Positions 1 to 64,000 of a stretch of DNA of 64,000 bases are shown here, piece by piece (positions within the stretch are counted from its first letter, which is position 1; the number at the start of each line of letters is the position of its first letter). The notes below the pieces were generated by a model, which made no database searches, was not told the DNA's origin, and worked only from the letters and a program-made list of their open reading frames with translations. The DNA lies in NCBI RefSeq assembly GCF_003324165.1, contig NW_025407834.1:652226-716225 (forward strand), read 5' to 3'. The translations under genes and the position numbers were made by a program. This stretch comes from Naegleria lovaniensis. Lineage: Eukaryota > Heterolobosea > Eutetramitea > Acrasida > Naegleriidae.

Positions 1-2198
1 GGTCTTGCTCGAGTCACTGGATTGAATTCACGTGGTCTATTCGGAATTTATGAAGACACTCGAAAGGAATGGTTGATGGCTCTTCATGGTTGCTATCAAT
101 ACAATATGGTTGTCATGACTTGTTACGCTAGTTTGGGTGATGAATCATTGTGTGCTGCCATTAATGAGACAGAGTTGCCTGGAATGCTTGTCAATGAGAA
201 GAATCTTGGTAAAATTGCCAATGTTATTGTTCCACGATGCCCAAGCTTGAAGAATATCGTCTACACCAAGGCCCTCGTTTCCGATGAGAGCGATAAAAAG
301 AAGACAAAGGATGCAGTTGAAGCCCTCGAGAAGAAGGGATTGAAGGTTTTACCTTTTGAGGAAGTTGAACAAATTGGTGAATCTGACTACAAGAGTAATA
401 GTGTCATTCCTGTCAAGGAAGAGCCAACGACTGATTCTCTTGCGTTAATCATGTACACGAGGTATGTATGACGACAATTGATCTGAGTGGTATTAACATC
501 GAAATGCATTTGAACTGAATGTACTTTTAGTGGAACAACTGCTCAACCCAAAGGAGTGATGCGTAAGTTTATATTTTTCATTTCATCACTGAGCTAACAA
601 ATTTCAATTTGACATCTATTGTACTTTACTTCTCATGCCTGTTAATTCTTCATAATAACATGTTAACAGTTTCACACAAGAACATTCTTTCAATCATTGC
701 AGGAGCCGACCAAAAAATTGGAGATGATACAAGCATTGAATACAATTATCTTGCCTATTTACCACTCGGTATGTATGAATTTGAAAACTGAAAATTTTCT
801 TATGAACGAACAATTCTGCTTTGTCTCTGATTAGCTCACATTTTGGAAATGGCTGCTGAGGTATGTACACGGTTTTATATGATAGTTGGAACGCAATAAC
901 TTGTGATTGAACAGCATGTCGTTTTGAAACGTGGTGGAAAAATTGGTTATGGTAATCCAAAGACTTTAAGCGACAAAGGAGCTAAACCAAAGGGTGATAT
1001 TGAAGTCATTGCACCAACTGTTTTAGTTGGTGTTCCAAGAGTTTTTGACACAATCAAGAAGGGTGCTTTTGAGAAAATTAAATCATCTCCTCCATTTGTT
1101 CAATGGCTTTTCCACAATGCCTACAATTACAAATTAGATGCCATTAGACATGGAAGAGAATCCCCAGTATGGAACTTTTTGGTTTTCAACAAATTTAAAA
1201 AGCTTGTAGGAGGTAACTTGGCTTTGATTTTTTCAGGAGGAGCTGCTCTCTCAAAAGAGTCGCACGAGTTTTTACGTGTGTGCATGTCCTGTTCAGTAAT
1301 TCAAGGATATGGCTTGACTGTAAGTTAGACTTTGTATTTAACTTGAATGATATATATAACGTGCTTGACTTATTGAATGAACAGGAAACATCCGCCGGTG
1401 GTACAATTCAATACGGCTACCAACCATTCACCACAAAGAACATTGGATCCCCCATTATTACTTGTCGTAAGTGTTTCTGAACTTGGTCTCACTAACCATG
1501 ATGCATTACTCATCAACTAACCCATTGGTTGTGTTCTGTGAATTATTGACATAGAAATTAAATTAATTTCTGTTCCTGAAATGGGATATACCATCCATGA
1601 CGAGGAACCTCGTGGTGAGCTTGCCATTAAGGGTAATAACATTTCTCTTGGTTACTACAAACAAGACAAACTCACTAAAGAATCGTACACATCTGATGGC
1701 TATTTTCTCACTGGAGACATTGGCATTTTACACAAAGATGGATCTTTCAGTATTGTGGATCGTAAAAAGAATTTGACCAAACTCGCCCATGGTGAATACA
1801 TTGCTCTTGAAAAATTGGAGAGTGTTTATGGCAATTGTCCATTCGTCTCTCCAAATGGAATTATGGTGTATGGTGATTCAGATCGAGATTATCCTGTAGC
1901 TCTCATTTTGGTTCAACCCGGTTATACCAAACAATGGGCTCAAGAACATGGAATTTCAGGAGATTTGACTCAAATCATTAAGGACCCAAGAGTGATCAAG
2001 GCAGTTGCTGCCTCGTTGAAAGAAGAAGCAAAGAAGAATAATCTTCAACGAATGGAAGAAATCAAACATTTTAAATTATTGCTCGACGAGTGGACACCTG
2101 ACAATGAGTTGTTGACTGCCGCCATGAAGCTCAAGCGTGCCAATATTGTGAAACGATACAAGACAGAGATTGAGGAAATGTATGCCACAAGACAATAG
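1..2198 (+). CDS. Long-chain acyl-CoA synthetase (3' part; 5' end outside window)
   Basis: Activates long-chain fatty acids to acyl-CoA through an acyl-adenylate, usually at ER, peroxisome or lipid-droplet membranes (family knowledge). Seven exons fit in phase: 1-461, 531-562, 670-768, 835-860, 915-1319, 1385-1466 and 1555-2198, giving about 582 residues plus an off-window N-terminus (the family is usually 650-700). The AMP-binding P-loop YTSGTTAQPKGVM is rebuilt only when exons 1-3 are joined, which confirms those junctions. Further family motifs are YLPLAHILEMAAE, the adenine-binding GYGLTETSAGG across the exon 5/6 junction, and TGDIGILHKDGSFSIVDRKKN with the hinge and the lysine-rich loop. 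The gene ends about 170 bases before the PDE6D gene. Which ACSL paralogue this is cannot be told. Confidence 0.93.
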
Positions 2199-2370
2199 TT
2201 GTATCACTACCATTGGTTGAATCTTGTGGTCTTGGTATCCTTTCTGTGTGTGCAAATGCATTATGATCATTGTATGTCATGGACTGTTCACGAATGAATA
2301 TTTATAATCATTATTTATTGTATACTTGCAAGTTGTATGAACTTGATCCGAAAATGCCATTCCTTAAAAA

Positions 2371-2968
2371 ATGACCTCACAACATCAACACGCTGTATTG
2401 AAAATGTAAGTGATGATGAGGCAGAGTTGTATATTGATAGAGATAATTTACCTTGATAATGCCTCGGAATTTGGTGACCCATATGATCATGTATTCAAAG
2501 CGAGAAGATGAAAATGGCGTCAAAAAGTAAAATACTTTGGGAGTCGGATTGGTCGGCTGGCCTTCCCTACGACAACAATAAGGGAGAAATTGCAATTAGT
2601 AAGTGATTGATCATGCCCAGCTGCGTCTCATTTTGCATATTCATTTTGAAACACCCTCAGAAATTCCAAAAGAAATATTGAAATGCCAACAAGTGCAGAG
2701 GGAAATTGTGTTTTCGTGCTCTCAACCCCTCAAAAATCTTTCACTTGTTCAGCTTGTAAAGCTCAACGGAAACGACATTGAGAGATGGGATTTTGATTTC
2801 GGTTTTGTTATTCCAAACAGCGTCAACTCTTGGGAGTCGGTGATAGAAGCTGCAAAAGAAGGCACCATTGGTCCTGAAGTATTGTCCGGAAACGTGACCA
2901 TTGACACTGCTTTCTATGATGGTGACAACTTGGTTGCATCAAATCGAGTAAGGGTGTATTATGTTTAA
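2371..2968 (+). CDS. PDE6D: PDE6D-like prenyl-binding protein (delta subunit)
   Basis: A GDI-like solubilising factor that carries prenylated small GTPases and ciliary cargo between membranes (family knowledge). Three exons fit in phase: 2371-2405, 2501-2598 and 2661-2968, giving 146 residues against about 150 in animal PDE6D. Exon 2 supplies ILWESDWSAGL, and exon 3 carries the strongly conserved IPKEILKCQQVQREI, FGFVIPNSVNSWESVIEAA and the C-terminal SNRVRVYYV. The start ATG at 2371 follows an A-rich stretch and gives the expected N-terminal length. The acceptor of exon 2 (after CAAAG at 2500) was chosen because it rebuilds the LKIxxMxM stretch of the family. The protein is predicted to be an immunoglobulin-like beta sandwich. 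Exon 1 is the least certain part. Confidence 0.9.
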
Positions 2969-3029
2969 CGTATTTGTACATTAAAGTTTACGAAAGTACT
3001 GCATTTCATTCTTGTAATTCAATGCAAAT

Positions 3030-4783
<1,754 letters not shown>

Positions 4784-5184
4784 AGTGGATAGAGTTGATG
4801 AAAATAATGATGGCCGTATGATTTGTTGTGGTTGTATGAAAATTATTCAAAAAAGCCGAATACAAAGACTGTTTATGCTTGTTCCGGTGATGAATAATTT
4901 GAATTTTTTTTGTATTTGGATTTCTTCATCTCGGAAGCAATTCTCTTCATCAATCATGATGAAGAGACGATTAGAACCATCGTTCTTTCTTTACATGCTC
5001 TTGCCATGATGATCCTTATATCAAGAAGATGAAACAAACTCATGGAATTCCCTCTCAAGGAATTTGGGTGAGGTTCAAAAATTCCGTTCACAATTAAAAT
5101 TTGTTGTTAGAAAAAATATTTTCAAGCTTTCATTTCGTCTTACGCTGTAATTACGCAATCATTTCCTTCATTATCATCATCATC
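4784..5184. promoter_or_regulatory. Shared upstream region of RUVBL2 (-) and NTF2 (+)
   Basis: These 401 bases lie between two divergent start codons and must hold both 5' UTRs and promoters. Short open frames here show no family similarity. A run of ATC trinucleotides lies just before the NTF2 ATG. No TATA box or other defined element could be assigned with confidence. Confidence 0.4.
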
Positions 5185-5826
5185 ATGGACTACGTACAAG
5201 TTGGAGAAGCTTTTGTCAAGCACTATTATAGTACTTTTGATCAAAATCGTCAAAATATTGCTCCTTTATATACTGACAACAGTTTACTCACTTGGGAAAA
5301 GGACAAGATCCAAGGAAGAGTCGAGATTTTGAAAAAGTTGACTGAATTACCTTTCAACACTGTAAGACACGATATTAACGTGTGCGATTGTCAGCCAAGT
5401 ATGTCCGGAGGTGTCAATATTTTGTGTACTGGAAGTGTTGTTGTAAGTATCACACACCAAGCGTTGATGAATAATGAAATTTTAATTCATGAATTAATAT
5501 GAATCATTAATTTTACATTCCTTTATGAAAACAATTAATTTTTGGACTAAATGTTCCAATGATACAAAACTCAACAAAACGGAATGAATCTACGTTGAAT
5601 GTATTTTTGCATGTTGCCATACACTTTGGTTTGCTTCGTTGCGTCGTAAAATAACACATCAATTCCATAACATGATATGGATCACCCACCACCTGTATTA
5701 CACTTTTTCGTGTAATAGATTGACAATGAACATCCACACCCATTCTGTGAATTCTTCCACTTGACCAATGAAAATGGTGGTTTCTATGTGACCAATCACA
5801 TCTTCAGATTCAACTATGGTGCTTAA
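5185..5826 (+). CDS. NTF2: Nuclear transport factor 2
   Basis: A small homodimeric carrier that returns Ran-GDP to the nucleus by binding FxFG nucleoporins and Ran (family knowledge). Two exons, 5185-5442 and 5719-5826, give 121 residues (family about 125). The N-terminus has VGEAFVKHYYSTFDQNR and LAPLY-type sequence, then IQGRVEILKKLTELPF; after the 276-base intron comes HPHPFCEFFHLTNENGGFYVTNHIFRF, matching the NTF2 dimer interface. The exon junction is phase 0 (GTT|ATT). The intron is longer than most in this window. The fold is a single NTF2-like cone with no extra domain, so this is the transport factor itself and not a fused family member. Confidence 0.93.
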
Positions 5827-6328
5827 ATAAACAACATCAACAACAATGATAATGATACAAACACTTTGGTTCTCTCTATCCTGATCAACGTTGATGCAAG
5901 GCCGTTGGCGTTCGAATTGAAATAAGGAAACAAAAAAATCACTCCGTCTATTCTGCTTTGAATAAGGCAAGAAAAATTCTCTACTGTTCCCTTTGAGAAG
6001 CCTTGTTGAACTCGGAGTTCAAAACGTGAGCAACCTTATATCTTATTCAGTTATTTCATCGTTTCTTAATTGGTGATTTTGAAATCAAAATTATTAGTGT
6101 TATTTGTTGCAATAATTTTAACGTTAGCCTTCATCGTCATTTGTTCTCCGTAGTGAGAGGAAAGTACTCAACAAAATTACTGGGGTTCTTCTTTAATATT
6201 ACCCACATCAATTGTGTTTCGGAATCAAATTCTATCTCTTCAGCAGACATCTCTAAAATCACTCCACAGTATTTTCCCTTGTTTAACATCACAGCCAACG
6301 TCAACCATCACAAACGCAAATAATCAAC
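5827..6328. other. Intergenic region upstream of the 6329 gene
   Basis: About 500 bases separate NTF2 from the next gene. The right part (6141-6323) has an open frame ending five bases before the next ATG, but its composition is unlike the neighbouring proteins and it most likely is 5' UTR and promoter. No RNA gene or repeat was seen. Confidence 0.4.
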
Positions 6329-9300
6329 ATGTCAAACAAGCAACAAAAAAAGAGTAAAGGGCCACTGCTGTTGCTGAACCCTCTTGATTATCCTCTCTCG
6401 CAAACAGCTCCTTTCTACACATCACTATCACCTCTCCTTGCTGCCACCACAACAACGATTGAAGGAGGTATAGCAGAGTCATCATCAGCTGCAAGTTCTG
6501 ATCGAAACAAAGTTTATTTTCTTCCTTTTTGTTTTACAAACTCACTTCAGTGTCTTTCAACTATCAAGACCCTCTCCTATCTATTTGATTTTGTGATTTT
6601 AGAACTTGAACAACAATTCCCTTTATTATCACCCGAGGACGAGGAAGAATTATTTACAAAACTTCTCGGTACAGAAAATTTATCATCACCAACATCAGCC
6701 GACGAAACTTTATCTCATCAACAAGAAATGAGCGAAACAGATTCACACCAAATTCAGTACGATCACGAAATTGTGAAAAAGTTTGTTGCCGAACTCAATG
6801 AAACACTCAAGAGAAAGCAAACAAAAACAAGCGGTGTTGACGAAAAAGCTTATGAAAAGCTGTGGAATCAATTAACCAATCCCAGCTTGGCAACTGTGTA
6901 CTTGACTGTATTATTAGGAAAACTTTTAATTCTTGAAGAGAAGGCATTGAAATTGAAACAAGACTTGACAGAAAACTCTGAAAATGATCAATATGTTGAT
7001 GACAAGGAAATATCATTGCAAGAAGTCATTGAAAGTCTTCAACTAGGTTCTCAAAAATATGACGCTCACAATCCACTTCTTGCAAAGAGAAAGGAAGTCA
7101 AAAATAGGTACGTATTCTTTCAGCGCTGTGAATGATTGTCGAATTGAATCACAATCGGTCATGAATTTCAAATCATCATATGTACGGTCATCAATTGGAC
7201 CTTCTCACCGCAACATCATCGTCGAACGTCATCATCATTACATTATAATTTTCAACAACATTCTCACAAAATCCTCACATAACACAAAATCATCACAACA
7301 ACCATAGACACTTGGTCGTTCAAGTAGATGAACGTATCTCAGAGTTTGTGAATACATACTATGACCTTTCAAAACCTGGAGAGTCCACGACAAGTACCTC
7401 TGGCTCAGCTTCCGTCACATCTGACGTACTCACCAATGACGATTTGGAACTCTCCGATGTCATTTCCTCTCTTCAAGACAACAAGTGCTTCTCTTTCAAC
7501 ACAAGCTTCTTTTCTGATGGAGACTACTTTTCAAAGGCCCAATTGCACGAGAGATCAGCAATCATGCTCTCTCTCATTTTTGTATCATCATTTTACAAGT
7601 TTGATTTTCAAAATGCTTCACTCATGTCTGTTCTCCAACTCTGGAAAAACCTTCGTTTCCAATGCCATAACGATTCCATAGGAGAAGAGATTTGTGAAGC
7701 ATTATGCCCACCTGTTGACACTCTGTACAAATATATGCATGTTTGTGTGGACTATGATGTTGTGAAAGAATCTGATATTGCTTTAAGACCATCCTTGAGC
7801 TTGCATGATCCACTTACTTCGATCGGAGCAATTATTTATGAGAGACTCAAGACTGTTGTCTCACACTTGCCCAAGTATACAGAAAATGTGCTGAACGATC
7901 TCATGACATTGGTCATTTCCACATGTTCAAACAAGTCTCTCATTTCAGAGAGTTATGATCCTATAGCTCTTAAGAATGTTTTCAATTTTATGAAAATATT
8001 TTTACCACAACTTGTGATTTCTAGAAAGAGCAAAAAGTTACCAGAGCTCATGTCACTTTTGCAAAGATTTTTCCTTGAGCCTCTCCCTATTGGTGGTTTG
8101 TGCCACAATGTTTTAAGTATGTGTCTTAAGGAACAAAATAATCCTGGAATTCTCATGAGAGAACGATTCGAGAATAGTGTACAACGAGTTGTTGTGAAAG
8201 GAAAGAGCATCATGAAGAGAAGAAAGGTTAACATTCTTTTCAATGGATTTTCTCACTCTGCTGATCATTTGATGGAAAGAGTTGACATGAGTAATAATTT
8301 TGCTGAGGACGATATTATTCAATGCAGAGCTAATTTGGTTTTGAACATTTTTGACGAGTCTGCAAACTCAGAGGTCAAGAAAATGTCAAAAGAATTGGAA
8401 AAGCTCTCGGCAAATGCCATTTCTGAATACTATGACGAAGTATGTGCTGCATATGCAGAGGAGAGCAAGCTCTTGAACCTTGCCAAGCAAATGCAATCAT
8501 TCAAAGCAACAGGTGAGGTTTACAAGTTGGTAAGAGCTCAAGCTCCTAAATTACCCGATGTTGAGGTCGATCTCATTGTCATGCCTGAAGAGGATGAATT
8601 GACTAAACTCAAGATGGAGAAGAAGATCTTTCCTCGCTCATGTTATTACGACAAGCTTGAAATGTTGATTGAGAATGCTCGTAAGGAAGCACCTCAAGAC
8701 GCAGAATCTGTTCAAATTGATGTTGCTGTTGCAGGAGGTAGCGGAACTTTGCATCGCTTTGTTCACTCTCTCTTCTTGGCACACAAGAATAACATTTTCA
8801 AGACAAAACCAGTTGTGGACTTGAGAGTATACTTGTTGCCACTTGGTATTAACAACTATCTCTCCAGCTGGCTTGAAAAGTACGATGGATGGTATTCGAG
8901 ACATGTATTCTATCCTCTTCTTTGTAAGATTCCTGTATTACCACACTTGTTCTCATTCAATAGAACTACAGCAGATGACTTTTTTGATAAGAGATCAGGT
9001 AGATCTTATTCCTCTGCGAGAAAATCAAGTCTTTTTGTTCCTCACATGAAATTGAGCAAGAGAGATCTTGTTAAAACCACCGAATACAAGCCAAACAAGA
9101 AGGTCAAGACTCCGCACAAGTTCATGAGAAGTCTGTTGAATGACTATTTTATTGATGGCAACGTCTCTTATCCAGTTCACATTTACAATACACAATGCTT
9201 GACCAACGAAGTCATTATCATTCCCTCTGGTACTCAAGATGCTCAAAAATCCAAATCTACCAAGACCAAGGAATTTATTTCATTATCGTTCTGTCAACGA

Positions 9301-9795
9301 TTGGATATTGGTATTTTGGCAGAGGCTCACTTATTCCAACGTGAGAACAAGATTGAAGCTTCAAGCATTGAAGAGATTTTGGATAACAAGCAATTCAAAT
9401 TTACAGGTACCCCACTCACTGTCAGCTATATTCCAATGGATCCTACTGGTGAAGAAAACCGTGCAGCTGAAATTCAAGAACCTGCCAAGACGTACAATTC
9501 AATTTCAATTCAATCGTGTAGCTTGTTTGGAGACAGAGGTTCTCTTGTCGCTCCAAGTCAGCCTTGGTTAGAAGTATTTGTGGAAGAGACTGGAAGTAAG
9601 AAGAAGAAGAAGATGAGAGATTGTGATGTTGGAACCAATTATCATGTCGGTTCTGTCACTATTGAAAGTTCTACCTTCCAACAATTTTCTGTTCTCATGG
9701 ATGGTGAATTGCATGGCCCGTTCCACAAGGTGATTATTAGCGTCCCACAACAGACATTTAAATTGCAGACATTTAACAATGTTGACATTTATTGA
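6329..9795 (+). CDS. Large unrecognised protein (1088 residues)
   Basis: Two exons, 6329-7107 and 7308-9795, joined in phase (AG|A); the 200-base intron is rich in CATCA repeats. No signal peptide or clear membrane segment is visible. Residues 1-260 are acidic and helical. Roughly residues 260-720 are helical, including a basic stretch VVVKGKSIMKRRKVNILFNG. From about residue 730 there is a globular-looking part: DVAVAGGSGTLHRFVHSLF, then LPLGINNYLSSWLEKYD, a lysine-rich linker, and late beta-rich sequence with RGSLVAPSQPWLEVFVEE and a KKKKK cluster. The LPLG/YL/D spacing reminds me of the C-terminal domain of PACS sorting proteins, but this is a weak impression. I do not recognise the family with confidence; codon use and length say it is a real gene. 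Confidence 0.75.
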
Positions 9796-9972
9796 GGTTG
9801 TAGAACGAGTAAACACATGTGTTTTTTATTAATAACAAATTCTACACTATTCCATCAATCAAAGCAACAATATCGTCCCTTGTTGGAACCTGCTTTACAA
9901 AACCTTGTACATTGTTGTCAACCATAGAATTAGGAGTCTACTTTAAAAATAATAAACAAAATAATATCAAGA

Positions 9973-10045
9973 GCTCCCCTAGCTCAGTTCGGTAGAGCGT
10001 TGGACTTTTAATCCAACGGTCGTGGGTTCGAGCCCCACGGAGAGC
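9973..10045 (+). tRNA. tRNA-Lys (anticodon TTT)
   Basis: A 73-base cloverleaf without intron. The acceptor arms GCTCCCC/GGAGAGC pair except for a C-A mismatch at positions 5/68. The D arm is GCTC-AGTTCGGT-AGAGC, the anticodon arm TTGGA-CTTTTAA-TCCAA with anticodon TTT, and the T arm GTGGG-TTCGAGC-CCCAC. Internal A and B box sequences are canonical, so it should be transcribed by Pol III. It sits at the outer edge of the inverted duplication; an identical gene lies at 35328-35400. Confidence 0.95.
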
Positions 10046-10212
10046 GAAAGAAATTTTTTGTTTGAACACAATTATGAGGAATGTCAGAATCAATAATATT
10101 CATACAATAGACGACATTGTCAAAAAACTGAATTGATAATCGACAATGTATTTTACAGCTATTTTCTTCTTAGAAATCACTTTTCCCTCCCGAAAATTAT
10201 TGCTAAAGAAAA

Positions 10213-12686
10213 ATGGACGAAAACTCAACAGAACCAACGACCTTAAGAAAGAGGATAGAGAGAATGAATTGGGAACGTATTAAGGAGGATGAGCTGGAAC
10301 ATGATTTCGATTCATTGGAAGAAAGTGATGAAGAAGAAGCGTTGGAAAAAGAAAAGTATTCCTTCTCTCACTCCAAGTGTGTTGAAGAATCCGTCCGAGT
10401 TGAAGACAGTGTGGATGTATTTGCAACCACAAATCAATTGGAGAAATATCTGATCAAGTTTAAAGTATGTTGTTACGGATAAATCTTTTCTATTAACGCT
10501 TGCTTGATTCTATCCCCATGAAAGAAAAACCCGGCTTTCCAATTTAAACGCGATAAAGATTTTCATTTCGTTAAAGAACAGCTTCAATGCAATGCAAGAA
10601 CCATCGTTAAGGAGGAGTTCAAATCCATTGAAGAGACTGTCATGACCAATCAAAACCCATTTGCTTTTATCAAGGAAAATATTCTCTTTCTTGGACATGA
10701 AGATAAGAAGAACAAAATGTGGGAATATACCTATCAAGTTGTAATATCATATTTCTTTCAACTACTCTTCTACAGATCTAAGAATTTCAAGACTGGAAGG
10801 TAAGTCCATTCATGAACACATTTTTATTCTGAACAATTTTTAAGCCAAGAACTGCATGAACTTAAAGAAATGATCAACTCTCTGAAGAACATTGATTCTC
10901 AAACTACAACACAGCAAGCCAAAAAACTAAAGAAGAGCAAAACTGCTCAACCCGATTTTTTTTCAACTTTCAATATTGATGGAGAGTCCAGGTATTGGCT
11001 GGTTTCCTTTGTTGTAGAGCTTCAAAGAAAAGGTTTGAAACCAAAGCAAGACCATAAGGATACATTTAAGAGCTGTTTATGGTTAAAAAGTGGAATTCGT
11101 CAATGGCTCAATTATTTAACAACTGAAAAGAAGCTCAGCGTTGAAAATTGCAAAAAGATCCGAGTGTTTGGAGCTTTGGTTGATAAGTTTAGAATATGTT
11201 TTTTAGAAGGAAGAGCACGACCTTGTCCAGAGTTAAGAGCTTCCTATCGAGATCATGGATTACCTATCTCGTATGAAATAACTGCTCTTCCAGTTTTAGA
11301 TTTAGCCAGGACGACGATTTGGCTGTAGCTGCTCAATATTTGGCTGATATTCAAAGATTTTACTCCCAACTGTCTTTTACTGAGTGCTTGAGTGATTTAT
11401 TTGCTCCAGAAACGAATTATACCAAAGATCTTTGTCAAAGAATTCCAAAATGTGAAATTTCCAACAATTATGATACCAAAGACATCCTCAATAATCCCTT
11501 TTCGTCATTGGCTCAGGCCAGTTCTTTCATTGAGTCACTGTACAACGCTTTTACATTGGGAAAAGAAACGTTTGTTCCAAATCCCTACCAGTGCATGATA
11601 ATTTGGTTTTGTGCTAAAAGTGAAATTCCAAAAATTACTGGTGCTGATCATTTTTGTAATGGTGTGTTTGCAGCATTTGGGATTAGAAATGAATTGCAAC
11701 CCTTAAAGTTTTACACTATCACACCCAACGGCTTGTCTTGGGAATACATTTTGCATCACAGTCCCAGAAGTGAGAATCGCCAACAGGATGCTCTTATGAA
11801 TATTTTAAAGCTTGTTGGTGTTCAAAGATGCTCCAACGAGTTTAATATTTCATCACATGATGGAATTACTTTTTGTACTCTCGCCTGGTGTAAGGAATTA
11901 AGTCAGGAAGTATTTGTGAAGATTACCTCTCGAAAGGAGAATGTAGAGGTGATGAATAAGGTGAAATCTCTTGAACATGAAGGAATATGTAAGATTTACA
12001 GATATGAAGTGGTTGATTCTTTTTACAGTGCTCGGCTTTTTATCACCAATTTTTACACACTTCTTGAAATGGATGAGAGCAAGATTAATGTTTGCGAACT
12101 TTATGTCACAATTCAAGAGAAGCTTGTTCCAATATCAGAATCAAAGTTAGATTTTTCAAGTATGCTCGAGCAAACTTTGGACGTTGTCGAGTTTCTTCAC
12201 TCCAACAATATTGTTCATTCTGATCTTTCATTGAACAATTTCATGATTAGACCTGCAAAACATGGAAACCCGAAATCAAGGATTGTATTGATTGATTTTA
12301 ATAATAGTTTTTTAAAGAAGGAGTGTGGATGTATACTCTACACTGGTACAGAATTACAACTTTTTAAATTTCCATACACTCATCCAAGAAAGGAGTGGAG
12401 AGGAAGTGTTTTACGTGATACTTATGCCTTGGGTATTGTCGTTGCAGAAATGCTAAAGATATTCCATTTCAAGGAAAAGAGATTTCGATTCTATAGCTCA
12501 TCTTTGGAAGAAGCAAGAATTCAAGTACTTGATTATTTAAAAAAAGTCAAGGATCAAAACAGAAACTTTGAATCCATGTTTAAGTTCGTTGATACGCTTC
12601 TGAACATTAAGGAAAAGCTCTCCTCCTTGCATGAGGCCAGAAAATTATTAACAGAGAGAATTCTTCAACCATTAGACTTGAATTGA
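10213..12686 (+). pseudogene. Kinase-like gene, copy 1 (frameshifted, probably decayed)
   Basis: This is the paralogue of the 32470-35143 gene. Exons 10213-10464, 10525-10799 and 10845 onward follow the same splice sites as copy 2. At about 11308 the copy has GCCAGG where copy 2 has GCCAAGG; losing this A shifts the frame and a TAG follows at once. Translation resumes in the next frame and runs through a kinase-like domain with HSDLSLNN and IDFNN. A region of about 120 bases present in copy 2 (containing a putative intron) is deleted near 11760 without breaking frame, and TGA at 12684-12686 replaces the arginine codon of copy 2, removing about 33 C-terminal residues. The frameshift could be a sequence error, but the early stop makes real decay likelier. 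Confidence 0.75.
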
Positions 12687-13079
12687 TCAAGAACAGAAAA
12701 TCCGAGTGTAAGATTCATTCCAAAAGTCCAGTTCATCAACAACGACGACAAAGAAAATCAGATTGTAAGATTGTAAATAAAGAAGTTTAACTGAGGTTGT
12801 TAGACGTTCGAAAGAACATCGCGTCATACCAATACTGGCCAAAATAATTAAGTAAGAGATGTTGCTGTTAGCATCCTAATCTTGTCAAAACAATAAGAAT
12901 ATAAAGCTTCACTTGGAAATGGAAAAAATCTCTGAAATCTAAAGCTTTTTAAGGGGTAAGATTCGTTGGCTACACAAGTTTGTCCATGATTACTGGTGGA
13001 CACGCACTCGTCGTATTTGGAAAGCTATTCCATCACATTTCTGTCAGATCGAAATGGTGATCTTTTCCAGCTCAAAAAA

Positions 13080-16000
13080 ATGTCATCCTCTTCTCCACGC
13101 CATTTATTTGTTCTTACGCTTGTGGCATTGTTTTTTGCCGTAACGTTGCTCATCACCAAAGATCAGCAACACCTTGTCGTTTCTCATTTGTTGACAACTG
13201 ACAGCGCTCCCAATCTTCTCACCGCCAGCACCACCGACGAGTCCTACAACTCCAACAACAACGACCACCAAAGTCTCCTTGTCCATGTGAAACTTCTTGA
13301 CCATGTCTTGATGACTCACTCCATTCTCGAAACTCTTGCTTCTCTCATGAGAGTTGAATCTTTTCGACAAGATTTTCAATTCTCTTCCACTGAGAGTTCC
13401 ATCTTTACCACTCGTCTCACCAAGCATTTCATTCAAACTCATCTCTCGAACGATCCGTTCATTCAAAGCCATGTCGAATGGATCAAACAAGTTCCCAATG
13501 AATATAAACTCACTTTTCCACAATTGACTTTGGAATCATTGAAATTGCATGGAGAAGTGAAAATTATTTATGATCGCAAAATGACAAGTGTAGAGAGAAT
13601 GAATCGACTTTTAACCATGAAAGAATGGTTTCATACACGTTTGCAACATACTCTTACTCAAGAATTACTTTCACTGAATATGGAACAAGTCTTTTCTAGT
13701 ATGAAACGTTTCAATATTCGAGAATATTTTCGATTCCAAAATGAAATTCCACAAGAATGGTTTCGAAATGACATTTCTGTACAAGATTCTAGTCATGGTC
13801 GTACTGGAGAAGAATCAGCAGTTGACAATGGTGTTGATAATGATGGTAGTAGTAGTAGTAATGATGATTTCATTCATCCCGTTCATCAAGTCAAAGCATG
13901 GCTCGAGAACAAATTGACAGAATTCTTTAATTTAAAGTTTGACTTGAACTTGGATGGACATTTACACATTTCACTCTCCAATTTCAATGCACAAGTTTGG
14001 GATCGTCTCGAACGTGCTGAATTTTCACATGAAAGTGTTCAACTTTTATCGAGAAGAGAAGATTTACAACGTTTCATGAATTCCATTCCAGAATTGTCTC
14101 ATTTATGGGATTCCATTTCAAATCAAATGGGTTCTCAATTATTGGATCAATTATTGGCTGATCCTTCTGTGAATTACATTACAAGAACGACTCGAATTGG
14201 TTTGGACAATTTAGAAATTAACAAGATGGTTCAAAATGGAGGAGGTAATAATAATACCTATTTCTGGAATCATGGAATTACAGGAGAGGGTGAAGTGTTG
14301 GCCTTTACTGATACAGGTATTGATCCAAATCATTGTTTCTTTTCAGGTGTGAATGAGTCCTATGTCAATGTTAATATGACCAATCGTAAAATTGTGTACA
14401 TTGATATTCAAGGAGGTCTTGGAGATTATGCAGATAATCATGGTCATGGTACTCATGTAAGTGGACATGTTGTTCATTTCTTTTTTTTAATGTTTTTCTT
14501 AACTTTCTAATTTTGGTGATTTCCTTTTTAATCAATTTCACAAATACTTGACTTGTACATTAAACTCCACCAAACACATAGGTTGCTGGTACCCTTGCAG
14601 GAATACCCTCCAACTTTACACCCTCTGTCAATAATGAAATAGGTGTGGCCATTGGTGCCAAATTATATGTTGTGGATGGAGACAAAACCAGCGGACTCAT
14701 TTCCTTCTCGAGCATTAGTACCTATCTTCGAAATGCTTTCAATCGTGCCAAATCATGCATTTCTTCTAATTCATGGGGTTGTAACCCTAAATATTCGTGT
14801 TCGTTTGATTGTGTCTGTCAACAAACTCTTGCCAATGGTACCAAAGTTCCAATTTCCAATGACGAATGTTTAGCAAGTATTGGTCGAAGATGTTGTGAAT
14901 TCTGTAACAAGTACGATTTTTATGGATATGATTTGGATAATTATTTGGGTACTGTGAATGATCAAGTGACATTTTTTGGAAGTGCTGGAAACTCGGCCTC
15001 GATGGCATTGTTAGGAACTATTGGAGGTTCTGCTCCGAGCAAGAATGGTGTTGCTGTAGGAAGTATGTACAGCAAGGATACCATGTCTTCATTTTCGAGT
15101 AGAGGTGAGTTTTTTTTTGACACGACTCGTTTTCTGACATTTTTTTGTATTATGTTCCATATTGCTTGACTATAATGAAAACAGGACCAACTGTGGATGG
15201 AAGAATCAAACCAGACATTGTCACTCCAGGAGATGGCATTGCAAGCGCACTCACCAAAACGTCTTGTTCTCTCACTTCCAAATCAGGAACTTCAATGGCT
15301 TGTCCTGCTGCTGCTGGAGCTGCTGGTCTTGTTCGACATTATTTCAATAAGAATAATCAACAAAAATTGAAAGAACTCGAAATTGGAAACAAGACAGTGA
15401 CTGGTTTGACACTTTCTGGAACTCTGGTCAAGGCCATGATGATTCATTCTGGAGAACAAATGATTGGATCAGCTGCCAATTTAGGATATCCAATGAGTCA
15501 ATTGCCAGTTCCAAATAATTTCTTTGGATTCGGAAGAGTGAATTTACAAAATGTGTTAAAGATTGATGCTGATCCATTTTCTGTGAACAAGATTGGAAAT
15601 TTGAGTATTGTGAATCGAATGTATTTGGATGTTTTGGATTCGGTCAAGTTCCAATTTCAAGCCACACGAATGACCAATGTCAAAGTGACCATTACATGGT
15701 ATGATTTACCTTCATCATTATCTGAAAAAGAAGCTGTGAAAAAGTTGATCAACGATTTGGATTTATTGGTCACGGTTCAAAATTCGACCACAAGTGTGTT
15801 AAAAACTTTTTATGGTAATCTAGAGCTGACCAATAACAGTGCTCATGATTCAGTGAATACTGTTGAGAGTGTTACTGTGAATGCAATTCCAAGTGGAAGT
15901 TTTGTGAATATTAGTGTCACTGCCAAATCTACCAATAAGGGTAAACAAGCATTCAGTATGGTCGTGACAGGTGGCATTTACTTGATTCAACCTTCTTCAA

Positions 16001-16146
16001 CAAGTGTCATTACTCCACCGCCACAACTCCTTCTCCCTCACCTCAACCACAACCCATTCAATCAAGTCCCAAACCAAAAGTTTCTTCCTCTCAACAGACA
16101 AACCCAAAACCAAGTACACAAAGAGCTCAAAACTCGTTCCAAGTGA
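13080..16146 (+). CDS. Subtilisin-like serine protease (S8 family), secreted
   Basis: Three exons, 13080-14456, 14582-15104 and 15185-16146, give 953 residues. The start at 13080 follows A-rich sequence and gives a basic-hydrophobic signal peptide (LFVLTLVALFFAVTLL); an in-frame ATG at 12996 would bury it. Residues to about 390 form a long propeptide-like region. The triad is visible: Asp411 in FTDTGID, His456 in HGHGTHVAG (split by intron 1) and Ser670 in KSGTSMACPAAAG, with the oxyanion Asn in SAGNSAS. Between His and Asn is a cysteine-rich insertion (CCEFC and CVC motifs), absent from typical bacterial subtilisins and probably disulphide-bonded. A beta-sandwich domain ending near MVVTGGIYLI follows. 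In the annotated frame the tail is short; another frame encodes a Pro/Ser/Thr stalk plus a hydrophobic end (see findings). Confidence 0.9.
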
Positions 16147-16580
16147 AACCCATGTATTTGTGGATGATCATGATCATGATGATTGTGTTGAATGTTATGA
16201 ATTGGATGTAAAAGAAGACTTGAATTAAAGGTTGTTAAAGTTTTTCAAAAGAGAGGAGACAAGCCTGTCATCGATCAAAAAAAAAATATTTTCATACAGC
16301 TGGGTGTGATTTGCACACACACACACACAAACACTTATTGGACGTGATATTGTTGTATCCATCTTGACAGTATCTTCTTGATCATCATCATTCCGTAAAA
16401 TCTCCGCTTCTTTGATTCCATTCACACATTTAATTAAATTTTCATCAACAACAACAACCCTATAAAACCATTCGCCAAACCCATCAATAATAATAATAAT
16501 AACAACAACCATCATCATCAAAGATTTATTCATCAATCAATCAAACACACACGCACACACATACGCACACACACATCCAA
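16147..16580. other. Intergenic region with CA and AAT microsatellites
   Basis: Holds the 3' end of the protease gene and the promoter of the GST gene. Short CA tracts lie at about 16313-16330 and 16544-16576, just before the GST ATG, and an AAT/AAC trinucleotide run at about 16487-16510. The minus-strand open frame here consists of simple repeats and is not a gene. Confidence 0.6.
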
Positions 16581-17327
16581 ATGGTCATTCAAGTCTATCG
16601 ATATATTGTCTCTGCAAAAACAAATCCTTCTCTCAATGCAGTTGGATGGAGATGTCGATTACAACTCGAAGAAAAAGATCTCGGCTATGAAAATGTGCTC
16701 ATCATTGATGAAGCCTCTTCACGAAATACATTTGTCAATTCTGATCACTTCAATCAACACATTATGGAACCCACAATTAATCCAAAAAAAGAATTACCTG
16801 TTTTGGAAGATGGAGGAGCCATCATTATTGAAGAAGGAGCTATTATGCAATATCTGGAAAGTAACTATTCCGATTCATCAAGTACTTTATTACCAGATTT
16901 TGAGAATGATCGTAACAAGTATGCCGAAGTCATGTCTCTCTATCATGAAGCATTGAATGCTTACAATTTCTCTAAAGATATTCTTGACGCTCTGATTAAA
17001 GATGATTCAGTCATGATAAAATCAAAAGAGTTCAAAGTTCGTGTGCAATATTGGAAGAAAAAGATGAGAGACGAATTGAAACATTGGAATGAGTATTTGA
17101 GTCAAAAAGAATATTTATGGCCTCTTATCAATGGAAAGAGATTGAGTTTGGCAGATTGTGCCTTTTATCCATTGTTAGCAATTTTAATTCGATTTGGATT
17201 TGATTTGAAGGGATTTGATAATTTGCAAAATTATTTTCAACGTGTGACAAAGAGAGAGAGTGTCAACAAGACAAGACCATCCAAATGGGATAGTGAATTG
17301 ATTGAACCATGGTTGTCTGTCTTGTAA
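16581..17327 (+). CDS. Glutathione S-transferase-like protein
   Basis: A single exon encoding 248 residues. The N-terminal half has the thioredoxin-fold layout of GSTs: beta strand VIQVYRYIVS, a helix, and KKELPVLEDGGAIIIEEGAIMQYLE, where the cis-proline (ELPVL) and the E-GAI-QYLE glutathione-binding stretch are typical. The C-terminal half is all-helical with LSLADCAFYPLLAIL, the conserved N-capping Asp of GST domains. Likely a cytosolic detoxification or thiol-transfer enzyme; subclass not assignable. The catalytic Ser/Tyr/Cys near residue 10 is not obvious, and the first loop is long. The ATG at 16581 follows a CA-repeat. Confidence 0.85.
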   Translation: MVIQVYRYIVSAKTNPSLNAVGWRCRLQLEEKDLGYENVLIIDEASSRNTFVNSDHFNQHIMEPTINPKKELPVLEDGGAIIIEEGAIMQYLESNYSDSSSTLLPDFENDRNKYAEVMSLYHEALNAYNFSKDILDALIKDDSVMIKSKEFKVRVQYWKKKMRDELKHWNEYLSQKEYLWPLINGKRLSLADCAFYPLLAILIRFGFDLKGFDNLQNYFQRVTKRESVNKTRPSKWDSELIEPWLSVL

Positions 17328-17578
17328 AACATGCTGTTGTGTGTGTGATTTTTACATGACACTTGTTAATTTCATGAAACATTTACAATGAAAAGAGAGC
17401 ATTAAATTTTATAAATTTGGCAAAAAAGCCGCCAAAAATATCAGTTACACTGTAAATTTCGTTGAAATGAAATTTTTAAAAAAAATTTTCAAAGAAACGA
17501 AATCATCAAACGAAATTCATCAATAACGGAATCTCTTTTGGGGCTTTTTAAAGAATTTGCAACAAATCCAATCTTGAA

Positions 17579-18833
17579 ATGAATGGAACGATCAACAGCA
17601 ATTATTCTCCACTTAAACCAGTGCCTTTCGTGAGAGGACGGAGTAAATCTCCACAAAACTTGTTCTCGGGATTTCTTCCGTCGAGAACACCAAGTAGTGG
17701 TGATCTCCTCCAACAACAACAGCCAACGAAAAATACATCAGAAGCGCTGACAACTCTGTCAGCTCAACTCACAGCCAAACATCGATCTAACTTATTAAGA
17801 ATGTCCAATTTACCTGAAAATACATCAGAAATGGGCAATGACAATCAATTTGCAACGTCGGAGAGAAGGCAAAAAGATGATGACAATCAGTCACAAACAT
17901 CGTTTGCGCAGTCGGTGCTTTCAGGAAAGATGACCAAGTTGACACAACCCAAAACAACGAAATTATTTAACCTTGAGAAGACGAAAAACGAAGCATGGGC
18001 TTCGGTTCTGGAAACTAAAAAGAATTACACCAAACATCAAAAGTTTTGTGAAATGTTTGTGGACTTTTTAAATTCAGATATGGCAGACCGGTTATTTAGT
18101 TTATGTGTATTGTATATTTGTAATTTGTTAAATTATGAAAGAGCAAAGGTGAAATACGAATTGAAGTAAGTTATCGAGTCAGTTCAATTTCATAACTATG
18201 ACAACAAACACCATCAGACTCACGGAAGAATATAAAAAACAAGAAATGGAGGCAAAAAAGGAATGTATTGATAATTTATCAGAGCTCAGTTTTGCATACT
18301 CGCAAATTTTACAGGAATACACCTTTCGAAGTCCTCACAATTTACGATTTAGAGATACTGTGAAAGAAACCATGTTTTTTGAGGCACTTTACATGGTCAC
18401 ATCATTTGTTACAACCATAGAATTTCCCAATCCAAAACTACAGCCAATTATCGAAAATGAAATTGAAAGGCTTTTCAGAACTAAATACTTTCGAATAACG
18501 GACCACGACAAGAAAAACTCTAATAGATTCCTTACTGCTGAAGATACCTTCAAATTGAAAAGTTGTGGTTTCAAATTGCCAAGTGATACTCTCAAACGGC
18601 GAAAGATTACTACAGCAGTGAATTCAAGAAGTCCATTAATTTCATCTGTTTTTCCTGGATTTAACCGTGTTGCTCAAGATTTGGACCATCAATTTGAACA
18701 AATCAGCCTTAATTTACCACCCCATATTCTCTTTAGTACCAAAAACATTTCCAATTCTGTGGGTGAGGGTGGAAAAGAAGATGAAGATAGTTCTTCGATA
18801 GCTTCCCAGAAACCTTCCGTGATCATCATGTAA
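17579..18833 (+). CDS. PPP1R36-like protein
   Basis: Two exons, 17579-18165 and 18218-18833, joined as AA|A, give 400 residues. The first 130 residues are Ser/Thr/Gln-rich and probably disordered. The conserved core spans about residues 140-340: CIDNLSELSFAYSQIL, FFEALYMVTSFV, IERLFRTKYF and the spaced VNSRSPLISSVFPGF. The RLFRT and RSP-hydrophobic-S signatures match what I recall of protein phosphatase 1 regulatory subunit 36, a protein linked in animals to motile cilia and sperm. No RVxF docking motif could be singled out. If right, this fits an organism that can make flagella. Convergent with the RCC1 gene, 36 bases apart. Confidence 0.65.
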
Positions 18834-18869
18834 ATACATTAAAAAGTAAAATGTACAATTCATAGTGGA

Positions 18870-20809
18870 TCAATCCTCTGTCATGATCGTGCAGTCCGAG
18901 AGATGTAAGTGTCGTCTTGTTTTGTTAAACAATTTTCGTCTCATGGCATTTGCATTTCTGTTATTTCTCTTCAAATGGACCATGACAAACATGTTATAGG
19001 CAAGGATTTGTACCACTTCATACCTATTAATGAAAGGATCTGGCATGAAGGTACTCGTCACATTGAAAGGTTTTCCCACGTTAAAAGACATATTCTTGCT
19101 TGACATGGGTCGAATAATATCATAATCATTGGATCCTACAGCATAAATTTCATTGTACTCGGTCACAAAAAATGTAATGCTTTCCTGACTGCAAAATACT
19201 TTCTTGACGGCGTGTTTTAAGGGAACGAGTGTGGGAGTGGTCACTGCTTTTAACCCTCCCATCTTTGAGAGTTGGGAGTGGTGATTTTTACCACACATGT
19301 AAACACGACCCTGTTCTGACAAGAAACATGAATTACTTGTTCCACATGTAATGTTCACTATTTTGTCATTTGCTTGGAGAGGAATGTCAATTTTGGTAAA
19401 GTTGAAAATATTGCCGTGCTCATCTTCGACATTTCTTTGTGTAGATATGCCCATTCGGCCACAGGTATTTCTACCGCTGCCATAGCAATCTCCATGCCTT
19501 GTCAAGCAAATGGTGAAGTCTTCACCACACGCTATTTGAATAACATGATCATCTTTGTGCTCGAAAGCAATTTTCACCTTTTGGAAAATAACATGAAAAT
19601 CTTTGTTGCTGCCTCCTGTTCCACATTGGCCTGATTGATTCAAACCAATTGTGTAAACATTGGCTGTTGATGTTAAGACCACAGCATGATCGTGACCTAA
19701 CGCTACATCGATTGGTCGTTCACCATCTTCCAAATCTTCTAAGAGTACAGGGCGAGGAATGAACGAGTCTGATTTATCAATACCTTTTCCAAGCTGACCC
19801 CAAGAATTGACGCCTTGGCTGTACAATTGACCATTATGAGTCATAAAATAGTTAAAGGTACCAGCGAAAATAGATCCAGATGTCCAGCATTTTCTCACAT
19901 TGTGGTCTTGTGTTAGCAACGAGTTGTCAAAAGGAACTCTTTCAAGTTGATCGATAGGCATGATCTTTTGCTTGTCATACTTTTTCCATTCATCCCAATC
20001 CATTTCAGTAGAGAGACGACCATGTATTTTTCCTCCATGTGCTCCGTACAGTAGAGAGGGGTTTTTAGTCGTCCAAACAGTTCCATCTTTGAGGACAAAA
20101 AGTGTATAATCTCTGTTGAGTGACATGTCGATAATGTCAATGAAGGATTGTGGTGTTGAAGATTCTACTTCTTCAATTTTTGTTCCTGGCTTTAAGCCAA
20201 CCATAGAAATGAATGCTTTGATGTTATTTTGTGTGAGAGGATTCTCTTTTCTGATGAACCAATTCACCTCTGATGCCTTACTCGAGTATTCTGTAGCACT
20301 CTCTGCAACAATTTTTAACTCTCTTCTTGATTTTGTTTCTGCAAAATCCAAATGAATATACTTGCACTTGTCACCAAATGTGCAGCCACATTTTGTAATT
20401 GCTGTTTGATTCTTAATTTCTGGATTTCGGTGTGGATTGTTGTCCTGATGAAAATAATCCAATTTATAATGTTTACAAATGGCTGAATGAGAATATGAAC
20501 AACGAGAGCCAAATTTACATTGATTATTCGGAGCAGTAGTACTGGTCTTTCGGAACCCTTGATGATCCTGCTGTTGAGACTTGCTTTTGTTTCCATAATA
20601 AAATTGGCAAGGTGCCTTGATTTACAAGTTCAAGTTGTGGAAAATTTAAGATAGAATCAACAAACCTTCTCGTAAAATGAACGATACATTGGCAAGGATG
20701 AAGTCATGAACACCTTGTGCTCATCATCCAAGAAATGATCATTTTTCTCATCATCATCATGAATATTTTTGTTCAGGTTGAAGATGGAAGAATTAAAGGA
20801 AGAGGACAT
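18870..20809 (-). CDS. CCCH zinc-finger plus RCC1-repeat protein
   Basis: Exons 20809-20666 and 20615-18870, joined in phase 0, give 629 residues. The intron start is GTTTGT, and the join rebuilds APCQFYYGN, which begins a zinc-finger region. Cys/His sequences typical of C3H1 fingers follow: CKFGSRCSYSH, an AICKH stretch and CTFGDKCKYIH (about residues 50-130). From about residue 250 come RCC1-type blades: LYSQGVNSWGQLGKG, VYTIGLNQSGQCGTGG, CYGSGRNTCGRMG, VYMCGKNHHSQL and IYAVGSNDYD, enough for most of a seven-bladed propeller. CCCH fingers usually bind RNA and RCC1 propellers bind proteins or chromatin; the combined role is unknown. The start at 20809 is the first in-frame ATG. Confidence 0.85.
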
Positions 20810-21181
20810 GATCGGAAACAGTTCAAATGGAGTGGTAATAAATTGCGTGTGATTATTAATGGTATTCGGTGATGATGTATTTTTTTGCACAAACGATCTT
20901 CAATTAACTTGTATCATCTCTTTTGAATAAAAATAACGTTCATTTGGATTTTGATGCATTTTTCATGATGTGATTTTTTGATGGTGTTTGGAAGATCGGG
21001 ATGACAAAAAACGATTGTTGGAATAAGACCAACCTCAGAAAATCAAAATGAAGCAAGGATTTATTTCAAAAATGGTAATTCTGCTTCTCTCCGCAAGGTA
21101 ACTTTGATTGGCAGGTTCAAATACTCCAATACCTTCAAAATCCTACACACAAATCATCATCCATAAATCAATAACAAAAAA
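20810..21181. promoter_or_regulatory. Divergent promoter region, CCCH/RCC1 gene (-) and 21182 gene (+)
   Basis: These 372 bases separate two divergent ATGs. An open frame extends from the minus-strand gene up to about 20890 without an ATG, so it is probably 5' UTR. AT-rich, with poly-A immediately before the ATG at 21182. No known element was identified. Confidence 0.35.
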
Positions 21182-21865
21182 ATGTTAAATTTAAAGGGAT
21201 GGGGAGTGCCATTACTTTTGGGCAGCAGTATCTTTGCTCTGTACTCTATGGATTGTTATTATATTCATCAGAAATTCATGGTACGAAATTTCAATGAGGA
21301 CACGAAAGAGGTCAATGAAAAAGAGAGCTCGGAGAAGATTTCTGTACATCCATTCGTACTTCCCAACAAACAATCGTCTCAACGAGGCATGAACGTACAA
21401 TTTGATCATTATTATTCACAATTAGAACATTCACAAGTAACATCCACTCATCCCAATATTGAAGAGTATGCACGGGCTTTTTTCACATCAACAGCTTTCA
21501 CCCCAGAGCGATATTTGTTAAAACTTGCAACCTCTTTCAGTTCAGAAAACAATCAACAAAATTTAAATATTGAGGAAATTAACAGGCTCAAGTTTCAAAT
21601 TGGAGACCGTGTTGGAGTATTTCGAGTTGTGGATCGAACTGAACACGAAATTTTATTGGAAACAGACATGAAAACGTTAACGTGGCTTGGACTTTCTAGT
21701 CACAAACCTAATGTTAAAACCTTACATTTTGGAAGCGCTGTATTGGAACAGGGTTTAATAGTGAGTGCATTGATGCCATTTCATCACATGTATTCGAGGT
21801 ACTTGCTAGGTTTTGCAAAACAAAATCTATTGGATAGCTTTAAATCGAGTCACAATGAACATTAA
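21182..21865 (+). CDS. DUF2867-like membrane-anchored protein
   Basis: A single exon of 227 residues. Residues 6-28 (WGVPLLLGSSIFALYSMDCYY) form one hydrophobic segment, probably an N-terminal anchor. The remainder reads like a small SRPBCC or DUF2867-type domain: FKIGDRVGVFRVV-type strands, EILLETDMKTLTWLGL, and the ending ALMPFHHMYSRYLLGFA, which resembles the PFHxxYSRYLL end seen in DUF2867 proteins. That family includes bacterial and algal proteins of unknown biochemistry. No catalytic residues could be named. The ATG follows a run of As. The gene converges on the EF-hand gene 41 bases downstream. Confidence 0.6.
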   Translation: MLNLKGWGVPLLLGSSIFALYSMDCYYIHQKFMVRNFNEDTKEVNEKESSEKISVHPFVLPNKQSSQRGMNVQFDHYYSQLEHSQVTSTHPNIEEYARAFFTSTAFTPERYLLKLATSFSSENNQQNLNIEEINRLKFQIGDRVGVFRVVDRTEHEILLETDMKTLTWLGLSSHKPNVKTLHFGSAVLEQGLIVSALMPFHHMYSRYLLGFAKQNLLDSFKSSHNEH

Positions 21866-21906
21866 TTCTCGTAATGTACATTCCATAAATTAGTACTGGA
21901 ACTGTT

Positions 21907-22793
21907 TTATTCATCAGAAATCTTGGTCATGCTTCTGAAATCTTCGAGAGAGATTTTCCCATCCCCGTCCTTGTCAGCTGTATCGATGAGTACTTTCAAA
22001 TCTTCTGTGGTAATGGGACCTAAACCAAGTTGTTCCATCATCTCTTTCAAATGCTTTTCATCCACATAACCGGTATCTTTTGGATCAAATACTTTAAAGG
22101 CCTCCTTCACTGGATCATAACTTTTGTAAAAATTCGAACCATAAATAGAGTTTTTCGTATCAATATTGAGGATATTTTGGAGTGTTTGAATGGTGAATTC
22201 TGGTTCAGATATTAAAAATTTGTATTCTTTGTTCGTCATGTTTGGATAAAACATTTTCAACCGAGCTTTTAGATCCTTTGGAGTTAGTTTTCTCTTTTGT
22301 CGGACGTCAAGAAAACGAAATGCCTCTTCACCTCTTTTTTAGAAATCAACATGGATTCTGGGAGATCTTCGTTCTTGGATACATTGTCCAGTTTGATGTC
22401 TCCAGCCTCGTCGTCAGTTAATTCCTCTTCAACAACGTCCTTTTCCATTCGAGGTGGATTGATAGGAGTTGGATTTTCAGATCGTGAATGCTCCTCCGCA
22501 TTTCGTAATTCATTATGAGTGAAAGTTGCTTTCTTATATTTGGGATAGTGTAGTTGAAGTCTTTTCTTCTCGGGGCTAGATAGCTCTCGGGTCGAGGGTT
22601 TTTTTGATTTGGATATCGAATTGGAAAGATCGTTAATGGCTGAATCTTTGTTTTTGGTGTTGGCAGAAGCTCCCCCTGTTGTTGGCGTTGCTGTCGTTGC
22701 AGACTGAGTCGGAAACATGGACTCAAACTGCTGATTCACTACAGCCATCGCTTGTTTTTGGTCGACGGGAGCACTTGCCACTGTCTTTTTCAT
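21907..22793 (-). CDS. EF-hand (calmodulin/centrin-like) protein with disordered N-terminus
   Basis: Exons 22793-22383 and 22323-21907 give 275 residues. The 59-base intron (start GTATCC, end GTGAAGAG) is needed to pass from the N-terminal to the C-terminal frame and leaves phase 0. Residues 1-137 are Ser/Lys/Glu-rich, low complexity. The C-terminal 139 residues hold EF-hand pairs: AFRFLDVRQKRKLTPKDL (degenerate loop), AFKVFDPKDTGYVDEKHLKEM, and IDTADKDGDGKISLEDF, a canonical calcium-binding loop D-K-D-G-D-G-K-I-S-L-E-D. Only the last loop looks fully competent. Probably a cytoskeletal or signalling calcium sensor. The start at 22793 is the first ATG that gives a compact N-terminus; an upstream ATG-frame near 22919 is possible. 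Confidence 0.75.
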
Positions 22794-22948
22794 GATTATT
22801 CTTTTTTTAATATTTTTATGTAAGCATTTACAAAAAGGGCGGGCTCTTTTCAAAGGAGAGGATTTTAAAACTCTTCGTGTACAATCATCCATCTGTGAGC
22901 TCAAGAGAGCAATCCCCACAGTGGCATTGTACGCTCTAAAGAAGTTGA

Positions 22949-25900
22949 ATGGTGGAATTCAATGCACAAACAACACCACGGTGGAAAAAAATGTTGCAAC
23001 AAGCGAATGTGCATGAGGTTGAAGAACACATTCATGAATCAAGCTCCACTGGTGTTACCACTGTGGAGATTGCTCTCATCAACTCACTGATGGATCAATA
23101 CAGCATTCCGATGAATGATGATTCATCTTGTCCTATTGAAGAGCAAAAGAAACGATTGAAATTGGAACTAACGAAATTACTTCGATCGGAACCGTATCCT
23201 CTCATGACAGCCAAATATTTACAATTTGTTGAATCCTTGGAAAAGAGTCATTTAAAATCGATTGCAATTGAATTTATTGTTAAATTGTGTGGAAATTCCG
23301 AGGTTGAAAATGACAAAATTATTAGCACTCTGGAGAGAGTCTATGACAGATATAATGATTTGGCACGACTCGTGATTACTACATTGTACAAATTAGATAA
23401 TTTAACAGAAAAACAACAAAATAGAATTTTACTGACATGTCAAAGCGCTCTTGAATCTGCTGAAGAGGAGGATTTAGATGATATTGTGAAAATTATGTTG
23501 AAAAATATGACCAAAAGAAATGCACATCATGTCGTACAATACATTAGAAACAAGCTTTCGTATGATGACGTTGCAGGTGCACGGATATGCTCCGAAATTC
23601 TTTCAGAGACATTTTCAACAAATCCATCTTCTTCAGCCTATTTTTTGAAATCTCTAAAAGCTGAAGAAAATGAATTTTCCAAATTAGACATTCTCATCTT
23701 GATTGTACTGCTCTCGACTCGTAGTAGGGAGAGAAGCACCACATTTTCCATTTTCAAAAACGCATTTCAAAACAAACCAAAGAGACTTGTTTCGCTTGCA
23801 ACAATTTTGGACGCCCTGAAAGAGGCAAGCTCAATAGTGAACGAAAAATTTTCCAACTCTATATACGTATTTATTCTCTACTTATTGTCCAATAGTGAAT
23901 TGTTTATAGATGAAAAAGGTGTGTCGTGGGCTTATAGTATTTTCATTTCTGCCTTTAAAGCCCATCCCTTTTTACGCTCCAAGTTTCTTTCATCTTTATT
24001 GGCCATGTTCCAATATTCTAATGATCCAAGATCAAGCATAGCCAGCGATATATTGGTTGGATTATGTGATGAAACCAATGATGACAGTGATGAAGAGGAA
24101 ATTTCGCTTTGTAAAGAAATGGCCACAGATTACTTGTCCATTCTCAAGGATGCCCTTTCTCATGGAGTCACATATTCAAGTAAGTGAAACCACATATTTC
24201 AGTTATGACATGAACAATATCAACGTATAGTCAAATGTCAGCATAGTTTATGTTACGTACTTGCTAAATGTTGTACATATGAACCTAGGTTATTTGAATT
24301 TTTAATGATTTTCATTAGAAAACAGCTTTTTAGTGGGCAAGATAAAAAGTCACAACTAGGACTTATTATTTCCACCCACATCATTCATGAAACACAGTTA
24401 ATGACTTCAATGGACGTTGAACGATTTGTTTTCACATTATTCAACCAAAAGCTTTGTGATGAAAATACCATTTTCGTTCTTGATTTATTAATTTATAATT
24501 TTGAAAAACTTTACAAGATGGTACGTTCTTTAAAACGTTTCGTTATCAATACGCCTTTCTTTTTCTCTTGAAGGGTTATAATACACGTATTCAACACATG
24601 GTTGCCTCCCTCATCAACAATTATGAGCTAGTCCAAGACATTTTACGTTTAGAAAATAAGAAGAGCTTTAATTTTCGAAAATTTGCTTCTGGGAGTGAAT
24701 TGAACAAGACCAGACTCAAAACTCTGTCACTACTTTTTAAGTGTTTTGTCATGACGTATGAGAAGGAACATGTAAGTATTGTGAAACGTGTCTTTATGAA
24801 GTATTTAATGGCAACACTTATTAGCCTCAAGAAAATTTAGCACTTGCTTTGACGCAATTTGGTGTAGTTGGATCTTCCAAAGAAGAATTAGTTTGTGCCT
24901 ATGTTATTTTTACAGCCATGTGTGATCTATGTATTGAAAATTGCGGAACCATATTTGATGAAAAAACAGAAGACGCTCTTAATGAAAGTATGAACTATTT
25001 GCTAACGTTGCGATACGACATTCCAATTGCCAAGTCCATTGGTATATTTAAAATGAATCTCGAAGATGTATATGAACTCTTTCCAATTAATTTGGACATT
25101 GTTTGCAATCACGTAAGAACATTAAACGCTTCCATGGAATATGAACAGGACAATGACAAATCCATGTACAAAGTGAGAGAAGCGTTTAAATGTTTGTTTT
25201 CAGATATGAATGCAACGTTGAAATATTTATTGAGCTCCAAGACATCAGATCCTCTAGAAGGCATTAATGATAAGTTGAATACGTCATCAATGACGAATAA
25301 GGGAAAGCAAGCGTTCTCTCCAGATTTTAAATGTATTTCTCCAGTTAAAAGATTTAACTTTGGAGCACTTTTGGAAAGTACTCGTCGACAACCACAATCC
25401 ATTTCTGACTTTATTCAAACGAAGGCTAAGACTCTTGCAAAGCTTGTAAAGATGACTTTTTCGTTTAACAATAGAATGGCAACTATTAGAGAAAAAACTA
25501 CCGAAGACAATGCAGAAGTTATGTACCAGCTTGTAGACCATATTTCTCTGTGTATTTCCTATATCTATAGCACATTAACCAATGTACTATATGTCACGAA
25601 ACGAATGCATGAGGAATCATTTGAGGAATTACTTATTTTACTGAAACGAAACAATACTGACCTATCAATATCTTTACAGTACCTCTCACGATTGTTTTTG
25701 AACCAAATTGAGAAATCACCGTTTTCAGTGCATGTCGTTCAATTGTGTTTGCTATTTCTTGCAGTAAGTGAAGGAAGGAACTTACAGCATGCATTGGATA
25801 TGTTGGGCTTTCCATGATACAAACTGTATATACATCATTACCCATATCTCTAGAGATTGAAAAGCTCATCTTTGATACATTTATTTTTAAAGACGTACCG

Positions 25901-27186
25901 TTTTATCATTTACTATTTCATAGAGAAACAAAGCAAACATCAACATTGAGCAAATATCTGATGCAGGCCAGATTATTAATTCCATTGGCGTATTTACCTT
26001 CTGATGAAGGTAGATGCTTAATCGATTACTTTTTGATGGCTCTCAATAATTTTGTTTTAGGAGTTATTAATGGAGAAGGTAATTCAAGGGAAGATGTGAA
26101 CGTGGAAAGAATCCAACATGGAGTAGTGAAAGTATTAGATGAAAATACGTTCCATTTATTTTTCCAAATTGTCACAAAGGTAGCAGAGTTGGCTCTCACC
26201 AATGCTCCAGTTTGTCCTGTCAACTCCAGTAATGGTAAATTTTTCATTAGAATTGAGGAACCTTTATCGTTCATGCGAAAGGTCATCATGATTTTCAATT
26301 TGGTACTGGAATGTAAGGAGTTAAAGAAAACTCGGAATAATAGGTAAGTATGTTGCAAACGAACGCTTAGATTTATATCCGATGTAATATTTTCAACCTA
26401 TGAAGTGGAGAACTTTTGGCTCATTCTCTTATCAGTACATTACCCAAATTACATGAAAAGGTTGCAGAGAGTTTAAAGTATCTGTCTGAAAAGAGAGATG
26501 AAATTGAGTTGAGACGTTCAGATTACATTCCTCTCATTGAGAGTATGAAATTGTTGTGTGATTCTTGCTTTTCGCTTTGTGATCGCCAAAAAAAGTTCAT
26601 GAGTCCAAACTCGACGCAAGATGGAAAGCTAAGGCAGATCATGTTAAAACTCTTCCAAAAGCAACATGAGTTAGAATTATTCCTTAGAGATGTTTGTGAG
26701 TCTCATTACATTGATTTCTTCAATAAGGAGGTTGATGATGCCATGGGAGATGATTTTGACCAAATCAGAAATAACGCAGTGTTTTGGGAATTCTCCTCTC
26801 GTGCATCATATGTGTTAGAAGAAAAGATTTTGCATCTGACCACACACAATATGATTAATCAGGTTATTTCTGAGGAAGCGAGTTTGAGATTGTGGGAGCA
26901 ACCACCTCCTCAGACATTCTTCGACAAAAACATTCTATTTTTGCATCCTGATCTTGAAGATGTAGTCGACGACGTTTATGTTGACGATGAGGAAGATTTG
27001 GAAGAGAGTGGAAGTGATGACGAAGCACATTGGAACTACAGCAATGTACCAACACTAGAACAGGCGTACATGGATGTCACTCGTAAGAAACAAGCTGAAC
27101 AATTGGTGCAACCACAATCACAGAGCGAACATCAACTTGATGAACAAGTTCACATTCTACAGCCAAGAAAAAAGACCAAATTGTAA
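22949..27186 (+). CDS. Candidate Fanconi anaemia protein FANCD2
   Basis: Six exons close in phase: 22949-24179, 24231-24520, 24574-24771, 24825-25763, 25856-26343 and 26406-27186, giving 1308 residues (human FANCD2 about 1450). The protein is almost entirely alpha-helical, HEAT-like, with an acidic low-complexity tail rich in D/E and ending in PRKKTKL, a possible nuclear signal. Parts of the N-terminal half align by eye with remembered FANCD2 spacing: LTKLLRSEPYP, EEDLDDIVKIMLKNMTK followed by VVQYIRNKL, and LDILILIVLLSTRSRE. FANCD2 with FANCI clamps DNA at stalled forks and crosslinks and is monoubiquitinated; the target lysine could not be located here. FANCI or another HEAT-repeat protein remains possible. 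Divergent from the EF-hand gene with only 155 bases between ATGs. Confidence 0.6.
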
Positions 27187-27203
27187 TTGAATTGTTTAAT
27201 ACG

Positions 27204-28022
27204 CTATTGGTCAATCGTCACCGAAGATATATAGTCAAGCAATGCATGGGAATCACTTTTAAATTTTGCAAGAAATCTCTTTTGCTTTTCTTCAAACAAT
27301 TTTAGAATTAGTTGTTGTGGAGGTAATGAAGGAAGAGGTGGGGGATTCTCGGGATTGTTTTTCTTATCGTTCAATTGCTGGTTTTGAGAATGGGGTGGAT
27401 CCAAATTTGTGGCCTGTTTTATGGTAGGCTGCTTTTCATGTTGACTCAGCTTTGGAATTGGAGAAATTATTTGTACCTGTTTTTTGGGAATAATATTATT
27501 GGACAGAGGTTTTTGGTCTTTTTGAGCCGTGACAATAATATTTGGGGACAAGTTTTCATCATTGACTACCTTTCTCTGTTTCTTGTCTCGAGCTTCAACT
27601 TTTTTTGAGGACTTATCTAAGGTATTCTGAAGAATATTATTTTGTGAGAAGGTCGACCTCGTATGTGTTGGTTGTGACGTTGGCTTTGTTAACCGTTTTT
27701 CATTCCTACTCATAATAGTAGTGCTTGATTGTGGCAAAAGCTTGTTAGAACTGTGTTGAGATGTATCTTTTTTCTGGTCTTGTGTCGAATGGAGCGAAGC
27801 ACCTACTCTTACATCCTTTTCAAGTAGTAGAAGAGGGGACATGGAGAGTCCTGTCGATGGATCTTCTTCATGGAGTTGATTCCTCCGGCTTGCGGGAAAT
27901 AACAAATCTCCCTTTTTTTTATGAATCGGAGTTTGAATATTGATGAAAAAATTGAGATCTTCATTCGTCCACAATTCTGAAACATCCATCATGTTAGAAA
28001 GACGATCGCCATCTGAATTCAT
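27204..28022 (-). CDS. Unrecognised disordered protein
   Basis: About 272 residues from the ATG at 28022. The sequence is dominated by Ser, Gln, Asn, Pro and Lys and has no recognised domain. A hydrophobic start MMDVSELWTNEDLNFFINIQTP and the helical end LPPQQLILKLFEEKQKRFLAKFKSDSHALLDYIS may be binding motifs. The frame stays open nine codons upstream to a GTG preceded by CTTTTAG, a possible splice acceptor, so a 5' exon may exist; an ATG frame at about 28118 with a basic RKRK stretch runs toward it, but no intron of normal size joins them. Its 3' end converges on the FANCD2 candidate with 17 bases between stops. Confidence 0.55.
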   Translation of the reverse strand: MNSDGDRLSNMMDVSELWTNEDLNFFINIQTPIHKKKGDLLFPASRRNQLHEEDPSTGLSMSPLLLLEKDVRVGASLHSTQDQKKDTSQHSSNKLLPQSSTTIMSRNEKRLTKPTSQPTHTRSTFSQNNILQNTLDKSSKKVEARDKKQRKVVNDENLSPNIIVTAQKDQKPLSNNIIPKKQVQIISPIPKLSQHEKQPTIKQATNLDPPHSQNQQLNDKKNNPENPPPLPSLPPQQLILKLFEEKQKRFLAKFKSDSHALLDYISSVTIDQ

Positions 28023-28298
28023 TCTCTTTGGTGTGTTCGATGAGCTCACCTAAAAGCCTTAATTTTTTTTTGGGATTTCCGTTTTCTTGGCAATTGGGCG
28101 CCAAATCCACCATCCACTTGTTTCATTTAAATAATTTGAGAAAAAGAAAATACTCACAACGTCTCTTTCCACGTGGTGAATATAATGTAATGACGAAATT
28201 ACCTAAAGAACGTTTCTTGAAACTCAAAGTATTCTCTAAAAATATGTGACTCGTCATACGCTAAGTAAACGTTGCAACGCGTCTTGGAAACAAAAAAA

Positions 28299-29189
28299 AT
28301 GAGCAGTTCGTTGAAGGAAGCCAACATCTCGCAAGCCATGGAGCTTGTCAAGAAGGGTGATACCATCATGACCAAATTCATTTATTTCGGTGATCGTGTT
28401 GAAGATGCAACGGACGCCTATAAAACTGCTGCCAATAAATTCAAGATTGGAAAAGCATGGAAGGAAGCCGGTGATACCTACAAAAAGGTGGTACCTCTCT
28501 TGGTCAAGTCCGGAAGCAAATATGAAGCGGCAACGGTTTTAATTGATGCTGCAAATTGTTATAAACAAGCAAATTTACCAAAAGAAACAGCCGATACGAT
28601 GAATGAAGCCATTCAACTATTTATGGAGACTGGTAAATTCGCAACGGTAGCAAAATATGAGAAGGAAATGGCCGAAGTATATGAAAACGATGGTGATTAT
28701 GAAAAAGCCTGTAATCACTATGCATCAGCAGCAGACTATTTCCTTTCCGAAGATCAAAAAAGCAGTGCCAATCAATGTATTGTTAAATTGGCTCACTTGC
28801 AAGCTGCCAATGAAAAGTACGCTGAAGCCATTGAAAACTTTGAAAAGGCAGCATCCGCAGCTGTTGACGATAGAATGTTAAAGTGGGGAGCCAAGGAATA
28901 TGAATTCAAGTCACTCATGTGCTATATGGCCAAGATGGAAGATACTGAACCAGAGGATATCACTGAAGTCCGAAACAAACTCAATGAATACAAGGAGATG
29001 GACGTTCATTTTGGAGATTCTTTGGAATGTAAATTAATTGAAAAACTTTTGGATGCCTGCGAAGAGAAAAATGTCAAAACGTTCACGATTACTTTGAGAG
29101 ACTTTGACAAGATTCAAAAGTTGGATACATGGAAAACAAATCTTTTCTTGAAGATCAAGGATAAGATCAAGGAAGTTGATCTCACTTGA
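28299..29189 (+). CDS. Alpha-SNAP (NSF attachment protein)
   Basis: A single exon of 296 residues, the usual length. Alpha-SNAP binds SNARE bundles and recruits and activates the NSF ATPase to recycle them in membrane fusion (family knowledge). TPR-like helical hairpins run throughout: KFKIGKAWKEAGDTYKK, YEAATVLIDAANCYKQ, YEKACNHYASAADYF and YAEAIENFEKAA. The N-terminal membrane loop is present (TKFIYFGDRVEDATDAY), and the C-terminus ends in FLKIKDKIKEVDLT, fitting the NSF-activating leucine near the end. The ATG at 28299 follows seven As and gives the standard N-terminus. Confidence 0.95.
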   Translation: MSSSLKEANISQAMELVKKGDTIMTKFIYFGDRVEDATDAYKTAANKFKIGKAWKEAGDTYKKVVPLLVKSGSKYEAATVLIDAANCYKQANLPKETADTMNEAIQLFMETGKFATVAKYEKEMAEVYENDGDYEKACNHYASAADYFLSEDQKSSANQCIVKLAHLQAANEKYAEAIENFEKAASAAVDDRMLKWGAKEYEFKSLMCYMAKMEDTEPEDITEVRNKLNEYKEMDVHFGDSLECKLIEKLLDACEEKNVKTFTITLRDFDKIQKLDTWKTNLFLKIKDKIKEVDLT

Positions 29190-29311
29190 GTCTCTGTCAC
29201 AACACCAGACCTCGTTCGATTAAAGATTGATCGATTTTTGCGTCAGCCCGCCAATTTTTGGTACAATATTTTCTCAAACAAAAAAATTACTTCAACCTCC
29301 AGCCGTTAGAG

Positions 29312-32300
29312 ATGACGACGCAAATCCAAGAAGAATTCAGTATTGCATCGGAACGATGGCAAGTGTTAGAGAAAGAACGGTTGGAAATGTAGGTTTTACT
29401 AGTTGTGATTCGTTTATATGACTTGGACAATTTTCACGACGAACTCAGTCGACGACAACGAGAATTAATTGAACATCGAATCGATTTGAGATTTCATTCC
29501 GAAACAGGCCTCGAACATCACAAATCGGACTACATGAAACGCTTGCTCAAAAAAGTCGAGGACAATTATGAAAAAAGTAAACTACGGAATAGACAATTGG
29601 TAGCAAAAGCAGATCAAGTGCTCAACGACGCCAACATGGCACAATCTACACATCTCGTGAGCTCTAAAGTCAAGTTGGAGGTAGCAAAGGTATGATATTT
29701 ATTACGTGTGATGTATAGTAACGGAGAGTTTGTTTCAATTATTCGAATATTTCTTAGAAACAATTTTTACAAAATTTTCAATTAAGGCTTCATGAATTTG
29801 AAGCTCTTTCAAGACAAGAAAAGTTACGACAAATTCGAAAAGCAGAAGAGGAAATTGAATTACAGAAACAAAAATCACGAACCTCCCAACTTGAATGGGA
29901 GAGAGAAAAGAAATTGAATAACGATCTTCAAGAAAAGGTCAAAGAATTAATTATTACTAAGGAACAAGCCAAGAAGGAGGCAATTGAAAGAGAAGCAGAA
30001 CGAAAAGCAATTCTTAGTGGAGGTTCGTATTTCATTCATGTTTACAAGTGTATGTGACATGGACACTGTTATTTTGTTTTTTTGTGCACACAGAAAGGAA
30101 TGTACAGCGAATGTCGGAACAAGCTTCGTTGGATGCTTCTAAACGATTTATGGAAAAGCAAGAAAAAAAGAAAAAATCAGAAGCTACGGATGGAAAAGAA
30201 ATTAAGAGTAAGTAGGATAGTGGACTCCGTTTAAACAAATGATGAATGAACTTTCTTGTTGGCAACAGATGTCATTGATGACGTCTATGAAGGTAAAATT
30301 GCAAACGCCAGGGAAAAATTTGTCACGGCAGCGATCATTCCAAATCGATCGGATGATTTATATTACAATGATGGATACAGTAGCATGGAAGAAAAACATA
30401 CTGCCACAAGCTTTGCAAAATTTAAGGAGTGGCAAAAAAAGCAAATGATGGAAAAGAATAGCAAAACAAAGGACTTGGACTCGTCGAACCCAAGAACCTT
30501 GTTTGACAAGAACGAGTCGTCTCACTCATACAACACGAACACTGAGGAGCCAGAAGAAGTTGAAGAGATCAAGGAACGCAACGAAAGAGAAGTCACCTCA
30601 ACAATTGTAGCGAGCCCTTTATTGAAACAACAAAATTCTTCACCCAAAGCTGTAAATGTTAAAAAACAAGACATGAAAGACACCGAGTCGTCACCTCTTT
30701 CAAAACTGCATTCAGCAAGGCCAATAACACCTACCAAGAAGGAAATTCAAGCTGGTCAAAGTTTTGTTCGTTTGCAATCTCCCAAACGCATTGCATCCTC
30801 TCCAACACGTCCCTTCTCTGATTTAACAATTGAAAAGGGTACTGAATCTCAAGAAGAATTACCAGGAGTCCCTTCGAAACAGCAACCATCCACACCCACT
30901 CCAACCATTACCATCACCCCAACTGGTTCAATACCACCCAAGTTTCCTTCTCCATCTCCAGAAACACAACCAAACACCCAACCTCCATCTCAGCCAACCA
31001 CTACTGCTGCTGTCAATTCAACGGATAATACAATGACAGCACCTGAAGAAGAGGTCCCTCAAAAGTCTTTAAATCCAAAACAAAAACTCAAGAGCATTCT
31101 TTCAGTGTTCAAGTTGACAAAGAAAAAGCAAGACGAACCACAACAACAATCAGAATCGTCATCAGAAGCAGAACAAAATGCACAAGATAAGGATGATAAT
31201 AACACAGTGTGTCAGAAATTAAAGAAAATGAATGTGAAAAAACTGATTCCTCCATTGCAACATTATATGAGAGAAATTGAAGAAACACTCAAAGAACAAA
31301 AAGAAAAGTTTAACAAAATGTCACTGAATTACAAGTTGGAACATAAGGACAATATCGAATCGTTGTGTTATCTGAATTGTCCAAAGACAAATGTCAAACA
31401 ACGCGTTCAATCGGTAGAAAACATCAAATCCAATTTAACGGTCGAACAACAGTGTTTGGCAGTTTTAGATATTATTCAATATTCTCCAGTGTCCTTACTA
31501 TCATTGAAAATATTAGAAGCAAGTGAGTCTGAGAAGTTTAATCTGCAAGAGTTAGAGAGTGTAGCTGGAGAACAAGTCTCAGGCGTGTGGCACCTCATCA
31601 TCCATCATATCAATACTCTAAGTAAGGTTGAACCCAAATGGAAGGAGCCACTGTTAAAATTATTTTCAGAGGCGCTCTGTAAATCCATCGTTCCATCCTC
31701 ACAATGCACTTCAGAGACGAAGAATAAGACGAAATATATACTCAAGAATTTAATGACAAAAGCTAGAAATGATGTTGTTGTGGAGCGAAAGTAAGTACTT
31801 GATTGCCATTGTCCGAATTGACAACTGACCGTTGCGTTGTAACAACTGTACAACAGCGTCCAATCGGCAAGAGCCAAGATGGAAAGCAATCATACCGATA
31901 TCGTTCAAAGTTCATTAACATTACCACAATGCGTCAAGAGAATACAACAACCATTAACTCAGACGAGGATGAGGAGAAGGAGGCTTCCACAAACGCTACC
32001 CATGTCACTCAATCGAACAGACCTAGCTCAGCCAGTGCTACGAACAAAGTCAAGAAAACTTCTCGATTAATCACGAGTGTGAGTGCGTTCAATCCAACCA
32101 CGTTTGCAAAGGTAAGTGATTCTGTCAAACATTTTCTAAATTCACTTCGTTCACAGCTAAACAAAAATATTCTTGGAGGAGATGACACAACCTCAGATTC
32201 AGATGTGGAAAACATTTTACGTAATGCTCGACCTCGATCAGTTTCTGACACTGCACACCCCGTTTCTAGGACTTCAACCCTTACATCTGTCAATAGTGGT

Positions 32301-32345
32301 GGAACCATGATGCTCGAAGACGATGACGATGTGTTAGATTTTTAA
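29312..32345 (+). CDS. Coiled-coil protein, unrecognised (possible centrosome/basal-body protein)
   Basis: Seven exons close in phase: 29312-29388, 29449-29689, 29758-30022, 30094-30207, 30269-31790, 31874-32111 and 32157-32345, giving 881 residues. Residues 1-230 are a charged coiled coil with repeated RLLKKVEDNYEKSKLRN-like heptads and EKLRQIRKAEEEIELQKQK. Residues 260-560 are Ser/Pro/Thr-rich and disordered, with a run of TPTPTITITPTG character. A more ordered helical part (about 560-720) follows, with LIPPLQHYMREIEETLKEQ and HLIIHHINTLSKVEPKWKE, then an acidic Ser-rich tail ending DDDDVLDF. The N-terminal pattern reminds me of the centrosomal protein kizuna, weakly. The acceptor of exon 6 (after GCAAGAG) was chosen by phase. 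No enzyme domain. Confidence 0.65.
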
Positions 32346-32469
32346 CTTTCAGAATTTACAACAAGGTTTAAAAGATCGTACAGAACACAACGCATAATTA
32401 TTTTGGCCAGTATTGGTATGACGCGATGTTCTTTCGAATCGTCTAACAACCTCAGTTAAAATTCTTTAT

Positions 32470-35143
32470 TTACAATCTTACAATCTGATTTTCTTTGTCA
32501 TCATTGTTGATGAACTGGACTTTTGGAATTAATCTTACATTCGGATTTTCTGTTCTTGATCGATTCAAGTCTAATGGTTGAAGAATTCTCTCTGTCAATA
32601 TTTTTCTTGCCTCATGCAAAGAGGAGAGCTTTTCCTTAATGTTCAGAAGTGTATCTACGAACTTAAACATGGATTCAAAATTTCTGTTTTGATCCTTGAC
32701 TTTTTTTAAATAATCAAGTACTTGAATTCTTGCTTCTTCCAAAGATGAGCTATAGAATCGAAATCTCTTTTCCTTGAAATGGAACACCTTAAGCATTTCT
32801 GCAACAACAATGCCCAAGGCATAAGTATCACGTAAAACACTTCCTCTCCACTCCTTTCTTGGATGAGTGTATGGAAATTTAAAAAGTTGTAATTCTGCAC
32901 CAGTGTAGAGTATACATCCACACTCCTTCTTTAAAAAACTATTATTAAAATCAATCAATACAATCCTTGATTTCGGGTTTCCATGTTTTGCAGGTCTAAT
33001 CATGAAATTGTTCAATGAAAGATCAGAATGAACAATATTGTTGGAGTGAAGAAACTCAACAACGTCCAAAGTTTGCTCGAGCATGCATGAAAAATCTAAC
33101 TTTGATTCTGATATTGGAACAAGCTTCTCTTGAATTGTGACATAAAGTTCGCAAACATTAATCTTGCTCTCATCCATTTCAAGTAGTGTGTAAAAATTGG
33201 TGATAAAAAGCCGAGCACTGTAACAAGAATCAATCACTTCATATCTATAAATCTTACATATTCCTTCATGTTCAAGAGATTTCACCTTATTCATCACCTC
33301 TACATTCTCCTTTCGAGAGGTAATCTTCACAAATACTTCCTGACTTAATTCCTTACACCAGGCGAGAGTACAAAAAGTAATTCCATCATGTGTTGAAATA
33401 TTAAACTCGTTTGAGCATCTTTGAACACCAACAAGCTTTAAAATATTCATAAGAGCATCCTGTTGGCGATTCTCACTTCTGGGACTGGAAGAATTGTTCG
33501 ATCTTGTTGGTCTATTGGTCTTTCTTTGGATGAAAGAATCATCGTCATCTTCCATTTGGTCTTGATCGTCATTACAATCATCAGGTTTGTTGTGATCAAA
33601 ATGACCCCCCACGACAAGCCATTGGGTGTGATAGTGTAAAACTTTAAGTGCGCTTCATTCCCAATCCGAAATGCTGCGACAACACCTTTACAACGTTGAT
33701 CAGCACCAGTAATTTTTGGAATATCATTTTTGGCACAAAACCAAATAACCATCTGTTGGTTTAGATCTGAAACAAAGGTTTCTTTTCCCACAGTAAAAGC
33801 GTTGTACAGTGACTCAATGAAAGAAACGGCTTGAGCGAATGACGAAAAGGGATATTTGTAGATGTCTTGGATAAAGGAGTCAAAATACTTGGAAACTTCA
33901 CATTTTGGAATTCTTTGACAAAGATCTTTGGTATAATTTGTTTCTGGAACAAATAAATCACTCAAGCACTCAGTAAAAGACAGTTGGGTGTAAAATCTTT
34001 GAATATCAGCCAAATATTGAGTAGCTACAGCCAAATTGTCGTCCTTGGCTAAATCTAAAACTGGAAGAGCTGTTATTTCATAAGAGATGGGTAATCCATG
34101 ATCTCGATTGGAAGCTCTTAACTCTGGACAAGGTCTTGCTCTTCCTTCTAAAAAACATATTCTAAACTTATCAACCAAAGCTCCAAACACTCGGATCTTT
34201 TTGCAATTTTCAATGCTGAGCTTCTTTTCAGTTGTTAAATAATTGAGCCATTGACGAATTCCACTTTTTAACCATAAACAGGTCTTAAATGTATCATTAT
34301 GGTCTTGCTTTGGTTTCAAACCTTTTCTTTGAAGCTCTACAACAAAGGAAACCAGCCAATGCTTGGACTTTCCATCAATATTGAAAGTTGAAAAAAAATC
34401 AGGCTGAGCCGTTTTGTTCTGCTTCAGTTTTTTGGCTTGCTGTGTTGTAGTTTGAGAATCAATGTTCTTCATAGAGTTGATCATTTCTTTAAGCTCATGC
34501 AGTTCTTGGCTTAAAAATTGTTCAGAATAAGAAACCGTGTTCATGAATGGACTTACCTTCCTGTCTTGAAATTTTTGGATCTGTAGAAGAGTAGTTGAAA
34601 GAAATATGATATTACAACTTGATAGGTGGATTCCCACATTTTGTTCTTCTTTTTTTCATTTCCAAGAAAGAGAATATTTTCCTTGATAAAAGCAAATGGA
34701 TTTTGATTGGTCATGACAGTCTCTTCAATGGATTTGAACTCCTCCTTAACGATGGTTCTTGCATTGCATTGAAGCTGTTCTTTAACGAAATGAAAATCTT
34801 TATCGCGTTTAAATTGGAAAGCCGGGTTTTTCTTTCACGGGGATAGAATCAAGCAAGCGTTAATAGAAAAGATTTATCCGTAACAACATACTTTAAACTT
34901 GATCAAATATTTCTGCAATTGATTTGTGGTTGCAAACAAATCCACACTGTCTTCAATTCGGACGGATTCTTCAACACACTTGGAGTGAGAGAAGGAATAC
35001 TGTTCTTTTTTCAACGCTTCTTCTTCATCACTTTCTTCCATTGAATCGAAATCATGTTCCAGCTCATCCTCCTTAATACGTTCCCAATTCATTCTCTCTA
35101 TCCTCTTTCTTAAGGTCGTTGGTTCTGTTGAGTTTTCGTCCAT
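32470..35143 (-). CDS. Divergent protein-kinase-like protein, copy 2 (apparently intact)
   Basis: Exons 35143-34892, 34831-34557, 34509-33576 and 33519-32470 close in phase and give 836 residues. The last intron (start GTAATG, end AAAGAAAG) removes what otherwise looks like a frameshift after a six-G run. Residues 1-85 are acidic. Residues about 200-400 hold a conserved-looking region (WLNYLTTEKKLS, FGALVDKFRICFLEGRARP). The last 350 residues are kinase-like: FVKITSR with a candidate beta-3 Lys, HSDLSLNN with Asp653 as the catalytic-loop Asp, and IDFNN with Asp677, a DFN in place of DFG. The HxDLSxNN loop and overall layout recall fungal FunK1 and crinkler-type kinase domains. Activity is uncertain. 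Copy 1 is decayed. Confidence 0.75.
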
Positions 35144-35327
35144 TTTTCTTTAGCAATAATTTTCGGGAGGGAGGAGTGATTTCTAAGAAGAAGATAGCTG
35201 TAAAACAAATTGTCGATTATCAATTCAGTTTTTTGACAATGTCGTCTATTGTATGAATATTATTGATTCTGACATTCCTCATAATTGTGTTGAAACAAAA
35301 ACTCACGACAAACAAAAAATTTCTTTC

Positions 35328-35400
35328 GCTCTCCGTGGGGCTCGAACCCACGACCGTTGGATTAAAAGTCCAACGCTCTACCGAACTGAGCTAGGGGAGC
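35328..35400 (-). tRNA. tRNA-Lys (anticodon TTT), second copy
   Basis: Identical base for base to the gene at 9973-10045, on the minus strand, including the C-A mismatch in the acceptor stem. Like its twin it lies at the outer edge of the inverted duplication, about 185 bases upstream of the kinase-like ATG. Both copies have intact A and B boxes. Confidence 0.95.
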
Positions 35401-35669
35401 TCTTGATATTGTTGGTAGAAGAGACATTAAAAAATAATAATTCGTCGAATGAAAACAAAAAATTTTTCGAACAGGCTCATTAATAGAGATCCGGTAATCA
35501 GGTAGAATCAGGTTGAATCACAATTTGAGAAGGATCCACTTGAATGAAACCATTGTTCTTCCTTGACCTTTTTAACAAAGTAAAAGCTGATATTGTATTT
35601 ACCTTCAACACACAAGTTCTCTAATGCGAAAGCATAGTGGTTCATTTCCAAGAGCTTTAAATTTTAAAA

Positions 35670-38600
35670 ATGCCTCACGTGAGAGAGGATCTTGTTGATC
35701 AAATTACGGAAGCGGGCTTCACGAGAGAACAAGCGATTGCAGCACTCAACAAGGCTAACAACAATGTAACGAGAGCTTTTGATTTTCTCTTGTCTGATAT
35801 ACCTCTTCATAATGATGAGTATGAAATGGCCGATGATAATACATCAACAACAGCAGTAGCAGTTCATCATCATAACGATGATATGTCGGGAGCTCCTGGT
35901 GGCCCAACAATTAATGATATGAATCGATACTACAATGATTCGGATAGTTCTTCTACAACATTTAGTACAAGCGATGATGTATTGGGTGATGATCAAGAAG
36001 AAGCTCATCAAGCCAGAGCTGGTAATATTGCTCCCGATCAACAACGAGTAGCAGCTGCTTCTCATCATCAACAATATCGTCGTTCAGATAGCACTGATAA
36101 TATTCCCGATCTTGAAGACGATCCACAACAGGCTGCTCATCAGCGTTCACAACAACATGTTACGAGTGATCCAACAGATGAGTTTTTCTTCGACACAGCT
36201 ACTTTTGAATCGAATGATAACAGAAGATATGAACGATCTCCATACTATGATCATCATCACCATCACGGTCATAGACATTCAAATCATTCATCGCACAATA
36301 ATAGTTTTGAAGATGCTCTCAACATGGCCATACAAGCCTCTTTGCAAGATCAAAAACGAGATTCGGAACCTAAAACACCTATCGAAAAGTATAGAAAGCA
36401 GTCACACATCCCAATAGGTTTGAAAAATATTGGTAACACGTGCTATGTAAATTCTCTTTTCCAAGCGTTCTTCATGATTCCCAAATTGAAGCAATTAGTG
36501 TTTGCTTTTTCCGAAGAAGAATTTAAATCCAGAGTTCAAGCTAAAATTGAAAAAGTTGCAAATCAACAAAAAGAAAATGCTACTGACAAGCAACCTTCAC
36601 AGGCTCAACAACAAGTTTCGAGCCGTACCTTGTTGGAAAGACAGGCTGAAAAAGATCGTAAGTTTTTGATCCACATAGCTTGTAATAATCATGATTCATG
36701 TGTATATTGCAGTGAATTTCGTAAAAGAAGTTCAAAGACTCTTTGCCAAAATGATTCTCACAAATAGAACATTTATAGATCCATCAGCGCTGGTGGATGC
36801 ACTTTTAAAGGAAGGGGTGGATGTAAATATCGGCTACCAAGAAGACATTAGTGGTATGTAAGAAATCATGTGACTTTCACTTCAATTTTTTGGTAACTAC
36901 TTTCACAGAATTTTACAGCAGAATTTTAATTTTATTGGAGAGAATGTTTTCTCAAGAATGGGAAGAAAAAATTGAAAACAAAACAAACAGTATTAGCCTC
37001 GAAAATCCACTCAAACAAATATTTTACGGAATTTGTACAGAAGAATTAGAATATGAAAATAGAGAAAAGGAAACAGTTACTGTCAACAAGTTATCCGAGC
37101 TTTGTAATTTAATTTTGAACGTTAGCGAAGAATTGAATAATTTTTACGCATCACTTGACGCCTATTCCATAACAGAGATTGCAGATTATTCCATTGAGAC
37201 GAACTACAAATCAAATGTTGTAAAGACCACCTGGTTCAAAACACCTCCACCTGTATTATTAGTTCAATTACAAGTAGGTATTTATTGTTGTTACGTTTAC
37301 CACTTAACGCATTTTTAATACCGCCAGCGAACATCGTTTGACACCACCAAAAAAGTTGCTCACAAAATTAATCTGCCATTCGACTTTCAAGAAGTAATTT
37401 TTCTGGACAGATACTTGGAATCTAACAAACATAGTAGGTATTGCTTTTGAACTTTAAAATATTAAATTCTTCATCAAGAAACAATGTCGAAAAGAGAGAA
37501 AATCAAGCAAATCAAACTTAAAATCGCCGACTTGGAGAATGAGCTCAATAGCTATGTGAACTTTCAAGGAAACTCGGGTTTGTCGCTGGAGTTTTTGTTT
37601 AATGGAGTACTAGAATATGTTAATCAAAAGCAACATGAATTATCCACAAATTCTAATGACGCAAAAGTTACAGCAAGCTCCATTGAAAGCTCTGTGAAAA
37701 TATTTGAAAATATACGTACTCAAGTGGTGAAGAAAGTAGAATCAATCAAGCTTGAAATTGCAACATTGAAAGAAAGCGTTCGAACAATGTTTGACGACAT
37801 GCATGACTGTGCATATGATCTTTGTGCCATTTTAGTTCATGAAGGAAGCCTGGCATCAAGTGGTCATTATTTCATTTACCATCATGACAAGCATTTAAAT
37901 ACATGGTGGAAATACAACGACATGAAGGTAACAGAAGTCACTGAGGAAGAGGTCATGAAAACCTCCAAAGGCAATAACGATAAGGACATTAGCTCTAGTG
38001 CTTATTGCTTGGTATATGTCGACAGTACCCGAGTGAATGTTGAGGAAAAGCACTTTATTTGCAAGGACATGGCTCTTCAACAAAAAATTGAAGAAAACAT
38101 TGTATCCCTCAAAGAGTCTTTGCACAAGCTTGAGCACTCTCATGACTCATGTTGTAGCCATCACCATGACCATGACCACATGGAACAAAAGCCCAATCAT
38201 GATTCCAAAGTTGAGGATCTACACGAGTACGCCTCTTTAGAAGAAGTTCTAGCAGCTTACCCAGCCACAGCTCGTGACTTGAAAACAGATATTCTTGCAG
38301 AAAAGTGGAAGACATTAATTCCACAAGATATTCAAGAGGAAGTTTTGTTCCAAAACAAAAAATTTGTTGAAGAAGTTCATATTTGGATAGAGCAACAAAA
38401 GGAAAAGCGAGAACGTGAGCGCAAGCATTTCCAACATCAATATAACGATGCGATTAACAGATGCTTCCAATTTTGCCAAGGTCAGGTCAATAGTACATAT
38501 ACCTATTCTATGTCTCTTCAAAACGATGCCAGAATTGCATCGTTCCAGGTATTCCTGTGTGCCATTGATCAAATTGGGCCTATGAAATTTACCATAGCCG

Positions 38601-39733
38601 ATCAAATTTTCTACAGCATGTTTCATCGAAAGCTATTGGATTTATTCATGAGTCTTGATAAGAGCGACCAAATGAAATTCCATGAATTTATGAATTTGGT
38701 GAACTTGACTATTAGTGATATTCCTGACCCCAAAACTATGGCATCTCTCACGGATTTGTATTCTCTCTTTTGTTTTGTAGCTACTCTGTATCATCATGGT
38801 TTGCATTACTTGTACAGAAAGACATTTGATCGTTCCATTATTGCCTTTCAAACAGCTATAATTTATGACAATGTTCTCACCAAAATGCATGGCGACAAGA
38901 AGCTGAGTAGAAAGAAAGATATTATTACATACACTGCCGTTTGCTTACAACAAATCTTTTCACGAGGATTGAAAACGATCACAAAGGATTTCACGGAGGC
39001 TATGAATTGGATTCGATATGCTGTAGAACACCTGCCTCTTGTCTGGAATAGCACACTTCCAACGAACGATTTTGTCTTTGATAAGATTTTGAATTATTTT
39101 CCTGTCTATATCAATGAGAATCACGTCAAAATTCAGTATAATTGTGCTCAACACGTTGACGAAATCATTGATTATTGGAAATATTTACAGCAACATCCAA
39201 TTTTTAGAAATTACAATATTAGAAAGGACTTGCAAAATTTAATTAATCAGGATGCTCCTCACGAAGAAATTGTAAAGTCAAGAAGACTCTTAAAGGCCTC
39301 AAATATGGAAATCGACAAAATGAACAGAGACTTGCTTGCACAGAATCGTGAAACCTATACTATCTCATTCCCAGATGATCCTGAACGTTTAGCTCGTGGA
39401 ATTTCTTCTGAAATTCATAATGTAGAAATGGAATATGCAAGAGACATTCAAATTCATCCAATGTACAATAGCGATGCCGATTTTATTGCAGAGGAAGAAG
39501 CAGAGGAACTTGATGAGCAAGGCGATCAGGCAGAAATTGGAGCAGACAACACTACTGCAGAGCTCTCAAGAGAAAGCTCTTCATCTCCACAAATAGCAAC
39601 AAGTACGACGTCCTCTGCTGTAAGCAAAACTTCATACACTACTGTTTCGGATGACAGCCCTCCTTCATCACAACACGGTGTGAAATCTGAACCAGCAGCT
39701 TCTTCATTGGAGGATCAAATCGATATAGACTAA
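35670..39733 (+). CDS. Ubiquitin C-terminal hydrolase, USP25/USP28-like
   Basis: Five exons close in phase: 35670-36657, 36713-36853, 36909-37273, 37328-37433 and 37479-39733, giving 1284 residues. A UBA-like domain opens the protein (VDQITEAGFTREQAIAALNKA, about residues 8-45). A His/Asp/Ser-rich disordered stretch follows, then a possible ubiquitin-interacting motif (EDALNMAIQASLQDQ, about 215-230). The USP domain has the Cys box IGLKNIGNTCYVNSLFQ with Cys258 and the His box LASSGHYFIYHHD with His663. The finger region is replaced by helices (DRYLESNK, then a Lys-rich coiled coil) as in USP25/28. The C-terminal half is a helical extension, as in that subfamily, with an acidic Ser-rich tail. 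It trims ubiquitin from substrates; the substrate here is unknown. The His-rich HHDHDH stretch at about residue 760 may bind metal. Confidence 0.88.
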
Positions 39734-39847
39734 AAGTCATGCATTTTTTAAATCGATTAACACAACCTCAAGAAAGCAAATAAGACAATAAGATGATTGT
39801 TATGACGCAATGTTCCAAGCGAATAAAAAAACTCACAAACAAAAAAA

Positions 39848-40764
39848 ATGAATTTTCTAAATAGAGTGCTGGAAAATCAAGCGAAACTTTTCAATTTGTT
39901 TTTATTTTCACTCGGGTTGGCCAATGATACAGCGAGTGAGAGTCATGGAGTTGATTCCGAGCCTTCGAAGAATCATTATGACATGTCCCAAGCACCTCTC
40001 TCCAAAGTATTCAAAGAGGTATTCGCAAATGGAACGTTTCAATCCGATGTTTTGATTCATTATATTGTGGATGGATTTTCTCAATTTAAATCCGATGCTA
40101 AAAGTTTTATTAATTCTGTCTATTGGAGAGAAGAATATTGGTTACAAGGCGTGATTGCCATGCATATTGTCTTTCTTACTTGTATTATAATGTCGAGGAA
40201 AAATATGAACATGCAAGCCTTGTTATTTGGCTTGATTTGTAAGTGTTTTACAAAATGTGGATCATCATTTAGCGATGATAAATAATATATTGTTGAATTT
40301 TGGAATGATCACATGATGGTCATCATCTTTTGAATTATAATCGGATTTGGATGAAAAGGCGTCATGACATACTTGTCAGAATCATTGAATAGATGGTGTA
40401 ATGCAAATTGGCAATTGTTTTCAACGATGAATTATTTTGATGGACGTGGATTCTTTACAGCTGTCGTTTACGCATTTCCTTTACTGTTTTTACTTTTTAT
40501 CATTGTGGTAAGTGAATTAGATCATGTTCAACAAGAATTCCACAATATGAATGAAATTTTCACGATTTTGCTTACATTTCTGATTGTTTAATGATGAAAA
40601 CGACTGAACAGGTGAACATGATTATTACTTCGGCACAAATGGTGATTAAGGTAAAAAGAAGACAACTTCAGAGACAACGACAAAAAGAACAAAACAATCG
40701 AAGCAATTCTCAAAATTCGAATTCGAATCGAACAGAAGGAACTAACACCATTACTCGACAATAG
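39848..40764 (+). CDS. TMEM18: TMEM18 homologue
   Basis: Exons 39848-40238, 40359-40507 and 40612-40764 give 230 residues; animal TMEM18 has 140, the extra length being an N-terminal extension. Nuclear-envelope membrane protein in animals (family knowledge). Hydrophobic segments: WLQGVIAMHIVFLTCIIMS, then a helix crossing the exon 1/2 junction, and FFTAVVYAFPLLFLLFIIV. The diagnostic CNANWQLFSTMNYFDGRGFF matches the family's NWxLFSxxxYFDxxGxF signature, followed by a basic coiled tail (VKRRQLQRQRQKEQ), which in animals binds DNA. All junctions are in phase. The downstream extension is Asn/Ser-rich. Confidence 0.9.
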
Positions 40765-41266
40765 ATCAACATGTGATTGAAAACTAATTTATGAATGGCT
40801 CGTTCTAAAATAAATTGACTTCTCATAATTCATCCATTCCAACCATGCCAAAGTGACAGAATTGGACTTTATGAATGAGACAAACAGACAGAGTCGTTAA
40901 ACTACAAAGAAAAACATCACATCATATTGTGGCATTCATTGCTCTGTGTTTTAAAATTTTCAAAATCTAATCGTTATTATTGATTTGGCAAACTTCAATT
41001 CCGTTCACCAATTTTTCAAAAGAGCGGATTAAAAAACGTTAACGGACTTACCAAAAAACACCTCGAGAACTCCGAGAACGTGCAAAAGAGACGAACAACA
41101 ATCTCGCTGGCTATCTAGAATCACAGCAACATTGATTCACAACAGTCTAGAATTATCACGAGAATTTCATTGAATTGTTATTGGGTTTTGAATCATCATC
41201 AATATTCCGAAGATTTTTTCTAAACTATCTTTATTTGGAAATTCATCATTATTGCTATGATCAAAG
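40765..41266. promoter_or_regulatory. Intergenic region before the PH/coiled-coil gene
   Basis: About 500 bases with no convincing open frame, RNA gene or repeat. Holds the TMEM18 3' end (AATAAA at about 40810) and the promoter and 5' UTR of the 41267 gene. Confidence 0.4.
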
Positions 41267-44248
41267 ATGATGGCATCATCATCATCGGTAGTATTGTATA
41301 GTGGATATTTATATCCAGTTCAAGCCTTTCCGATTGGTAATCATCATGAACAAGAGGACAATGATTCTATCATTGCTAATTCCACGTCTGGCACTAATAA
41401 TCATCAACCTTCCATGTATCATGACGATGATTCCGTACAAGATATTCTCACGTCATCCTCTAATTTACAATTCGGAAAAAGGAAATGGTTTGAAATTAGA
41501 AATGATTATCACTTGTATCAATACCGAACAAGAAGAGTTTCATCATCATTCAACAGCAGCAGTAGTAGTGAAGGCGGGTCTAACAACAACCACTATGAAA
41601 TGAAAACGAATTTATTACAATACCATCATATCCTTCCGATCAATCATGTTCATTATTCACAGAAAAGTTTTAACGAAAATATTATGGAAATTTATTCACA
41701 ACAATCACCTACGTATCGGTCGCCGTTAGTGGACTCGTCTGAAGAGCAGCCACAACAGCAGCTGTTATTGGGAGGAGAGGACTCTCCATGGTCTGAAGAA
41801 CAGCAGCAAGTCCAGACGACAACTACCGAAATGCATGAACAACAAGTAGGTGTAATTCAAGAGGAACAACCAATGGAAGGTGACGTGATGAATAACTCAA
41901 ACATGACGCTCCAGAAACGGTACATGCTCTGTTGCAAGAGTGACGATCAACAAGAGGTCTTGTTGTTTGCCACAAATTCTGAACAGAAGAGAAGTGAGTG
42001 GATTTGTGTGTTGAAACATATTCTGCATTTGGGATTTACAGAGAGAAATACTTGTCGATTTCAAAGTTTGGGAGGTAATGTGCTCATTCCAGTGGACCCT
42101 TCATTTTCATCTAATGAAATTCAACCTGCAACTGCCACCACTGCCTCTACCACTACCAACACATCATCAACTCCCTTTTCTGTCTCTGCTATTGAAAATG
42201 CATTCAATATTGAATCATTGAAGAATGAGTTGGCACTTTATATTGAACAGCTGTCTCAAAAAATTCGACAAAATGAAAGAAAGAAGAAAGAACGGGAAGA
42301 ACGAAATTATATTCAACAACAACAATCGCTGCTACTGAAAGAATCAATCAAAGGGCTTTCCTCCTTTTCTATGCAGTCTCAACAAAAAATTGAAACCAAT
42401 ACTGCCACCACAAACTATAAGAGCTTGAATGCAGATCGCATTTTCCATATTGAATCTCTGTGTGAAGAAATTAATCAAACAAGACTCGATTTACTGGAAG
42501 AAAAATTGCGTGTGTTGACAGAAACAAACTGGAAAGGCAACATCTCCTGTACCTACACTCTCCCATTTACAAACAAATCCTCCACAAAACCCTTCTTTCA
42601 CTATTTATTAATTATTGAAGAATATATTCGAGAGAAATCACCCTTGTATTTCCAAAAATCCATTCAACTCGTTCGATTATTGTTGTACTTTGAATGGAGA
42701 CATTTAGTGCTCTCATTGAATGAAATTAGCAAAGAGCTTTCTAGATGGAGCTCTGAAAATTTAAAGCAACTCGACACTCTATATTCACAAAGCTTTGAAT
42801 ATAATACGACTAAAAAGACTCTGAGCAGCACCTACAATGAAATGTATAGTCGATATAACATGTATACCCAAGCATTTGGAGTGACAAATGACGGAAGTCA
42901 ATTACGGCTTGACTCTAACACTTCTTCTGCCCTGAATAGCATGCGACAAACCAAGCAAGAGTTATATGCCAATTTAGCAGATGCTTCGATCAAGTTGAAA
43001 CAGACGAATAACCAAATCAGTTTGAACATGTATCAACTTGGCCTCATTGAAAATTTACTCATCAAAATAGTGAATGCTCAGAAAGCATCTGTCACGAGTT
43101 TGAGATATGGACAACTGATCACCAATAGCGTTCCACAAAGATTGTTTGTGTTAGATGAAAACTTTGAAACTGAACGTGACATTCGAAACCTCATTGATTT
43201 GCCAAGCAAGCACGATGCCATTGATATTTGCTTTTTAAAACTGTCGAGCAGGCATATCATTGAAAAATTCAAGAGTCGAATTGAGAGAGGAGATGACTAT
43301 CTTCTTCAACTCAAGCAACAAAAAGAAGAAATTCTTGCAGAGATCAAGTCACAACAACTTGCCTCATCAGAAGAGAGAAAGAAGCATGCCTCTCAAATGA
43401 TCAAGCAAATGCAACAACGTCTACGATCAAGTCTCACTTCAGGCCCAAATTCTAATTTTTTCTGCACTCAAATTCATCAATATGTGCAAAAGTTTCTCAA
43501 TAGTCCAATCAATTCCACAATGGGCTTACCAAAGCTTCAAGATTTGTTGAAAAACTTGACTGATAAGGTGATTTCCATGATGAAAATAACTCTCAACTGG
43601 TATCAAATTTATGAAGTATTGGAATCCATGATTTTTGAATACACTTCTCAAACACGAGGAATGATCATGTATGATTGTTGTCTCATTCAAGTTAAGAATG
43701 AAATGAGAATGATGGATGAAAATTTCTACACCAAATGTCAAGAAGTATCACACAAGCTTGTTGGCCAATTATTACTCGAAAGTAAGAAAATTGATGACAA
43801 GGATCTCAACGAATCTGAATTTAGACAATTTGTCATTGAGGAAGAAATTGTAAAATTTAAAGAAGAGTATCGAGTTGCCATTGAATTAATCAAATCGCTT
43901 TCAGAGGATTACCATGAAAAAGTTTCAGACACTAAACCGTATAATCCTTCTGCCAAGTTATCAATTATTACACAAGCAGCTCGAGAAGTGATGAATAAGA
44001 TTTACTTTTCCAAAACAAAGATCCGGTCAGAAATTGATCAGCATGTCTCTGCCGATGATTTTGTGCCCATGTTTATTTGTGTGATTTGTACAGCTGCTAT
44101 TAGGGACATGTTCACACAAATTGGGTTCATTAAGGAATTTGCTTTTGGAGATTATCTAGTTGGAGAACAGGGCTTCTTTTTGAGTAGTTTGGAATCTTCT
44201 GCCATATTTATTATGAACTTTGAAGATGATAATTATAAGGTTATTTAA
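41267..44248 (+). CDS. PH-domain and coiled-coil protein
   Basis: A single exon of 993 residues. A pleckstrin-homology domain seems split in sequence: the first part is VVLYSGYLYPVQAF ... GKRKWFEIRNDYHLYQYR (residues about 8-90), and the last part is LQKRYMLCCKSDDQQEVLLFATNSEQ followed by SEWICVLKHILHLGF, where the C-terminal helix Trp is typical. Between them lies about 120 residues of Gln/Ser/Asn-rich sequence, an unusually large loop insertion. From about residue 330 the protein is helical and coiled coil (KIRQNERKKKEREERN, QLKQQKEEILAEIKSQQ), with a more ordered C-terminal part. Likely binds phosphoinositides at a membrane and scaffolds something. The function is unknown; no GEF or GAP motif was seen. 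Confidence 0.65.
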   Translation: MMASSSSVVLYSGYLYPVQAFPIGNHHEQEDNDSIIANSTSGTNNHQPSMYHDDDSVQDILTSSSNLQFGKRKWFEIRNDYHLYQYRTRRVSSSFNSSSSSEGGSNNNHYEMKTNLLQYHHILPINHVHYSQKSFNENIMEIYSQQSPTYRSPLVDSSEEQPQQQLLLGGEDSPWSEEQQQVQTTTTEMHEQQVGVIQEEQPMEGDVMNNSNMTLQKRYMLCCKSDDQQEVLLFATNSEQKRSEWICVLKHILHLGFTERNTCRFQSLGGNVLIPVDPSFSSNEIQPATATTASTTTNTSSTPFSVSAIENAFNIESLKNELALYIEQLSQKIRQNERKKKEREERNYIQQQQSLLLKESIKGLSSFSMQSQQKIETNTATTNYKSLNADRIFHIESLCEEINQTRLDLLEEKLRVLTETNWKGNISCTYTLPFTNKSSTKPFFHYLLIIEEYIREKSPLYFQKSIQLVRLLLYFEWRHLVLSLNEISKELSRWSSENLKQLDTLYSQSFEYNTTKKTLSSTYNEMYSRYNMYTQAFGVTNDGSQLRLDSNTSSALNSMRQTKQELYANLADASIKLKQTNNQISLNMYQLGLIENLLIKIVNAQKASVTSLRYGQLITNSVPQRLFVLDENFETERDIRNLIDLPSKHDAIDICFLKLSSRHIIEKFKSRIERGDDYLLQLKQQKEEILAEIKSQQLASSEERKKHASQMIKQMQQRLRSSLTSGPNSNFFCTQIHQYVQKFLNSPINSTMGLPKLQDLLKNLTDKVISMMKITLNWYQIYEVLESMIFEYTSQTRGMIMYDCCLIQVKNEMRMMDENFYTKCQEVSHKLVGQLLLESKKIDDKDLNESEFRQFVIEEEIVKFKEEYRVAIELIKSLSEDYHEKVSDTKPYNPSAKLSIITQAAREVMNKIYFSKTKIRSEIDQHVSADDFVPMFICVICTAAIRDMFTQIGFIKEFAFGDYLVGEQGFFLSSLESSAIFIMNFEDDNYKVI

Positions 44249-44412
44249 TAAATTGCTAATTACTTCAACTATTATTGACATCATCTATTTCAATACTTTT
44301 AAGCAACGCCATGAAAAAGCAATGTCAATATTTCATGCCAAAAGAACAGCCTTCATTCTGAGACTGTATGTGTTTGAAAATTTAGAGCTTGGGATTTTAA
44401 AGTGTCCTACAA

Positions 44413-46231
44413 CTATGCAGTGCCTTTCTTATTGTCACCAGTAGGTAACATTTCTTGCTGCTGTTGTTGCATGAAATGAATGACCTCTTTCGCACAGCTA
44501 TATTGATACTTCTTGGAGCATTTCAAATGTTGAATATTTCCATACATACTACCATCTGTGTTGAATATTGAAATTGACAAGTCAGTAACTCGTGTTTTTG
44601 ATTCATCTCGATACTTGTCATTGTTCACAATGTTAAAGGTAATGGTCTTAACTTGGCTACACTTTGAGAAAATATGATATGATTGAATAAATGCACGTCT
44701 ACAACGAGCATTGCAATTCAATGTGGATAACTCCAATTGTACCGTTAAATCTTGACCTTGAATGAGAGAATTCAACTGTTTCACTAATCTCTTGTAACTC
44801 ACAGAATTAAAAGCAATTTCAACCTTGAAAGAGAACCATGATTTGATCAATTGAGGACTCGATGCTATCACCAAATAGATCGATGGAACAATTTGATTGG
44901 ATGAAATGTCTCCAGTTTTAGGATTCATTTGCAGATTATTGTTTGGTTTGGTTTTTGACGAGCTCATGGCAGCAATATGATGGACATCTTTGAGATCTTG
45001 AAGAGTTTGTAGCATTATGGCAATGGCTTTTTGTTTCAGAGAGAGCATGAATTCAACTCGACTTGGAGACGAATTATTATTGGCACTGCTGTTGGTATAG
45101 TATTTCATTGATATTTGATTAAAATGTTCTTGGATGATATCCATGTGATTTTTTTCTGAAATTCATTGTTGTTTGTTGACACAAATAGTAAAGGAAAAAA
45201 TTATGTGAAAAATTGGAATTAATAACAAGTACTTGATACATACTTGCATCTGTTTGAGGTGTGACATGTAAAATATCAGTCACATGTATCTTTGTTGGAT
45301 CCTTCAATGATTTTGAATGCGAGATGGTGATAGATTCTTCTCGCAATGTGTCAATATGCTGAATGTCGTCGTCAACTTTCTCTCGAGAATGTTGCTTCTG
45401 CATGTTAATACTATTCAATTGCTTTAAAAATTGTAACTTTTTCGGGTCTTACCATAATTATTGTTTGAAAAATATGAATAATAACTGCTCCTCAATAGTT
45501 TGTTGTGACCCTCACATACCTCGCAAAGTTTCTTTCAAATAAGCATCTCTAAGATTTTTGAGCTTTTCATACGAGTTTTCGTTGCTCGATGATTTTTGTT
45601 CTTGCTTGCGCTCCGGTTTGTCTTGAGGTATCTTCTTTCGAAGACATGACTTTGAAACAAATAGTTCAAGATCGCATCGCGTCACAGCTTTTTCATAGGT
45701 AATGATAGGATCACTCGACGGCGATCTGAAAAAATCAAATTCATCATGATTTTCCGAAGCAAGTTTTTCATGGATACCCATTGTGGAGAAGTGTTCCAAA
45801 TCAGGATATAAAAATTGAGAAAATCTAACGTATTGTGTGGTTTTTTCAAATTGATCATCACTATCATCACCAATTAAATTATAAACGTATCGTTTTAGTG
45901 GGAGAAAGTAAATATGAGCAGCAATTTTCAGCAGAGTTTGATCTCTCGGATCTTTGACCACACTGTTAATCACTGTATTCATTTTAGAACTATAGAAATA
46001 ATTATTCGTCCGAAATAATGTGGTGGTCGTTGATGATGAAATATGATCATTCATATTTGATTCCGAAGTGATCAATTTCTGTTGTTCTTGCTGTTGTTGT
46101 TGCTGTCTAATTTGAAAATACATGTACAAGAAGAGTTGGACCATGACCATGATGGCCAAATATTTCCGATTGTTATTCTGGTTATTGTTCGGGACAGCAG
46201 CAGAATTTCGATCGTCGTCATCTCTTTGCAT
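44413..46231 (-). CDS. Unrecognised protein with N-terminal membrane anchor
   Basis: Exons 46231-45520, 45447-45244 and 45155-44413 close in phase and give 552 residues. Exon 2 starts after GGTAAG at 45448; this acceptor is required by phase. Residues 22-40 (KYLAIMVMVQLFLYMYF) form one hydrophobic helix, followed by a poly-Gln tract and Ser/Thr-rich sequence. The rest is mixed, with a helical middle (VEFMLSLKQKAIAIMLQTL) and a beta-rich end (LVIASSPQLIKSWFSFKVEIAF, KTRVTDLSISIF) that could be a small globular domain. The C-terminus has another Gln run (MQQQQQEM). I do not recognise it. It converges on the PH gene with 165 bases between stops. Confidence 0.6.
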
Positions 46232-46388
46232 TTTTTTTTGAGGTTGATCATTGAAATAATTAATCAGTAATAATTATTAAAATTATTAATACATGTGTTG
46301 TATTGCAAAATCTTTAACTCAAAGTAAAAAATAATAATTAAGAATTTAACGACCTCAAAAGATGGAATTATTAATTTTACAAAAAAAA

Positions 46389-48137
46389 ATGCCCAAACGA
46401 GATGAACAATACAAAAAGAACCGTAATGATGACGATCGTCATTCATGGAATGTACAGCCAATCACAAACAAAAAGAAAAAATTATCAACTATTAATGATG
46501 AAAATGATCTGATGAACTCGTGGACTACTGTAATTTTATGTGATTTTTCAAATTGGTCTCAATCGGAACCAAACAAATCAACGATTCGGAGATTGGAATT
46601 TCTATTGAAAGACAAATTTACAAATCAACAAATTGGAGCCGTGAAATGGTTAAATGCTCGAGAACAACAATACAAGGACTTCTTTCCGATTGAATTTATG
46701 TACGACCCCAATTTTATTTTGGATCATATTAAAAAGTATGGATATGGATTGAAGATGGCTACAAAAGCCTTAAAAGAAAATACAGACTTTGTAAAGCAAG
46801 TGGTCCAACTACAGGGAGCAGAGTTATGCCATGCGCAACGTGAATTGAAGAGTAATCGAGATATTGTGTGGACTGCTGTGTGTCAAAACGGTGAGGCTCT
46901 GCAATTCGCTCGAAAAATGTTACGAAGCGACTGTGAGATTGTATTGAAAGCAATTGAAAGTTGTGCCAAAGCCATACTATATGCCACTAATAGTTTAAAA
47001 AGGGATACAGACTTTTTACTGAAAGCAATTGAACGAAATGAAGAAGTCTTACGTTATTGTGAAACGCAGAGTAGAGATTTTCACTTGGAGGCCTTAAAAG
47101 TAAATTCCAAAGCACTGCGATGGGCAAGTGCAACCGTTCGCAAGCACCAAAATGTTATGGAGACAGCTTTAAAGATTGTTCATCCAGAAATTGAAACAAT
47201 CGATTGGGACAACAAAGAAATGATAATGAAATTTGTTTCATCTGATGCATGTTCATTGAAATATGCTTCACCTAACTTGAAGAACGACAAAGAAGTGGTA
47301 GCAGCAGCGACCAGAAATTTTGCAGGTGCATTGTCCTTTGCGTCAGATTCGTTGAAAGATGATAAAGAATTTATATTGTCAACAATCATTCCACAAAATG
47401 TTGATGCAGTGAAATATATTTCTGAAAGACTACGAGGAGACAAGCAAATCATGTTGGAAGCTGTGAAAAGAAATGGAGAATTATTTCCATACGCTTCCGA
47501 CGAGTTACGCAATGATAGAGATGTTGTACTAACAGCAGTCAATCATGGTGGTAAGCCATTACGATTTATATCTCCTTCTTTACAACAAGATGAAGAAATT
47601 GTACTATTATCTGCGATGAAACAAAATAATAGAGAAATAAGAATAGCAAATAAGAGCCTATTTTGCCAAAAGCACTTCTTGCTGAAAGCTATAAAGGTTA
47701 ATAGACACGCAATGGCACTTGCTGCTCGATCCCTACGACAAGATAGAGAGTTTTTCTTGCAAGCAGTGAAGGTGAATGGATTCGTTTTGCAAAATGTTGG
47801 TTTTGAAGAATTCGAGCATGATGAAGAACTTGTGTTGGCTGCAGTCAGACAAAATGGTGCTGCATTACAATTTGCAGATGATTATTTGCAAGACAATGAA
47901 CGCTTCATATTGGAGGCTCTTTTATCGAATGGATATGTTAGAGAATTTAGTGAAAGGTTATATCGAATTCGAATGGAAACATGTTACTTTAATGTTTATT
48001 TAGGTGCTCACTGTGTGGAGCATCGAGTTGACCATAGTGCAGAACATGACGATGAAACGTCTGATGAAACTTCGTCCTCTTCATCTTCAAGCAGTTTTGA
48101 TGATGAATATTCTGATACCACAAATTTTTTCATCTAA
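46389..48137 (+). CDS. DUF4116-like repeat protein
   Basis: A single exon, about 582 residues from the ATG at 46389, which follows nine As (an in-frame ATG at 46362 adds nine residues). After an 80-residue variable head comes a tandem array of about ten 45-50-residue repeats with the pattern LRxDxxIVLxAVxxNGxALxxASxxL. Examples are LKSNRDIVWTAVCQNGEALQ, LRNDRDVVLTAVNHGGKPLR, and FEHDEELVLAAVRQNGAALQ. This matches DUF4116, which I associate with large expansions in Naegleria; the repeats should form a helical solenoid for protein binding. The tail is acidic and Ser-rich. The last eight coding bases overlap the end of the SLC35F gene on the other strand. Confidence 0.8.
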   Translation: MPKRDEQYKKNRNDDDRHSWNVQPITNKKKKLSTINDENDLMNSWTTVILCDFSNWSQSEPNKSTIRRLEFLLKDKFTNQQIGAVKWLNAREQQYKDFFPIEFMYDPNFILDHIKKYGYGLKMATKALKENTDFVKQVVQLQGAELCHAQRELKSNRDIVWTAVCQNGEALQFARKMLRSDCEIVLKAIESCAKAILYATNSLKRDTDFLLKAIERNEEVLRYCETQSRDFHLEALKVNSKALRWASATVRKHQNVMETALKIVHPEIETIDWDNKEMIMKFVSSDACSLKYASPNLKNDKEVVAAATRNFAGALSFASDSLKDDKEFILSTIIPQNVDAVKYISERLRGDKQIMLEAVKRNGELFPYASDELRNDRDVVLTAVNHGGKPLRFISPSLQQDEEIVLLSAMKQNNREIRIANKSLFCQKHFLLKAIKVNRHAMALAARSLRQDREFFLQAVKVNGFVLQNVGFEEFEHDEELVLAAVRQNGAALQFADDYLQDNERFILEALLSNGYVREFSERLYRIRMETCYFNVYLGAHCVEHRVDHSAEHDDETSDETSSSSSSSSFDDEYSDTTNFFI

Positions 48138-50238
48138 TCTTGGTACGACATTTCAGAAACAGAGCTTTCAGTCTGCTGGTTAAGCTTTTCGATTTTCGCT
48201 CTCCCTCCTGGAAGATATTGTAAAAGACTAAACCAATGGCAATAATAAAGTAGGCAATATAGTAAAGGAAATTAATAGTTTGTCCAAATAGGAAAATACT
48301 CGAAATGACTGCAAATATGTCACTTGTTAAGAATGATAAGTTCATGAAAGTAGCACTGCTCCACCTCAACAAGTGTGGCACAAGTGTATAAATCAAAAAC
48401 ATGGAAGCAGCAAAGCCGCCCATAAAGAACACAGATCTTGAATTCCAATCCGTATTCTTAATATCTTGCAATTCGAATATTAATAGCTGAATGGTTGCAA
48501 TAAAGGTTCCGAAAAGTCCCATCATGGCCAAATATTCAATCACACAATCATTTTCAGTGAGTTTGATTTTTTTCAAAGGTTTCTTTTGAGAATCGTTCAC
48601 AACAACGTCCTGAACATGAAACACTTTGGTCAAATTATTTGCCTCCTGTTGCTGTTGTATATCGTCATTTGGTGATGAGCCTTCATTATTCGATGTTATG
48701 GAGGCACCTGTGGCAATCGTTGTTGCTGTAGTTAATGGTGGGCTTGTCTCCTCAGAATGTTCCTCCTCCTCTTTTTCCACAAGTTCAGTAAAATGTTCCT
48801 CCGTTTTCACAGCATATTCCTGTGCCACGTTACTAATCGCATAACAAGCAGAGCCAATAATACAAAAGGCATCACCAATTAATACATGATACCATGGTCG
48901 ATCATTACTCGAATTTTCATCTTGCTGTTTTTCAATATGACTCAAATAATCACTTAACACAAGTAATGCCAATCCTCCCAAACAAATCAATACACCAACA
49001 ATGTGAGTCCATCGATAGCTTCGATTCAAAAATAGAGCGCTCAATATCATGACACAAGGAATGGTGAAACAATCCAACAGCATGACTGAAGTGATAGTCG
49101 TGTATTGATACGCTTTGACCACGAAAAAATTGGCCTCAACATCTGCCAACGCAAAGAAAAAGTATTTCCATGGTTTCATGTTCCATCGTGTGAAAGTGAA
49201 GCATCGTTTGACGTATTTGAAAAGACAATGATGGAGCTCTTCTTCGTCATGTTGATAATCATTGTCACAAATTGGATTTTCTTCGAGAGTCGGATCATGT
49301 ACAAGTTGAGAAACTTTTTGAGAATAATTCTTTTGATGATGGACTTGTTGAGAAGTAAATGTTGCTTGTGAAGTGTTTAAATTCAATTCTGATTGAATAT
49401 TGTGTGAGAAAGATGGATGTAATTGTGAATGTTCGGTATTGAGGTGGGTACTTGAAGACGGCACCTCTTCATTTTGACCACTAGAGGAATTTATGGAATC
49501 CAATTGTGCAAAAGATGACACTGGAGAGAGCAATCGACTTTGTTCGGTCAGTCTCTTTTGTGACATTTCATACGACGAAGAGTCATTTCCATTCAAAATG
49601 TTATCATGATGAGATGATTCATGAAGTGTTACGTGGCCACCCATTGTCATCCTTTCCTTAGAATGTTCACAACTAGTTGTTAGAGTTTTTCGTCTCATTT
49701 TTCGAAATTTCCTTGTCGTAATTGTCACAGTTGGATAACAAACTTTGTGCACCAATAGGAGTGGCATGTAAAAAATTAATAATGTTAAATAAGAAAGAGC
49801 ATTTTGTAAAGTAGGTAAATTGACATGAACTCGATCAGTCAAAAATGTACTAAAAATTCCTGTACTTGTCAATAAGGCCGAAATTATTTGAGAAAACAAA
49901 AATACAGCAATTAGCTTGGCTGCTCTCAAAAACCAAGCTCTCATTTCCGAAGGTGACCTTCTAAATTTTCCAAAATAGAAATACATCCACGAAAAGAGTT
50001 TTGAATATTTTGTTCTCTCCATGACTCGACCACTCTCATCTTCGTCCAAATCATTCGGAGGGTTATTGGTTAAAAAATTATTCGAGTTGTTTTGAACCTT
50101 TAAATCCAATGAATGAGATGTTGAAGGTTTAGATAATTCCAAAGTTTTCGTCATGGCACCAAGGTTGTTGGAAACATTTTCGGGAATGTGTGGTTGCGTT
50201 TCATCATGTTCCGAAGAGGACGCAGACCATTCGTTCAT
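48130..50238 (-). CDS. SLC35F-type solute carrier (drug/metabolite transporter superfamily)
   Basis: A single exon of 702 residues, longer than usual (about 400) because of Ser/His-rich insertions: an N-terminal extension, a cytoplasmic loop of about 170 residues after helix 2, and an acidic loop rich in E and T. About ten hydrophobic helices are visible. Family motifs include FALADVEANFFVVKAYQYT, followed by SVMLLDCFTIPCVMILSALFL, GDAFCIIGSACYAISNVAQEY and SATFMNLSFLTSDIFAVI. These fit the SLC35F1/F2 subgroup; animal SLC35F2 imports queuine. The substrate here is unknown. The start ATG follows a poly-A stretch on its strand. Its stop overlaps that of the DUF4116-like gene. Confidence 0.85.
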   Translation of the reverse strand: MNEWSASSSEHDETQPHIPENVSNNLGAMTKTLELSKPSTSHSLDLKVQNNSNNFLTNNPPNDLDEDESGRVMERTKYSKLFSWMYFYFGKFRRSPSEMRAWFLRAAKLIAVFLFSQIISALLTSTGIFSTFLTDRVHVNLPTLQNALSYLTLLIFYMPLLLVHKVCYPTVTITTRKFRKMRRKTLTTSCEHSKERMTMGGHVTLHESSHHDNILNGNDSSSYEMSQKRLTEQSRLLSPVSSFAQLDSINSSSGQNEEVPSSSTHLNTEHSQLHPSFSHNIQSELNLNTSQATFTSQQVHHQKNYSQKVSQLVHDPTLEENPICDNDYQHDEEELHHCLFKYVKRCFTFTRWNMKPWKYFFFALADVEANFFVVKAYQYTTITSVMLLDCFTIPCVMILSALFLNRSYRWTHIVGVLICLGGLALLVLSDYLSHIEKQQDENSSNDRPWYHVLIGDAFCIIGSACYAISNVAQEYAVKTEEHFTELVEKEEEEHSEETSPPLTTATTIATGASITSNNEGSSPNDDIQQQQEANNLTKVFHVQDVVVNDSQKKPLKKIKLTENDCVIEYLAMMGLFGTFIATIQLLIFELQDIKNTDWNSRSVFFMGGFAASMFLIYTLVPHLLRWSSATFMNLSFLTSDIFAVISSIFLFGQTINFLYYIAYFIIAIGLVFYNIFQEGERKSKSLTSRLKALFLKCRTKIR

Positions 50239-50485
50239 TTTTTTTTAAATTATGAAATTTCGTAAAAATACTCCGTCAAGTGTGCACCTTTGAAATGTAA
50301 TCAAACACACATTCCACTCTCTCAAAATTCAATCCAGTCATCAAATATATTACATAAATCTAACATGTCCACAGTAGTCTATGAACCCTTACTCCTCCAA
50401 TCATCCTTACTTGGTATCTTCAATTTTTTTCAACACACCAAAAACAACTCCGATGTAACGTTCAAAAAACCGTTTTTGAAAAAAT

Positions 50486-52597
50486 ATGAAGTCTCTCCAA
50501 TCTGTGGTTGTTGCTTCTTCTTGCAAGCCTTCTTCCTCTGCATTAATGATGATGATGAGCTCATCATCTAAAAGATGTTTCTCCACCAAATCATCGGTTA
50601 TATCAGCACCTAACCGAGTGAGTGCTTTGAGTCCAGAGAAATTTCAAGAGGAAATGCAAAAGGCCGGAATTCAAAGAGGATATGTGGTGTATGATGCCAA
50701 GGAAAACAAGACCATTACTTCTCATCCATTGTTTGCCGAGTTGGGTGAGTTCATTACCAATGACAAGAGAGATTTCTTGAAGCATGAGGCTTGCTTCTTC
50801 CAAGTTGGTCCAAAGTCCAATTTGTTGTTCGGTGCATTCTTGCATAAGAGCAATAGAGGTATTCCTCATGGTGGTGTTCGTTTGTGGAAATATAACTCTA
50901 TGGAGGACTATGTGAGAGATGGATTGAGATTGAGCTTGGGAATGACAAGAAAGAATGCTTTGGCTGGTTTGTGGTGGGGTAAGTAACGTGAATGTTTGCG
51001 GTGTTGTGGAAAATTTCAATCATTATTTTGATTGTCATCTTTGTGTGTGAAATTTTCGGGGTATCTATAATTTTACTACTACTGAAATTATTCTTCTTCA
51101 TGATGATGAATTAATCACAATCAAATCCCTATCATGCCATCCCATCATCGCCACCGTTATTGTGAAATATACTTCGATGATTCATTATTTCATTAATTTT
51201 CATCATTTAAACCTTCACAATTTTGAATGCATTCAATTTGAATTTGTGCTTTCATGACACAAAGGTGGTGGAAAAGGTTTAATTCAAAAAACTGACAATA
51301 CTTCCATCAATTACAGCTCAGACTCCTTCAGAGATGTTGTCTTTTCCGAGTATGGACAATTTTTGTCTTCTTTGAAAGGTGCTTACTATGGTGCTGAAGA
51401 CGTCGGTTTGACTACTATCGATTGTGACAGAATGCATACCGTAAGTATTTATTGATTCCATGAAGATTACTCACACCACATTTCACATGAATACAATACG
51501 AATTCTTCATGCATTCCTATGCACAACACAAAACGATTCTACTATTCCCATAGAAAACACGTTTCGTAAGCTGTATTTCAAGCGAAATTGGAGGCTCAGG
51601 AAACCCTTCCCACTCAACTGCAATTGGAACCGTTTGTGGAATGGAAGCAGCAGTTGGTAAGTTTATAATGACCATGCATGGATACGATATGATTTGAAAC
51701 AAATTGATAACTTGAATGATGTATGGACCAATGATATCATGACTATAATAGCTTTCCTTGGTTTGGGAGATTTGGCTGGTAAGAAAGTCGTTGTTCAAGG
51801 AGCAGGTAACGTCGCTAGTTTCATCATTGAAGAATTGCTCAAGAGAAATGTCGGCAAAATTGTTGCAACTGACATTGATAAGAACTTGATTGAAAAGAGA
51901 AAGGAACAATTCAAGAATGCCAACAACATTGAATGGCGAGTGGTGGCTCCAAATGATTTGAGCGTCTTCTCTGAGCCTTGTGATATTTTCGCACCATCTG
52001 CATTGGGTGGTATTATCAATTCGACCACTATCCCATTGCTTAATTGCAAGATTGTTTGTGGTGCTGCCAATAACCAACTTTTGGATCCTGTCGAGCATGA
52101 TTACATGATTAAGGATCGCGGAATTATCTACGTTCCAGATTATTTGAACAACCGTATGGTAAGTTGTGTCGGGTTTTATATTAGCCATATTTATACAAGG
52201 GTTTCTGTTTCACATGCACGTGCATGTTTTCGCCATTTTTAATTGAACCATTCATTCACATTGTTACATTTCCATGAACACGATGATTCACCTTTTTCTC
52301 GAAATCATTTCGTTTCCTATATAGGGTATTGTTAATTGCGCCAACGAATGTTTTGGACATGTGCATAATGATGAGGCCATTTTGAAGCATTTCGGACGAG
52401 AATGGGACAACTCGGTCTATGTGATTGCTACTCGAATTTTGAAGAACTCGAAGGAATCCAACATTCCAACCGGTCTCGCTGCTCACCGTTTGGCTGACGA
52501 ATTCAGTGAAATGGAGAATCCACTCATAGGTCATAGAGGATGGGCCATCGTTAAGGGATTAATTAATACTCATTGGGAGAATGGTAAGCTTCAATAA
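50486..52597 (+). CDS. Leu/Glu/Phe/Val-dehydrogenase family enzyme, mitochondrial
   Basis: Five exons close in phase: 50486-50978, 51265-51440, 51554-51656, 51752-52158 and 52325-52597, giving 483 residues. The first 40 residues (VVVASSCKPSSSAL, then SSKRCFSTKS) look like a mitochondrial presequence. The substrate domain has HGGVRLWKY and WWGGGKGLIQ with the catalytic-type Lys, then YYGAEDVGLT and GSGNPSHSTAIGT. The Rossmann domain has VVVQGAGNVASFI, an adenine-binding ATDIDK, CDIFAPSALGG, CKIVCGAANNQL and YVPDYLNN. The AEDVG and GSGNPSxxTA pattern favours the short leucine/phenylalanine dehydrogenase branch over classical GDH. Likely reaction: NAD-dependent oxidative deamination of an amino acid. 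Intron 1 is 286 bases, long for the window. Confidence 0.9.
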
Positions 52598-52831
52598 GCA
52601 AGGTGGCATTGATCTTTGGGCTTGACACATGTACACATCATCTTTGGTTATAAATGATTGATCATTAATAGGTCTCTCATGAATCCATCAAATCTTGTTG
52701 TTGATTGGTGTGTGAAATAGAGGTAACGCCTTACGCACACCCAACGAAGGTACAGCAATCCCAAGTTAAAAAAAACCGCGGCGCTCCCACGTAAGAACGC
52801 TCTCCAGTAACACTCTCATTATTCCGCATCA

Positions 52832-54751
52832 ATGATGATCATGGAGCCTTCATCCTCTGACCTGAGCACTATGGAGAGTAGTAGTAGTACTGGTGGTTTG
52901 AATAATAACGGTTCACCCATTCCTCCTTCTCGACCTCTGGCTCGAAGGCTCTCCATGTTGAACCATCCTTCCTCAATGGAACGAAAAAGCAGTGAATCCA
53001 ACATGATCATCCGAAAGAATAAGCATCACAGTATTGCAGGATCAAGCCTGATCATTAGCTCTCCATCCGCTCTTAAGACAACAACAACAACATCCTCTTC
53101 TCCTCAATCTCCTTCATCCTCAACTTCACCCACCTCTCCTCATGGAATGATTTCTTTCAAGAACATGAACAATTCTCCACGAGGAGGAGCAACAAAACCA
53201 AGCCCATCGGTGGTCATGTTCCATACACCGTCTTCACCCTCATCCAATGCTGTAACGACTACGACTTCGCCCTCAATAACCACCTCACTTCCACCCCTTG
53301 TTCCTCCACCTCGAAGCTCTTCTCTTCCTCCTCTCTATATGAATACATCGACGATGGCAACCTCATTCTCCAATGCTTCATCGAATGGCGCTGCAGAGAA
53401 TGACGGAGGAGTCTCTCCCTCTTCTCCATCTTCCCAATCAAGCGTGGAGAGTAGTTCTGTTCACTCAGTTTCGAGTCCACGCGAACAGCTCATAGCATCG
53501 GCTGTAGTAACGCCCTCAATCGTGAATCGAAAACGCTCTTCAGGCTCCTTTGGTTTGGTCATGGAACAATTATCGACAACAGGCTCGCCTATTTCGCCCA
53601 ATCCGTCGCTTGAGTTGCATGGTCGAACGAGAATGAGAATTGATTTAGAAAATCCCACTTCCAATACCACTCCTGATAACAAGAAACTTTCGAGGTTATT
53701 GAATAGGAGAAACTCGTTTGCAATGAATGGAACTCCTGGATCAACAAATTCTACTGGGTCTCCATCGCCGATTGTGGTTTCACACAACGAGGGAAATGGC
53801 AGCAGCAATGCCAATAATTTATCGCCTCGAAATTATAATACGCACTTGCATCCCCATCATTTACATATTTCAAAGAGTGATTCTGAGCTCATGGATTCAA
53901 CCAATGATGGGTCCTCTCCAAAAGAACATTCAGAACGCCTGCCCATTCTCGTTCATCACCACTCTCTGCGTTCTAAGGGAGAGAAGGACTTCAACAACAT
54001 TTTCGGAGAGAACGAGCAGGCCATGAAAGAAATGGAACAGTTTTCACAGATGCAAAGCTCCCCACGTCTCATGTCGGCAAGAATATCTACTGGTATGAGT
54101 GGAATTTCATCACCTCGAAATGGGGAAGCAGTTACGAACAGTGGATCTTCCCTTGTGACCTCCACTTCCTCTCCTGCCTCAAAGAAGCCCTCCTTCGATA
54201 GGCTTGTTTCATCCTTTGCAGAAATACAGGATCAAAGGAAAGAACTTAAAAAAGATCCACAATTTCAAGAGCACATGAAAGAGTTTTCGACACATGTTCG
54301 AGCTTACAACACCCGATGTATTTTAAATGAGCAGGAAATTCTCGAATTTATAAGCGATAAACGAGACTTCCCCGACGAGCTCGATCCCAATATTCTCTCC
54401 AAGGCGAGTGACAAGGATGTCAAGTGGTATGTGACAACATTGGGAGAAAAAACGGTCAACATGCTCTGTGAATGGAAGCATCGTCTCAATTACTTGGAAA
54501 GCGAATGTAAGGACGTTCAGGATTTTTCAGAAATGAAGCAAAAGATTGAACATAACATTAAGCAAATGAAAGAGACGTTGGGAAGTGTCTCATCGGTGAC
54601 TGCAGCTGAACACTTTTTGGAAATGGATTCCGACATTAAACTTTTGCAAGATGAGGAATCAAAACCGTCACCACCTATCCCACTAAGGAAAGGAAGATCA
54701 AAATCATTGATCTCCAATTTTTCAAGCAGCTCAAAACCCAAGAATAAGTAA
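52832..54751 (+). CDS. Ser/Pro-rich protein with helical C-terminal domain
   Basis: A single exon of 639 residues. Residues 1-440 are low complexity (Ser, Pro, Thr, Asn) with many SPR, SSP and RRxS sites, the pattern of a heavily phosphorylated disordered region. From about residue 445 comes an ordered helical part: RLVSSFAEIQDQRKELKK, FQEHMKEFSTHVRAYNTR, then ILEFISDKRDFPDELDP and a coiled end with EMKQKIEHNIKQMKETL. The C-terminus is basic (PLRKGRSKSLISNF). No family was recognised for the helical domain. Could be a cytoskeletal or signalling adaptor; nothing more can be said. Confidence 0.65.
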   Translation: MMIMEPSSSDLSTMESSSSTGGLNNNGSPIPPSRPLARRLSMLNHPSSMERKSSESNMIIRKNKHHSIAGSSLIISSPSALKTTTTTSSSPQSPSSSTSPTSPHGMISFKNMNNSPRGGATKPSPSVVMFHTPSSPSSNAVTTTTSPSITTSLPPLVPPPRSSSLPPLYMNTSTMATSFSNASSNGAAENDGGVSPSSPSSQSSVESSSVHSVSSPREQLIASAVVTPSIVNRKRSSGSFGLVMEQLSTTGSPISPNPSLELHGRTRMRIDLENPTSNTTPDNKKLSRLLNRRNSFAMNGTPGSTNSTGSPSPIVVSHNEGNGSSNANNLSPRNYNTHLHPHHLHISKSDSELMDSTNDGSSPKEHSERLPILVHHHSLRSKGEKDFNNIFGENEQAMKEMEQFSQMQSSPRLMSARISTGMSGISSPRNGEAVTNSGSSLVTSTSSPASKKPSFDRLVSSFAEIQDQRKELKKDPQFQEHMKEFSTHVRAYNTRCILNEQEILEFISDKRDFPDELDPNILSKASDKDVKWYVTTLGEKTVNMLCEWKHRLNYLESECKDVQDFSEMKQKIEHNIKQMKETLGSVSSVTAAEHFLEMDSDIKLLQDEESKPSPPIPLRKGRSKSLISNFSSSSKPKNK

Positions 54752-55184
54752 CATGTATCATAAAAACCCATTAGGACTCTCAAGCAACTGCCGTTCATTG
54801 TCAATGCAGTCCCTGTCTAAACAACAAAAGAGTCGTCAAGATGAACGGGCTAGACCAGGTTGCAATTTCAGAGGCGTGTAATTGCCGTTTTGAAGTCTCT
54901 CCCTTATTATCTTTCTTCCGCCGTGGACGGATTCAAGAAAGTAATGTATTCTTGTCACTGGTTAGGAAGAACAGGTAATGAAAAGTAACAACAAAATTTC
55001 GAATCTGCGAAGGAATTACCAAATACTGGGGCTGTTTATTGTGGTTTTCACATAAAAAATTTGAGACCACTTTCATTGACATCACGACGCGAGTTCAGCC
55101 AACAACAAGAAATCATGACTGTTCAATCATGGGTCCGTCCAGAAATTCGATCATTTCTATCATGCCAAATCAATCGAGTGCTTT
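54752..55184. other. Intergenic region, convergent gene ends
   Basis: About 430 bases between the Ser/Pro-rich gene (+) and the 7TM gene (-), both ending here. No gene-like frame, RNA fold or repeat was recognised. It should contain both 3' UTRs. Confidence 0.45.
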
Positions 55185-57141
55185 TTACATGCTCACATTA
55201 GTAGATTCTTCAGAATGTAAGGACTTGTAATACGTTGCCGAAGAATTATAGGGAGTCGTCAAATCACTCATACCCGCAGAGCCCTCAGAAGGTTGCACTT
55301 TGCTATTTCCACTTGTATTGGCAATCAAGCTAGAGGACGCTTCTTCCTCGTCTCTTCTCTTTGTCCTGAAAGAAATTCTCTTGAGGCAAGGATAACATTC
55401 CCAAAATTTGTCCTTATCAAATAAAATCATCACCACGGCCAGCAAGGATGAAATATTGAAACAATGTGCTGCAAATTCAGTATAATACGATACAATGAAA
55501 TGTATGGATGTGACACCGAATTGAGTATATAAAAAACTCATTAAACAAGATATGAGGGCCAACAATGTCAGTGCACTGAGCAGCATGAATTGATAAAAGT
55601 ACTATTGTCATTAAATGTGTGGAAGTACATGAATGTGAACATACACGTCAATATTGTGATCATACATGCACATAAATAATTGAACAAGTTTGGAAAGAAG
55701 AAGCCATTTCACATACCTTGGTTTTGAAAAATGAAATATTGGTCTTCTCTTTCAATACACATCCAAGTTTGTAGGACACTAGTAAAAATAGAGCAAGATT
55801 ACAAAACCATGGAAGGGCATATGCCACATAACCCACTCCAAATACAATCCTCATAGGTGGATTCAATTCCATGGTATGTGCTGAAATTTGATAAATAAAA
55901 GATGCAACAATATAAATCATGCAAAGTGTGTTCACAATAACAGAAACATAGGACAAGCCTTTGAAAAGTGTCCAATTCTTCTTCTCTCCAGTTTTTAAAT
56001 ACATGTAAACTCGATCAAACATGAGCATGACCGGTATGATGGTATAATATGTGAAAAATACGTTCAAGCTCAATGTCAAATTTTCCAACAAGTACATTAA
56101 ATTATTTGAATCATTAAATGATGGTAGATAGGAGAGACCACTTGCTACTACAATACATACAGCACTGGCTGTCATGAGTATAATGGACTTGATGGAAATA
56201 GATGTTGGTTTTTGATATCTAAAACTTAAACATTCGGGGAAAACAATTAAGGACATGATGGCAATAAATAGAGGAACAGAGAGAGTTAACAGAATTCCCA
56301 ACTTGGCACTATCAAATTTCAATGTAAATAACAAACTCTCTTCACATGTTGTAGAGTATTGATCAAACTTGTAACAATAGCACATGAATGGAGTTCTTAA
56401 TCTTATAAAATATCGATCCATGAAATAGATGGGTAATCCAATTTGAACGTTTCGACACAAAAACGCAGAAGGAAACTTCTTAAACGCAGGACACGCCGTC
56501 CATGAAGAGTTATCATAATTTTCCAATCCGGCCACAATTTTGTGAAATTGAACAAAATCCTTCGCCTTTTTGCAATATTGACAAAAATTCGCCAATTGAT
56601 ACGAATCTTGAGCATTCCACTTGGTCGAATTAACTCCACAAAATGTTTCAACACAACTTGTATTCTCTGGAAACATGGAACATAAATCCATGGTATTCGA
56701 AGAGGCCTGTACGGGCGAGTAAATATCATGCAAACCTTGTTCCATATTCGAGGTTGAAAACGGGTAGGATGAAATTTCAGTCGGGAATTGTATTTCATCA
56801 CAGCCAAATCCGAAAGGAAGATCTGTAAAGTCTTCAAAATGATCGGTAATATTGATACGTTGTGTAATGAGGGTGTTATTGCTTGGATGAGTTGGGAGGT
56901 TCATGATCTTTTCATAGGAACATCCAATAAATCGATGAAGAGGTGAAGAGGATGATGAGGCTTGTACTGAAGGAAAGGGGCAGGATAATACTACGAGTAG
57001 TAAGGATGTATATAAGAGGAGAAGAAGATGAAGCAGTAACAGAGAAGTAGTTGTACGTTGTCCGTAAAGCCTTACAGAAGAAATAATAATAGAGGAATGA
57101 TGATGATGCCTATGACAATATTCATTTTGAAAGAATAACAT
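55185..57141 (-). CDS. Seven-transmembrane receptor-like protein with cysteine-rich ectodomain
   Basis: Exons 57141-55717 and 55601-55185, joined in phase 0, give 613 residues. A Leu-rich signal peptide (about residues 32-60) precedes a Cys-rich extracellular part of about 230 residues with N-glycosylation sites (NITD, NTSC, NSTK, NSSW) and clusters such as CVETFCG and CQYCKK. About seven hydrophobic helices follow, including LGILLTLSVPLFIAIMSLIV, SIILMTASAVCIVVASG, VIVNTLCMIYIVASFIY, and one spanning the exon junction. The cytoplasmic tail is Ser-rich. The layout (Cys-rich head plus 7TM) resembles amoebozoan frizzled/smoothened-like receptors, but the Wnt-binding KTxxxW motif was not found. 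Ligand unknown. Confidence 0.7.
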
Positions 57142-57471
57142 GGTATAGGATGATAAGGAATGAGTAAAATCTTCTTAGGGATGCCAAGTTCAATAAATGA
57201 AACGTTGATGATGATGATTAGAATCTGTGATGATAATTTAAATAGAATTCTCGGATGATGATGAAGAGTGGACTGGTACGGGGTTGTTGTTGAATGAAAC
57301 GAACGCACACGCAGTCTCTCTCTGTAGCGGGAACACACTCCTTCACAATGTGAACGAAATGATTTTTTTGTTGTTTTTTCGTACTATTTCATTGTTGTTG
57401 AAATATTTCAGAGATTCGAGATGTGTTGAATTTAGATTCAAGAGGAAGGATAAATAGCATGATTTTTTGAT
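57142..57471. promoter_or_regulatory. Upstream region of the 7TM gene (-) and the 57472 gene (+)
   Basis: Divergent gap of about 330 bases. Contains T-rich stretches and a possible splice acceptor (ATATTTCAG at about 57408). It may hold the missing 5' exon of the plus-strand gene, but no start could be chosen. Confidence 0.35.
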
Positions 57472-57996
57472 AGATTAAAAATACTCGCACATGTACTTGG
57501 AACATTTCGTATAACTGCGCCTATTTTGGTTTGGAATGACAGTTTCAAGATCAGTCCCTTAGCAGTCAAAGAAGGAAATTATTGTGAGAAAATTGAAGAG
57601 AATTTGAATGAATTGTGGAAGAATCGCGATGCTCTTTATTTCAGTGATGCAGTGATATTTTTATTTGATTCTATGAAATTGAAAGAAATCAAGTCAGAGA
57701 TCAATCTTGACACATTGGAAACCGTTGAGTTATTACCTTACTTACGTCGGGTGATGTTACAATATCCTTTTTCTCCCATTGTTCTCGTGTTCTCAGATAT
57801 TTATACTGCCAACGAGTTTGAGAATCAAATTTCTCGTACATTATTGAACTTTCCTCATGTCACTGGTGTTTATGAATATGCACAAGATAGAACAGTATTG
57901 GAGGTGGCTTGTAACAGTGTCTTGTATGGTTTGAGGAGCTGTGCACAGTTGCATGTTGCCCTCACGCAACAACGAAAAACATGTGAATTGCAGTAA
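57472..57996 (+). CDS. Unrecognised protein, 5' end unresolved (possible gene fragment)
   Basis: An open frame of about 175 codons without a good ATG, preceded by TTTTTTGATAG, a plausible splice acceptor, so an upstream exon is likely. Residues include RLKILAHVLGTFRITAPIL, a hydrophobic SDAVIFLFDS, LLPYLRRVMLQYPFSPIVLVFSD and CNSVLYGLRSCAQLHVAL. The hydrophobic-Asp-Ser then PIVLVF order faintly resembles the second half of ARF-like small GTPases, but no G-motif is present. It ends at TAA in CAGTAAGAATG, which also reads as a good splice donor, so the gene may continue or may have been cut by later insertions: the next kilobase has only repeats, then a transposon. Confidence 0.45.
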   Translation, partial: RLKILAHVLGTFRITAPILVWNDSFKISPLAVKEGNYCEKIEENLNELWKNRDALYFSDAVIFLFDSMKLKEIKSEINLDTLETVELLPYLRRVMLQYPFSPIVLVFSDIYTANEFENQISRTLLNFPHVTGVYEYAQDRTVLEVACNSVLYGLRSCAQLHVALTQQRKTCELQ

Positions 57997-58451
57997 GAAT
58001 GTACTTGTTGTTCTACTTGGATTAAAAATCAATGAGGCAAACAATATTGAGAATAACCAAGATCCATGTTTCCATGTCATGCAATGTCTCAGGTTCAAAA
58101 TCATTATTTGTTGTCGTTGTTAGGATTTTTCCACAGAGCTTGTGGTAAATCAGGTCGTTCTCTTATTTGAGGCCAAAAAACAGTTAGTTTCTAAAATCTA
58201 TTGGGAATGAGTTTGTTCCATAGAGTAGGCAGACGAATAGGTATTTAGCCAAAGAAGATCCTAAATCTAAAAGAGCAGGAATTCTAAAAGCCCCTCTTTA
58301 AGATCGGGATTGTTATCCATACCTCACACACACCAACGAAAGTAGTAGAAACTGCATTACATTCACTCCTGTTGGCGGTCGTCAGACTTTTTAGCATAGT
58401 CTTTGAGCTCCACTAGAGCCTTATGGATACCGGAAAGGCTTACCATGATGG

Positions 58452-58556
58452 TTTTTTTTGAGAGTGAAGACATCATCTCATCAAACTCAGTATTATTATA
58501 TATAAAAATTGCAATACTGAGTTTGATGAGATGGAGTCTTCACTCGCAAAAAAAAC
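58452..58556. repeat. Hairpin (MITE-like) repeat, complete copy
   Basis: Two arms of about 43 bases face each other around an AT-rich loop of about 20 bases (58494-58513). The left arm runs from a T8 run through GAGAGTGAAGAC to CATCAAACTCAGTAT; the right arm (58514-58556) is its reverse complement with about three mismatches. Transcribed, it would fold into one long stem. The left arm and loop occur again at 59030-59092. Confidence 0.85.
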
Positions 58557-59029
58557 TGGAGATTTGCTGGTCGATGAGTTGAGTGAGTCTAACACAGAAT
58601 TTGATGGATGTTGTGGAACCATTTTTTTGTTATTGGTGGTTCAAGAGAAACTCTTGAGTTTTTCAAAGCTATTCACTCCCGCTCGTCCGTTGTAGGTCCA
58701 ATTACAATTTTTTAAAGCCTTTGCAAAGCCAGTGATTCCACAGTGAAAAGGAATCTCATTGTAATTTCAGGTTGCAAAACTTTTTTTACTGGTTTTCAGT
58801 AAAGCGGTAAACTGGATTTCCAAACTAGCCATAATGAAACAATGAGACAAATGACGGAGTAAAATTGAGAAGAATTGATTTCAATGATCATTTCAATTAT
58901 CTATTTTATTGAAGTAAAGAATTGTTGAAAGAGGGGTGGAAGAAATCGCCCATCCAAGCACACAGCTAATAATTTGATTGCATCTGGATAGTAATTTCCA
59001 GAGCGTTTTGGAAATGAGGATTTCTTGGG

Positions 59030-59092
59030 TTTTTTTGAAAGTGAAGACATCATCTCATCAAACTCAGTATTATTATATATAAAAATTGCAAT
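59030..59092. repeat. Hairpin repeat, truncated copy (left arm and loop)
   Basis: About 63 bases, nearly identical to 58452-58515 in direct orientation (one clear mismatch, GAAAG for GAGAG). Identity stops right after TTGCAATA in the loop. The right arm is missing; within five bases the transposon terminal repeat begins. This suggests that the transposon inserted into the repeat. Confidence 0.85.
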
Positions 59093-59097
59093 ATCAC

Positions 59098-59152
59098 CAC
59101 AAACTACGCCTGAGCGTAAAGTGCAAAAACTGACGAAGAAAAAATTCGGCTC
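59098..59152 (+). repeat. Left terminal inverted repeat
   Basis: Starts CACAAACTACGCC and continues imperfectly to ATTCGGCTC. It pairs with 63956-64000. The outer 13 bases are identical; the inner part needs a gap of about 10 bases. Confidence 0.8.
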
Positions 59153-59251
59153 GTTTTAGTAAGTCCCGGAGTCAAAAAAAATGGAGTGATTGGTCTGTGG
59201 TGTTGTTTTCTGCTTCTCACACAAAAAAACACACCAACAACACACAACAAC

Positions 59252-60415
59252 ATGGAAGCTGAATTAGTGGTCATTGAAGAGGGTACTGTGCCTCTATACT
59301 GTGTAAGTAATTGATTATCCATATTACCACAACAACAACAACATCAAACAACAATTTCAACACCGACACTAATCTTTACCTCAGCTTGGTGTTTCTGATT
59401 GTGATTCGAGTTGCGAAACAAATAGTAATCACGTAAGTACTAGTGAATATCGTTCACCTTGTATTGATCTCAATTATATCAAGGCCTATGAATCACCAGC
59501 ATTGGATAGCCAATCCACAACGAACCAGAGTACGAACAATGTAAGTATTATGTTTGTCCATTATTCAGTAGTAACACATTTCAAGATTCCTTCATCATCA
59601 AGCATCGAGATGAACACTTCTCAGCCATCATCACCAGTAATAACTACTACCTCTACAGTATGTTTCAAATTTGTTGCAATGTGTTTGCTTAACTTGTTCA
59701 GGAATGGATCTTCACAGACGAAACTATGTCATTTCCACCTTGCTGTCTATTGCCTAGCACAAGCAGCTTCTCTGGTATTGTTGATGAGACACAATGTACG
59801 ATAACACCAAACAACAAATGTGATGATGACAATATTTCCCAACAGAGCAAAAAACGAAAATCAAGAACCACAGATGAAGCTGCTGAAGACACTCACAAGG
59901 AATATCAATTCACTTTAGAGAAAGGACTGTTTGAATTTGTACCAAAATATAATTCCTTTAAAGAAGTACCAGATGAGAAGAAACAAATTTATGGAATTAT
60001 ATGGGAACAGTTCGCCAAATGTGCAAGAAATATTATTTATCAACATCTACAGATGAGATGTTCAAACTCCATCAGCCATGAAACGGTTGGATGTTGCAAC
60101 CCAAACGTGTTTTATCTTGCTCTGAGGGGAACAAAGGCTAAATATTACCAATGGTATCAAGACATTTTGTGGAATGGCCTAAAGAAGAGACAGAAGTGCA
60201 TTCAATTCAGATTTACTGACAGTGTTCCTCCTTTAGACAAATGCAAGCATTGGTCTGAGTTGGAAATTACTCACTCACGTCTTACACGTAAATTCGGAAA
60301 GAAGATTACGAAACACAAGATGAAAATTGTATACATTTCTCTCACATGTAATGTGGAAACTAATCAAGTGTGGACATCGTTCAAGTTTGACAAAGAATTC
60401 GAGTTTGTACAATAA
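59252..60415 (+). CDS. Transposon-borne protein of unknown function
   Basis: Five exons close in phase: 59252-59302, 59385-59432, 59484-59540, 59586-59657 and 59702-60415, giving 313 residues. Four small exons of 48-72 bases precede one long exon; each has a standard GTAAGT or GTATGT donor. The N-terminus is acidic and Ser/Thr-rich, then a basic QQSKKRKSRTTDE stretch that could be a nuclear signal, and a globular part with LFEFVPKYNSFKEVPDEKK, IIWEQFAKCARNIIYQHL, YYQWYQDILWNGLKKRQK and SRLTRKFGKKITKHKMK. Aromatic and basic residues suggest nucleic-acid binding. No family was recognised. It ends 41 bases before the next ATG, both lying inside the TIRs, so it is probably an accessory factor of the element. 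Confidence 0.65.
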
Positions 60416-60455
60416 AACAATTGAATTCAATCCTCAATACTCTAAATCACAAAAA

Positions 60456-63400
60456 ATGTCATCAAATTGGAACTTTTCATCACCATCCACAAACCAAACC
60501 ACATCTAACAACAACTTTTTTGAAGGTCAATCATATGGACTTTCAAATCAAAATCACCACATATGGTGTTCCTCTCCATTATCTTCTTTCAATGTGCAAT
60601 CATCGTCATCTACTGGTTTCAGTAGCATTAATCCGGGATCTTTTCAATTTGATTCACCAAGAACATCCACACTATCTTTCGAAAGAATTTATGAAGATCT
60701 AATACAACCAAACCAATCCAATTCAATGAGCTATCAGAATATCCCTATTCAATATGGAGGATGTGAACATTTATTTCAAAATCATCAATCCTATTATCCA
60801 CAATTCAATCAGCAATACATCACACAATCTTCTCATAATTTCTCCACAACCCAACATAACCTTGACAATCCGAACACATTATCATCTCAACCTTCACAAC
60901 ATGAAACCAATCAATCAAACCAACATTCAAACACACAACAAAATACAACAATTACTTTTGTCGATGGCTTCACTCGCATAAAACAAAAGCGAGGAAGACC
61001 ACCGAGCACAGAAAACAAATTGAAAAATATTATTGATAATGCTGATCTCAATTTCTCTCAGTATAAGCTCCAAGGAGATGCTGTTATTAAATTAAAGAAC
61101 AAGAGTTTTGCGATATGTAACTCATTACATTTTAATATTGCAAATCCATCTATTGACAAGATGCAGAAAGAATTTCATCAATTCGAAAAAGAGACGAAAT
61201 CTAATGGGAAGTTGTTGTTGACATGTAAAAAAGGCAGTGAAAAAACAACCAAAAGTATGATTGAACAAGACAAATCTCAATATACAAAAAGCAAGCTCGG
61301 ATCATTACTTTGCGGAATCGAACTTTTGCTGTATAATAATGGAATTTCAAATTTCTCTGAATTTTTCGATCTATTGATTGACATGTTTCCCGATATTGTT
61401 TATCGAACATTAAGCAAACGAAAGGATTATGATGACATTGACACGAAAGTTCGAAAATTAGTCACAAACAAAAAAATACCAGAATATGACTCATATATCG
61501 AAATGTATCTAAACAAACAAGAAAAAACAAACCCTATTGCCATTAATGATTACCCAAATGATCTCGATGATCCTGTTTCATCTGAAATTAGTTCTGAAAT
61601 CGATGAAAATTTTGATGAATATGAAGAACATCAATCAAGTGAAGCAATTAATGAAACAACATCAACAATCTCACAAGAAGAACCTGTAAGCAGTAGTGTA
61701 GCTCTACAAACAAGCTCAAATGACGATGATGAAATGGATTGGGAGGACGATGATTATTCGCAAAGTGATGCTTCTTCATCGAGTGAAGAGACAAATCAAA
61801 GAAAAAAAGTGACAAAACGAAAGTTGCGAGTAGTACGGAAAAAGTTACTTGATATCCAAGCGAAAGACAAAGCCAAAATCAGTAACACTCAATATAAGGA
61901 ACTGGTGTCATCTTCAAGCTCCAAAACCACTCCTCTCTCAAGTATGTCATCAGTTCAATCTGTAGTTAGTATTAAGGCCTTAATTGAATTTAAAGGGACA
62001 CATGAGAAGAATGAAAATATTTTTTTCATCAGCCTTTATTCTTTAGTTAAATATATGATTGAATTATATGTACAATGGGTAAAACAAATATCAACAGACA
62101 AGGAATTAGCTGCTCATCTCAACGAAGAGGATAAAAATTGGAAAACAAAAATTAAGTGGTTCAAACTCAATCTCGATGGATCTAAAGGCCGTGTTACATT
62201 CGCATGCGCTCCATTAAATATGAAAAATTTTGGGAGTCCTCAATCAAGAGAAGCAGTCCATCCTGTGGCTGTTTGGAAGGGAAAAGAAAATCAACTTCGA
62301 GCAATAACTGGAATTATTCGAGTAATGATTGAATCGATGACATGTCATGGGGTGGATGTTGATGGAGTAAATCACAAGGTGGATTTTTGTGTCACAACAG
62401 ATCTTCTTTCGTTAAAGCGTATCTCTAATCTTAAATTTTCACAAATGTGTCCATATTGCAATACATTGAATACTTTTTGTGACCATTTTCACCTCGCTAG
62501 AAGCAAAGAACAGTTGGGTTGTCTGCTCGGAGTTAGTCCATTCAAAATTGTCATCTGTTTGCTCCATATGAAAGAACGAATAATGGAAAGAATATTAATT
62601 GATGCAATAATGACGAGCAACAAACGAGAAACTATTGTCAGGATCATTCGCAAGATTCCAAATCTCAATAATTTCAAAATAACTGAGAAAGGACAAAAGT
62701 TGAAGTGTTACTTAACCGGAAAACAAGTTAATTCCATTTTAAGCAATTTGAGAAGATTACGTAAGGTAATCGTTCCTCAATATATCACATTAATGAGCAA
62801 ATTTAGAAATGTGTTGAAATTACTTCAAAATGAATCCTTTTCTGAATCCGAACTTAATAACCTTCAACTCAAGCTAAATGAGATGGAAGAAGTGGTTCAA
62901 TCTCTTTATACTGATAGTGGTTCTCAAAGTTGGTATATGCATATTCTATTCCATCATGTAATTCCTTTAATCAAAGTATACGGAAATTTGGTTCACTTTG
63001 AAACACAGGGATTCGAAGGAGCACACATTGATGATGAAAGGCGTATGAAAAACACATCCAACAATGGAGGAAAGTATAATTATTTGGACAGAATGTTTCC
63101 GACATGTAAAGATCAAAGTTTGATCCAGTTCATGCTTCCGAAAATTAGGAGACTCATGGTATGTAGAGATTTGAAAATTCCCTTTCAAAACAGGCAACGA
63201 AACAATGAGAAGTACAAGCAATTTCTTGCAATACCCTACCCGATCTTCTCATTCCAAGAGGAAAATGTTGCCTTGTTGTCTTTTGTACCAGGGAAATCTC
63301 TCTCCGAAGTGTGTACCCGATGCGAAGATCACGAAGAACATGAAATAACCTCCAAATATGATCCAATTTCAAACGTTCAATATGGCAAGGACAATGCAAA

Positions 63401-63458
63401 TGACAACGACGATGAAAGCGATGCCATGAACATGTTTTCCCAAAGTTGTGATGTGTAA
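60456..63458 (+). CDS. Transposase-like protein, DDE-type candidate
   Basis: A single exon of 1000 residues. Residues 1-160 are Asn/Gln/Ser-rich; an AT-hook-like KQKRGRPPS lies near residue 179; an acidic linker follows (about 370-460), then a basic RKKVTKRKLRVVRKK. The candidate catalytic region has LNLDGSKGRVTF (Asp574), HPVAVWKGKENQ, VTTDLLSLKRISNLKF (Asp649), CPYC (Cys665, Cys668) and HFETQGFEGAH (Glu849 or Glu854). The order D-G, plain-lysine-glycine-K-E, D-L-x-x-L-x-x-I, CPxC, then a late E-H stretch matches uncharacterised eukaryotic transposon proteins I have seen in databases, among them KDZ-related groups. The ATG at 60456 follows six As. Together with flanking TIRs this should be the element's transposase. 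Confidence 0.65.
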   Translation: MSSNWNFSSPSTNQTTSNNNFFEGQSYGLSNQNHHIWCSSPLSSFNVQSSSSTGFSSINPGSFQFDSPRTSTLSFERIYEDLIQPNQSNSMSYQNIPIQYGGCEHLFQNHQSYYPQFNQQYITQSSHNFSTTQHNLDNPNTLSSQPSQHETNQSNQHSNTQQNTTITFVDGFTRIKQKRGRPPSTENKLKNIIDNADLNFSQYKLQGDAVIKLKNKSFAICNSLHFNIANPSIDKMQKEFHQFEKETKSNGKLLLTCKKGSEKTTKSMIEQDKSQYTKSKLGSLLCGIELLLYNNGISNFSEFFDLLIDMFPDIVYRTLSKRKDYDDIDTKVRKLVTNKKIPEYDSYIEMYLNKQEKTNPIAINDYPNDLDDPVSSEISSEIDENFDEYEEHQSSEAINETTSTISQEEPVSSSVALQTSSNDDDEMDWEDDDYSQSDASSSSEETNQRKKVTKRKLRVVRKKLLDIQAKDKAKISNTQYKELVSSSSSKTTPLSSMSSVQSVVSIKALIEFKGTHEKNENIFFISLYSLVKYMIELYVQWVKQISTDKELAAHLNEEDKNWKTKIKWFKLNLDGSKGRVTFACAPLNMKNFGSPQSREAVHPVAVWKGKENQLRAITGIIRVMIESMTCHGVDVDGVNHKVDFCVTTDLLSLKRISNLKFSQMCPYCNTLNTFCDHFHLARSKEQLGCLLGVSPFKIVICLLHMKERIMERILIDAIMTSNKRETIVRIIRKIPNLNNFKITEKGQKLKCYLTGKQVNSILSNLRRLRKVIVPQYITLMSKFRNVLKLLQNESFSESELNNLQLKLNEMEEVVQSLYTDSGSQSWYMHILFHHVIPLIKVYGNLVHFETQGFEGAHIDDERRMKNTSNNGGKYNYLDRMFPTCKDQSLIQFMLPKIRRLMVCRDLKIPFQNRQRNNEKYKQFLAIPYPIFSFQEENVALLSFVPGKSLSEVCTRCEDHEEHEITSKYDPISNVQYGKDNANDNDDESDAMNMFSQSCDV

Positions 63459-63655
63459 TAAATTTTTTGTTAAAAATTAAATTAAATTTTTTACTTTTTG
63501 TTGTAATTTAATTTTTCAAGTTGACATCGATTTTCACTCGAAAAAAAATGCCTTCACCTAAAGATGAGGTCGAGTATTTTAAATCACACACCTAAACTAA
63601 GATGACACAGCAACTTTGATGTAACTTAGACACCAAGTGATCAGTACAACAAAAG

Positions 63656-63883
63656 ATGGATTTTTATCGTGTAACGAGAAACTTGTTGAACGGAGTAATT
63701 ACTGTGAATGTGAGTATTATCACCAACAATCAACTAATCCTTGTATAGGACAGTTCTTCTGTGGGAAGAGAACGAGAGATGAGCGCTGAAGAGAATTGCT
63801 TTCGAAACTTTAGTAACTGGCTTTGTACAATAGGTGTGGTCTTAATCAGGAGGACACTTTTAATGAACGAACGTCAGCACTGA
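63656..63883 (+). CDS. Possible small third gene of the transposon
   Basis: Two exons, 63656-63709 and 63749-63883, joined in phase 0, would give 62 residues: MDFYRVTRNLLNGVITVN, then an acidic middle and a basic C-terminus with LIRRTLLMNERQH. The 39-base intron has GTGAGT and TATAG ends but is short. An AATAAA lies right after the stop. It is supported only by splice-like sites and the polyadenylation-like signal; it could equally be a non-coding subterminal region. Confidence 0.3.
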
Positions 63884-63955
63884 ATAAAACTTTACAAGAT
63901 TCTGAACCAATCCCGGAGTTTCTGCATTTCGTTGTCAAAAAATTTTTGCCTTTTT

Positions 63956-64000
63956 GAGTCGAATTTTTTCGCTGGCAGTTTTCTTATGGCGTAGTTTGTG
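63956..64000 (-). repeat. Right terminal inverted repeat (runs to the window edge)
   Basis: Read on the minus strand from 64000 it begins CACAAACTACGCC and continues with AAAACTG and GCGAAAAAATTCGACTC, the inverted counterpart of 59098-59152. The match reaches the last base, so a few terminal bases probably lie outside the window. Confidence 0.8.

Follow-up and report, generated by a model that had tools for sequence, protein, structure and literature searches.

We identified a family of DNA transposons, F1, in the N. lovaniensis genome (30.69 Mb, 97 contigs), one copy of which ends the stretch of DNA analyzed here, the last 64 kb of contig C13 (the window). The F1 element is mobile, deleted relatives that have lost most of the transposase gene have spread too, and one insertion (in contig C11) joined its target without gain or loss of bases. 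We consider it likely that F1 represents a cut-and-paste family in which a DDE-type transposase of about 1000 amino acids, related to the CMCT clade, is combined with an upstream accessory protein and with unstaggered, or nearly unstaggered, integration. According to the accessible text of PMC12730594, the CMCT clade comprises EnSpm/CACTA, Mirage, Chapaev, Transib, Plavaka, ESTA, Lanisha and RAG1; its transposases carry C(2)C and H(3-4)H between the second D and the E, its elements have 5'-CA..TG-3' ends, and its target-site duplications measure 2-5 bp.

A first-pass annotation of the window had proposed that 13 bases at 59098 are matched in inverted orientation by the last 13 bases, with similarity extending inward. 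Both sites are present: the 13-mer CACAAACTACGCC lies at 59098 and recurs as its reverse complement at 63988-64000, and the similarity continues inward over 27 nt at 81% (59126-59152 and 63956-63982). Exact matches to the 13-mer number 45 across the 30.69-Mb genome, with none for a reversed-pattern control. When two mismatches were allowed genome-wide, 368 matches compared with 890 in the reversed control; as the excess was lost, our counts are based on exact matches. Every exact terminus that we read, bar the right end of the window, has CAC before and GTG after the 13-mer. The inverted repeat is therefore real, but its terminus is 16 bp, CACCACAAACTACGCC, rather than 13, and the element starts at 59095 rather than 59098. 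The idea that CAC/GTG belongs to the target was rejected: these bases are absent from the empty site of a nested copy, and we accordingly assign them to the element. Since the contig ends there, the window copy is without its final three bases (GTG) and measures 4906 bp, compared with 4909 bp in complete copies. The features of the window copy are listed in Table 1.

Outside the element, the window contains a palindrome (58451-58556) with 44-nt arms, 93% complementary, around an 18-nt loop and may be a small inverted-repeat element. One arm plus the loop recurs at 97% identity at 59026-59093, ending one base before the transposon.

Table 1 Features of the F1 copy in the window.
Feature	Position	Strand	Basis
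Autonomous transposon copy, family F1	59095..64000	+	Boundaries from copies with unrelated flanks
Left terminal inverted repeat, CACCACAAACTACGCC	59095..59110	+	Comparison of copies
ORF1 accessory gene, 313 aa	59252..60415	+	GT..AG splice model in frame
ORF1 predicted exons	59252-59302, 59385-59432, 59484-59540, 59586-59657, 59702-60415	+	Four predicted introns
Transposase, 1000 aa, ATG at 60456	60456..63458	+	Nine open copies; no intron needed
AT-hook core RGRP, transposase N-terminal region	60990..61001	+	Direct sequence reading
Proposed catalytic Asp 1, within LNLDG (position 573 in the 999-aa query, 574 in the full-length protein)	62175..62177	+	Alignments
Proposed catalytic Asp 2, within TTDLLSL (query position 648)	62400..62402	+	Alignments
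CPYC, the C(2)C motif, 16 residues past Asp 2	62448..62459	+	Both Cys invariant in 8/8 proteins
HILFHH, the H(3-4)H motif	62940..62957	+	First His and His +5 invariant in 8/8
Proposed catalytic Glu, within TQGFEGAH (query position 853)	63015..63017	+	Invariant in 8/8
Possible third small gene, predicted, 62 aa	63656..63883	+	Exons 63656-63709 and 63749-63883; GT..AG model in frame
Right terminal inverted repeat, 13 of 16 bases	63988..64000	-	Contig end cuts the rest

The F1 transposase gene occurs in nine genomic copies at 99-100% identity, all without stops, and nine F1 copies are full or nearly full (4909 bp when complete). Comparison of six complete copies with the window copy showed four without any difference over 4906 bp and two that differ from it at 10 and 22 positions; the copy at C14 is missing its right end. 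We also identified 13 internally deleted copies of about 2.46-2.48 kb, one with a foreign insert and one with a nested full copy. Ten of these, compared in detail, measure 2461-2484 bp and fall into three sequence classes. They are without roughly positions 2016-4393 of the full element, retain both ends and occupy different places, and we therefore class them as non-autonomous derivatives of a slightly diverged sister. The spliced ORF1 is intact in all four deleted copies tested (L044, L045, L046 and L034). When three deleted copies were aligned with full F1, positions 701-1300 showed 0, 0 and 3 mismatches, and other blocks showed 0-5 mismatches per 100 plus indels; gene conversion is the simplest reading of this near-identity. 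The call of a DNA transposon thus holds, given the many copies at unrelated sites, the fixed inverted termini, the deleted derivatives and one nested insertion, together with a genome search by terminus and protein (45 exact terminus matches, nine transposase-gene copies). The F1 family is young or recently active, with several open copies.

One copy, L043 on contig C18, is bordered by C46-like sequence at one end and by the window's left flank at the other, and C46 (L087) carries unrelated sequence from the junction onward relative to C18. Either the assembly was joined across the repeat here, or two copies underwent a genuine rearrangement. That the family as a whole is an assembly artefact, a repeat collapsed at contig ends, is scarcely credible: the window copy does lie at a contig end and C18 does join two different flanks around one copy, but other copies lie inside long contigs, both flanks could be read at 30 insertion sites, and the assembly keeps the three classes of deleted copies apart.

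The element had been described as carrying three genes. Two are conserved, the transposase, whose length of 1000 residues was confirmed, and ORF1, with four predicted introns; the third, of 62 amino acids, is a prediction only. ORF1 gave no Pfam match above cut-off over the 229 residues scanned. It has homologues at the same place in two sister families, F2 and F3, which share the F1 layout of CAC..GTG ends, an upstream accessory protein and a transposase of about 950 residues, so that the order of ORF1 followed by transposase is the same in all three. The F1-F3 ORF1 proteins are about 21% identical where aligned and have FAxxA, GC and PxL motifs in common. An AT-hook had also been noted; RGRP is indeed present in the F1 transposase but absent from the F2 and F3 proteins.

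The boundaries of F2 and F3 were defined by copy comparison. F2 is 4036 bp long, with ends CACTACAACTTAC whose terminus begins CACTA; its copies are at C6, C8 and C11, with a damaged fourth at C16. F3 spans about 5 kb, with ends CACAACAATTTA, and has copies at C13, C36, C46 and C72, a partial one at C86, and four miniature copies of 160-161 bp. Taken alone, the short terminus patterns are weak evidence, with 10 matches for F2 (7 in the reversed control) and 29 for F3 (9 in the reversed control). Sixteen of the 29 F3 places come from four full and four miniature copies, and the other 13 (including L077-L081) were unused. In their CA..TG termini the families read CACCACAAAC (F1), CACTACAACT (F2) and CACAACAATT (F3). 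En/Spm-like subterminal repeats were sought in all three, and we found only simple CAACAA-type or AT-rich words in F1 and F3 and none in F2. At L059, an F2 copy lies inside the terminus of an F1-type copy, with bases altered on the right side of F2. Three further in-genome families were considered. F4 (L068, L069 and L070) is a separate repeat with the right end CCCGCTTCTTATTC; in two copies its 791-codon frame scores 30.2 bits, above the Pfam cut-off for Transposase_21. F6 and F7 (L071 and L072) are transposase-related open frames of 765 and 805 codons; termini were sought around both and none was recognized, and they are possibly old or domesticated copies.

Homologues of the F1 transposase were found in F2, F3, F6, F7 and N. 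gruberi, whose predicted protein is 39% identical to it. Protein database searches, each scoring the roughly 8000 candidates that shared most words, returned the F1 protein, a single N. gruberi protein, a fragment and nothing else, and a scan of viral contigs revealed no relative. We aligned eight proteins: F1, F2, two F3 members, F6, F7, the N. gruberi protein and the fragment, which begins at CxxC. Both proposed catalytic Asp residues align in the seven proteins that cover them, the first within LNLDG, MSMDG or VID and the second within xDL. CxxC follows 16-17 residues beyond Asp 2, then LHxxxR and YxHIxxxH, and the Glu lies 20 residues past the second His. The order D, D, CPYC, E read earlier in the F1 protein is thus present and conserved in its relatives. 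RAG1 has the same motif order and the same 20-residue step from second His to Glu. A DDE transposase had been proposed as well, and the motifs, conserved in eight proteins (both Asp in seven), speak for it, whereas the AlphaFold model, built from three sequences, reached a pLDDT of only 44.

HHalign of an F1-F3 profile against F7 gave a probability of 98.7% (E 2.9e-16), and against F4, the in-genome Transposase_21-positive protein, no similarity. Among the matches listed, nothing in Pfam or NCBIfam exceeded a curated cut-off for the F1 protein and its relatives. PDB sequence searches with these proteins returned nothing below E 0.67, and the eight-protein profile recovered no solved RAG1 or Transib chain at E up to 10, a difference from Transib/RAG1. 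Transposase_21 had no match in F1 or F2 and matched two F3 proteins at 13.9 and 15.9 bits (E 0.0079 and 0.031; cut-off 28.6), so that none of the three families reaches the curated cut-off, in which they differ from the CMCT clade. Even so, the listed Pfam matches (E up to 5 or 10) included no other transposase family. By linear interpolation on the Transposase_21 profile, Asp 2 falls at 129-133 and the first Cys at 144-150 in F3, and at 124 and 144 in F4, which is above cut-off. Besides these two F3 matches, the best Pfam match short of a cut-off was that of the unrelated DUF5807 (E 0.001), which lies outside the catalytic portion of the N. gruberi protein.

The elements of F1-F3 resemble the CMCT clade in the C(2)C / H(3-4)H feature, present as Hx4H in all eight proteins, and in the 5'-CA..TG-3' termini of all three families. 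These motifs could instead be convergent, in a superfamily unrelated to CMCT, and the lack of a significant profile or PDB match, of an hhalign match to F4 and of a duplication would all fit such an origin. We think it improbable, since D, D, C(2)C, H(4)H and E occur jointly and in order, the ends are CA..TG, and Transposase_21 is the sole transposase family among the Pfam matches listed. The transposase is thus likely to be related to CMCT, judging from its sequence. The first-pass annotation had matched the element to no named superfamily; no database match above cut-off was indeed found, but a relative, EnSpm/CACTA-Transib-RAG (CMCT), can be proposed.

We then analyzed the target sites. At C11, a full F1 copy is nested in a short F1 copy, providing the one F1 empty site found. 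Removing its 4909 bp restores 2461 bp identical to all three copies of the same class, with 0 bp gained or lost. For the other 30 of our 31 insertions, the joined flanks were searched in the genome, and 40 of 61 candidates were scored. An F3 copy at C72 differs from an empty paralogue at C10 by +1 bp (an extra C), and the filled F3 site at C13 differs from an empty paralogue at C68 by -7 bp, with other differences also present in both comparisons. The 31 insertions, whose flank pairs were chosen for exact termini, do not include the window copy, the F3 copy at the C86 contig end, or the C14 tandem and C16 copy, which were left out because one side is altered or lost. L043 was then dropped, leaving 30, because its flanks appear to come from different loci.

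Across the 30 insertions, flank identity of 1, 2, 3, 4 and 5 bp was observed at 12, 5, 1, 0 and 1 sites, compared with 7.8, 2.4, 0.85, 0.25 and 0.1 expected. The 1-bp class had P 0.057 (13/31 with L043, P 0.036) and the 2-bp class P 0.07 (5/31 with L043). A shared flank of any length from 2 to 8 bp occurred at 6/30 sites against 3.6 expected (P 0.12), with no significant excess. At 31 sites, a 5-bp match was seen once (L047) and an 8-bp match never. As a positive control, we recovered the 8-bp duplication CCAACAAC of a 3411-bp element inside copy L032, showing that duplications are visible in this assembly. That unrelated element (positions 645-4055 of L032) has CAGGGAGGGTGAGCC ends (CAGGG) and a 1038-codon open frame, and from its ends and duplication we take it to be hAT-like. 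The fixed duplication length looked for in the F1-F3 insertions was therefore not found at the 30 sites. The regular 2-5 bp CMCT duplication is absent, and the rule may be exactly 0 or 0-1 bp. No strong target sequence was apparent in the F1 flanks, palindromic targets showed no significant excess, and an AAA|TTT context occurred at 0/20 F1 sites and 0/11 other sites. In the small sample of eight F3 sites, T before and A after the joint were favored (69% T over 16 outward-read flanks).

These data bear on two other accounts of the insertion sites. An ordinary EnSpm/CACTA element whose 2-3 bp duplication is masked by decay or by the choice of boundary would explain the CAC..GTG and CACTA ends, and the 2-bp flank sharing (5/30 against 2.4, P 0.07) and the +1 bp at one F3 site lean the same way. 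It is nevertheless very unlikely: four of the six complete copies compared show no difference from the window copy, which is hard to reconcile with decay, only 1/30 sites has a 3-bp match, and the nested insertion restores the exact uninserted sequence. Alternatively, host repair, and not a fixed geometry of the transposase, might finish one or both target joins, leaving duplications of 0-1 bp and small deletions. The empty-site values of 0, +1 and -7 bp and the slight excess of 1-bp flank identity agree with such variable end-joining, but the +1 and -7 cases come from diverged paralogues with nearby differences, and the 30 pairs contain no eroded termini, although they were selected for exact termini. 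We regard variable end-joining as somewhat unlikely and favor (near-)unstaggered integration.

Known systems differ from this pattern in various ways. Transib and RAG1 produce a 5-bp duplication, and here a 5-bp flank match was present at only 1/31 sites. The 8-bp duplication of hAT and KDZ-Zisupton elements was matched at 0/31. The CMCT clade itself has 2-5 bp, compared with 0 at the F1 empty site and +1 and -7 at the F3 sites; as this feature was tested and not found, we describe a CMCT-like lineage rather than EnSpm. Spy, of the PHIS group, is a DDE element without target-site duplication that inserts between AAA and TTT, as far as the accessible parts of PMC4482050 and PMC11304231 describe it. 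F1 resembles it as a DDE-type cut-and-paste element without duplication (0 bp at the nested F1 site; one F3 site differs by +1), but Spy belongs to another superfamily, its AAA|TTT context occurs at 0/31 sites here, and F1-F3 elements carry a second gene. In the accessible portions of the literature, Spy was the only eukaryotic DDE precedent without duplication, and the best precedent, that we found. No CACTA/EnSpm/Transib-type element without duplication was reported in the literature searched, which lay outside Repbase Reports and most subscription papers. Table 3 of the N. lovaniensis genome paper counts 38 'CMC-EnSpm' copies, which may include F1-F3 or F4; they bear the same superfamily label and, in the accessible text, are tallied without element structure, termini or duplication (PMC6125883).

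We propose that the transposase would bind the element ends and excise the element, and that it could move the deleted copies in trans. Both 3' ends would be joined to target phosphates directly opposite each other or 0-1 nt apart, leaving no gap to fill and hence no 2-5 bp duplication. The ORF1 accessory protein would probably help in end binding or assembly. More tentatively, and with slightly less than even confidence, we suggest that a lineage of the CACTA/RAG group gave up the staggered cut, with no need for a fixed target sequence and possibly aided by the conserved ORF1 protein.

The length of the duplication serves to define transposon superfamilies and mirrors the fixed spacing at which the two active sites sit on target DNA. 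Several open copies in a young family make the join amenable to experimental test. Members of such a lineage would be easily missed by tools that require duplications. If a lineage with RAG/CACTA motifs indeed integrates without duplication, active-site spacing can change within the group, and F1 would be, as far as the literature searched shows, the first unstaggered integrator in the group ancestral to V(D)J recombination.
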